Shown here in pieces: positions 1 to 36,553 of a stretch of 36,553 bases of DNA. The stretch lies in the IMG/VR virus record IMGVR_UViG_3300025141_000322, positions 1-36,553 of that record. One strand, given 5' to 3'. The notes under the pieces are model-generated. The model searched no databases. It was not told the DNA's origin and saw nothing but the letters and a program-made list of their open reading frames with translations. This DNA comes from a virus. The stretch's first letter is position 1. Each line of letters opens with the position of its first letter. Both the position numbers and the translations under genes were made by a program.

Positions 1-2163
1 ATCGCCAGAACCGGCACTTGATGCGTTAATATCCCAAATCGAAAACTGAATCGTGACAACATTGCCGACTCTGGTGTAATACCCAAGATTCGAGGTGTAA
101 GTGTAAGTCCCTGCGGTGGTTGCCCCGCTAATCGTCGGAGTCCAAGTGCCTTGCTCAAAATGGTCAAGCGTTGTGGCAACCATCGCCGCGCCGGTTGCGC
201 TTGTGTCGGTCTGACTGCTGAACGCAATCCCGTTCGAGAAGGTCGCGAGGCCGGTAGTCGAGAAATTCATAAACTCGACTCCGTTTGTGCCGTCGTCGTC
301 CATTATGCCAAACTGCAACTTGCCGCTATTATTGCAAATATAGTTCGAGTTGTCGGCGTTGTTGGCGTCTTTGAGGATAACCCCCGGCCCGTTGGAGGCA
401 ACGGTCAGCCACGGCGCAGCGTTGGTCTGTTTAAATGTTGGCGCACTCTCGTTCACGCCCACGTTTCCCGTGCTGTCGATGGTGAGCGCGTCTGTCCAAG
501 TCCCCGTTGTATTTATATCATCATCTGCCGTCCCGCTGGCTGCGACAGAAAATGTATGACTCCCCGCGCCTTGTGCATACTTTGTTGCCGCCGCGCTGGT
601 GGCATACTTCCAATCTCCAGAATTGTAATAGTAGTTGCTACCGATGTAAAAATATTCGTTCGATGACACAACATGCGAGGCGTTGCCCAATTGCAGCGCA
701 ACTCCCGTTCCACTCCAGTTGGCATTTGGCGTCACGCCCACGCCCACGTTGCCATCCGAGTCGATGGTGAGGCGAGTTGCGCCGCCATTGAGAACTTTAA
801 AGTCAGTGCTATCAAACAGCAAATAACAATTATCTGCTGCGCTGTTTTTTAGGTTGATGTGGCATTGCGTGGTAGCGGAGTCCGCTTGCACCGGTACTGT
901 GCCGGTTGAACTAACGTGCAAAGTGCGGCTTGGCGTAACCCCCGCCGCCAAACCAATGCCAACCAACGGAGTCGTGCCGCCGACATTTAGCTTGTTCGTG
1001 TTGACCGCTTCAATCTTCGTGACTTGAGTAACGCCACTAGATGCCGTGCCGTCCAAGAGGTTTGTCGAACGGTCTTGCACTTGGTCAGATTGGGTCGGGT
1101 TGGCGAACGCTAGGTCGTAGTCAGCCACGCAGCCGATTTCGACGATTGAATTAGACACACTCGCTGCGTCTAGTTGAATCGTTCCCGTGCCAACAGCGTA
1201 CACCAAAATGTTCCCGTTTGTTGACGCATCGGCTGTGAACTCAAAAATGTTCGTCGTTGACGCTACCAGCGTTCCAATATCATTAAGCGAACCGTCATAT
1301 TGCATCACCTTGTAACCATCGCCTGTGATTGTTCCAGTTTTTAGCGTGACACGATACTTTTTGTTGGCAGTTAAAACTCCGGGGTAATAAATGCCGGAAT
1401 TTACACCAGACGTTGTAAATTGCAGCAGATTGCTGGCGACAGATATATCTGTGGGTGTTCCGTTTATTGCCCAAGCGTAATTGGTGTTAAATGTCGTTCT
1501 ATCGGTTACATCATTGCCGGTATCCGCTTGGTCGGTTCCCCAATCTTGGTCAACGGAAGCAGTAATCTTGTTCGTCTGCACTCCCCATTGGTCGGAAAAT
1601 GGCACGGTAGCGTTCTCGTAGGTCGCCGTTACCTCCGTGCTGGAAAGCGTCTTGTTCCAGAATCGGGCGCGGTAGATTGTGCCGTTGAACCTCTCGTCGA
1701 AATCGCCCGTGTAACGGTCGCCAATTGTTGCATTAGTGGCGTCGTCAATATCTGACGTTGCCCCAAGGTCTGCCGTCCCGACTTGGTTCCCGTTGTCGTA
1801 GGCAATCGCAGAAGTGCCGTCCACCGTCACAACGAGGTGGTGAACTTTTAAATCATCAAGAAAGCTAGTCCCGAAATCTCGTTCACCAGTATCGTAAATC
1901 TGGAGAGTCCCGTCTATTGAAGCTAACGCAAACCGTCCAGCACCACCAAAATCAACAATGTAGGCATAGCCCGATGCTGGAATCGAGTCGGCTTGCAAAA
2001 TAAACTCGAAACTGAACTTCGTGCCGAGATTTGGAGGCGATGCAATGTTGATGTCGCTAGCCGCACCGTCGAAGTGCAGACCTTGGCCATCGCTGGCATT
2101 TACCAGTTCGCGGATTATCTCGCCGCTGCTGGTCGTTTTTGGTGTGGTTAAGGTTGCACTCAT
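1..2163 (-). CDS. LamG-domain fibre / receptor-binding protein (3' end cut by window)
   Basis: The minus-strand frame is open from the ATG at 2163-2161 through all 721 codons to base 1, so the protein is truncated at its C-terminus by the window edge. Residues about 28-185 look like a concanavalin/LamG jelly-roll: LHFDGAASDINI near the start, then KVHHLVVTVDGTSAIAYDNG, IGDRYTGDFDERFNGTIY and an ARFWNKTLSSTEV ending typical of these domains. The second half has phage-fibre repeats (TLHVSSTGTVPV, LTIDSDGNVGVGVTP, LTIDSTGNVGVNESAP). The last visible stretch (GTWTPTISGATTAGTYTYTS, then GYYTRVGNVVTIQFSIW) is common near tail-fibre C-termini. It probably binds a host surface glycan. The start overlaps the preceding stop. 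Its place directly after the capsid module is unusual for a tail fibre, so a head fibre is also possible. Confidence 0.8.
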   Translation of the reverse strand, partial: MSATLTTPKTTSSGEIIRELVNASDGQGLHFDGAASDINIASPPNLGTKFSFEFILQADSIPASGYAYIVDFGGAGRFALASIDGTLQIYDTGERDFGTSFLDDLKVHHLVVTVDGTSAIAYDNGNQVGTADLGATSDIDDATNATIGDRYTGDFDERFNGTIYRARFWNKTLSSTEVTATYENATVPFSDQWGVQTNKITASVDQDWGTDQADTGNDVTDRTTFNTNYAWAINGTPTDISVASNLLQFTTSGVNSGIYYPGVLTANKKYRVTLKTGTITGDGYKVMQYDGSLNDIGTLVASTTNIFEFTADASTNGNILVYAVGTGTIQLDAASVSNSIVEIGCVADYDLAFANPTQSDQVQDRSTNLLDGTASSGVTQVTKIEAVNTNKLNVGGTTPLVGIGLAAGVTPSRTLHVSSTGTVPVQADSATTQCHINLKNSAADNCYLLFDSTDFKVLNGGATRLTIDSDGNVGVGVTPNANWSGTGVALQLGNASHVVSSNEYFYIGSNYYYNSGDWKYATSAAATKYAQGAGSHTFSVAASGTADDDINTTGTWTDALTIDSTGNVGVNESAPTFKQTNAAPWLTVASNGPGVILKDANNADNSNYICNNSGKLQFGIMDDDGTNGVEFMNFSTTGLATFSNGIAFSSQTDTSATGAAMVATTLDHFEQGTWTPTISGATTAGTYTYTSNLGYYTRVGNVVTIQFSIWDINASSAGSGD

Positions 2164-2483
2164 GTTGTCTGGTACTCCACTACTTGCACCGTGTAGCTAC
2201 TGCCCCCGGCATAGGTCTTTATTGCCCCTGTGTAACCGTCAACCTTCAAAAACCCTCCATCTCCCCCAAGACTTGAGGAAGGTGCAGACAGAATATAATG
2301 AGCATTGGTCGAGGTTGGTGTCGTGGAATCTAGGCGAACATAAATTTCGTCTGTTCCCATGTTCTGAAAAGTGATTGATGTACGGCTAGCATTTGAGCTG
2401 ACTTCCTGCTCAGTGGTCTGACTGACCCTGCTCGTACCCGCGCCCGTAGGCACTACGTTGTTGCACCAAAGTGGATTTGCCAT
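2160..2483 (-). CDS. Small structural protein after the capsid gene (unknown)
   Basis: 107 residues starting MANPLWCNNVVPTGAG; rich in Ser, Thr and Gly with alternating hydrophobic residues, which suggests a beta-rich structural protein. No family is recognised. The start is supported by an AGAAGGAAC Shine-Dalgarno about 10 nt upstream. It sits between the major capsid gene and the LamG fibre and overlaps the fibre start by 4 nt (ATGA). By position it could be a capsid decoration, head-fibre anchor or fibre base protein; this is inference only. Confidence 0.7.
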   Translation of the reverse strand: MANPLWCNNVVPTGAGTSRVSQTTEQEVSSNASRTSITFQNMGTDEIYVRLDSTTPTSTNAHYILSAPSSSLGGDGGFLKVDGYTGAIKTYAGGSSYTVQVVEYQTT

Positions 2484-2509
2484 TGTCTTTTGTTCCTTCT
2501 GAAAATTCT

Positions 2510-2560
2510 AATTAGGATGGAGGGAAGGGGGTTGAGCACCCCTCCCCCCCGGTTGTTGTT
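2510..2560 (-). other. GC-rich imperfect hairpin between capsid and next gene
   Basis: On the minus strand a G-run is followed by GGGG, loop TGCTCAA, CCCC and then CTTCCCTCC. The 4-bp core extends outward with an A/C mismatch and several G-T pairs. No T-run follows, so it is not a clear intrinsic terminator. The next ribosome binding site lies about 30 nt downstream, the same hairpin-then-SD arrangement seen before several early genes. The adjacent CTAATTAG is a perfect 8-bp palindrome. Confidence 0.4.
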
Positions 2561-2571
2561 ATTAGGTCGGC

Positions 2572-3516
2572 TTACGAATCTGCGGTTGTGATTCGCTTCA
2601 CGCTGATAGATGAGGTGAGTTTTACGTCTCGACTCCAATCAACAGCATAAATGTCCGAACGACTGCTTTCGTCACGGTACTCGCGCACCGCCGTTACCCC
2701 ACCGCGCCCACCTACAAAGGTCTTAAACGCTGACGGGTCGTAAATGGTCGGGCTTGCGCTGCGAACAAACACATAGCAATCGTCGCCATTCACAAATGAA
2801 TTACTGCGAGTTTTGCCCTGCTTGGCCGTGTCGTAAGCCATCGTGGCCAAACGAATCTCCGTTGATGGATTGATAAGCATTGCGGATGCTTGCCCTTGGT
2901 TTAACCCAATAAGCGCTGCACCCGGTTGCTTTGCGACTACCTTGGCATTGTTGCGAAAACGCCTCCATGCCGTCATGCCCATAAGAATGGCATTTGGCAA
3001 CGTGCCGGTATCCTTGGCAATTGCCTCAATGATGTAATCCAACTGTACAACAGGGTCAACCGAAGCAGAACCCCATACGCCCATTGCACCGCCGCCAACC
3101 GAAGTGGTAGTGGCTGTGATATCATCTGCAACAGAGTAAACGTGCTTCTCATGTGAGAGAACGCTGCTCTGCACCAAAGTCTTGACCTTGGCTTGCTCCA
3201 AATCCAACGGGTTACTGGTTCCTGCCGCATCACGCTCGGAATCATCAATTGATATTTCCAATGCCTGTGGCATACAGTTGTAGGTTGGCTCACTTACGTC
3301 CATGAAGATACGCCTTGCCGAACCGCCTACGCCCCTTGAGGTGTCATAAGTCTGGAAGGCATTCTTATCATCGTAAGCCTTGTATTGTCCAATTGTTGCT
3401 GGCACCTGAACTGGTGGCGCCAACCAATCGGCCGTTGCTGATTGCAAATCGTTCAGAACCCCACTCGCATAATTGGTGAGGGTCGGATTGACTGATGCTT
3501 GTGATCTTAATCCCAT
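2572..3516 (-). CDS. Major capsid protein
   Basis: 314 residues with the length and feel of an HK97-fold major capsid protein of the Mu-like (gp34) type. Visible regions include TNYASGVLNDLQSATADWLA, an N-arm and E-loop-like segment, IEAIAKDTGTLPNAILMGMT followed by WRRFRNN, and the C-terminal YDPSAFKTFVGGRGG. The phrase in which a metal- or binder-like region gives way to 'FNGDDCYVFV'-type strands is common in phage capsids. It follows protease-scaffold and a small decoration-like gene, the standard Mu-type order. The function rests mainly on order, length and general sequence character, not on a diagnostic motif. Confidence 0.8.
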   Translation of the reverse strand: MGLRSQASVNPTLTNYASGVLNDLQSATADWLAPPVQVPATIGQYKAYDDKNAFQTYDTSRGVGGSARRIFMDVSEPTYNCMPQALEISIDDSERDAAGTSNPLDLEQAKVKTLVQSSVLSHEKHVYSVADDITATTTSVGGGAMGVWGSASVDPVVQLDYIIEAIAKDTGTLPNAILMGMTAWRRFRNNAKVVAKQPGAALIGLNQGQASAMLINPSTEIRLATMAYDTAKQGKTRSNSFVNGDDCYVFVRSASPTIYDPSAFKTFVGGRGGVTAVREYRDESSRSDIYAVDWSRDVKLTSSISVKRITTADS

Positions 3517-3541
3517 AATGTTTTAGTATCCTTGGTGAATG

Positions 3542-3919
3542 TTAGACAGCCGTGTAAGAATTAACCAAAGCTGCCTCAACTAATTCATCAGCAACCCCTG
3601 CTTCCATAGCCACCCCTGCCACGATCTTGGTGCTGGCGTGCGCCTTCCAAGTTCCATCGGTGTGTATCATTAGATTTCCACCAAGGGCAACCGTGCCGCT
3701 CAGCTTAACCTTTACCGTGCCGCTTGCTCCTGCCATTGCCGCAATCGTGCTCTTGCCCGTTGTGGTTTCTCCATCGACAATTACGCCGAAGTTTCCGCTA
3801 TCCGCTGTTGAAATTGCAGCCTCTAAAGCCACTATCTTGACAGCATAGCCCTCTTTTCCAGTTTGGTCTGCCGCTGGCGTTAGCGCGATCAGCGACGTAT
3901 CTCTTGCTATTGATCCCAT
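3542..3919 (-). CDS. Capsid decoration-like protein (DUF2190-type)
   Basis: 125 residues beginning MGSIARDTSLIALTPAADQT; many small residues and short beta-like strands (GTVKVKLSGTVALGGNLMIH, then DGTWKAHASTKIVAGVAMEA). This Gly/Ala/Val-rich pattern, with a central DGTWKA segment, resembles the DUF2190 and decoration-protein families that sit between protease and capsid genes. It would trimerise on the capsid surface and stabilise the head. The neighbours (protease-scaffold upstream, capsid downstream) support this. A different small head protein is possible. Confidence 0.65.
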   Translation of the reverse strand: MGSIARDTSLIALTPAADQTGKEGYAVKIVALEAAISTADSGNFGVIVDGETTTGKSTIAAMAGASGTVKVKLSGTVALGGNLMIHTDGTWKAHASTKIVAGVAMEAGVADELVEAALVNSYTAV

Positions 3920-3940
3920 ATTAGTATGTTAGTGTGTGTT

Positions 3941-5062
3941 TTAGTTAAACAGTTGTGGACTGTCATAACGTGTGGCATCCCAAGCCTGCTCAAAAGATGA
4001 ACCGTTTTTAGCTTGATACTCCTTGGCTGCACGCATCTGCGCTTCACCATTCGTTTCGGTTGCTCCACCCTCATCACGCTTGGCTTGCACCACTCGCTGA
4101 AAGGCGGGGTTCATCGGAAGCGCATTAAGGGCCATTATTGCTGATGGGTCAGTCTGCAAAATGGTTACCCACTTCGCCTTAACCTTCTCATCCTTTGGCG
4201 GGATGCGTCCGTCCTCTACGGCTTTGTCAACGGCAGCTTGAGCAGCAACTTCTTGCTCCTTCTCCTTGTCGTCTTCCATCGCCTTGATTTTGGCTTTCAG
4301 TGTTTCGTTTTCCTTCTTCACTTCGGCCAGCTCCTGCGCTGAAGTCTCGTCCTTTTTCTTGGACTCATCATCCTGCGCCGCTATTGGTTTTTTGTCTTTT
4401 TCTTCTTCAGTCATTTGACTTTCAGTTTTGTAATCATCGCCTTCCGAGGCAACAATCGGTGTTATGTCCTTGAACGCTGGCCGATTTACCAAGCCTCCCG
4501 CATTCAAAGTTGTCCCCTCAATCTCGCCTCTTGAATTAAGCGTGAATGTTGGGCTAAATTTTCTGAAGTTCCTGCCTTGCAGGGCTTCCTCTCCTGCCTT
4601 TGTCCACTCGACCTTGGCACGAACCCCCCCAACTTCAGGGTCTGCTCCCGCCCAATAGAAGCCGGTAACCCAACCGCTCGCCTCTGAATCGTCATGGTTG
4701 AAATCAATAAACACTTGCTCTTTGTCGCCTGCGGTTATCTTGTCGAAAGATTCCTGCAACAACTCGGCTGTGGCAGCACTCACATCAACGGTGAGCGAAG
4801 CCGGTTTGCCATTTTTGGTTGCCGTGATGTTGTGGTTGCCGGGGGGTAAATACTGAATATCTTCTGGCAACTCATCCCCCGCAATGATTGAACTGATTGC
4901 ATGAACAACGTCCCGCGACTCATAGCCCTTCGCTTTGTATTGGCTATTACATGCAGCGTACCGCTGTTTTTCGTTTGTAAATTCCTCTTTCATTGTATCG
5001 TTTGCCATGCAGCTTGAAATGAAATCCGCTTTCGGTTCTCCATTTGGTGTGGGTAAGGGCAT
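3941..5062 (-). CDS. Prohead protease-scaffold, Mu I-protein-like
   Basis: 373 residues. The N-terminus has the segment FISSCMANDTMKEEF followed by QRYAACNSQYK, which is often found at the front of phage portal- or protease-region proteins. Residues about 70-210 resemble the Mu-like I protein protease domain: QVFIDFNHDDSEASGWVTGF, RAKVEWTKAGEEAL, FRKFSPTF and GLVNRPAF. Residues about 225-300 are highly charged and helical (EEEKDKKP, ELAEVKKENETLKAKIKAME), as in a scaffold. The protein would organise capsid assembly and then be cleaved, releasing space for DNA. The gene overlaps the preceding one (TAATG), so translation is coupled. No catalytic residue was assigned. Confidence 0.8.
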   Translation of the reverse strand: MPLPTPNGEPKADFISSCMANDTMKEEFTNEKQRYAACNSQYKAKGYESRDVVHAISSIIAGDELPEDIQYLPPGNHNITATKNGKPASLTVDVSAATAELLQESFDKITAGDKEQVFIDFNHDDSEASGWVTGFYWAGADPEVGGVRAKVEWTKAGEEALQGRNFRKFSPTFTLNSRGEIEGTTLNAGGLVNRPAFKDITPIVASEGDDYKTESQMTEEEKDKKPIAAQDDESKKKDETSAQELAEVKKENETLKAKIKAMEDDKEKEQEVAAQAAVDKAVEDGRIPPKDEKVKAKWVTILQTDPSAIMALNALPMNPAFQRVVQAKRDEGGATETNGEAQMRAAKEYQAKNGSSFEQAWDATRYDSPQLFN

Positions 5063-5781
5063 TAAGCTGTTTTCCTTTCCCCTAGCGTTTCAACCCAATA
5101 AGTCACCCCTTCATTAAATACATCAACGATTTGCATTTCAGTTGGGATACTGTTTGGCCAAGGCTTCTGCGTGACGGACTTCTTGAGCAAGTAGTAAGGG
5201 GTGAACCCCGATTCCTCCTGCATGGTAGGTGTCTCCCGCTCTGGCACCTTTAAACCCAAAGTCTTATTCTCCCTCTTGGGCCTCTCTGTCTTAGGCAGCT
5301 TCCGCTTCGCCTCCTTCTTGGCGCTGAACTTCTGGCGCGGAACACTCCCGCTAGACTTGTCTGGCTTCACCAAAAGCAGATTGCCCTTCTTGCTCTTAAC
5401 AACAAACAGGTCAGGAAAACGCCTTGCCCTTCTGTCATAAGCTTCTGGTGCGAGCGGAATGGTGAGGTATTTAGACCTTTTCGCTGTTATTGTCCCTCCC
5501 TTGATCTTGTGAGGGAGAATGTCACCATCTATTGCAACCACCACTTTGCCCGTCCCTTCCGATTTGGGTGCTTGAACATTGCCCCCAATCCTTCGGTTCC
5601 AGAAATGAGTCCTTCTGCCGGGGGCTAGTTTGTTTGGTTCATTAGCATCCTTTTCCCTGTAAAACTTCTTGAGGTAGCTCGTTACACCCCTTGCCCCAAC
5701 GGTAAGCACATCTGTCAGTTCCTTATCAGAGAACTTCATGCGTGCAATGCCAGAGGGCAGTTCTACCTTGGTTGCAATCAT
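5062..5781 (-). CDS. Mu gpG-like virion morphogenesis protein (tentative)
   Basis: 239 residues, strongly basic with a long charged stretch (RQKFSAKKEAKRKLPKTERP) and a C-terminal segment FTPYYLLKKSVTQKPWPNSI followed by FNEGVTYWVETLGERKTA. The position between portal and protease is where Mu-like phages keep gp30/gp31-type morphogenesis or tail-completion proteins, but the MuF domain normally found here is absent and lies instead at 11356-13176. It overlaps the portal stop by 4 nt (ATGA). The family assignment is weak; unknown head-assembly protein is the safe reading. Confidence 0.6.
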   Translation of the reverse strand: MIATKVELPSGIARMKFSDKELTDVLTVGARGVTSYLKKFYREKDANEPNKLAPGRRTHFWNRRIGGNVQAPKSEGTGKVVVAIDGDILPHKIKGGTITAKRSKYLTIPLAPEAYDRRARRFPDLFVVKSKKGNLLLVKPDKSSGSVPRQKFSAKKEAKRKLPKTERPKRENKTLGLKVPERETPTMQEESGFTPYYLLKKSVTQKPWPNSIPTEMQIVDVFNEGVTYWVETLGERKTA

Positions 5782-7454
5782 ACTGGTGCCTCCTCAACCT
5801 TGGCCAATGGGGAAGCCTCAAAGCGTTTCACCGCTCCGTTTACCATTGCTGCCCCCATGTTCCTCTCCATTGCGTCCTGCAATACCTTTGTGTCCAACTT
5901 GTCAAACAGTTCAGGCATCGTGTTTGCCGCCTTGGTTACAGCCCTTTCAAAATCCTCATCTGAAAGGTCGCCATCCATTGCCTTGCTCACCAACTGAACA
6001 AAAGCGGGTTTAACCGGGGCAAGCCATGCCTCACTCACTCCCGTGATATCCTCCATGACATTGTTAAGCAGCTTATCCCTTGGCCCCGGCTCTGCCCTCT
6101 GTGCAGCTTCCACCACTCCCTCCTTGGCGAACATAGGTGGCTGCATTGGGGAAGGCTCTGGTGGAGTAATTATCTCCTCCCCTGATTGCGGTATTGGCAC
6201 ATCGTGACGGTCATAGAACCATTCACGTGGCATATCAATGCCGCTCCCTAAAAGTATTTGATCTCGTTGAGCTTCAAGCACGGGGTCGCTTGGCCCAGCA
6301 AGGTCAGGCACCAACTTGGGCATTTCAAAGGAGTTGCCATAATTCAGTTCGCACATGGAGGCAATCAACTGCTCATTCAGAACATCTGCTGCCCATTCGC
6401 AAACATCCTGCAACCGTGTTCGCCTCACATCTTCGTGAACATCACCCAATGCACGACTGCCAGAATCACCCACATCAGTCGTGAGGGTCTGGCCTAAAAT
6501 TGTTATGTCACAAAGCTTGTCAGCCAATTGGATGAAATAGCTTTGAGGGTTGTCTTGTCCTGACTTTCCCGCCTCTTTAAACTCTACCTGTGTCCCCGCT
6601 GGAAACGCTCCCCATGCAGCCGCTCCCATGTTTTCCAACATATCCGCAATGTCATTCTTTATGTTGGCTGATGCACCGGGGTCATAAGTAGCCCAGCGCA
6701 GGGGTTGCCCAAACACTTGGGCGAAATTAAGCAACCAATCACGGCAATAGTTTTGGCCACTCCACCAGTAAGCCAATTGTCTCAACAACCCATAGCCCAT
6801 CGAGTTGCCAGAGCGGTTCTTGTAAATGCCAATGAGAAACTTGTTCCGTGGAACTTCCTCGTAAACCCCATCACCCTCCGGTGACAGCATTAAATCGGGT
6901 TTATCATAGGGAAAAGAATAATAGCGGGGATGGCAGAAATAAGTTGAGGCAGGACAAATCCCCTCTGGCTTCACTTCCCAAAGGATTTCCTGCACGCTGA
7001 ACCCTTTGCCTACTCCATCACATAAATCATAGATGGCATTGCGGAAGCCGTTTGTTCCCTCAATCGGGTTGCCTACCCATCCATCAATGGCATATTGAAC
7101 GAAGTCAGCCTTTTCCTGAGCCGAATCCGTTGGCCTTTGCCCACGTTCGGTGAACGGCATAACGGTGTAGGTCGCCCCTGCCGCTGCGCTTTTCAGTTCG
7201 TGAAGGTTCTTTGAGAGCCTCGCCCATGAGTCTTCCATCAACTCGTAGACTTGGTATTGCTGGCGAATATCCCCACTTAAGGCGGCGCGAAGAATAGCAA
7301 TCACATGGGCAGGGCTTTGTTTGCTCCCCAGCGAATTACTGTCCATCCGGTCGCGGTTATTAGGTGCGATTACCCGTTTACCTACGGATGTCCCATTCGG
7401 CCCTTTCTTGGCGGTAAACAGTTTCCCTAAGCGGTTACTTAAATCAGCAATCAT
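5778..7454 (-). CDS. Portal protein, DUF935 / Mu gp29-like
   Basis: 558 residues, typical for this family. Recognisable pieces are HVIAILRAALSGDIRQQYQV with YELMEDSWARLSKNLHELKS, the region FSVQEILWEV, GLLRQLAYWWSGQNYCRDWL followed by FGQPLRWATYD, and TDVGDSGSRALGDVHEDVRR, all characteristic of DUF935 portal proteins. The dodecameric portal forms the DNA entry channel and the docking site for the terminase and the tail. The C-terminal 120 residues (DITGVSEAWLAPVKPAF onward) are helical, as in gp29. The gene is coupled to the terminase by an ATGA overlap. Confidence 0.92.
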   Translation of the reverse strand: MIADLSNRLGKLFTAKKGPNGTSVGKRVIAPNNRDRMDSNSLGSKQSPAHVIAILRAALSGDIRQQYQVYELMEDSWARLSKNLHELKSAAAGATYTVMPFTERGQRPTDSAQEKADFVQYAIDGWVGNPIEGTNGFRNAIYDLCDGVGKGFSVQEILWEVKPEGICPASTYFCHPRYYSFPYDKPDLMLSPEGDGVYEEVPRNKFLIGIYKNRSGNSMGYGLLRQLAYWWSGQNYCRDWLLNFAQVFGQPLRWATYDPGASANIKNDIADMLENMGAAAWGAFPAGTQVEFKEAGKSGQDNPQSYFIQLADKLCDITILGQTLTTDVGDSGSRALGDVHEDVRRTRLQDVCEWAADVLNEQLIASMCELNYGNSFEMPKLVPDLAGPSDPVLEAQRDQILLGSGIDMPREWFYDRHDVPIPQSGEEIITPPEPSPMQPPMFAKEGVVEAAQRAEPGPRDKLLNNVMEDITGVSEAWLAPVKPAFVQLVSKAMDGDLSDEDFERAVTKAANTMPELFDKLDTKVLQDAMERNMGAAMVNGAVKRFEASPLAKVEEAPV

Positions 7455-8770
7455 ACCAACGTAGGCCTTAACCCGGCCAATTTAGCTCGGCCAAGCATGA
7501 TGTTATCAGTCTCTTGAATTGCCCCTGTTCCTTGGTTCAATACCGCTGCGTAGTTTGCCAACGCCAATGCCGTGCAACGGTCTGCATGACCATCTGCCCT
7601 TCGCATCGCCCGGTACTGCTTATTACCCCCCGGCGTTGTCAATTCATCAATGGAATGTAAATCCTCCCTTATTACATGATCCCTCGGCACCCTCAAGGAA
7701 CGCTCTTGGAAAGCCCTGCGCAAACCGGGGAAGATTTTAGCCTTAAAACCCTGCGAGAAATTGCATTGCTCCAGCTTGTACTCAAAGCGATTGGCCAATG
7801 ATTCGCTCACGGCATTCCCGATGCCAGTTGAATCTATGGCCGCATGTGACGCCTTGTTTATCCTCTCCGAAAGCAGTTCCTCCTGCAGATGGTAGGGCGT
7901 GTCCCTGAGCACCAAAACCTCCCTTGTCCACATCACATCCCCAACCTTTTCCAGAGTCCAGCAAACTGTCAGGTCATGTTTGCGGCCAATATCAATGCCG
8001 ACATACCTTACAGCCCTCCCCATCTGTTCGTCACAATCAAGGGTTGCCTCATCGCTGACGCACTCATCTATCAGCGTGTAAGGAAGCAAAACATTCGAGG
8101 CATCAACAAACTCGCATTCGTATTCCTGCTCCCAAGCCTCAGGGTCATCCAATCCACGCTTTAAAGCTTCAGCATCCATCGGCAATCCTTCTTCAATTGC
8201 TGAATGAATGGTTGTTTTGTGCCTTACAAAGCTCAATGCATCAGACTTGTTCCATATCTCAAAAAACTTGCTATTCCTTCCCGCCGGGGTGCTGATGATT
8301 CTGATTTTCAGCTTCCCCCTTAATGGGTTTGAGATGGCCGGGTAGATAGCCTCATAGATGCGGTCTGGCTTTTCATGGAAAGCGAACTCATCCAGCACTA
8401 GGTTGGCAGAATACCCACGCACCGTGTCAGGGTTTGCTGGTAGAGCTAGGATTCTTGAGCCATTGCTAAACCGCACCTCGCTGGTACGACAGTCAGGCTT
8501 ATCCAAGCCAAGGGCATCAGATACCACCCTTGCAACCCTGTTCCCCTTTAGCATCCATTCCTCGGACTGCCTTTGCCCCGCTGACAGCACCACCCAATCG
8601 GTGTTGGGCTTATCCACACAACTGGCAACAGCCTCAAAGGCTGAACCAAGCGAACCGCCTATCTGCCGGGATTTTAGCCATATCTTAAAACGCGAATCGT
8701 CCGCAACCCACCTTTGTTGGTAAGGCAGCATCAACTTGAACAATGCTTTTGCGCGTTCCGCTTTAGTCAT
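7451..8770 (-). CDS. Terminase large subunit, Mu gp28-like
   Basis: 439 residues. ATPase: a deviant Walker A at residues 33-42 (KSRQIGGSLG), Walker B at 125-130 (VLDEFA) and the coupling motif STPAG at 160-164. RNase H-like nuclease: GIDIGRKHDLTV with D260, AIDSTGIG with D313, and HADRCTALALA with D397 supply the acidic triad. The enzyme cuts concatemeric DNA and pumps it into the prohead. The lack of a classic GKS Walker A is normal for gp28-type terminases, where an SRQ-type loop replaces it. The start ATG directly follows the stop of the small-subunit gene. Confidence 0.95.
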   Translation of the reverse strand: MTKAERAKALFKLMLPYQQRWVADDSRFKIWLKSRQIGGSLGSAFEAVASCVDKPNTDWVVLSAGQRQSEEWMLKGNRVARVVSDALGLDKPDCRTSEVRFSNGSRILALPANPDTVRGYSANLVLDEFAFHEKPDRIYEAIYPAISNPLRGKLKIRIISTPAGRNSKFFEIWNKSDALSFVRHKTTIHSAIEEGLPMDAEALKRGLDDPEAWEQEYECEFVDASNVLLPYTLIDECVSDEATLDCDEQMGRAVRYVGIDIGRKHDLTVCWTLEKVGDVMWTREVLVLRDTPYHLQEELLSERINKASHAAIDSTGIGNAVSESLANRFEYKLEQCNFSQGFKAKIFPGLRRAFQERSLRVPRDHVIREDLHSIDELTTPGGNKQYRAMRRADGHADRCTALALANYAAVLNQGTGAIQETDNIMLGRAKLAGLRPTLV

Positions 8771-9214
8771 TCAATTGTTTTCGGGATTAGGAGCGCCGAG
8801 CATCTCCCTCCATTGGACAACGAGTTGCTTCTCACTAACCACATGGCCAGAATGCTCCACATTCAAGTCAGCCTTATCGCTGAACCCGCAAATGTTCTTG
8901 AGAGCAAACAATAGACTCACCACATTATTGTTTTCTAGGGCCTGTTGAACCAACTTACGCTTGAGTGAAGTTTGAAGCTTGGCCTTTCCCTTTTCATAGG
9001 AAACGCGAAACTCGCTGTCCAATTCCTTCATTTGCCGCTGAATCACATCATGCGAACAGCCGAGTAGAGTGGACATTTCAGCGAGAGTAGCATTAAGGCC
9101 TCCGAGCCGCTCAACCAAGTCTAGGTCAAAAACGGTCTTGGGCCTTCCACCGGGATGCTTGCCATTACTGGCTGGCTTCGGTGATGTTAAGCGGTTGCCT
9201 GTCGTTGCTCCAGC
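8771..9214 (-). CDS. Terminase small subunit
   Basis: About 147 residues from the ATG at 9214. Residues near 19-25 read GKHPGGRPKTVF, then LNATLAEMSTLLGCSHDVIQ forms a helix-turn-helix, followed by a long helical region and KRKLVQQALENNNVVSLLFA with LKNICGFSDKADLNV. This HTH plus LKNxxGxSD pattern is typical of phage small terminases, which recognise the packaging site. The open frame continues upstream to a TTG at 9256 (161 residues); neither start has a convincing Shine-Dalgarno, so the true start is uncertain. Confidence 0.85.
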   Translation of the reverse strand, partial: AGATTGNRLTSPKPASNGKHPGGRPKTVFDLDLVERLGGLNATLAEMSTLLGCSHDVIQRQMKELDSEFRVSYEKGKAKLQTSLKRKLVQQALENNNVVSLLFALKNICGFSDKADLNVEHSGHVVSEKQLVVQWREMLGAPNPENN

Positions 9215-9297
9215 CATCAGCAAAGAGCATGACGTAAGGGGCAAGGCCTTTATCAACAGTTAATTTAGCTCAATAGAAGCCAAATGGATTTAATCTG

Positions 9298-9537
9298 TTA
9301 ATCTTTGTGGTCGGGAGGGGCTATTATCAGCCCTTGTCTCCTAGCTTGTTCCACTAGGTATTTGACTGATTTATTGCCAAACCAGTACTCGCCATTTTTT
9401 CGGTGAATGTAGTGTTTATTGAGGTGGGCTTTGTTTACCCCATCTGATTTGGGTTGAAGTTTATTAAGCCACGCAACTTGTGATGTCTCACCTACGCCTC
9501 TGTCGGAGTAGCTACGCATGGTGATGATATTATCCAT
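9298..9537 (-). CDS. Small basic protein, possibly DNA-binding (unknown)
   Basis: 79 residues: MDNIITMRSYSDRGVGETSQ, then a basic C-terminal half with YIHRKNGEYWFGNKSVKYLV. No family recognised. The start overlaps the end of the upstream HTH gene by 8 nt, so the two are probably co-translated. The small size, charge and pairing with a HTH protein suggest a role in regulation or packaging-site recognition, but nothing specific can be claimed. Confidence 0.6.
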   Translation of the reverse strand: MDNIITMRSYSDRGVGETSQVAWLNKLQPKSDGVNKAHLNKHYIHRKNGEYWFGNKSVKYLVEQARRQGLIIAPPDHKD

Positions 9538-9721
9538 AGTTAAATCCTCCCTTATTTAAGTATCGCTCTAATTCCTGTCGCAGAACCAACGGCTGTGAGC
9601 CTGCAACGATTGCTTTTATTTGCCCTAGCTTAATCATCATCCGAACTCTGTAGCGGGTAACGCCGATGATTTCAGCCACTTGCGGCACTGAGTATGATGG
9701 CTTGTTCAAAGTGATCTGCAA
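9530..9721 (-). CDS. Excisionase/MerR-type helix-turn-helix protein
   Basis: 63 residues with a compact HTH: YSVPQVAEIIGVTRYRVRMM, then IKLGQIKAIVAGSQPLVLRQ and ELERYLNKG. This is the HTH_17/excisionase pattern in which a helix-turn-helix precedes a short wing. Candidates are an Xis (recombination directionality factor) or a small transcriptional regulator. It is far from the integrase (13 kb away), which argues mildly against a classic Xis. The start is a TTG at 9721 with a GAAAG upstream and is uncertain. Confidence 0.7.
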   Translation of the reverse strand: MQITLNKPSYSVPQVAEIIGVTRYRVRMMIKLGQIKAIVAGSQPLVLRQELERYLNKGGFNYG

Positions 9722-9763
9722 CTTTCTTGAATTTGCGGTGTTAATGATTTTCTGAACATCAAG

Positions 9764-10501
9764 TTACACTCCATTGATAGGCACCTTGATGATAGGATTG
9801 ATGTCGTAATTGGTCTTGCTTCCGTTGTCGCGCTTAACGATTTTGCTTCCCCACTTCTTCTGTAACAGGTCGAACTGCTCTTTTTCCTTCTGGATAGTTC
9901 GATAGTCGGCACAACCTCCCTTATTGGTATGTTGTTTGCAGACATAGTGAGCGTAGTTTATTCGTAGTATCTTCCTGTGTTTATTCAGCATTTGCAGGCA
10001 TATATCATAATCTTCCTTGAGTGGTAATGTTTCATCATATCTGCAATCTGCATTTAGGAATCCCCCGAAAGGGCCTAGCACTACATTATTGAAAGAGAAC
10101 GGTGTATATTCACGGTAAGCACCTTTGTCGGGTATGATGTTGATGCCCCAAAAGCGCACATCCAACTGCTTGGCTAGGTTAAAACCGCCTTCAATGAACT
10201 CATAGGCGTCCTCTGTGGACATTCTTGCCAACTTGTTACCGTTCCATCTTCCGATGTAATTGATATCGTCATCGAGAATTAGCACATTATCGGTCTTGCT
10301 ATTATCAAGTATCCAATTCCGCACCCTGCCCACATTCCCCTGTGCTGAGTCGGGGCATTCCCATACAGGCAAGTCATTCTCTCTGTAAGCCTCCGCTTGG
10401 GATTTGCAGACAACATACTGCACCTTGTCGAAGTACCTGTGCGTAAACGCACCATCTGCTCGCTTCCAGCTAGGGGCCGCGATGGTTAATCCCTCCTTCA
10501 T
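9764..10501 (-). CDS. TET-associated-type glycosyltransferase (TAGT-like), candidate DNA-modifying enzyme
   Basis: 245 residues from an ATG at 10501 that overlaps the upstream ParB-like stop (TGATG). Features fit a GT-A nucleotide-sugar transferase: YVVCKSQAEAYRENDLPVWE and CPDSAQGNVGRVRNWILDN, then a metal-binding VLILDDDINYIGRW with Asp at 77-79, and LKEDYDICLQ at 161-170 as a possible catalytic acid region. The RNWILDN...LDDD arrangement resembles the TAGT family, known from phage base-hypermodification gene clusters but also found alone. The substrate is not shown: no dioxygenase or hydroxymethyl-pyrimidine synthase is visible here. A SD-like AAGGAGG lies inside the first codons, so a rare ATC start just downstream cannot be excluded. 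Confidence 0.7.
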   Translation of the reverse strand: MKEGLTIAAPSWKRADGAFTHRYFDKVQYVVCKSQAEAYRENDLPVWECPDSAQGNVGRVRNWILDNSKTDNVLILDDDINYIGRWNGNKLARMSTEDAYEFIEGGFNLAKQLDVRFWGINIIPDKGAYREYTPFSFNNVVLGPFGGFLNADCRYDETLPLKEDYDICLQMLNKHRKILRINYAHYVCKQHTNKGGCADYRTIQKEKEQFDLLQKKWGSKIVKRDNGSKTNYDINPIIKVPINGV

Positions 10502-11142
10502 CAGTTTAAGCTGTTCAGATAGCTTGCCCCGTCGACTACCCGCCCGATGCCCTGTGACCAAGGCTTCCCGTTCTGGCGCTTGGCCGCGACCGTCTCTAGG
10601 TTGAAATGAGTCTGAGCAGACAGCCAATCGATGTCGTTGTTAAACTTGAGCACGATGTAGTTGTTCGACTCGCTGATTGCCTCAGAAAACTTAATCTCCC
10701 CTTCCTGTTCACCTCCATCCATGTCGAGCAGCTTGGACACCTCATCACCATCAAAGCCGGTCAGTTCCATGTCGAAATCAAGGTTGTTCAAGCCAGATAA
10801 CAACTCTGTGAGTTTGTCATCACTTAAGCCTGACAATTCAGCTATGCGATTATCGGCTACCAAGTGGGCAAACTCCTCTGCCTCATTCTTAAACTCCTGC
10901 TCGTCAATTGGTATTTGCTGAACATTAAGCAGCTTGGCAGCTTCCAGCCTTCCATGCCCCGAAACAATGAACCCGGTTTTCTTGCTCACCACTATTGGGC
11001 TACGCCATCCCGAATGTCGGATAATCTTGGCCAGCATCGCAATCTGCTTATCTGGATGCTTGTTTGGGTTTTGAGGGTGCGGCACTAAATTCACCACATC
11101 CTCCATTTTTGTGTGCTTACAATGTACTTTAATTTCGCTCAT
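10501..11142 (-). CDS. ParB/Srx-fold protein
   Basis: 213 residues from the ATG at 11142. The N-terminal domain has the ParB hallmarks: VPHPQNPNKHPDKQI at about 20-34, then SPIVVSKKTGFIVSGHGRLE with GHGR at 62-65, and a following AAKLLNVQQIPIDEQEF. The motif order NPN-H then GHGR matches phage ParB-like proteins that accompany DNA methyltransferases, terminases or nucleases. The C-terminal half (about 110-213) is helical and acidic and not recognised. It may act as a DNA-binding nuclease or nucleotide-dependent switch. No ParA partner is present, so partition is unlikely. It is translationally coupled to the glycosyltransferase. Confidence 0.8.
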   Translation of the reverse strand: MSEIKVHCKHTKMEDVVNLVPHPQNPNKHPDKQIAMLAKIIRHSGWRSPIVVSKKTGFIVSGHGRLEAAKLLNVQQIPIDEQEFKNEAEEFAHLVADNRIAELSGLSDDKLTELLSGLNNLDFDMELTGFDGDEVSKLLDMDGGEQEGEIKFSEAISESNNYIVLKFNNDIDWLSAQTHFNLETVAAKRQNGKPWSQGIGRVVDGASYLNSLN

Positions 11143-11143
11143 G

Positions 11144-11371
11144 TTATTTGACTTCTTTAATCGCCAAAAGTTCCTCAAGTGTGGGGTGGGGTGGGGTCAA
11201 GTCCTCCCAATAGCCACGGGCTAGAATGGATTGCAAGTTGAACTCGGCAAACCTTTCTTTGTCGCCCCAATCCACCACCTGTGCGGTTGTTTCGCTTAAT
11301 TGAATCAAATAAAGCTCGTTGCCTTGTTCAGCTATGATTTTCGGGTATTCGCTTCCTAATCTGTTGACCAT
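11144..11371 (-). CDS. Small acidic protein in immunity position behind the MuF protein (unknown)
   Basis: 75 residues: MVNRLGSEYPKIIAEQGNEL, then LIQLSETTAQVVDWGDKERF and LEELLAIKEVK. It overlaps the end of the MuF-type gene by 16 nt and begins with a canonical AGAAAGGAATAAAATG start. The sequence is acidic and small, with no transmembrane segment or known domain. Polymorphic MuF toxins are often followed by a small immunity gene, so this gene is the best candidate for that role, but this is inferred from position only. Confidence 0.65.
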   Translation of the reverse strand: MVNRLGSEYPKIIAEQGNELYLIQLSETTAQVVDWGDKERFAEFNLQSILARGYWEDLTPPHPTLEELLAIKEVK

Positions 11372-13176
11372 TTTATTCCTTTCTCTGTTAAGAACTTTTT
11401 TTGTTCCGGGGTTGGGTAGAGTCCTTCTGGAAAATAAACGTGTGAAATGTCATCCAGCGTAACACCTCCATGTACTTGTATCTCTACATAGCTGCCTTGT
11501 ATTTTTCCCTTTAGAAAAGGCAACATGTATTTGTCGAAAATGGGCTGCGACTCGTGAGTGGGGCTATCAAGGGGAGTGGGCATGTGAGAGTCGGAGCCTC
11601 CAAGTGAATCGGCAAAGGTTACGGTTGTCCGGTTCCTTGTTCCCCCTTTTAGTTTAAGCCGTATCTTGCCATATTGAGCCAACTGCCTTTCTCCATTTGG
11701 GTATTTCCCTTTTTTGTCTTTAGCAGCATATCCATAAACAGGGCGCTTCATTACATCCATGTTTTCGGGGTAAGAGAAAACATTTTGCTCAAAATCCGCT
11801 CGGTGCCGATTGTCCATCATCCCGCCGCTGGCCTTTGTCTCAAACTGAGTTTTTAGCCTTCCATCATTCAGAATCTTGGGGAAGTTTTTCTTGTGCACAC
11901 GGATAAATGAAGAAGCATCGTTGGCCCACTTTTTGGATTCCTCTGTTACTTTGTCCAATACATCCTGTTTTGTTATTTTCTGCCCTGTTTTGAAGGTCGC
12001 GTATTCGACATTGTACGCCTTGTATTTCTTTATGTTTTTGAACTTTTCACTAAAAACCTCTGCATAAGGCTTCACCCATTCCGGGCCATCGTAGTTTACC
12101 CCATCTCTTTTGAGCCTTGGCAAATACTTGTTAAGACGCCGCACCAAATCCCCTGAGTATTCACCCCTCCAGCGGTTGATGTTTTCCTGATAAGCCTGCC
12201 TTGGCAAAGGCAAAGTAAAAGCTTTTGGCTCAGGCAATCCCTTAATAACCATTTGCTCCACCTGCGGAACAACCACCTTTTTAGCAGGAGCAGGGGCGGG
12301 GACGTTGCTGATCTTCTCAATGATCTCAACAAACTCCCCGTTTGTGTAGGCATCCATGCCCATCTTATCCAAAAACTTCTTCAGAAACTCTGGCTCAACA
12401 TCTGCAGAGGCCTTCAGCCCTTTGTTAAAAGTATCATCTGGCGGAAGCACTTGCTCATTCTTCTCAATTAGCCCCATCTGTATGGCCTTATCCCTCCTTA
12501 CATCCTCAACATCCATGCCGCTGTTAAACCCCCAAGGGCCAAAAGGAACCGCAAAGCCGCCAATGCTCTGGTCGTTCATACGTAGCCAAAACTCCATGTC
12601 ATCCTTACGCCTTACCTCATTACGGTTTTGCTTGTGCAATGGGCGCGGAACCTTCCTCTGCTCTGCCCTGATGAACCTTTGGGCTGGGTAAGCATCAAGG
12701 ATGGCGGGGTCTTGCCCCTGCTTGTAGTAGCCGTATGACTGAGCCTGCTGGGTTTGGGTGTCGAATATCAGGTTAAGGCGCGTCTCGCTCGCAATATCCT
12801 TGGTGCGGGTAATCATGTCCCGGCTCATATCCTCCCCCGGTGGGAGAATGTTTCCTAGCCCCTCCTGTTTGGCCAACTTTTGCATTTCAAAGACAAAATC
12901 AGCACGGGAAGTTTTCTTTAGCGCCGAAACCCTACGTCCATCAGGAGTTGTTACCATCTCCCTAGCTCCCGAAAGGTAGCCCTTGAGCATTTTTTTGGAG
13001 CGGTTTAGGAACTTCATGCTCTCCACGTTAGCCGTGAAGTAAGCCCTCTCCCTGATCTGCGTGGGCATAGCCGCCCATTGTTTACTGCTCAGTTTTCTAG
13101 CAATCGGCTTCTTTGTTCCTAGCCGATTTATTGCTTTCAAAAACTTAAGCGGTTTAATTATTAATTCTAAAGCCAT
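11356..13176 (-). CDS. MuF-domain polyvalent protein with toxin-like C-terminal domain
   Basis: 606 residues. Residues about 120-225 match the SPP1 gp7/Mu gp30 (MuF) head-morphogenesis domain: TQTQQAQSYGYYKQGQDPAI, the RAEQRKVPRPLHKQNRNEVR core and a FAVPFGPWGFNSGM ending. A Pro/Ala linker (NVPAPAPAKK) near 291-300 separates it from the rest. Residues about 420-606 form a second domain: SFIRVHKKNFPKILNDGRLK with R426, RPVYGYAAKD at 478-487, RTTVTFADSL at 516-525 and SYVEIQVHGGV at 562-572. The R, S/T and E-x-Q order loosely fits the R-S-E layout of ADP-ribosyltransferases. Unusually, the gene lies upstream of the terminase instead of after the portal. In MuF proteins the C-terminal toxin is thought to be packaged or injected with the head protein. 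Activity is inferred. Confidence 0.78.
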   Translation of the reverse strand: MALELIIKPLKFLKAINRLGTKKPIARKLSSKQWAAMPTQIRERAYFTANVESMKFLNRSKKMLKGYLSGAREMVTTPDGRRVSALKKTSRADFVFEMQKLAKQEGLGNILPPGEDMSRDMITRTKDIASETRLNLIFDTQTQQAQSYGYYKQGQDPAILDAYPAQRFIRAEQRKVPRPLHKQNRNEVRRKDDMEFWLRMNDQSIGGFAVPFGPWGFNSGMDVEDVRRDKAIQMGLIEKNEQVLPPDDTFNKGLKASADVEPEFLKKFLDKMGMDAYTNGEFVEIIEKISNVPAPAPAKKVVVPQVEQMVIKGLPEPKAFTLPLPRQAYQENINRWRGEYSGDLVRRLNKYLPRLKRDGVNYDGPEWVKPYAEVFSEKFKNIKKYKAYNVEYATFKTGQKITKQDVLDKVTEESKKWANDASSFIRVHKKNFPKILNDGRLKTQFETKASGGMMDNRHRADFEQNVFSYPENMDVMKRPVYGYAAKDKKGKYPNGERQLAQYGKIRLKLKGGTRNRTTVTFADSLGGSDSHMPTPLDSPTHESQPIFDKYMLPFLKGKIQGSYVEIQVHGGVTLDDISHVYFPEGLYPTPEQKKFLTEKGIKWSTD

Positions 13177-13179
13177 GTT

Positions 13180-13482
13180 TTATACGTTTTCCCAATTGTA
13201 TCCATTCCAACTGCGATGCTTTGCATCCCTAGAAATCATCTGTCTCGCTTTCTTTAAGGGGGGCATCAGTAGCACATACTCAAAAGGCACCCCATCCCTC
13301 CCGTTCCTGATAACATTAAGCAGCGAATGGTAAAGCGCCTGCCTGTTCTGTTTACCCAGCCACTCGAAATCATCATCAAGTGAATTGTCGCTAATCGAAT
13401 TGCGATGAGGCTTTTCTAGTTCTTCCACTAAAACCCTCTTTAATGACCGGCTGTATGCCTCTAATTCTTCCGCTAAAATCAT
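13180..13482 (-). CDS. Conserved-looking small phage protein (unknown)
   Basis: 100 residues from the ATG at 13482, chosen because AAGAGGAAGACA lies just upstream; the frame is open a further 18 codons. Composition is mixed alpha-helical with an acidic N-terminus (MILAEELEAYSRSLKRVLVE) and YVLLMPPLKKARQMISRDAK towards the end. No domain recognised. It is immediately upstream of the MuF gene (3 nt gap) and so is probably co-expressed with it, perhaps a chaperone or accessory of the MuF protein. Confidence 0.65.
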   Translation of the reverse strand: MILAEELEAYSRSLKRVLVEELEKPHRNSISDNSLDDDFEWLGKQNRQALYHSLLNVIRNGRDGVPFEYVLLMPPLKKARQMISRDAKHRSWNGYNWENV

Positions 13483-13493
13483 TGTCTTCCTCT

Positions 13494-13607
13494 TTAGAAA
13501 GTTCCCCCGCCCAGCATCCTCAAACAAACACGGCACTCACCGGGTAACCAAACAAAATGCCAAGCGGGGGAAATCTTCATTCTAAGCCACTTTCGTTCTC
13601 CTACCAT
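13494..13607 (-). CDS. Possible 37-residue small ORF (doubtful)
   Basis: A minus-strand ATG at 13607 opens a 37-residue frame (MVGERKWLRMKISPAWHF, then VWLPGECRVCLRM). It ends 11 nt before the next start. It begins on the stop of another short frame (25 codons, 13684 to 13607), so both could form a TGATG-coupled pair. No Shine-Dalgarno or known family supports either. It is reported because it fills the otherwise empty 200-nt gap between the DUF1376 gene and the next gene. Confidence 0.25.
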   Translation of the reverse strand: MVGERKWLRMKISPAWHFVWLPGECRVCLRMLGGGTF

Positions 13608-13689
13608 CACACCATACCGCCCACCTCTGAAAAGTGTGCTACAAGTGCAATGCGGACGATTACGGCCCGTTTCTGGTTAAACATATTAC

Positions 13690-14559
13690 TCACGCTAGCG
13701 CTTCCTTACGTTCTTCTGCATTCAAAGCTTTCAAGGTCTTCCGTAGGCCGACAAACTCAGCCTTTGCTTCCTTGTCTCCTGCTTTGAAGTAAGTCGAATC
13801 GTTGTTACCGGGGTGGGTATCTATCTGGTCTTTCAAAACCTCAATACGTTTCCACCTCGGCATGTCGCCTCCCTTTGCCGGGGTTCCATTTCGTCCCGGC
13901 CTTTTCATAGGTCTGCCGTCAGCTTCCCAATACTGTTTGATGCGAGTTAAACCCGCCTGCCAGTTTCGGACTGCCGTATTGCCCATGTGCCACCCCTTCG
14001 CCTCCATATCCAGCCACCAATCTTCTGCCTTCCAATCCACCAAACCAATCTGCGATGAATATTGCAAAACCTCATCCAAGGATGGTCTGTCCCCTGTGTG
14101 TGTGTGACTATATGAAGAAGAAGTAGAAGAGTTGCCTTTTGGTTCGAAGCAAACGCCAACCATTTGTGAACCACCGTTCGAAGGGTGGTTGCAAGGGTGG
14201 TTCGGCTGTTTTCCCGATTCCTTAAGCATTTTGCGAATTTGGCCTGACTTGATTCCTCCCTGTCGGGATTTCTCAATCCACCGCTCTCGCTCCCTTCTTA
14301 ACTCATCCAGCTTATCGTGAACCAACCTTGAACCACCCTTCGGCAAGAACATTGCCGCCACATTGGTTGCAAGGGTGGTTGAAGCACCCTTCCCAATAAG
14401 ACGAGCAAGTTGGCCGGGGTCAGATGGTATTTCGCCATTCTTCCAGCAATAGCAAAGCAGTCGGATGTAGGCCCCTTCTTCTTCCAAAGTCAGGAGGCCC
14501 ACCCTCTGGCTTGATAGGTAATCGCCGGGGTAAAACTGAAAAGAAGGTGCTTTGCTCAT
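13690..14559 (-). CDS. DUF1376 replication-type protein
   Basis: 289 residues. The N-terminus (FQFYPGDYLSSQRVGLLTLE, then EEGAYIRLLCYCWKNGEIPS and DPGQLARLIG) is the DUF1376 signature: a winged-helix domain found in many phage replication initiators and helicase-loader-like proteins. The middle (about 105-155) is low-complexity with Ser, His and Thr, a linker. The C-terminal half (ADGRPMKRPGRNGTPAKGGD) resembles the C-terminal part of phage replication proteins. A DnaC-like or GP O-like role at the origin is plausible. It overlaps the next small DUF1376 gene (ATGA). Confidence 0.75.
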   Translation of the reverse strand: MSKAPSFQFYPGDYLSSQRVGLLTLEEEGAYIRLLCYCWKNGEIPSDPGQLARLIGKGASTTLATNVAAMFLPKGGSRLVHDKLDELRRERERWIEKSRQGGIKSGQIRKMLKESGKQPNHPCNHPSNGGSQMVGVCFEPKGNSSTSSSYSHTHTGDRPSLDEVLQYSSQIGLVDWKAEDWWLDMEAKGWHMGNTAVRNWQAGLTRIKQYWEADGRPMKRPGRNGTPAKGGDMPRWKRIEVLKDQIDTHPGNNDSTYFKAGDKEAKAEFVGLRKTLKALNAEERKEALA

Positions 14560-14900
14560 GCCGCAGCTTCCTCCTTCCCATCCCAGCGAACCCTCGCCAC
14601 CCGACTCATCCTCTCGCTTAACTTCGCCGCCTTCTTCCTTTCAGAATCAAGCGAGGGGCAGGCCAAGGTGCCGCTTTCGGTTTCCTCAAAATGCTCCCCC
14701 ACTTTAGGCCAGCAGGATTGAAACTGCCCCAGCGTACACCCTGCCAGCCTCGACAGGCTCAACGCATCAGACGGTAACTCGCCATTCAGCCAATAGTGGC
14801 TCTTGAGTCGAATGTAGCACCCTAGCTCAGACAGGGAGAAAAGCACCATGTCGGCATCAGACAGCAGGCTCCTAGCATCGAATTTAATATCTTTGCTCAT
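14556..14900 (-). CDS. Second DUF1376-like protein (short paralogue)
   Basis: 114 residues from the ATG at 14900, overlapping the upstream stop (TAATG). The layout MVLFSLSELGCYIRLKSHYW, then LNGELPSDALSLSRLAGCTL matches the winged-helix part of the neighbouring 289-residue DUF1376 protein (GAYIRLLCYCWKNGEIPSDP GQLARLIG) but lacks the C-terminal extension. This looks like a tandem duplicate or split partner. It may form a heteromer with the longer copy or regulate replication. Confidence 0.7.
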   Translation of the reverse strand: MSKDIKFDARSLLSDADMVLFSLSELGCYIRLKSHYWLNGELPSDALSLSRLAGCTLGQFQSCWPKVGEHFEETESGTLACPSLDSERKKAAKLSERMSRVARVRWDGKEEAAA

Positions 14901-15253
14901 TATGCTGCCCTCCAAACCGTTGCTTGTTTCCCACTCTCATTAGCCCTGCGCTGCCCGGTATCCTCAATCTTTCCAAGTTTCGCCAGCTCAGCAATTCGCG
15001 GCCTAATTGATAGAATAGATTTGTCCATCGTTTCAGCCACTTGGTCTGCCGTCATTGGGATTTGCTTGATTGTATCCATGCACCGCTCTCTCAAATTGGG
15101 AGCATGAGGCCTGATCGCAAGCGCTGCCATACGGCTAGGGCCATCGGCTTGCTTGTTCTTATAGCCGGGAGCATTCGGGTACTTATCTCCAAACGGCAAC
15201 TCGTTCTGGTGCGCATGATGATAGGTTCCCGTTACCCTAATTGGGGTTGTCAT
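14900..15253 (-). CDS. Winged-helix protein in the replication cluster
   Basis: 117 residues. The N-terminal 55 residues are Pro/His/Asn-rich and probably disordered. The C-terminal part (RERCMDTIKQIPMTADQVAE, then TMDKSILSIRPRIAELAKLG and KIEDTGQRRANESGKQATVW) is a typical winged-helix fold of the 'multiple wing' type seen in phage replication and DNA-binding proteins. A role in origin binding or helicase loading is possible. It is coupled by overlap to both neighbours. Confidence 0.7.
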   Translation of the reverse strand: MTTPIRVTGTYHHAHQNELPFGDKYPNAPGYKNKQADGPSRMAALAIRPHAPNLRERCMDTIKQIPMTADQVAETMDKSILSIRPRIAELAKLGKIEDTGQRRANESGKQATVWRAA

Positions 15254-15714
15254 TTCTTGCCCCCTTTCATCGCATACTCAAGAATGAGCAACGCATCAGC
15301 GGTTTTTAGAGTAACCTCTTCTGAAGGGAACAACCTTTGAGCCGCAGCTTTCAGCTTGTTTTTCCACTCTGTTTTAGTGGCCTTGCCCTTTGTCCCAAGG
15401 CCCAAGCCCTTCATCCATTCTTGAGGCCGTACCGAGTGAAGTTTGATTCCCAAGGTTTGAGCCACCCCCTCAATAAACCCATAGTTGCGCCCATAGACTA
15501 TCGAGGAACTGCCAGACTGCTTGTTGCCGGGGATGTACTTAACCAACGCCTCCAAATAACATTCAACCCTTGGGCCATTCACAGCCCGAATGTTTCGGAG
15601 CGTGTCTAGAATATCGCCCGGGGTGGGAGGCATTCCGACAGCATGGCATTCTCCATCTTTTAGTGAGTACGCTATCCCCCCATCTTTACCGGGGTCGATT
15701 GCTATAATTGTCAA
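15250..15714 (-). CDS. RuvC-like Holliday junction resolvase
   Basis: 154 residues with an RNase H-like fold: AIDPGKDGGIAYSL carrying D7, ECYLEALVKY with E51/E55, the VRPQEWMKGLG loop seen in phage RuvC homologues, and KTADALLILEYAMK with D140. The acidic residues probably bind two metal ions. It would resolve branched recombination or replication intermediates before packaging. Start is TTG with overlap of the upstream stop (TTGA). It sits between SSB-like and winged-helix genes in a recombination cassette. Confidence 0.9.
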   Translation of the reverse strand: MTIIAIDPGKDGGIAYSLKDGECHAVGMPPTPGDILDTLRNIRAVNGPRVECYLEALVKYIPGNKQSGSSSIVYGRNYGFIEGVAQTLGIKLHSVRPQEWMKGLGLGTKGKATKTEWKNKLKAAAQRLFPSEEVTLKTADALLILEYAMKGGKK

Positions 15715-16046
15715 AACGGCACATCCTCCTCTCCGGTTTCACTTGGGGGCAGTCCCTCAATTGGGGTGGGGGCAGGGGCAGTCATCACCGCCCCAATGGG
15801 GTCTTGATCTTGTGCCTCCTTTGGCGCTTCGTCCTCCACCTCAACCACAAGTGAAAAGAACTTTTCATCGGAGTCCCTTTTAGTCCTGATCCATCCTGCC
15901 AGCTTAAAGTCCTCCCCCTTGATGTTTACGTTTCCCCTTACATCCGGTTGGTTTGACTTGTTTTTGTAGCTGTTTGGAAACAGCACCCCTTTGTTTGTGT
16001 TGTCACGGTCTTGACCATCTCCGCTCGATTTATCTGCCCAACTCAT
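15711..16046 (-). CDS. SSB-like single-stranded DNA-binding protein
   Basis: 111 residues from the ATG at 16046 (overlaps the exonuclease stop, ATGA). The core strands include GNVNIKGEDFKLAGWIRTKR and FFSLVVEVEDEAPKEAQDQD. The C-terminal tail is acidic and ends GEEDVPF, like the DDDIPF tip by which SSB recruits partners. The OB-fold assignment is based on this tip and the position beside RecT and the exonuclease. It would coat ssDNA and hand it to RecT. DUF736-type proteins are an alternative family with similar tails. Confidence 0.7.
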   Translation of the reverse strand: MSWADKSSGDGQDRDNTNKGVLFPNSYKNKSNQPDVRGNVNIKGEDFKLAGWIRTKRDSDEKFFSLVVEVEDEAPKEAQDQDPIGAVMTAPAPTPIEGLPPSETGEEDVPF

Positions 16047-17128
16047 GCCGCCACCTCCCTCAATGTAGGAGCCGTAACGCTGTCCGTTGTGCATTCTTCC
16101 ATGAGGTTGAAAACCGTGTCCCTAAGCTTTTCCCCTTTAAGTTCAAGCTTATCACGGCACAACCCTTCCAAGTCCTTTTTGGTGATCGTCACCTTTTTAC
16201 TGAAGGTAATGCCATCAATGCCCAAGATTGCCGCCCTTCGGTAGACTTCCTCCGTGTCGGTTATCTTGCTTCTGGTATGACCGGGCTTGAGTTCCCAGCC
16301 GGGTATCTCATTCCCATTGCCTAAAGCGGCCTTGGCTTGGTTTCTTATCTCCTTAATCAGAGATTCAGCAATTCCGCACCTTTCCAGCAATCGCGGCATA
16401 TCAGCCACCGCAATCCCTTTAGCCTCCACCTTGACCAACTCAGCAAGCTGCCCTCTGGCCTCTGGGCAAATGCTCTTGCCCTTACACCACTTGCAGGCCT
16501 CTTGGCTGGGCCTCCGCTTTTGGGTGTGAGTGATGGTAATTTTATCCACCAACGCCTTGCACTCATCAGCCGCTTCCTCCAACGCATCAACGTCATAAAC
16601 CGCTTGGTCATAGCCGTCAGGGTAAACCAACGCCACAAAGCACATAACCAACCCACGTCTTTGGTCGGAATCCAATAGAGCCGCCAGCGCTGCCAATTGA
16701 AGGTTGTTCTCCGCACTGTCGGTGTACCGAGTGGATTTGTAATCAATGATTAGCCCAGCCGTCTGCTTCTGTTTACGGTTTTCAAGGATTAGGATTTTGT
16801 CAGCTTTACCACTCCAGCGGGATTCAGTTGCCTCCCCCCACAGCCGCGCCTCCACCCTTCTCTCAACAACTTTCCAGCCATCTTTTATGAGCATATCAAG
16901 CAAGATTTCCTCTTGTATAACCATCTGGTCAGCGGTGTGCAGTTCATCTTGAGTGAGTTCCTTTCGATCAATCTCACCAGACAACGCCCCATGCACCCTC
17001 GTTCCCCTCATCGCCCCCGGTGAAGGGGCTTCCGCAGGGGCTGCTTTTCCGAGGGAAAATGAGCCTTCGCAGAGCATGTACTGTTTGAAAGCGGACGCAC
17101 TTGGGCATCCTTTACGTTCATCGCTCAT
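16043..17128 (-). CDS. Cas4/RecE-like PD-(D/E)XK exonuclease with probable Fe-S cluster (DUF2800-type)
   Basis: 361 residues. Nuclease motifs: GTRVH at 42-46, SRWSGKAD at 103-110 and IIDYKS at 127-132, followed by a Gln-containing helix (NNLQLAALAA). Four cysteines sit in the AddB/Cas4 arrangement: C20 near the N-terminus and C212-x2-C215-x5-C221 (CKWCKGKSIC) near residue 215, so a [4Fe-4S] cluster is likely. This protein would resect 5' ends to give ssDNA for RecT. It precedes the SSB-like gene and follows RecT with an ATGA overlap. The C-terminal 140 residues are less typical. Confidence 0.85.
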   Translation of the reverse strand: MSDERKGCPSASAFKQYMLCEGSFSLGKAAPAEAPSPGAMRGTRVHGALSGEIDRKELTQDELHTADQMVIQEEILLDMLIKDGWKVVERRVEARLWGEATESRWSGKADKILILENRKQKQTAGLIIDYKSTRYTDSAENNLQLAALAALLDSDQRRGLVMCFVALVYPDGYDQAVYDVDALEEAADECKALVDKITITHTQKRRPSQEACKWCKGKSICPEARGQLAELVKVEAKGIAVADMPRLLERCGIAESLIKEIRNQAKAALGNGNEIPGWELKPGHTRSKITDTEEVYRRAAILGIDGITFSKKVTITKKDLEGLCRDKLELKGEKLRDTVFNLMEECTTDSVTAPTLREVAA

Positions 17129-17922
17129 GCCTTCACCTCCTGACCTTCTGCAACCTCGCTAACCACTTCGTCAGCGGTTTCGTTGTCTAGCTTCCTAAAC
17201 ATCGGCTGGGCCGGGGCAGGGGTCTTTGCCCTTTTCATGTTTGAGAATTGATGTTCGTCATCCTTCTCAATGTGTTCCCTAATCTCAGGCGATAACGGCA
17301 ACCACTTGCTCAACCGCCGAAAGGCAGTTTTCTTGGCCATCTCATTCCAATCAGTAACCCAAGGGCCATTCTTGCCTGACTTGGAGCGACTGCGTATCCC
17401 TTCAATTTCCTCCACCGACATTACCTCTGCCTTGGCGGCTCCGCTCTTGAACTCAACTTCAGCATAGGCCGCAATGACTTTGCCCCTCTCAGGCATTAGG
17501 CTTTTGCGATGCCGCTCAATTCGCCCCCTGTCATAAATGAAGTCCCCGGCATCGTATTCTCTTTCATACACCACATCAGCGTGTATCCGCGCCACATCTC
17601 CATTACGCAAGGCAAGCTCTACCAAGCCCTTGTAATCTATCAGCAAGGTGCATTCTTTCCCGAATGGAATTAAATGCGCTCGCCTTCCGTCTGGTTCCAA
17701 CCCCATCTCGCTCAATTCCAAAAAGCACTTGAATAGGCTTTTTTGGGTGCAATTGGCCAAGGCCGGGGTTTTGTTTAGTGCGTTTAACGCTACCCCGATG
17801 AATCTGTCGGGGGTTAAGTGGCTCGGTAGAGCCGTTTCGATTTTTGCCTTAAAGGCATCGCTTTCTAGGTGGTCTTGTACTGTCTTTTCAGACTTGACTA
17901 AGCCGGTTTCATTTGTACTCAT
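17125..17922 (-). CDS. recT: RecT-family recombinase (single-strand annealing)
   Basis: 265 residues. The core motifs LNALNKTPALANCTQKSLFK, CFLELSEMGLEPDGRRAHLI and FGKECTLLIDYKGLVELALR, then AYAEVEFKSGAAKAEVMSVE and WNEMAKKTAFRRLSKWLPLS, are characteristic of RecT. Its C-terminal tail is Pro/Ala-rich and acidic (EVAEGQEVKA). It anneals complementary strands after resection by the neighbouring exonuclease, aiding concatemer formation. The start follows AACAGAAAGCGAAACAATG, a decent Shine-Dalgarno. Confidence 0.93.
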   Translation of the reverse strand: MSTNETGLVKSEKTVQDHLESDAFKAKIETALPSHLTPDRFIGVALNALNKTPALANCTQKSLFKCFLELSEMGLEPDGRRAHLIPFGKECTLLIDYKGLVELALRNGDVARIHADVVYEREYDAGDFIYDRGRIERHRKSLMPERGKVIAAYAEVEFKSGAAKAEVMSVEEIEGIRSRSKSGKNGPWVTDWNEMAKKTAFRRLSKWLPLSPEIREHIEKDDEHQFSNMKRAKTPAPAQPMFRKLDNETADEVVSEVAEGQEVKA

Positions 17923-17944
17923 TGTTTCGCTTTCTGTTCGTCAG

Positions 17945-18253
17945 TTAGCAATTCGCAGTAAGTTTGTTCCTTTCTGCGTCGGTGGAGGGGGCTGCAACCC
18001 CCTTCACCATCCCTTCACCGTCACTCGACGGTTTCAGTAAATTTCCTATAAATGGATTAAAAGACAGGCGTAGGTGGGGTGCCCTGAAGCGGCACAATGT
18101 GGTTGGAATAATTAAGTGCATGGCGATGATACCAATAAACGAGGCCCACCCCGCCGTAGAAAGTAACAGCCACATAATCAGCGACCCTGCAAACACGGCA
18201 TAAGCCCAAAAGGTGAATGCGCTGGGAACATCAACTGGCACCCCCGCACTATG
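17945..18253 (-). CDS. Small membrane protein divergent from the RHH regulator (tentative)
   Basis: 102 residues from the ATG at 18253; the frame is open to 18700 upstream but that part is antisense to the RHH gene and has no gene-like character. Residues about 10-52 (SAFTFWAYAVFAGSLIMWLL, then LSTAGWASFIGIIAMHLIIP) form two probable transmembrane helices. The C-terminal part overlaps a strong hairpin (17981-18008) and an AGAAAGGAAC motif, so the tail sequence is constrained by RNA structure. No family recognised; it could be an exclusion or regulatory membrane protein. The ATG itself lies inside an operator repeat (18251-18261). Confidence 0.45.
   Translation of the reverse strand, partial: HSAGVPVDVPSAFTFWAYAVFAGSLIMWLLLSTAGWASFIGIIAMHLIIPTTLCRFRAPHLRLSFNPFIGNLLKPSSDGEGMVKGVAAPSTDAERNKLTANC
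17962..18008 (-). other. Hairpin plus orphan start-associated SD motif
   Basis: On the minus strand an 11-bp hairpin closes a GTTGCAG loop at 18008-17981 (one G-T pair). It is followed by GCAGAAAGGAACAAAC at 17977-17962, which lacks an ATG at the usual distance. The same pair of elements precedes real genes elsewhere in the window. It may mark a deleted gene, or act as an mRNA stabiliser for the RecT operon. It lies inside the small membrane ORF. Confidence 0.5.
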
Positions 18254-18318
18254 CATTGCGCTTGCATTGCATACAACTCTTTTTTTTGTGATTGCTTGAA
18301 ACTGTTTGCATTGCAACT
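18251..18318. promoter_or_regulatory. Operator repeats TTGCATTGC between divergent genes
   Basis: Three near-identical copies lie between the RHH gene and the divergent membrane ORF: TGCATTGCGC at 18252-18261, CTTGCATTGCAT at 18261-18272 and TTTGCATTGCAACT at 18305-18318. A fourth, CTTGCATTGAA, lies just after the RHH gene at 18578-18588, and a fifth, inverted, overlaps the early promoter at 23177-23188. Repeats next to a RHH gene are the usual sign of autoregulation. Binding has not been shown. Confidence 0.65.
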
Positions 18319-18331
18319 GTGGCTCCTGTGT

Positions 18332-18565
18332 ATGACTGAACAGGCCCGAACTAGGTCTTTCCGCATACCTGACGAAGATTGGGCTGTTGTTGTTGAGCAT
18401 TGTGAAAGCCGGGGCATTACCCCAACCCAGTTCTTGCACGAAGCGATTGCAGAAGCGCTGGGCAAAACCAGTATTAGCTCTGTTCTGGTCGACCAAGATG
18501 CGGTTGATTCTTTGAATCAGCTTCCTGACTTGGTTGAACAATTGAAGCGGAAGCTTCGCAAATAA
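18332..18565 (+). CDS. Ribbon-helix-helix (Arc/ParD-type) regulator
   Basis: 77 residues, the only convincing plus-strand gene. MTEQARTRSFRIPDEDWAVV gives the beta-strand with R, S and F in the DNA-contacting positions, then a typical RHH helix pair (VEHCESRGITPTQFLHEAIA, EALGKT). The C-terminal helix (LNQLPDLVEQLKRKLRK) may oligomerise. The frame extends to an ATG at 18251 but that would translate the operator repeats, so the ATG at 18332 is preferred. It probably represses its own promoter and, through the shared repeat at 23177, the early operon. It is the best candidate for a phage repressor here. Confidence 0.9.
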   Translation: MTEQARTRSFRIPDEDWAVVVEHCESRGITPTQFLHEAIAEALGKTSISSVLVDQDAVDSLNQLPDLVEQLKRKLRK

Positions 18566-18644
18566 CCCAACCGTCAGCTTGCATTGAATAAGGTGCTTAG
18601 TGCCTTGTGTATAATTGTGTTTCATTTTAATCCAATATTTCGTT
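18566..18644. other. Short convergent region with one operator-like repeat
   Basis: 79 nt separate the RHH gene from the end of the next minus-strand gene. It contains CTTGCATTGAA (18578-18588) and a weak AAGGTGC-TTA-GTGCCTT stem with two G-T pairs followed by an AT-rich stretch. The stem could be a bidirectional terminator but is weak. Confidence 0.35.
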
Positions 18645-19034
18645 TCATGATATTTTAACTCCTTCCGGTATGGTTTCAGCTTTGGCGATTGCTTTATCAA
18701 CCAAGCCTTGCTCGTATTTCATAAGCGCAAACTCCGGAGACTCCTTTGAACATTCAGCCACCGCTTTCACCGCCTCCAGTAAATCGGGAGCCGCAGAGAT
18801 AAGCAGGGAGTCGGCAAGTTGTTGCTGTATCATTGGGTAAGTCTTTTCAAACGGGTCTTCATAGGGTTGCCCCAAATAGACAAAGGCCATCTTCTTGTCG
18901 TAACCGTCTGCCCCCTTCACGCGAACCTCACCGTAAGTGCGGTAGAGGACACCGTCCGAGGTTCTCATTCGTGAGTCGGGTTCAAGGTTTCCTTGAGTTG
19001 CCGCAATAAACCAAGGGCCGGGGGTGTGGTTCAT
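18645..19034 (-). CDS. Phage HTPGPW-family protein (unknown function)
   Basis: 129 residues. The start MNHTPGPWFIAATQGN and the later ADSLLISAAPDLLEAVKAVA are the hallmark ends of a small-protein family common in tailed phages and prophages, with a conserved HTPGPW at the front and (L)I(S/A)AAPDLLEAL. Its function is not known. It starts with an ATG overlapping the end of the upstream Zn-ribbon gene. Confidence 0.85.
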   Translation of the reverse strand: MNHTPGPWFIAATQGNLEPDSRMRTSDGVLYRTYGEVRVKGADGYDKKMAFVYLGQPYEDPFEKTYPMIQQQLADSLLISAAPDLLEAVKAVAECSKESPEFALMKYEQGLVDKAIAKAETIPEGVKIS

Positions 19035-19336
19035 TCTAGTCCCTCCACGGCAGAAAAACGAACCTTCTCGCCCTTATCATCATCTCTTTCAATAAAGAAG
19101 GTTAAGTCAATTGCGTCGGTTTGTTTAAGACTCGCAAGGGTTATGGTAAACTGGCTGCCATGTTCTCCTGTTGATTCAGGATAGCCTAATCGCTCCATCA
19201 TTAAACCGGGGATGCCTCGACGAATAACGCCAGCATAAACCTGCATTCGCCTGACACCGCTGGGTTTGTTTTGTTTAGCGAGTAGCGCGAAATCAATTAA
19301 CTTGGAGCAATGGGGACATTTAATTTCGGTGCTCAT
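19031..19336 (-). CDS. Small zinc-ribbon protein (unknown)
   Basis: 101 residues from the ATG at 19336 (ATGA overlap with the preceding stop); the longer frame starts inside the upstream gene. One CPHC pair sits at the N-terminus (MSTEIKCPHCSKLIDFALLA). The remainder is beta-rich and ends KGEKVRFSAVEGLE. No further cysteine pair is seen, so the metal site may be incomplete or shared. Confidence 0.65.
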   Translation of the reverse strand: MSTEIKCPHCSKLIDFALLAKQNKPSGVRRMQVYAGVIRRGIPGLMMERLGYPESTGEHGSQFTITLASLKQTDAIDLTFFIERDDDKGEKVRFSAVEGLE

Positions 19337-19626
19337 TCTGCGCCTCCTATCTTCCGAAGCTTTGTGGTGATGGGCTTTATGACGGGCAGGCAATCTGACT
19401 TTTTAACCACAACCCGGTCAACCTCTGGCACTTGCTGTTTCAGCCTCTCGTCTGCCTTGGTGGCAGCTTCCATGAGGTAGTCCCTAATCTCGTCAGGGAG
19501 CGGCACCTGAATAAGGCTGGCCTCTCCCTCGCCGTTTACGTCCTCATGGTCTGGTTGCTCCCACACTAATCGTGGGATAATCAACTTCTCCATTGACTCT
19601 GTATAACTGTATTTGATCTCGTTCAT
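19333..19626 (-). CDS. Small early protein (unknown)
   Basis: 97 residues: MNEIKYSYTESMEKLIIPRL, then a region LPDEIRDYLMEAATKADERL that is helical, and KSDCLPVIKPITTKLRKIGG. No family recognised. It begins with the recurring AGAAAGGAACAAAAATG start and its end overlaps the next start (ATGA), so it belongs to the coupled early cluster. Confidence 0.7.
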   Translation of the reverse strand: MNEIKYSYTESMEKLIIPRLVWEQPDHEDVNGEGEASLIQVPLPDEIRDYLMEAATKADERLKQQVPEVDRVVVKKSDCLPVIKPITTKLRKIGGAE

Positions 19627-19961
19627 TTTTGTTCCTTTCTCATTACTATGTGTTTGCTGTTTTCATATTCCACCCTCGGCTTGTTTGTAGCCTCTTGGAT
19701 GATTTCCATTGTTTCGGTGATGCTGGTTGACACACAAATGGTTTCCCCTCCGCGCAATACCACTTCTGCTCTTCTGCCGTCATCCCTCCCCACGCTTACA
19801 ATCTCGTCCAGCTTTATGAAGATGCGCCGGTCTTGTTTCACTTCCCTTTCAGTAGACGGGCATTGGTCGTTCCATCTTTCTATGTATTTTGTAATCTCCC
19901 CCAACTGTAGCCAAACGCTGCCGTCAGGCATTGTAATGTTTTCAACATATTCGTCGTTCAT
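19623..19961 (-). CDS. Small early protein (unknown)
   Basis: 112 residues with beta-strand-rich sequence: WLQLGEITKYIERWNDQCPS, RRIFIKLDEIVSVGRDDGRR and AEVVLRGGETICVSTSITET. Such acidic beta-rich proteins often bind a partner, but no family is recognised. The C-terminus MRKEQK and stop are encoded by the start-associated sequence of the next gene. Confidence 0.7.
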   Translation of the reverse strand: MNDEYVENITMPDGSVWLQLGEITKYIERWNDQCPSTEREVKQDRRIFIKLDEIVSVGRDDGRRAEVVLRGGETICVSTSITETMEIIQEATNKPRVEYENSKHIVMRKEQK

Positions 19962-20242
19962 TTTGTTCCTTTCTGTTGTTCATTCTCCAATTGATGGTGG
20001 GTATGGTTATACGCCCTGAGCCTTGAATAGGATTGAAGCAAGGCATTACAATCCTCCTCGACCCTGCGTAGTGAGTTCTTAATTATTGCCACCGTCACTC
20101 GCGGGTTGTAGTTGGCCCTGTTAGGTTTCTGCTTGCAGAGCTTTTCTAAAGGTTGGCTCAAAGCACGATACCCATAGGTGATCTCGGCATAACGCTTTTT
20201 AATGCTGACCACTTCTTCGTTTATGTTTTCTTCTACGTTCAT
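19958..20242 (-). CDS. Small helical early protein (unknown)
   Basis: 94 residues from the ATG at 20242, which follows AGAAAGGAACAAA; the longer open frame upstream lies in the previous gene. MNVEENINEEVVSIKKRYAE, then LEKLCKQKPNRANYNPRVTV and AIIKNSLRRVEEDCNALLQS suggest an all-alpha coiled protein. The last residues QQKGTK come from the downstream ribosome binding site. No family recognised. Confidence 0.65.
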   Translation of the reverse strand: MNVEENINEEVVSIKKRYAEITYGYRALSQPLEKLCKQKPNRANYNPRVTVAIIKNSLRRVEEDCNALLQSYSRLRAYNHTHHQLENEQQKGTK

Positions 20243-20577
20243 TTTGTTCCTTTCTTGTACATAAACTCTTGCTTTGGGTTGTGGTTGTTTTGCACTCTCA
20301 TCCAAGCCTCCGTGTAGCACTTAATGAAATGCTCACGCTTCCCTGCATCCTTCCAAAGCCGAATGTCAAAGGCTGGCCGGTCATCTATTACCGGCGGGAA
20401 GTCAGGATGCTTGATTCGTTGCGCCCTGCTTGGAGAGCAGCGAATGTGCTTGTCCCTGATTACAAACCTGTTCGGCTTGTCGCCGCTCAACTCGCCCGTT
20501 TCAATCCCCAACTCAATGGCTGAGTCCCATTTGTCAACCGGCGTGTTGCACACGCTGCAATTGTTTGGTTTTTTCAT
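20239..20577 (-). CDS. Small Cys-containing protein (HNH/zinc-like, unknown)
   Basis: 112 residues from the ATG at 20577 (ATGA overlap with the preceding stop); the 34 upstream codons in frame are within the previous gene. MKKPNNCSVCNTPVDKWDSA contains a CxxC and VIRDKHIRCSPSRAQRIKHP has a further Cys-His pair, so it may bind zinc. The rest (FDIRLWKDAGKREHFIKCYT, EAWMRVQ) is a helix-rich phage region. No family recognised. Confidence 0.65.
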   Translation of the reverse strand: MKKPNNCSVCNTPVDKWDSAIELGIETGELSGDKPNRFVIRDKHIRCSPSRAQRIKHPDFPPVIDDRPAFDIRLWKDAGKREHFIKCYTEAWMRVQNNHNPKQEFMYKKGTK

Positions 20578-20843
20578 GCTATGCCTTCCTTTTCTTTGTA
20601 CTCGCGATATTCGCCGTCCTCCCAAATTGTCACATAAGACTCGGCGAATTGCCTCTGGTTGAGCATTGCGATAACGCACGCTTTGTCCACATTCCCAATG
20701 TCAATTCGTGAAACGGTGCCAAACTGCATTTCTTTTGCTTTTCCAATGGCATCCTCTTTGTTGGAAAAGTGGTGGTCTTCCATCTCCTCCTCAAAGGTTC
20801 CGTCCGACAGCTTACTGTATCCATTTGTGCAATATATTATCAT
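20574..20843 (-). CDS. Small early protein (unknown)
   Basis: 89 residues: MIIYCTNGYSKLSDGTFEEE, then MEDHHFSNKEDAIGKAKEMQ and the ending EDGEYREYKEKEGIA. Acidic, single-domain, no family recognised. The start follows AACAGAAAGGAACAAAATG, the strongest example of the recurring start sequence. It is the first gene downstream of the three-way-junction structure at 20875-20948. Confidence 0.7.
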   Translation of the reverse strand: MIIYCTNGYSKLSDGTFEEEMEDHHFSNKEDAIGKAKEMQFGTVSRIDIGNVDKACVIAMLNQRQFAESYVTIWEDGEYREYKEKEGIA

Positions 20844-20865
20844 TTTGTTCCTTTCTGTTAGGGGT

Positions 20866-20948
20866 TAAAAAAGAAGGGCACAGGCGGGAATTTGAGCGAG
20901 GTATCCAATCTCGCGTTCGCATCTTAATAGCGAACCAACCTGTGCCCT
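20866..20948 (-). terminator. Three-way-junction RNA structure followed by a T-run
   Basis: On the minus strand 20948-20939 pairs perfectly with 20884-20875 (AGGGCACAGG/CCTGTGCCCT, 10 bp). Inside are two further hairpins with 9-nt loops: GTTCGC/GCGAAC (20935-20930 with 20920-20915) and GCGAG/CTCGC (20914-20910 with 20900-20896). Directly after the closing stem comes CCCTTCTTTTTT, as in an intrinsic terminator. It lies 10 nt after the stop of the DUF932 gene. It could be a terminator with a structured loop, an attenuator or a small RNA; no known riboswitch consensus was recognised. Confidence 0.6.
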
Positions 20949-20957
20949 AGAATCTAC

Positions 20958-21986
20958 CTAGTTAAGCTCGATTTCTTTACCGTAGCTCACCATCTCTGCG
21001 CCCAGCTTGAGCGCCTTCGTCTTGAGGTGTCGGCCTGTGCCAAACTGTGAAGCCTCAAGCTTCTTGGCATCACCGCCTCGGTACTCCTTAACATGGTCAA
21101 CGTATTCCGTGACCGCATTGTAAGCGCCCCAAACCGTGCCACGAACACCAGCAATGTCGCTGCCTCGTCCCGTGTGCATCAGTCCCTCAACCATGTCCAC
21201 CTTCTTGGTTCGGCTTTTAGACTCCTTGTTGTCATCAAAAAGCGAGAGATGGATGTAGTTCCGAGTCTGCTCCCCGTTCAGTTGCTTCTTGGCAAAGCTT
21301 TGAAAGAGGTTCTTGACCTCATCGTAGAACACCCCGGCGGCAGAAAGCACCTCACCGGCAAAGTTGAGCCGGTTGGCTACATCGCCAACGTGCTTCACCC
21401 TGACGGTGTTGCCGCCCTTGATGATGGAGGAAACTGCGGCAGTCAGCGTATTATTGCAGACCACCCGCACCGGAGTGAATGAACCAAGCACCGAGTAGCT
21501 CCCGGTGAAGTCATTTGTGAGCAAGAGGTACTTGTTTACCTCATCCCCCGGCAGGATTTCTACGGGGTCGTTGGCTGTCATATTGGCCAGCAACCACATC
21601 CGCTCGCCCTTGCCAAGGTAGCCAGCAGTTTCATAGCGAGCCTTGCCCTCACCAAAAACTCCGTCAAAGAACGCGAAGGCATCCTTGTTTTGGAGGGGTG
21701 AGTATTTCGGCCCAACCACTCCCAACTCGTCGCCGGTGTCTTTACGAATTACAACCTTGCCGCGCTCTGACTTGCGAGGGACAAACCCTTTTCCGGCGTT
21801 GTCATAAACGCCATCGGCATCAATATAAAGCGGAGCAACCTCCACTTCCCAGTCTAGGTTAGCTTCACGCAGAGCAGTCTCCGCGTCAAAAGCTCCCTCA
21901 ATGTTTTGCCCAAGGCTATGCCAAGGGGTGCGGCCTGTGTACGCCATGTTGGCGCGTCCATTAGTTAATTCTATTCCATGACTCAT
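20958..21986 (-). CDS. DUF932 / TIGR03299 phage-plasmid-like protein
   Basis: 342 residues. The sequence YTGRTPWHSLGQNIEGAFDA, EVAPLYIDADGVYDNAGKGF, then DTGDELGVVGPKYSPLQNKD and SFTPVRVVCNNTLTAAVSSI is characteristic of the DUF932 family widespread in phages and plasmids. Its function is unknown, although it is often near recombination or early genes. It starts with an AGAAAGGAACAATAATG preceded by a GC hairpin. Confidence 0.9.
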   Translation of the reverse strand: MSHGIELTNGRANMAYTGRTPWHSLGQNIEGAFDAETALREANLDWEVEVAPLYIDADGVYDNAGKGFVPRKSERGKVVIRKDTGDELGVVGPKYSPLQNKDAFAFFDGVFGEGKARYETAGYLGKGERMWLLANMTANDPVEILPGDEVNKYLLLTNDFTGSYSVLGSFTPVRVVCNNTLTAAVSSIIKGGNTVRVKHVGDVANRLNFAGEVLSAAGVFYDEVKNLFQSFAKKQLNGEQTRNYIHLSLFDDNKESKSRTKKVDMVEGLMHTGRGSDIAGVRGTVWGAYNAVTEYVDHVKEYRGGDAKKLEASQFGTGRHLKTKALKLGAEMVSYGKEIELN

Positions 21987-22012
21987 TATTGTTCCTTTCT
22001 TTTATGGGTGAA

Positions 22013-22030
22013 GGGGGGCCGAAGCCCCCC
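22013..22030 (-). other. GC hairpin with TTCG loop before DUF932 gene
   Basis: The minus strand reads GGGGGGC-TTCG-GCCCCCC (22030-22013): a perfect 7-bp stem with the very stable C(UUCG)G tetraloop. No T-run follows; the DUF932 start SD AGAAAGGAACAATAATG begins about 12 nt downstream. It may separate transcripts or stabilise the mRNA 5' end. Confidence 0.6.
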
Positions 22031-22036
22031 GGTTGA

Positions 22037-22438
22037 TTATTTCTTGCCGAAACATGCAGGGCAAGATTCGTAAACCTTACACCAACAGACTTCATCTTCC
22101 ATTGGATATGGCAGATGATTAGCCCGAAAGCCCTCGTAGGTAGCATCTACAAGCGCCTTGTGGCGGCGCATCTCGCACTTGCTGCGGAACAGCACGGCGT
22201 AGAAATCCTCCGTCAGCTTGTTGGCCTCAGTGAGCTTGGTCATATAGCCCTTGAGGTGAAGCCAGTCAAACAGGCGAGTCAGTTCCTTGCGGAAGGTGTC
22301 CTCCCAGTCATGCGGCTTGTGGCCAGATGCGCTGGTCGCCAATGCGATCCGTCCAACGGCTCTTAGCTTCATAATGAAGCCTATGGTATACTTGTCGCGA
22401 GTTTCGTTAGAAACATTCGGCATTAAGTCTAACTTCAT
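22037..22438 (-). CDS. First gene of the early operon (unknown)
   Basis: 133 residues. It has a mixed helical sequence (KLRAVGRIALATSASGHKPH, LTRLFDWLHLKGYMTKLTEA, KCEMRRHKALVDATYEGFRA) and a C-terminal Cys-rich tail (CWCKVYESCPACFGKK) that may bind zinc. No family recognised. It starts with AACAGAAAGGACAACAAATG behind a small GAGGC/GCCTC hairpin and is the first gene after the candidate early promoter, so it may be an early regulator. Confidence 0.7.
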   Translation of the reverse strand: MKLDLMPNVSNETRDKYTIGFIMKLRAVGRIALATSASGHKPHDWEDTFRKELTRLFDWLHLKGYMTKLTEANKLTEDFYAVLFRSKCEMRRHKALVDATYEGFRANHLPYPMEDEVCWCKVYESCPACFGKK

Positions 22439-23215
22439 TTGTTGTCCTTTCTGTTAGTGAGGCGGGATTGCCTCTTTCAATTTTCAAAACATGAATCAAC
22501 CCAAAGTCTCCTGTCGCTCCAATTCAGGAAGGGGGCAATGTTATTGTCACCTCGCGCTTGCTCTTTGGTAGACAGCCTCCCTTATGACTTCAAAGGAAGC
22601 TTGTTGGATTCATTGAATTGATTGTGCCACAAGCCCTCGGTTTTCCATCTTACGATGTCCGGAGGGGAGTGGCGTTCCTGTTTAGGCATTAACTAAACAA
22701 CGGTTGGCATCTCTGCCAGAGCCTTCAATCTTGAAAACTGAAAGAGACAAGCGGGGGTTGATTCCCCGCAAGCCCTTATTGATTACCATTCTTTATTTTG
22801 TTTACGGGATGATTTTCTGCTCCTTTAGCATTCGCTTGGATTTAGCAGTCCGCTGGGGTTTATTTTATTTTACCCTGCCCCGTTTGCTGCCCTTTCTCGT
22901 TTCGGAGATGTGGGGAGGTTTTTCTTTGGGACATACCAAAGCCTCCACTCAAGGGTGCTAGGGGGGTGGGATTCCGAGGTCGTTCCCTCACCTACTGATT
23001 GAATCAGTCCTGAACGTTACCGCCGTCAGGGCGTGCGAATTAGTTTTACCCTTGCCAAATTCTAGCAAACCCCTTGCAGGGGCGGTATTTTTACAAGTAC
23101 CTGAGCTTGTTCCTTTCAAACCCGGCTGCAACCGGGATCGGAGCATTTCCGATACACCAATCATACCAAATGCACAGCGCAATGCAAGTGAAATGCGTAA
23201 CTTTTGTTTACTCCG
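22439..23215 (-). promoter_or_regulatory. Gene-free control region between integrase and early operon
   Basis: Almost 780 nt without a supported gene. Any transcript from the promoter at 23187-23160 would have a 5' leader of about 715 nt. On the minus strand it contains: ATCGGA/TCCGAT with a 5-nt loop (23153-23137), CCCGG/CCGGG around TTGCAG (23136-23121), an orphan SD GAAAGGAACAAG (23117-23106), CCCC/GGGG with a TGCAA loop (23082-23070), GCGGGG/CCCCGC (22769-22751), GTTTAG/CTAAAC (22698-22680) and GAGGC/GCCTC (22474-22459). Short frames exist but none has a good start or codon character. It could hold leader RNA, antisense RNA or an origin. Confidence 0.55.
23160..23187 (-). promoter_or_regulatory. 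Candidate early promoter with embedded operator repeat
   Basis: Minus strand: TTGCAT (23187-23182) as -35, a 16-bp spacer, and TGGTATGAT with TATGAT (23165-23160) as an extended -10 (5 of 6 matches to TATAAT plus TG). The -35 lies in the inverted RHH repeat CTTGCATTGCGC (23188-23177), so a bound regulator would block the polymerase. Predicted start near 23153, where the leader hairpins begin. It would drive the early genes from 22438 on. The spacer is slightly short, so strength is uncertain. Confidence 0.6.
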
Positions 23216-24268
23216 TTAAAACAAAGGGGAAATGTTGAAATAATCGTTTCCCGCCTCCTTGGTTACCAGTTCCCGGTAATGCCTAAACAGCATTTTGCTG
23301 TCCCTATGCCCAAGTTCATGAGCAGTCTTTCCAGCATCCTCGTAAGCAGCCAGATGGTAACTCGCAAATGAATGCCGCATAATGTCGGCGCTCCATCTCC
23401 CTTTGTGCGCTGCGAGGCGCTTCTGCTTATTGTGCAGGGGCAAATCTCCCCCAAGCGCCAACCACTTTTTTAAGTTTTCCTCTATCCTGACAAGTCGCCT
23501 CTTGCGGGTTTTAGACTTATCTGCTGCAACGTGGATATATCCCCCGCTTACATCTTTCCAAATTAATCGCTGAATCTCATCTGGCCGAATCCCTGCAAAT
23601 AAACCAATCGTCAGGTAAGGCAGAGCCTTGGGGTCATGCTCCTTGAATCTCGCCAGAAGTCGTCTCGCTTCCTCAACGGTGAAGATGTCCACCGCCTTAT
23701 CCTCAATCTTCGGCCTCTCGTAAATCGTTACCGGGTTTGCCTTGGAATAATATTGCCTCCCAGTTGCCCATGTGAACAAAGGCCCAAGCTTGTTTAGTAC
23801 ACCATCAACCGTGCTGGGTTCCCATCTCTTTGTGTCAAGGTACTCTGCCAGACTTTCAACGGTTAATGAGTCGAATGGTATGTTTCCGAAATGCTTGCCG
23901 AAATCCGCAAGGTGCAACTTGATCTGTTTAAGGGTGCTTGACCTTAAACGCTGCTTGATCTTGGCCCGGTTGTACTCCTTTAGAACATCCAGCAATGGCT
24001 TGGTGTGCTGCTTCCTAAACCCATTGACTGCCGATGTAAGCGTAATCTGCTTCACATTCGCCTGCCAAAAGGCATTCATAATATCCAACCGCTGCGAATC
24101 TTTCAGCCGTTGCCAGAACAATCCATACAGCCGCCCCTCATCCACCTCCGCAACCCAATCCCTTGCCGATTGTTCATCCCGAAAGAAACGCTGTTTGCGT
24201 TTGCCTCCAAAACATAAAGAGACACGCCAGCGCACATTGCCATGCTTAATGATCTTGCGAACAGCCAA
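23216..24268 (-). CDS. int: Tyrosine recombinase (integrase)
   Basis: About 350 residues from a TTG at 24268 preceded by GAAAGG; the open frame reaches a TTG inside the tRNA at 24364 and there is no ATG near the N-terminus. The N-terminal part (RWRVSLCFGGKRKQRFFRDE) is arm-binding-like, then a core-binding region (KQIKLHLADFGKHFGNIPFD). Catalytic block: GLFAGIRPDEIQRLIW carries the first Arg, DKSKTRKRRL the Lys, DIMRHSFASYH the second Arg (the usual His three residues before it is Asp), ELGHRDSKMLFRHY the His and the nucleophilic Tyr. It catalyses integration at the adjacent tRNA site. It is flanked by attP on its upstream side. Confidence 0.9.
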   Translation of the reverse strand: MAVRKIIKHGNVRWRVSLCFGGKRKQRFFRDEQSARDWVAEVDEGRLYGLFWQRLKDSQRLDIMNAFWQANVKQITLTSAVNGFRKQHTKPLLDVLKEYNRAKIKQRLRSSTLKQIKLHLADFGKHFGNIPFDSLTVESLAEYLDTKRWEPSTVDGVLNKLGPLFTWATGRQYYSKANPVTIYERPKIEDKAVDIFTVEEARRLLARFKEHDPKALPYLTIGLFAGIRPDEIQRLIWKDVSGGYIHVAADKSKTRKRRLVRIEENLKKWLALGGDLPLHNKQKRLAAHKGRWSADIMRHSFASYHLAAYEDAGKTAHELGHRDSKMLFRHYRELVTKEAGNDYFNISPLF

Positions 24269-24271
24269 CCC

Positions 24272-24451
24272 GGTAACCTTTCGGTAACACCAACCGGGGC
24301 GAATGCTGCTGATTATTTGGGGGGAAACAAAGCGAAATGGTGCGCACTGTTGGATTTGAACCAACGACTTCTACCGTGTGAAGGTAGCACTCTACCACTG
24401 CAAACCAGCGGTTTATCGCCTGTTTGTGCTTTTTGGTAACTCTTTGGTAAC
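24272..24451. other. attP: tRNA core flanked by paired GGTAAC arm repeats
   Basis: The tRNA-Val 3' segment (24338-24400) is flanked by two pairs of GGTAAC on the plus strand. Left: 24272-24277 and 24283-24288. Right: 24435-24440 and 24446-24451. Both pairs have exactly 5 nt between the repeats (11-bp period, one helical turn), fitting arm-type integrase sites. The integrase follows the CCA end in the same orientation. This layout, with phage genes on both sides, fits an attP rather than an integrated attL/attR. Confidence 0.75.
24338..24400 (-). tRNA. 3' part of tRNA-Val(CAC), attachment core (not a complete tRNA)
   Basis: The minus strand shows a full T-arm (GTTGG-TTCAAAT-CCAAC), an anticodon arm CTACC-TTCACAC-GGTAG with anticodon CAC (24380-24378), acceptor 3' strand AGTGCGC, discriminator A and encoded CCA. 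The 5' acceptor strand GCGCACT is missing upstream and the D-arm is incomplete, so it cannot fold as a functional tRNA. It is the identity segment that would rebuild a host tRNA-Val after integration. Confidence 0.8.
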
Positions 24452-24601
24452 TGCCGCAGTCCCTGCAGGATTACCGTCAGCATCATAAACCTTGTAGAAT
24501 GATGTTTTGGCTACCGGTCTTGTTTTGCTTCCCATTCCAACCTTACAAACAACCTCCGCGACCAAATCTGCCTTGGCTCCTGTTCGAGTGTTCTGCGTCA
24601 T
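24413..24601 (-). CDS. Small protein next to attP (unknown)
   Basis: 62 residues: MTQNTRTGAKADLVAEVVCK, then VGMGSKTRPVAKTSFYKVYD and ADGNPAGTAAVTKELPKSTN. Basic, probably small structural or DNA-associated. It starts in ATGA overlap with the lipoprotein stop and ends 9 bp from the tRNA segment, so it is the last gene before attP. No family recognised. Confidence 0.6.
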   Translation of the reverse strand: MTQNTRTGAKADLVAEVVCKVGMGSKTRPVAKTSFYKVYDADGNPAGTAAVTKELPKSTNRR

Positions 24602-24786
24602 TGTGATTCAATTTCCCTCTCCAAATCTGCAATGGTTTTAAGGGCATTACGAGTCCAATCTGGTGCCGCAGTTGCCGCAGCGTTGAACTGTGGATGTTTT
24701 ATCAACCTGTCCGTGTTGTTTAATTTCATCGTTATGCATCCGCTGGACGCCAATAATAGCAGCGTCAATAGCAGCGTTCTTCTCAT
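24598..24786 (-). CDS. Small lipoprotein, nested in the preceding gene (Rz1-like?)
   Basis: 62 residues from the ATG at 24786 (the frame is open 14 codons upstream). The N-terminus MRRTLLLTLLLLASSGCITM has a classic signal sequence with lipobox SSGC, so Cys17 should be lipidated. The mature part is about 46 residues with an acidic helical end (LKTIADLEREIESQ). It overlaps the 93-residue gene at 24647-24928 in another frame, like Rz/Rz1 pairs. However, the partner has no clear membrane helix, so a spanin role is only a suggestion. Confidence 0.6.
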   Translation of the reverse strand: MRRTLLLTLLLLASSGCITMKLNNTDRLIKHPQFNAAATAAPDWTRNALKTIADLEREIESQ

Positions 24787-24928
24787 CCCATCGCTTTCTA
24801 GCATCTTTTTTTGCCCTATTTTCATCATAGTCTTGAGCCACCTGAATTAGTGTTTTGCATAAATCAGCCACCTCTGGCACGGCATCGGCCAAGGATTTGA
24901 TTGTGTTTATTAGTGGTATTATTTCCAT
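24647..24928 (-). CDS. Small helical protein overlapping the lipoprotein gene (unknown)
   Basis: 93 residues: MEIIPLINTIKSLADAVPEV, then VAQDYDENRAKKDARKRWDE and a tail with CGNCG. The middle is highly charged and helical. In an i-spanin position it would need an N-terminal membrane helix, which is not evident. Its last 140 nt also encode the lipoprotein N-terminus in another frame, so both may be expressed or one may be spurious. It overlaps the Cys-rich gene upstream by 10 nt. Confidence 0.55.
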   Translation of the reverse strand: MEIIPLINTIKSLADAVPEVADLCKTLIQVAQDYDENRAKKDARKRWDEKNAAIDAAIIGVQRMHNDEIKQHGQVDKTSTVQRCGNCGTRLDS

Positions 24929-25245
24929 CTGTCTACCGGGCAGCTTTCAGCGCGGAGTATAGTCTTGTACTGCAACCAGCATCCGCACTTCGTGCATCTC
25001 TTGTTTTGCATAAATTCACACGCCTTGCACATAGCTTGGCGCTCCTTGATTACCTTTGGGTCAGCGTTGAGCGGATTGCCGCCTGCAAGCGACTTTAAGT
25101 TTTTAGCAAAGGAACCCACCACATTCTTCGCCATCGTCCCTTTAGTGGGCATTTCTGGCTTCGCATCCAGCTTCCACTTTAACGGTGTGACGGCTGGGTT
25201 CACTGCGATGATACCGCCAGCGGAATAACCTTTGTAACTGTCCAT
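24919..25245 (-). CDS. Small Cys-cluster protein (DUF6171-like)
   Basis: 108 residues with a C-terminal metal-binding pattern: ERQAMCKACEFMQNKRCTKC, then GCWLQYKTILRAESCPVDRW (C-x2-C, C-x2-C-x-C, then CP). This CxxC...CxxCGCxL...CPxxxW arrangement is typical of small zinc-ribbon proteins often next to phage tail genes. The N-terminal 60 residues are not recognised. It starts behind CAGGGATTC, a fair Shine-Dalgarno. Confidence 0.75.
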   Translation of the reverse strand: MDSYKGYSAGGIIAVNPAVTPLKWKLDAKPEMPTKGTMAKNVVGSFAKNLKSLAGGNPLNADPKVIKERQAMCKACEFMQNKRCTKCGCWLQYKTILRAESCPVDRWK

Positions 25246-25688
25246 GAATCCCTGTCGAAATCATTGGTGGTGACGCTCTCCGCTTGAGCAAGGTAAGTGT
25301 TGCCCATTGTCCCAACGCTGGTGGTTGGTTCAGCAACTCCACTTGGGTCAATAAAGGTTGTAGCGTCTAGTGCGGAGTCAGTAATTTCAGCAATCCCATA
25401 GCCTGAGCCGCTATTATCATCTTCAATCCCTGAGTCGTAAGACGATGATGCAGTAATGTAGGAATAGACTTTGTAGTCCCAAAGCAACTGCGTCCCGTCT
25501 GGACTCCTTGGGCGGGGATGGTCGTGGATTACCGCAAGCTCGGTTTTGAAAACTTGGAGGTAAGTAGATGCCGCATTCGGCTTCCTCATTAGCTTGTAAT
25601 GCCCAGTCGTTCCCGGCTTCGTTCCTCCATCAATCGTGATTTGAACTGACTGAAGGTTGCTCGTTGTTATGGCAAGTGATCCCGGCAT
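25200..25688 (-). CDS. Tail-associated protein (unknown)
   Basis: 162 residues, beta-rich: MPGSLAITTSNLQSVQITID, then a short FnIII-like region (YLQVFKTELAVIHDHPRPRS, LLWDYKVYSYITASSSYDSG) and repeats of Gly/Ser/Asp. The alternating strands and position directly after the large tail protein suggest a tail-tip or carbohydrate-binding component. It is coupled to the large gene by a TGATG overlap. Confidence 0.65.
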   Translation of the reverse strand: MPGSLAITTSNLQSVQITIDGGTKPGTTGHYKLMRKPNAASTYLQVFKTELAVIHDHPRPRSPDGTQLLWDYKVYSYITASSSYDSGIEDDNSGSGYGIAEITDSALDATTFIDPSGVAEPTTSVGTMGNTYLAQAESVTTNDFDRDSWTVTKVIPLAVSSQ

Positions 25689-28600
25689 CAGTAAGTGTTG
25701 TTTGGATAGTTGGCTGACACAAGTGGAATCTTGATGAACATAAGCTTTTCCGTGTATGGGGTGAAGATGATAGAAACGTAATTGCCGTTTAAGGTGTAAC
25801 GGTCAACCGTGCTAACCCTCTGGTCATAATAGAAATCGCCACTTGCAAAGAACCCATACAGCGGAGAATTGGCAGCATCAATCGTAATTTCCCCCTCATA
25901 AATTCCGCATTCGTAAAGTGTTTTTTCAACGCTCAAATACTTGTTAGTGGTACAAATCGGGAGTGATGGATCGCCGCCCACATGAATCAAGCTGCCAGCG
26001 CTATCAATCGACCACTTTCGCACATCATGCTGCAAGATGCCCAAGAAGCCGGGTTTATCCATGAACTGTGTGCGAATCCCTTCTGGTAGTGCGTACTTAA
26101 TGTTTTCGTCCTTTATCCGTATTTGGCCATTGTACTTGCTTGAAACTATGTACGGCTTGTAATAATCCGTGCCGCCATCGTCATAAGTTTCGCCAGATGT
26201 AATTTGGCCGGTTTTAGGATATGCCCCACACGTTGCCGTGCCAGACACGAAGCCTAAATCATAAGTCGAATCCGTGGCACCTCCATCTGTCCAGCTAGAT
26301 GCCGCAGTTCCCAGCGACCTGTCGCTAATAGCAGCCCCTCCAAAGGAACCTCCTGCCTCTGCATTGGTCGTTCCCACTTCATGCAACGCTCCGACAATCG
26401 TAGTGCCTTCTGTGCATAAATAATCGAACGGGTAGGAATAGGTTGTAGCATTTATTCCATCGTTGGCAGAAACCGGAGTTCCGTACCATGACTTTTCACC
26501 ATCCCGCACTTGGTAATTAAAAGGCAAATCAACCCTTGCTCTCACCAGCAGATTCACCGCATTGCAAAGGTTGTTGAAGATGCGAGCGTAAAGATTTGTG
26601 TTAGGTAATGGCCCGAACCCTTGAGCATTGTCAGGGCGCAGGGTGGGAGGCAAAAACTCAAACCATCGTTTGCGCCCATAAACTACAGCCTCAACTCTGT
26701 ACTCGTCCTTGGCATCGGTATAATCAATTGTGCGAGGGCTTGAAACATCAAGGGCATCCGCTTCCGAGCTTGACCAAGGCGATGTAGGCGAACCTGTATA
26801 ATATTCCCAATCATTCGTATTCCCACTTGTATGCGTTCTTCCAATGATATAATAGCGGACATGGGTTTCGCTGCTTTCTGTGAATGTGATTACATTGTCA
26901 TCGTTTGCACCCGTGTAGGTAAGCGTGAAGTCCAGAATGGTGCGGTTATCTTCATTGTTTGAACCAGCATAAGCCCGGTAGGAGGTATAGGTTGCCACCC
27001 CTGTCTGCGTGTGGGGCGATTCTACTGAGCTTGCGATTTGGGTTTCATTGCCAGAACCATCAATGCCAACCAACGTGTAGAGCACATTCGCCTCACTCTC
27101 CCAAGTAAACGTGTCTGTTGCCCTTGTGACTGCCTTGTAATCCAGTTCAGACTTGCTCTGTTCCAAGGCTTGGTAGCATAGGTTGGGGAAGGTGAAATCA
27201 TAAAGCCGGTTGTCATCCGTGCAAGAAAGTTGCCTTGTGCTTTCCGTGTCAATGAAGCCCGAACTGATCGCCTGCAGGATGAACTCCATGTACAGCATCT
27301 CATCCACCGTAGTCAAAGAATCAGCAGCATCATAACTGGCGTTGGTATCATTCCAGACATGGCGAACTGCCTTGGCAAAATAGAAGCGGGGATAGCAGTT
27401 GCCGTGAAAGTCGTTTCCCCAGTAACCGCTTGAATTTGAAGCATCATAAGCAACGTCCCCGATTTTCTGGATACAATTGTAATCTGTAATCGAACCCGAC
27501 CCATAGCTTGCTATGTGGTAAAGGTATTCAAGCACGGCGTTCTCGTCCGTTCTGCGCTTCGGAACATAACTGCCGGTAAAAGCCGCATACCAACCGCTGC
27601 TTGAATTGGTGACTGTCGTGGGGGAGGTTTCGTTTTCCAAACGCCCCGACAGCTTCACAATTACGTTGTAGTCTGACCCTGCATAGTAACTGGTAGGGTC
27701 GATGTAAACTGCTTCAATCCCATTATCCGGTTTGTAAATCTGGCAGCTTTCATAGTGCCTCTTGTCTCCCTCCCCGGCAGATGCTGAGTTTTCGGCCTGC
27801 ACCATCGAATTAGTGTTATAGCCTCCCGTGCTCTGACTCCCCAACACATAGCGGTAGCCGCTTGGGTTCTCTGGTCGCAATGCCATCTTTGAACCATAAA
27901 GGACTTGCCGGTTTACTTCTGCCCTGTGGGCGAATCCTGTGGTGCAACTCATCCTTGACCAGTCGCAAGAAAGCAACCCGCAGCGATCAGTCAAGAAACC
28001 CATGATGTCGCCATAAGCATCCGACTTGTAGATGCTGGAATCAGAAAGCTTGTAGACGTTTGTAGTCTGTTGGGTTGTCCATTCATTCGTTTGCCCCCTA
28101 AACCTGTCATCCCGATTGTCCTTAATAGGTACAGAACGAATGCCATTCCTTACTCGCACCTTGGCATCACCGCTTACCGCATAAGTCTTGTCGCTTGTAG
28201 CCGTGAAGAATGTTCCGGCCATCTCCCCCCCGCTGCTCCCCGCGCTGGTAATTGGATAATACCGAACGAAGCCGTAAATGATGCTTCCAGCCCCCCCTGC
28301 GCTCCAAACTTGGTATTCCTCTCCCTCAATTAAATCCCCACTCGCCACCTCGGCAGAAGGTGGGGCAATTCCATCAAATACATCTAAATCGTCAGAGTAT
28401 TGGCCCCTCGCAAATCGCTTAAAATGCAGATAGCTCTTATCCCCAATGACCTCATAGCCGACGAGGTTCTGCCTCTCAGCCATTCGCAGATTGGTTTGAA
28501 TGAGTCGCCGCGCAGATTCATAAACAGGGTTTTCATTTATCTCCCCTGTGTTCGTGGGGATTCCTGCCACGGCTCGAATGATGCACCCATAATCCAGTAA

Positions 28601-30136
28601 GTTGTCTGATATGGTTTTTGGGTCGCTGAAAGTGTAGCCACTCTTATCATAGGTGGTTGAGGTAGGCCCATCCGTACTGCCCAGCCTCAAGCAAACGTAA
28701 GCGTCATAGATTGTCGGCTGATATTCCAACAGCATCGCACATTCAATGTTGATGGTGACGCTTGCAGGGAGAGTAGTCTTTAGCTTGAAACGTATGTCAG
28801 CCTCATTATAGGCCGATGTGAACCACTTTAATTTGTCAACCGTTGACCCTCCGACTGCCGTAATCGTGAAGGTGGTGAGGGAAACTGCTCCATTGAAAGC
28901 CTCAATCGTCACATCTCCCGCACCCACTCCACTTGTCTTGGCGTAAAATGCCGCATAGGTGAATTTGGGGGGAACCGTGTAGGTGGTTGTTCCGCTGTAT
29001 GTGCCAGAGTTTTGAACATCCAAATAAGTTCCTGCAACCTCTCCGCTACTAAGCTCAAATTCAGGGTAAACGGCGGATATTGAACCAGCCGAAACTTCAC
29101 CATAAGCCGGGGCGAGGCAGTATTGCCTAGTTAGGAAGTCCTGAAATTGGAATCCTTTGTTATACCGGTTCATGTCGGACTCTGCCCGTTCCGTTTCATT
29201 CGCCCGGTACTCCATCGCAAACCAATTCATCACTTGATTGATCTGCTGCCCTTTGTATCTGCGAAGGTATGCGTTGTCCGCGTAAGGCCCCTCAAGGTAA
29301 TCAGTAAGAGGTAGAGATTCCGTTGAGCCATCCCACTTGATGATTTTGTAGGAGGTGAACCCTTCAAAATAAAACATCACACCATCAGGTTGACAAGTGT
29401 TGTAATCCTTGTCTATCACGCTTGCATTAAGCGCCTTAAACTTTAAATCATAATTCGGGGTGTAGCCATCGTCACAAATCGGGTCGGAAGCATCCAGCTT
29501 TGGAGAAGGCAAAAACCCCCCATAGTTTTGCAGGAAGAAGCCGCTGCTTGGGTAATTGATTAAACCATGCTCCTGCGATGCTTTGATTGCATTGCTTGCG
29601 GAATAATCTGAAAGGTCGCTGGGGACTGCTCCCCTTTGGTATTTTGAAAGCTCCCAGTATTCGGCAATGGTCGTTGGTGAATGGGGCGTAGGATCGGCAA
29701 TGGTCGTTAAAAATAAAGGAACCCCGGTCGGTGCAGTCGCCAAGGTGGTTCCTGTTGGGTCAAACTCCCCGTCTGAATTAATTCGTCCTTCCTCATTAAC
29801 TACAGAAGGCTCCAAGCCATAAATAAAAGCGCCGATAGGATTAGCAGCATTAATGCCCTCCGGTTCTCCCACTCCTGTCGTTGGCCATGTGATGGCAGAC
29901 GATTCCTTGATGTGGGCGTACACCTTCCACCATTCATCCTCTGCCGCATAATTGAACCCATTAGGGTTGCGCATCCCCCTCATTATTGAGTGGGCATACC
30001 AGAGTAACCGCCATGTCGGGTCGCCCACTCCGTTCTTGAGCCGATCATTGAACGCCAGAGCTAGGCGATTGTAGTCTTGTGAGTAAACGCCTTCTTCTAC
30101 ATTGACCGTGGTGGCTTCTGTATAATCTACAGCCAT
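25688..30136 (-). CDS. Large tail structural / tip protein (1482 residues)
   Basis: The longest gene. The N-terminus MAVDYTEATTVNVEEGVYSQ and the surrounding region up to about 330 (FNYAAEDEWWKVYAHIKESS, RYKGQQINQVMNWFAMEYRA) look like a phage tail hub/connector of uncultivated phages. Near residues 360-480 a beta-rich insertion (GEVAGTYLDVQNSGTYSGTT) may be a carbohydrate-binding module. Later Thr/Ser/Gly-rich stretches contain FnIII-like strands (YTSYRAYAGSNNEDNRTILD). No enzymatic motif is evident. It lies between tail genes and attP and probably forms the baseplate or central tip. Confidence 0.7.
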   Translation of the reverse strand: MAVDYTEATTVNVEEGVYSQDYNRLALAFNDRLKNGVGDPTWRLLWYAHSIMRGMRNPNGFNYAAEDEWWKVYAHIKESSAITWPTTGVGEPEGINAANPIGAFIYGLEPSVVNEEGRINSDGEFDPTGTTLATAPTGVPLFLTTIADPTPHSPTTIAEYWELSKYQRGAVPSDLSDYSASNAIKASQEHGLINYPSSGFFLQNYGGFLPSPKLDASDPICDDGYTPNYDLKFKALNASVIDKDYNTCQPDGVMFYFEGFTSYKIIKWDGSTESLPLTDYLEGPYADNAYLRRYKGQQINQVMNWFAMEYRANETERAESDMNRYNKGFQFQDFLTRQYCLAPAYGEVSAGSISAVYPEFELSSGEVAGTYLDVQNSGTYSGTTTYTVPPKFTYAAFYAKTSGVGAGDVTIEAFNGAVSLTTFTITAVGGSTVDKLKWFTSAYNEADIRFKLKTTLPASVTINIECAMLLEYQPTIYDAYVCLRLGSTDGPTSTTYDKSGYTFSDPKTISDNLLDYGCIIRAVAGIPTNTGEINENPVYESARRLIQTNLRMAERQNLVGYEVIGDKSYLHFKRFARGQYSDDLDVFDGIAPPSAEVASGDLIEGEEYQVWSAGGAGSIIYGFVRYYPITSAGSSGGEMAGTFFTATSDKTYAVSGDAKVRVRNGIRSVPIKDNRDDRFRGQTNEWTTQQTTNVYKLSDSSIYKSDAYGDIMGFLTDRCGLLSCDWSRMSCTTGFAHRAEVNRQVLYGSKMALRPENPSGYRYVLGSQSTGGYNTNSMVQAENSASAGEGDKRHYESCQIYKPDNGIEAVYIDPTSYYAGSDYNVIVKLSGRLENETSPTTVTNSSSGWYAAFTGSYVPKRRTDENAVLEYLYHIASYGSGSITDYNCIQKIGDVAYDASNSSGYWGNDFHGNCYPRFYFAKAVRHVWNDTNASYDAADSLTTVDEMLYMEFILQAISSGFIDTESTRQLSCTDDNRLYDFTFPNLCYQALEQSKSELDYKAVTRATDTFTWESEANVLYTLVGIDGSGNETQIASSVESPHTQTGVATYTSYRAYAGSNNEDNRTILDFTLTYTGANDDNVITFTESSETHVRYYIIGRTHTSGNTNDWEYYTGSPTSPWSSSEADALDVSSPRTIDYTDAKDEYRVEAVVYGRKRWFEFLPPTLRPDNAQGFGPLPNTNLYARIFNNLCNAVNLLVRARVDLPFNYQVRDGEKSWYGTPVSANDGINATTYSYPFDYLCTEGTTIVGALHEVGTTNAEAGGSFGGAAISDRSLGTAASSWTDGGATDSTYDLGFVSGTATCGAYPKTGQITSGETYDDGGTDYYKPYIVSSKYNGQIRIKDENIKYALPEGIRTQFMDKPGFLGILQHDVRKWSIDSAGSLIHVGGDPSLPICTTNKYLSVEKTLYECGIYEGEITIDAANSPLYGFFASGDFYYDQRVSTVDRYTLNGNYVSIIFTPYTEKLMFIKIPLVSANYPNNTY

Positions 30137-30315
30137 CGTGAGACAACTTGAACGCCCGAACCGCCGCCGCCTTCACCTTTTGCTTTAATTGATGCCCCTC
30201 TTGTTGTTACATTTGCCCCAGTACGAGGTGTGATTTTACGGACTGCCTTTTGCAGTTCCCTTATGGCTTGGGACTTTCGCCCCGTTCCCATCTGAGGTGT
30301 AAAGTGATGAATCAT
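30127..30315 (-). CDS. Small basic tail-region protein (unknown)
   Basis: 62 residues: MIHHFTPQMGTGRKSQAIRE, then LQKAVRKITPRTGANVTTRG and a Gly-rich KGEGGGGSGVQVV. Highly basic and probably partly disordered, it may plug or bind DNA at the tail. It overlaps the preceding stop (ATGA) and the next start by 10 nt. No family recognised. Confidence 0.55.
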   Translation of the reverse strand: MIHHFTPQMGTGRKSQAIRELQKAVRKITPRTGANVTTRGASIKAKGEGGGGSGVQVVSRWL

Positions 30316-31418
30316 GTTACGCCGTAAGCTTTATAGGTGCTAAGTGAAATCTCTGTGCCTTCCCACCATTCCTTCGTAATTTGCCACTTTCCATTACTCA
30401 ACTCTTGAATGTCCGGTGTCCGGTAAAGCCACTTCGATGTGTCGAAAATGCCAGAACTCCCCAAGACACCCAGCAAAGGAATATCGTAATCCACAATAGA
30501 TATCGGGGGGTCAATTGTTCTAGTTTCGGCTGCCATTAAAGTCTTTATGTTTGCCGTTGTCCAGATGCGATTTGTGTTGGCCAAGTGAGCAGCAATGGAT
30601 GATGTGTATTGTGTTGTCTTGGTGTTCCGCAAGACATATTGGCTGATGGTAAAAGCCTCCTGTCCTTTTAATATATCCACACAGACAGCCTGCAAATCGG
30701 TGTAAAGGCTTGTGCCGCCCGTTATGGACGGGGTAGGAGCTACAAGCGCAGACAGTGGAATAATGGAGGTGTCACCAAAGTATTCTGTCAACGCAAAAGG
30801 TGTTCCATAAGGGTCTGCCATCGGGGTGCCATCCCCATCATTTCCAGCCAAATAAGCAGTTATGGCTAGCTTTACCCTTTCCGCCCACCCGTTTCCCGCC
30901 CCGGTAGCGGCTACGTTTATTACATCCTCGCATTTGGGGAATATATCGCATTGGTAAATGTCCTTCTCCAAATCATTCCCATCAAGCGTCCACAAGCTAG
31001 ACTCTTGGAATTGATCCCCGCTTGTTGCCCCACGGGTAGCCGGGGCAGTTGGGGCACCTGTCCATAATGCAGAAGTAAGGTTTGATGTTACCCATGTTGC
31101 ACTAAATATCCCAAGTTGGCCTCCTTCATCCCTTACCAAGTCTGTAGAGATCGCCCCGTCACGACCAGCACCACCTAAAAGGATTCCGCTTGTGCCGGTG
31201 AAATAAGTTCCAGCATAATCTTTATTGCCTGAACCACCATTGGAAAAAAGCTCAAGTGAATCAACCGGCCCACGCCAGCGCCTTGTGACGGTGTAACCTC
31301 CCTCCCGACTCCAAGTTGTGACAGGTTGAAGTTCTTGAACTTGGTCAGAATCTAGGGGATCAGGCGGGGAAAGGCTGTGTCCTGAATGCGGAAATCCTAC
31401 AAAAGTCGTATTAGCCAT
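30312..31418 (-). CDS. Minor tail protein (unknown)
   Basis: 368 residues: MANTTFVGFPHSGHSLSPPD, a WSREGGYTVTRRWRGPVDSL region with beta strands, ITGGTSLYTDLQAVCVDILK and the C-terminal RTPDIQELSNGKWQITKEWW. The order tape measure, minor tail proteins, tip protein supports a distal tail role. No family motif recognised. It starts on the stop of the tape measure gene (TAATG). Confidence 0.65.
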   Translation of the reverse strand: MANTTFVGFPHSGHSLSPPDPLDSDQVQELQPVTTWSREGGYTVTRRWRGPVDSLELFSNGGSGNKDYAGTYFTGTSGILLGGAGRDGAISTDLVRDEGGQLGIFSATWVTSNLTSALWTGAPTAPATRGATSGDQFQESSLWTLDGNDLEKDIYQCDIFPKCEDVINVAATGAGNGWAERVKLAITAYLAGNDGDGTPMADPYGTPFALTEYFGDTSIIPLSALVAPTPSITGGTSLYTDLQAVCVDILKGQEAFTISQYVLRNTKTTQYTSSIAAHLANTNRIWTTANIKTLMAAETRTIDPPISIVDYDIPLLGVLGSSGIFDTSKWLYRTPDIQELSNGKWQITKEWWEGTEISLSTYKAYGVT

Positions 31419-32641
31419 TATGCGTTTGTGATTGCTGGAATTAAACCGTTGGTGTTCCTTTGAATTGATTGAACAGCAGCAAGGTTAGCTTTCAAGGTTT
31501 GTAACTCACTATCTTTTTGGCCCTTAAAGATTCCGATTCTTGCCAGTGCATCGGTTGGTGTTCTTCCACGCACCCCCTCAACGGCAGCACCACCACCACC
31601 GAAAGAAAGGTTCATTAGCGCTTCCATGTTCTTTTGGTACTGGTCATAAGCAGCGCCGGCTGCACTTGGGTCCATCTGTCCCAATGCGTACGCAAAGCCA
31701 ATCGGCGTTGCTGAAAATATCCCGCCTGCTCTTATTTGTTGCAATACGGGTGCCATCGTCGCATTCAAGGCTGCAATTGAGCCACCAAGCGTAATTAGCA
31801 CATTCCTAAGCACTCTTGCTATCTTTTCAAGAAGTGGCATGAGCACATTTGCCACTTGTTTTGCAAAAGCCATCATTACTTTTCCTGACTTGGCCAAGCT
31901 GTCGATAATCTCCTTATCTATAATCAGCCCCAACTCCTTGAAAAGTGACATGTTCTGGTCTGCATCACCTCCAAAGGTTCCAGCCGCTTGCTCCGCTTGA
32001 ACTTGCTCAACTGTCTTGCCTGCAAGTGCCGCTGTCTTTTGTAAGTCAATAGCCTCAACCGCTTTTTGCACGGCTCCCTTTAGGATTTTGAAGGCAATAA
32101 TTACCGACGCAATAGCAGCCACTACCCCGGCAACAACCAACCCAATACCCGTGGCACTTAATCCAGCCAACGCCCCTGCTCCTGCCGCCGCCCCCCCTGC
32201 ACTTGCAAGGGCACTTAACCCCATTCTGCCAAGCGCAGCACCTCCTGCTCTCCCAGCCAATGCTCGCCCCGCCGCCCCTCTTGCCCCCCTCCGAGCAGCG
32301 GTTAATCCCGCCAAACGCGCCTCTGCCTTGGAAAGCTCAACAATCGCTCGCAACCTCTTTTGGCGTGTCAGCGATGATTGCTCCAGCCGCTTTGCCAATT
32401 TAAGCCGCTCCTGTTCAGTGCGTTTTATCTGGTCATTTAGCTTTGAGATGCTTGCGGTTGTCTTGGCCGCTCGGTTATATTCTTCATTGAGAAGTTTCTG
32501 CAGTTTTACCTGAACCTTTTGAGCTTCCGTTTGCTTTTGGGTGGACGCTTTAGCTTCGTTGGCCTTTTTAACAACCTTGTTGATAGCGGCATCGAAACCG
32601 GCCGTGTCGCCCGTGAAGATAAATTTAATTTCGTTGGCCAT
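31418..32641 (-). CDS. Tail tape measure protein
   Basis: 407 residues from the ATG at 32641; the open frame extends upstream but that part lies in the previous gene. An N-terminal coiled coil (VVKKANEAKASTQKQTEAQK, LQKLLNEEYNRAAKTTASIS) leads to a hydrophobic stretch GLSATGIGLVVAGVVAAIAS and then IIAFKILKGAVQKAVEAIDL, then KVMMAFAKQVANVLMPLLEK. This coiled coil plus central transmembrane-like segment is typical of tape measures. At 407 residues it is short, implying a short tail tube of roughly 60 nm by the usual 1.5 A per residue rule. Confidence 0.85.
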   Translation of the reverse strand: MANEIKFIFTGDTAGFDAAINKVVKKANEAKASTQKQTEAQKVQVKLQKLLNEEYNRAAKTTASISKLNDQIKRTEQERLKLAKRLEQSSLTRQKRLRAIVELSKAEARLAGLTAARRGARGAAGRALAGRAGGAALGRMGLSALASAGGAAAGAGALAGLSATGIGLVVAGVVAAIASVIIAFKILKGAVQKAVEAIDLQKTAALAGKTVEQVQAEQAAGTFGGDADQNMSLFKELGLIIDKEIIDSLAKSGKVMMAFAKQVANVLMPLLEKIARVLRNVLITLGGSIAALNATMAPVLQQIRAGGIFSATPIGFAYALGQMDPSAAGAAYDQYQKNMEALMNLSFGGGGAAVEGVRGRTPTDALARIGIFKGQKDSELQTLKANLAAVQSIQRNTNGLIPAITNA

Positions 32642-33227
32642 TGTCAGTTGTCTCCTTCTGTTTCCTCTCCCATTGCCGCCTTGCGGCTTCCCCGGCTTCT
32701 GCATGGGCATCAGTCACAAAGCCACACGCCCCTTCGCTTTCCCCTATTGCCGCCATGTCAAAGATTGCCTCGCCAAAGGGTGTGTCCATTGCCTGCTCCT
32801 TGCTCATGTGCAATTTGCTCATCAAAGCCACCTTCAAATAATGAAGGTTGTTCATTGAAACAGGCTTTTGGTTGTCTATCTTGTTGAAGAACAAACTCGG
32901 CTCATTCATTGCCTTTGTCAGATAATCCACAAAAGTCATCATCGCCTTAAGCTTGTTTCTCAGTCTGCCCATCCATCTCAGGAAGCGCATTTCCTTCGTA
33001 AAGGCCATGTCTGCCAAACCCTGCATCAATTCTCGCCAATTGCGCTTGCAGACCCAAATGGCAAAGCACAAATCCCCGAACATCGGTTGCCTGTCCCCGG
33101 TCACAAATGGGCTGCCGTAGCGGGTCAGCACCATCATGTGACCAAGGGACAAAGGTTTCAACCGCTGCCCAAGGACTCGCGCTTGGGGAGGTATGACTGC
33201 TTTTAGGTAATCACTTTCAAGGCCCAC
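32625..33227 (-). CDS. Tail assembly protein upstream of the tape measure (tentative)
   Basis: About 200 residues from a GTG at 33227, which lies 4 nt after the major tail protein stop; the open frame continues to a TTG at 33269 inside that gene. Sequence is helical and Met-rich (MRFLRWMGRLRNKLKAMMTF, SMNNLHYLKVALMSKLHMSK, AEAGEAARRQWERKQKETTD). The slot between tail tube and tape measure is where tail assembly chaperones (G/GT type) are found. No frameshift slippery sequence was recognised. Confidence 0.6.
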   Translation of the reverse strand: MGLESDYLKAVIPPQARVLGQRLKPLSLGHMMVLTRYGSPFVTGDRQPMFGDLCFAIWVCKRNWRELMQGLADMAFTKEMRFLRWMGRLRNKLKAMMTFVDYLTKAMNEPSLFFNKIDNQKPVSMNNLHYLKVALMSKLHMSKEQAMDTPFGEAIFDMAAIGESEGACGFVTDAHAEAGEAARRQWERKQKETTDNGQRN

Positions 33228-33231
33228 ACTA

Positions 33232-33711
33232 TCAAGAGCCCGGTATGGTTTGCAGGGCAACCGCTCCAACGGTAGTTGCAGCAGGGTTGTTGTACTGACT
33301 GCAAGGAAGTGACACCCTGAACAAGTCTGTATTGCTTCCAGAGATTGAGCCGCCGCCTATGTAATTCCAGTTACCAACTAAAATCGGCGGTAACTGCGCT
33401 CCATCCTCTGCATCCTGTGCTATGGCAACCAAGGCACCGGGGGAAGGTAAATCCAACTCCGCTGCCGCAGCCGCCTCGCTTCCTGCATAAAAGATAATCT
33501 CCCATGTGCAAGTGCGGCGATGGTTGTAAAGGTTGTAACCAAACACATTCCCGCGCTGATCCCGTGCTTCCGACGTATCCACCTCATCCGTCAGGTTGAG
33601 GCTCTGCATATAGTTCTCCGTAAGCGCAACTGTCCCCGCTAATGTGGGATAGGCTACGGTGCCGTCTACGCCATAAATGGTGGCGCTGCCTACTATCGTA
33701 TTATTAGCCAT
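33232..33711 (-). CDS. Major tail (tube) protein candidate
   Basis: 159 residues, beta-rich: MANNTIVGSATIYGVDGTVA, LTENYMQSLNLTDEVDTSEA, then YNLYNHRRTCTWEIIFYAGS and VGNWNYIGGGSISGSNTDLF. The EVDTSEARDQRGNVFG segment and the strand-loop-strand pattern fit tail tube proteins. The position between head-completion/terminator and tape-measure genes supports this. No signature motif, so moderate confidence. Confidence 0.6.
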   Translation of the reverse strand: MANNTIVGSATIYGVDGTVAYPTLAGTVALTENYMQSLNLTDEVDTSEARDQRGNVFGYNLYNHRRTCTWEIIFYAGSEAAAAAELDLPSPGALVAIAQDAEDGAQLPPILVGNWNYIGGGSISGSNTDLFRVSLPCSQYNNPAATTVGAVALQTIPGS

Positions 33712-33723
33712 AATTTCATTATT

Positions 33724-34404
33724 CTAGTTTATATTTACATTTAATTTGCTCCTTACGAAGCCGCTCACCTTGTATCTGACCAAGCTTCCCGCCGGTTCTT
33801 CTGTCCCCATCCTGACGATGCTGGATGAGCGGGAACTGTTTGTCCCTGCGACTGTCGAGTTTGGAATCTGATAGTTGTCTAGCAGGACAAACACCGACTC
33901 GGCAACTGCTTCAGCGGTGTAATAGGTGCCAGAAATGGGACGGTTTACTGCTGGGTTTTCAATGCAATCCACTTCCCAGTTAAAATCTACTACTGTCTTC
34001 TCAAGCACCCTTATCATGCTGACAGGGCGCAGCACAATTGCCATGACCCTAACCCTGTTCAGCATTTCCTCCATCTTGGACTGTACATCATCATCCTCCA
34101 AAACTAACCCTGAAGAATAAGCAACCGTGGCTGTTTCATCATCCACCACCGAACCCGACAGTCCAATCGTCCCATTTAATGTGGTGGCATCTTTTGATGC
34201 GGAGGAAGTCAACATAAACGCTGCCCCTCCCGAAAAATTTAGAACTGTTGAGCTATCAAGGTCGGCTGAAAGCGGGTCAACGGTCATAGTTGTAGTTCCA
34301 TGCGGATACCCTCCTGCATTATTAATCACGGCAGCAACAAAAGGAGATTGCCCCGAAAGTCTAGTATGGAGCGCCCCTTGTATGTCTGTGAGGTATACAG
34401 CCAT
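33724..34404 (-). CDS. Head-tail joining / Mu gp37-like protein (tentative)
   Basis: 226 residues from the ATG at 34404, overlapping the upstream stop (TGATG). The first third (MAVYLTDIQGALHTRLSGQS) is helical, then beta-rich: TTTMTVDPLSADLDSSTVLN, MSIRVLEKTVVDFNWEVD-like core, and VRYKVSGFVRSKLNVNIN at the end. In Mu-like order gp36 is followed by gp37, a tail-completion protein, which this position matches. The family is not certain. Confidence 0.55.
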   Translation of the reverse strand: MAVYLTDIQGALHTRLSGQSPFVAAVINNAGGYPHGTTTMTVDPLSADLDSSTVLNFSGGAAFMLTSSASKDATTLNGTIGLSGSVVDDETATVAYSSGLVLEDDDVQSKMEEMLNRVRVMAIVLRPVSMIRVLEKTVVDFNWEVDCIENPAVNRPISGTYYTAEAVAESVFVLLDNYQIPNSTVAGTNSSRSSSIVRMGTEEPAGSLVRYKVSGFVRSKLNVNIN

Positions 34405-34928
34405 CAATAAATCTCAGCACCGGTAGAGGTAGTGCAACAACAGTCATCCGTTGTGGATGTCACTCCATCCTTCACACTCTTATCGTTGTTGATGCAAACC
34501 TTCTTCTTGTAGCCATAGCTACCCCTGTCATCATAAAAGGTGTCGGCTGTCTCGGTGACAGGCTTGGGAATCCCAAAGCGACAATCAGAAACCTTGTCCA
34601 TGAAGGAGATTGCGCTGTTATACGCCGCAATCCGCACATCACTAACATCCGTAACCGCACCTCCAACTCGCTTCATTAACTCAACAATAATTATGTCGAG
34701 TGCGGGGGAGTGGAGAACATCAGGCAACGCCGCTGCCGTGGATGCCAGATTGTTCCTTGGGCAACCTTTTATGTATCCGCGAACCAACGCAGCAACGTCA
34801 TCTGTAACCTCTTGAATTATTCCAGAAGAAGTTTGCCCTGACGCCAAGCCGATAGAGTTGTATTTCGCCAACTCCGTATCAGTCATGCGCGTCTGAACGT
34901 CAGACGTTGCTATCGTTGACCAAGCCAT
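34404..34928 (-). CDS. Head-tail connector, DUF1320 / Mu gp36-like
   Basis: 174 residues. Recognisable pattern: EVTDDVAALVRGYIKGCPRN, then ALPDVLHSPALDIIIVELMK and ISFMDKVSDCRFGIPKP, which fits the DUF1320 (gp36) helical fold that joins head and tail. The C-terminus carries an unusual run of three Cys (STTDDCCCTTSTG), not expected in the family. It follows a small membrane protein and precedes a gp37-like gene, the same order as in Mu. Confidence 0.65.
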   Translation of the reverse strand: MAWSTIATSDVQTRMTDTELAKYNSIGLASGQTSSGIIQEVTDDVAALVRGYIKGCPRNNLASTAAALPDVLHSPALDIIIVELMKRVGGAVTDVSDVRIAAYNSAISFMDKVSDCRFGIPKPVTETADTFYDDRGSYGYKKKVCINNDKSVKDGVTSTTDDCCCTTSTGAEIY

Positions 34929-35098
34929 TAGCTGTTAGCTTTCTCAGCCTTTTTGACACCATGCCGCAGGAAGATGGCAAGCACCGATGTAACAATCACA
35001 TTGATTGCTGCCCCCAGTTCCAGTTCGCCACTCATTACGCCACCAGTAGCCGCTAAAATCGCTCCGATCGCCCCAATTACAGTTTTGCTCTTAAACAT
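34928..35098 (-). CDS. Holin-like small membrane protein
   Basis: 56 residues. MFKSKTVIGAIGAILAATGG, then VMSGELELGAAINVIVTSVL and AIFLRHGVKKAEKANS: two hydrophobic helices separated by an acidic turn, with a basic C-terminus. This is a typical small class II holin-like topology and resembles phage holin/DUF-type proteins. The stop overlaps the next ATG (TAATG). Pairing with other membrane and lipoprotein genes in this cluster supports a lysis role. Confidence 0.65.
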   Translation of the reverse strand: MFKSKTVIGAIGAILAATGGVMSGELELGAAINVIVTSVLAIFLRHGVKKAEKANS

Positions 35099-35101
35099 AA
35101 T

Positions 35102-35416
35102 CTAGTCCTTTTGTTTCTTAATTGCCCCTAGCTTCAATTCCACCTTGGGCTTGGCTTTGCCCAGCGACAGAGTAAGGCTTGGGAACGGCACATCTAATGC
35201 CAAATAAGGAATCTTGAAATTAAACCCATCCGGTGAAACCTCTGCATCCGGCAACACCCCCGCCTTCGCTCCCAAACATACCGACGGTATTGGCCATTCC
35301 AGTTTCTGGCCGAACAGGGTAAGGCTTGGTTTCGGCTTCCAACCCGCACCAAACAAACCAGCGTTGGCAGTTGCAGCAGTCAGCAGCAACGCCCCGATAA
35401 TAATTATGCTTTTCAT
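35102..35416 (-). CDS. Secreted small protein (unknown)
   Basis: 104 residues with a clear signal peptide, MKSIIIIGALLLTAATANAG, and probable cleavage after ANA. The mature part is Pro/Lys/Leu-rich with repeated PFPSLTLSLGKAKPKVEL-type strands and one Cys. No lysin motif was recognised. It sits between two membrane-protein genes and is translated in ATGA overlap with the preceding gene. Confidence 0.6.
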   Translation of the reverse strand: MKSIIIIGALLLTAATANAGLFGAGWKPKPSLTLFGQKLEWPIPSVCLGAKAGVLPDAEVSPDGFNFKIPYLALDVPFPSLTLSLGKAKPKVELKLGAIKKQKD

Positions 35417-35565
35417 TTTTTTACCAACTGTCGAATCTTTATAATTATATACACCAAACTTGCCGCACTAATACTAATCTTCAAAAGCAAATCAATAGCC
35501 ACTAACCAATTCCCTAATCCTGTTACACTTGCTAAGCAAACTTTTATATCATCTACCCAACTCAT
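35413..35565 (-). CDS. Single-pass membrane protein (second holin candidate)
   Basis: 50 residues too short for standard ORF calls: MSWVDDIKVCLASVTGLGNW, then LVAIDLLLKISISAASLVYI and IIKIRQLVKK. The C-terminal helix ends in a basic tail, as in small holins or pinholin-like proteins. It begins and ends in ATGA overlaps, so it is coupled to both neighbours. Confidence 0.6.
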   Translation of the reverse strand: MSWVDDIKVCLASVTGLGNWLVAIDLLLKISISAASLVYIIIKIRQLVKK

Positions 35566-35714
35566 TTAGGTGCTCCCTCATACTCAATGTCAAAAAATGG
35601 CGTATCAATCTCAAGATTACCGGGCAACGACTTGCAACCAACCAACATGGCAAGCAACAAAATTCCCGTAGTAATTGCTAATATATAGATAACGTCTTTT
35701 GCTTCTTTACTCAT
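35562..35714 (-). CDS. Small lipoprotein (o-spanin-like)
   Basis: 50 residues: MSKEAKDVIYILAITTGILL, LAMLVGCKSLPGNLEIDTPF. The signal segment ends in a lipobox L-V-G-C with Cys27, so the mature protein is only about 24 residues and acidic at its end. Such tiny lipoproteins next to holin-like genes are often the outer-membrane spanin (Rz1 type). It overlaps the next gene's start and the preceding stop. Confidence 0.6.
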   Translation of the reverse strand: MSKEAKDVIYILAITTGILLLAMLVGCKSLPGNLEIDTPFFDIEYEGAPK

Positions 35715-36000
35715 TGTTACGCTTTTCATTTACAGGTTTCTTTGTTACACCCATGCACTTGTAGAGAGACGCTACCTCTACCCGTAGCATTGCGACTTCT
35801 TTGGCGAGCTTGTTCGTTTCTTTGTCATGTCCATTCAATCGGTCAATCAGTTTGACAATTATCGTATAAAGTTCCTTGATTTCTCCCGATAAATTGCGGA
35901 GGACATAGAAAACAATCTTGTAGCCGAAAATTCCCGCTGCCGCTGCCGCAACAACAGGGAATCCCAGCGTTTGTATAAGATTGGCGGTGTCGGTTCCCAC
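35707..36000 (-). CDS. Membrane protein with coiled coil (holin/XhlA-like)
   Basis: 97 residues with a GTG start. One transmembrane segment near residues 12-34 (GFPVVAAAAAGIFGYKIVFY), then a charged helical tail (GEIKELYTIIVKLIDRLNGH, KLAKEVAMLRVEVASLYKCM). This N-terminal TM plus coiled coil is like XhlA/BhlA proteins and i-spanins. With the lipoprotein just downstream it could form an Rz/Rz1-type spanin pair. Confidence 0.6.
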   Translation of the reverse strand: MGTDTANLIQTLGFPVVAAAAAGIFGYKIVFYVLRNLSGEIKELYTIIVKLIDRLNGHDKETNKLAKEVAMLRVEVASLYKCMGVTKKPVNEKRNNE

Positions 36001-36018
36001 TCATCTCACCGCTCCCGC

Positions 36019-36330
36019 CTATTCAGCCGGGGCTTCCGCTTCTTCTGGTGCTCTTGTTAAGCCGAGTTGAGCCAGAGCTAAATCGATGATGTAATCGTCA
36101 TCACTTTCCGATTCCGTCTTACCCCAATTGCTCCAAGCTTCACCGACAACATTCAGCAACGTGCTCACCAAGGGATTTGGCCCCCAGTTCTCGTTGCCTT
36201 CTGCATCAGTATACTTGCCAAAGCCACTCACGCTGAACTGCATCCCAAACTCTTGGGCACTATTCAACTTGATGGCAACCTTGCTCACGTTGAGCGTTTT
36301 CTCATTTGGTATTGTGTTTACCTCTATCAT
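36019..36330 (-). CDS. Small structural or accessory protein (unknown)
   Basis: 103 residues: MIEVNTIPNEKTLNVSKVAI, then a beta-rich middle (FGMQFSVSGFGKYTDAEGNE, NWGPNPLVSTLLNVVGEAWS) and an acidic Ala/Glu tail APEEAEAPAE. No family recognised. It overlaps the upstream stop (ATGA). Confidence 0.6.
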   Translation of the reverse strand: MIEVNTIPNEKTLNVSKVAIKLNSAQEFGMQFSVSGFGKYTDAEGNENWGPNPLVSTLLNVVGEAWSNWGKTESESDDDYIIDLALAQLGLTRAPEEAEAPAE

Positions 36331-36553
36331 TCTGATTCCTCCGCTGCCGGTGCTGCCGCTGCTTGCGCCGCTGCGTATGCGGACACAACCGATTCAGTCC
36401 AGACTGCGTTCGCAACCGCTTGCACCTTCGCATCCTCGCCCGAAACGTCATCGCCGGGAGCGAGAACTTTGCGGTGAAAGCTGCGACTGATTTCGTTGCC
36501 GTCATCGAGTACAACTGTGTCGGTTCGCAAACCGATTGTGCCGTTTTCGCCAA
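36327..36553 (-). CDS. C-terminal part of a protein cut by the window (unknown)
   Basis: The frame is open to the window edge, giving 74 residues: GENGTIGLRTDTVVLDDGNE, ISRSFHRKVLAPGDDVSGED, then AKVQAVANAVWTESVVSAYA and an Ala-rich AAQAAAAPAAEESE tail. A TTG at 36530 could also start a complete 67-residue protein. The reading in the other frame is a shadow. No family recognised; the missing part lies outside the window. Confidence 0.55.
   Translation of the reverse strand, partial: GENGTIGLRTDTVVLDDGNEISRSFHRKVLAPGDDVSGEDAKVQAVANAVWTESVVSAYAAAQAAAAPAAEESE

Follow-up and report, generated by a model that had tools for sequence, protein, structure and literature searches.

A probable attP with paired arm-type repeats around a tRNA-Val(CAC) segment in an uncultivated phage genome

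Integrase gene, tRNA segment and repeat pairs at the locus

The window, i.e. the whole stretch of DNA analysed here, is an IMG/VR viral record of 36,553 bases, in which no end repeat was found. Its minus strand carries an integrase gene, a tRNA-derived segment and two pairs of short repeats, which are arranged as follows:

23189 to 24412 (approximate), minus strand: cassette of int, P' arm and core, absent in the close relatives L131, G307, G315 and G301
23216 to 24268, minus strand: tyrosine integrase of 350 aa with a TTG start (phrog_1, PF00589, AlphaFold fold)
24272 to 24288, minus strand: putative P' arm, GTTACC-N5-GTTACC when read on this strand; exact pair, separated from the integrase start codon by 3 nt
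24338 to 24400, minus strand: putative attP core, spanning tRNA-Val(CAC) from the D-loop through the CCA (63 of 75 nt), with 63/63 host identity
24413 to 24601, minus strand: conserved 62-aa ORF carrying the P-arm pair in its final codons; G315 and L129 have a 46% identical homologue at the equivalent position
24435 to 24451, minus strand: putative P arm, GTTACC-N5-GTTACC when read on this strand; exact pair, 34 bp away from the core and within the 3' end of the 62-aa ORF

Judged by sequence and predicted structure, the product of 23216–24268 is a lambda-type tyrosine integrase. The ORF, for which the TTG start was chosen as consistent with the integrase family, matched the phrog_1 integrase with an E value of 1.5e-32, while the match to PF00589 (E 5.6e-5, 23.4 bits) falls below the cut-off of 27.1. 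Comparison of the AlphaFold model (pLDDT 85.8) with lambda Int (1z19) yielded a Z score of 17.3 and an rmsd of 2.7 over 244 residues, covering mainly residues 87–338 and barely the N-terminal part. For the N-terminus, strands at 2–8, 11–20 and 23–29 and a helix at 32–54 were predicted (beta-beta-beta-alpha); by this predicted secondary structure, the first 54 residues would fit the expectation for an arm-binding domain. Residues R228, K253, R298, H321 and Y331 are invariant in alignment A1, their catalytic assignment being our own motif reading. The position of the box II His (HxxR) is taken by D295, which is likewise invariant in A1. Asp occupies this position in the clade of the window's integrase; most relatives have either Asp or Asn there. 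An excisionase (RDF) gene was not recognised beside int, and a search of viral contigs with the integrase alone yielded no close relative.

The core reads CAGTGGTAGAGTGCTACCTTCACACGGTAGAAGTCGTTGGTTCAAATCCAACAGTGCGCACCA on the minus strand (24400–24338), and the integrase gene was confirmed to lie on its CCA side, next to the P' pair. A 52-nt part of the core was compared with one genome per species (84,980 species) and matched in nine stretches. Each of these derives from a Verrucomicrobiota MAG, and several are marine by title. At each of these nine loci the host copy sits within a complete 75-nt tRNA-Val(CAC) gene, to which the core is identical at 63/63 positions, CCA included; the host search proposed with the original prediction was thus successful. 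The identity stops abruptly on the 5' side and ends 1–4 nt past the CCA on the 3' side. Missing from the core are the first 12 nt of the 75-nt tRNA, which comprise the acceptor strand at the 5' end and the first part of the D arm, and no complete tRNA was found in the window with ARAGORN. The earlier description as a tRNA-Val(CAC) 3' segment with CCA therefore stands, while its statement that the 5' half is lacking has to be reduced to the first 12 of 75 nt. At two of the host loci (L005 and L009), two tRNA-Val copies lie 2.8 and 4.3 kb apart, respectively. They were rejected as an attL/attR pair since both copies are complete tRNAs; no integrated element was evident between them, and at L009 an integrase remnant is located 3' of the first copy.

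Paired arm-type repeats are present on each side of the core. Both GGTAACCTTTCGGTAAC at 24272–24288 and GGTAACTCTTTGGTAAC at 24435–24451 are exact GGTAAC-N5-GGTAAC pairs with a period of 11 bp and the same orientation, as had been predicted. The distance from the core CCA to the integrase-side pair is 49 bp and that from the other core end to the far pair is 34 bp, in agreement with the predicted 50 and 35 bp. Only 3 bp separate the P' pair from the integrase start codon. Nowhere else in the 36.5-kb window does one 6-mer form two such pairs within 300 nt. A quartet of this kind occurred in 0/5000 dinucleotide shuffles of the 321-nt region and in 0/100 shuffles of the whole window, a figure that overstates the significance of the 24435–24451 arm taken alone, since this pair overlaps the codons for V-T-K-E-L-P of the conserved 62-aa ORF. 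From codon usage alone, the exact pair is expected at about 0.7%, and, given the overlap with coding DNA, part of this exact match may be due to chance. No integrase was found in G315 and L129, yet both possess a homologue of the ORF (46% identical) at the equivalent place, which reads GTCACCAAGGATTTACC where the window has GTTACCAAAGAGTTACC. Either the P arm was recruited from the gene, or these relatives lost the arm after loss of int.

Related integrases and their integration sites

In Verrucomicrobiota, the nearest integrases (41–46% identical) are encoded immediately 3' of complete tRNA genes, with the orientation found in the window. These are genes for tRNA-Val(CAC), tRNA-Val(GAC), tRNA-Gly(GCC) and tRNA-Leu(GAG). 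Integration of related phages elsewhere had been named as an argument against the attP; the related integrases do use Val-GAC, Gly-GCC and Leu-GAG and the closest phages are integrase-less, but the other targets do not contradict the attP, since the core beside each integrase matches its own target tRNA. A complete tRNA at this locus, which would also have spoken against it, was not found in related phages.

The 5' end was usable in 17 relatives. In 16 of them, a direct-repeat pair with a period of 10 or 11 bp (at least 7/8 matches) lies in the 50 nt preceding the int start codon. At random places of the same loci such a repeat is found in 4.4% of cases, which corresponds to a binomial P of about 3e-21; this value is indicative only, as the relatives share kinship. 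The clade of the window's integrase is supported by values of 99/99. Its five other members have a GTTAGCG pair adjoining the start codon, and the window has GTTACCG at the equivalent position; more distant branches of the integrase tree feature different motifs. The tRNA target differs among members of this clade, and tRNA-Val(CAC) serves as the target in two or more branches that lie well apart in the tree. In these comparisons, then, the repeat motif tracks the integrase lineage and the core tracks the tRNA. Such a division within one integrase family allows a direct test of the code by which the N-terminal domain would recognise the arms.

Two further arrangements were observed among these loci. 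L019 has, within 60 nt upstream of int, the usual GGTTAGCG pair and a second, inverted pair (CGCTAACCATTCGCTAACC), so that the attL there holds a long inverted repeat. L177 (1427–1560) has a GTTACC-N5-GTTACC pair just 3' of tRNA-Leu(TAG), beside a distant integrase.

An attR was recovered in two relatives only, most integrated relatives being short contigs or remnants. In G208:C35 (L147), a 5.1-kb element is flanked by 25-nt copies of a tRNA 3' end, with CGGCAGCGGACGGCAGCG as P' repeat and CGGCAGCGCGACGGCAGCG as P repeat in a shared orientation. In G278:C43 (L151), a 10.3-kb element is located in tRNA-Leu(GAG) and has GCCAT pairs at either end. The motif pair of each element occurs at exactly two places in 15.7 kb, near attL and near attR, in a shared orientation. 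The P pair is 48 and 52 bp from the core in these two relatives, compared to 34 bp in the window. At the sequence level, the order P – core – P' of the window thus corresponds to what is seen after integration in both relatives. These elements with an integrase of this family are small (5.1 and 10.3 kb; L147 at about 393–5520 and L151 at about 325–10673 in reverse-strand counts). As the 5.1-kb element has an ATPase-like ORF (GPPGCGKS), they may be satellites.

For the phage of the window itself, no lysogen was found in the searched collections, which may omit records very near the window. The core was not found in other viral contigs, nor was an attL-type pattern. At tRNA-Val genes in genomes an attL-type pattern was also not found, the sole genome match being an integrase at tRNA-Leu, and a search of a phage collection with 22500–25000 gave no match. 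The suggested search for prophages at this site thus yielded no lysogen of the window's phage; attL and attR were found for related integrases only.

Presence and absence of the integrase cassette in close phages

A search with the terminase yielded 52 related viral loci, most of them 85–100% identical in this protein. Three longer relatives (G301, G307 and G315) show the gene order of the window to either side of the cassette site, and no match to the integrase family was obtained in them; the predicted phage genes on both sides of the site were thereby found to be conserved phage genes. In these relatives as well as in L129 and L131, the interval from the DUF932 gene to the gene at 24.6 kb is occupied by other DNA. 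Homology of L131 to the window extends to 23188 and starts again at 24608, the two parts being separated by about 200 nt of different sequence. Comparison of the sequences thus indicates that at least four close relatives are without the int-core cassette, which the window's phage possesses. Since close relatives are without an integrase, lysogeny is not a fixed trait of this phage group.

The direction of the change is less clear. A tree of the flanking DUF932 gene did not separate the branching order of phages with and without int, and the cassette has a G + C content (49.0%) no different from that of the surrounding DNA. Gain is favoured over loss by parsimony only. Loss also happens: TM4, a Cluster K relative, is without a segment of about 3.5 kb bearing int and attP, which is thought to have been lost (PMC3203893). 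As a tentative scenario, which we consider possible and not the probable course of events, an integrase-less phage genus may have gained lysogeny through a cassette of about 1.2 kb comprising tRNA core, P' arm and int. A resident gene would have supplied the second arm from its coding end, a couple of substitutions sufficing. In any case, int and attP form a small cassette that is present or absent among closely related phages.

Interpretation and comparison with known systems

We conclude that the site is very probably the attP of a temperate phage of a marine Verrucomicrobiota host, in its non-integrated form (circular or virion). The predicted attP at tRNA-Val(CAC) with P and P' arms is corroborated by the identical host tRNAs, the related integrases 3' of tRNAs, the attL/attR repeats in relatives and the conserved phage genes to either side. 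The N-terminal domain of the integrase would bind the GTTACC pairs of both arms (P and P'), with the core-binding and catalytic domains acting on the tRNA-derived core. Strand exchange with the host tRNA-Val(CAC) would yield an attL with a complete, rebuilt tRNA followed by P' and int, and an attR composed of phage DNA, P arm and a copy of the tRNA 3' end. As read from the sequences, the host would contribute the first 12 nt and the phage nt 13–75, so that the tRNA would be rebuilt and stay intact upon integration. The P' pair is so close to the int start codon (3 bp) that the integrase, once bound, probably acts as a repressor of its own gene as well.

It is very improbable that the tRNA segment has no tie to the integrase and represents a degenerate phage tRNA gene or a remnant of past transduction. 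Phages frequently carry tRNA genes, but the segment shows perfect host identity over 63 nt with a sharp 5' end, lies beside int and is flanked by the arm pairs. Within a genuine attP, the GGTAAC pairs could instead be sites of an excisionase (RDF) or of an int repressor. RDF sites are likewise direct repeats one helical turn apart (PMC7498355), and the P' pair overlies the presumed int promoter region. We regard this reading as unlikely, since both arms bear the same motif, here as well as in two integrated relatives, the motif tracks the integrase lineage and no RDF gene was recognised beside int.

A comparably small probability is assigned to the P' pair being the sole true arm. The 24435–24451 pair would then be a by-product of coding for VTKELP, and the real P arm would be elsewhere or degenerate. 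The position of the pair within a conserved ORF, its frequency of 0.7% by codon usage and the int-less homologue that already reads GTCACCAAGGATTTACC are in line with this. On the other hand, the window pair is exact over both hexamers, and both integrated relatives have P pairs at 48 and 52 bp from the core (34 bp in the window). An attP with two integrase arms remains the preferred reading.

Such a layout is already known for lambda-type integrases at tRNA genes, with Cluster K mycobacteriophages as the close published parallel. The attP of CrimD features two pairs of 11-bp repeats around the common core, and Giles and L5 have direct pairs (PMC3203893). Cluster K phages (CrimD, Adephagia), L5 and Giles share with the window a core that is common with a tRNA or tmRNA gene and located 5' of a tyrosine integrase gene, as well as pairs of repeats of about 11 bp on both sides of the core (PMC3203893). 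The CrimD pairs are mutually inverted, whereas those of the window are direct, as in Giles and L5 (PMC3203893). The window differs from all of these in integrase lineage, host phylum and tRNA, and in having its P arm inside an ORF. At intS/attL of KplE1 (argW), integrase arm sites overlap the int promoter beside the tRNA gene and autoregulation was demonstrated (PMC2951348). The window has a similar arm site by the int start in a tRNA-integrase locus, its autoregulation being a proposal. Compared to lambda Int, the predicted three-domain fold of the integrase is alike and the core-binding and catalytic parts align with 1z19, whereas the identity is about 15%, the target is a tRNA and Asp (D295) occupies the box II His position.

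Tyrosine integrase, tRNA site and paired arm sites are also shared with Fionnbharth, which shows tRNA-dependent lysogeny: its core of about 10 bp breaks the tRNA and the phage brings a replacement tRNA (PMC10865867). In contrast, the 63-nt core of the window would rebuild the tRNA and the window has no tRNA gene, so this type of lysogeny was rejected for its phage. The perfect match over 63 nt also ties an uncultivated phage group to likely marine Verrucomicrobiota hosts.

Two other regions of the window deserve mention. Just upstream of the RecT gene, 18332–18565 (plus strand, opposite to nearly all other genes) encodes a small ribbon-helix-helix (Arc-like) protein, a candidate repressor; its longer ORF matched phrog_6506 with E 3.6e-5, and the match to RHH_1 reached only 0.037. 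At 9764–10627 (minus strand), a gene of the TET-associated glycosyltransferase family (PF20691, E 4.6e-13) adjoins a gene for a ParB_N-domain protein (10501–11178), and the two may point to DNA base modification.
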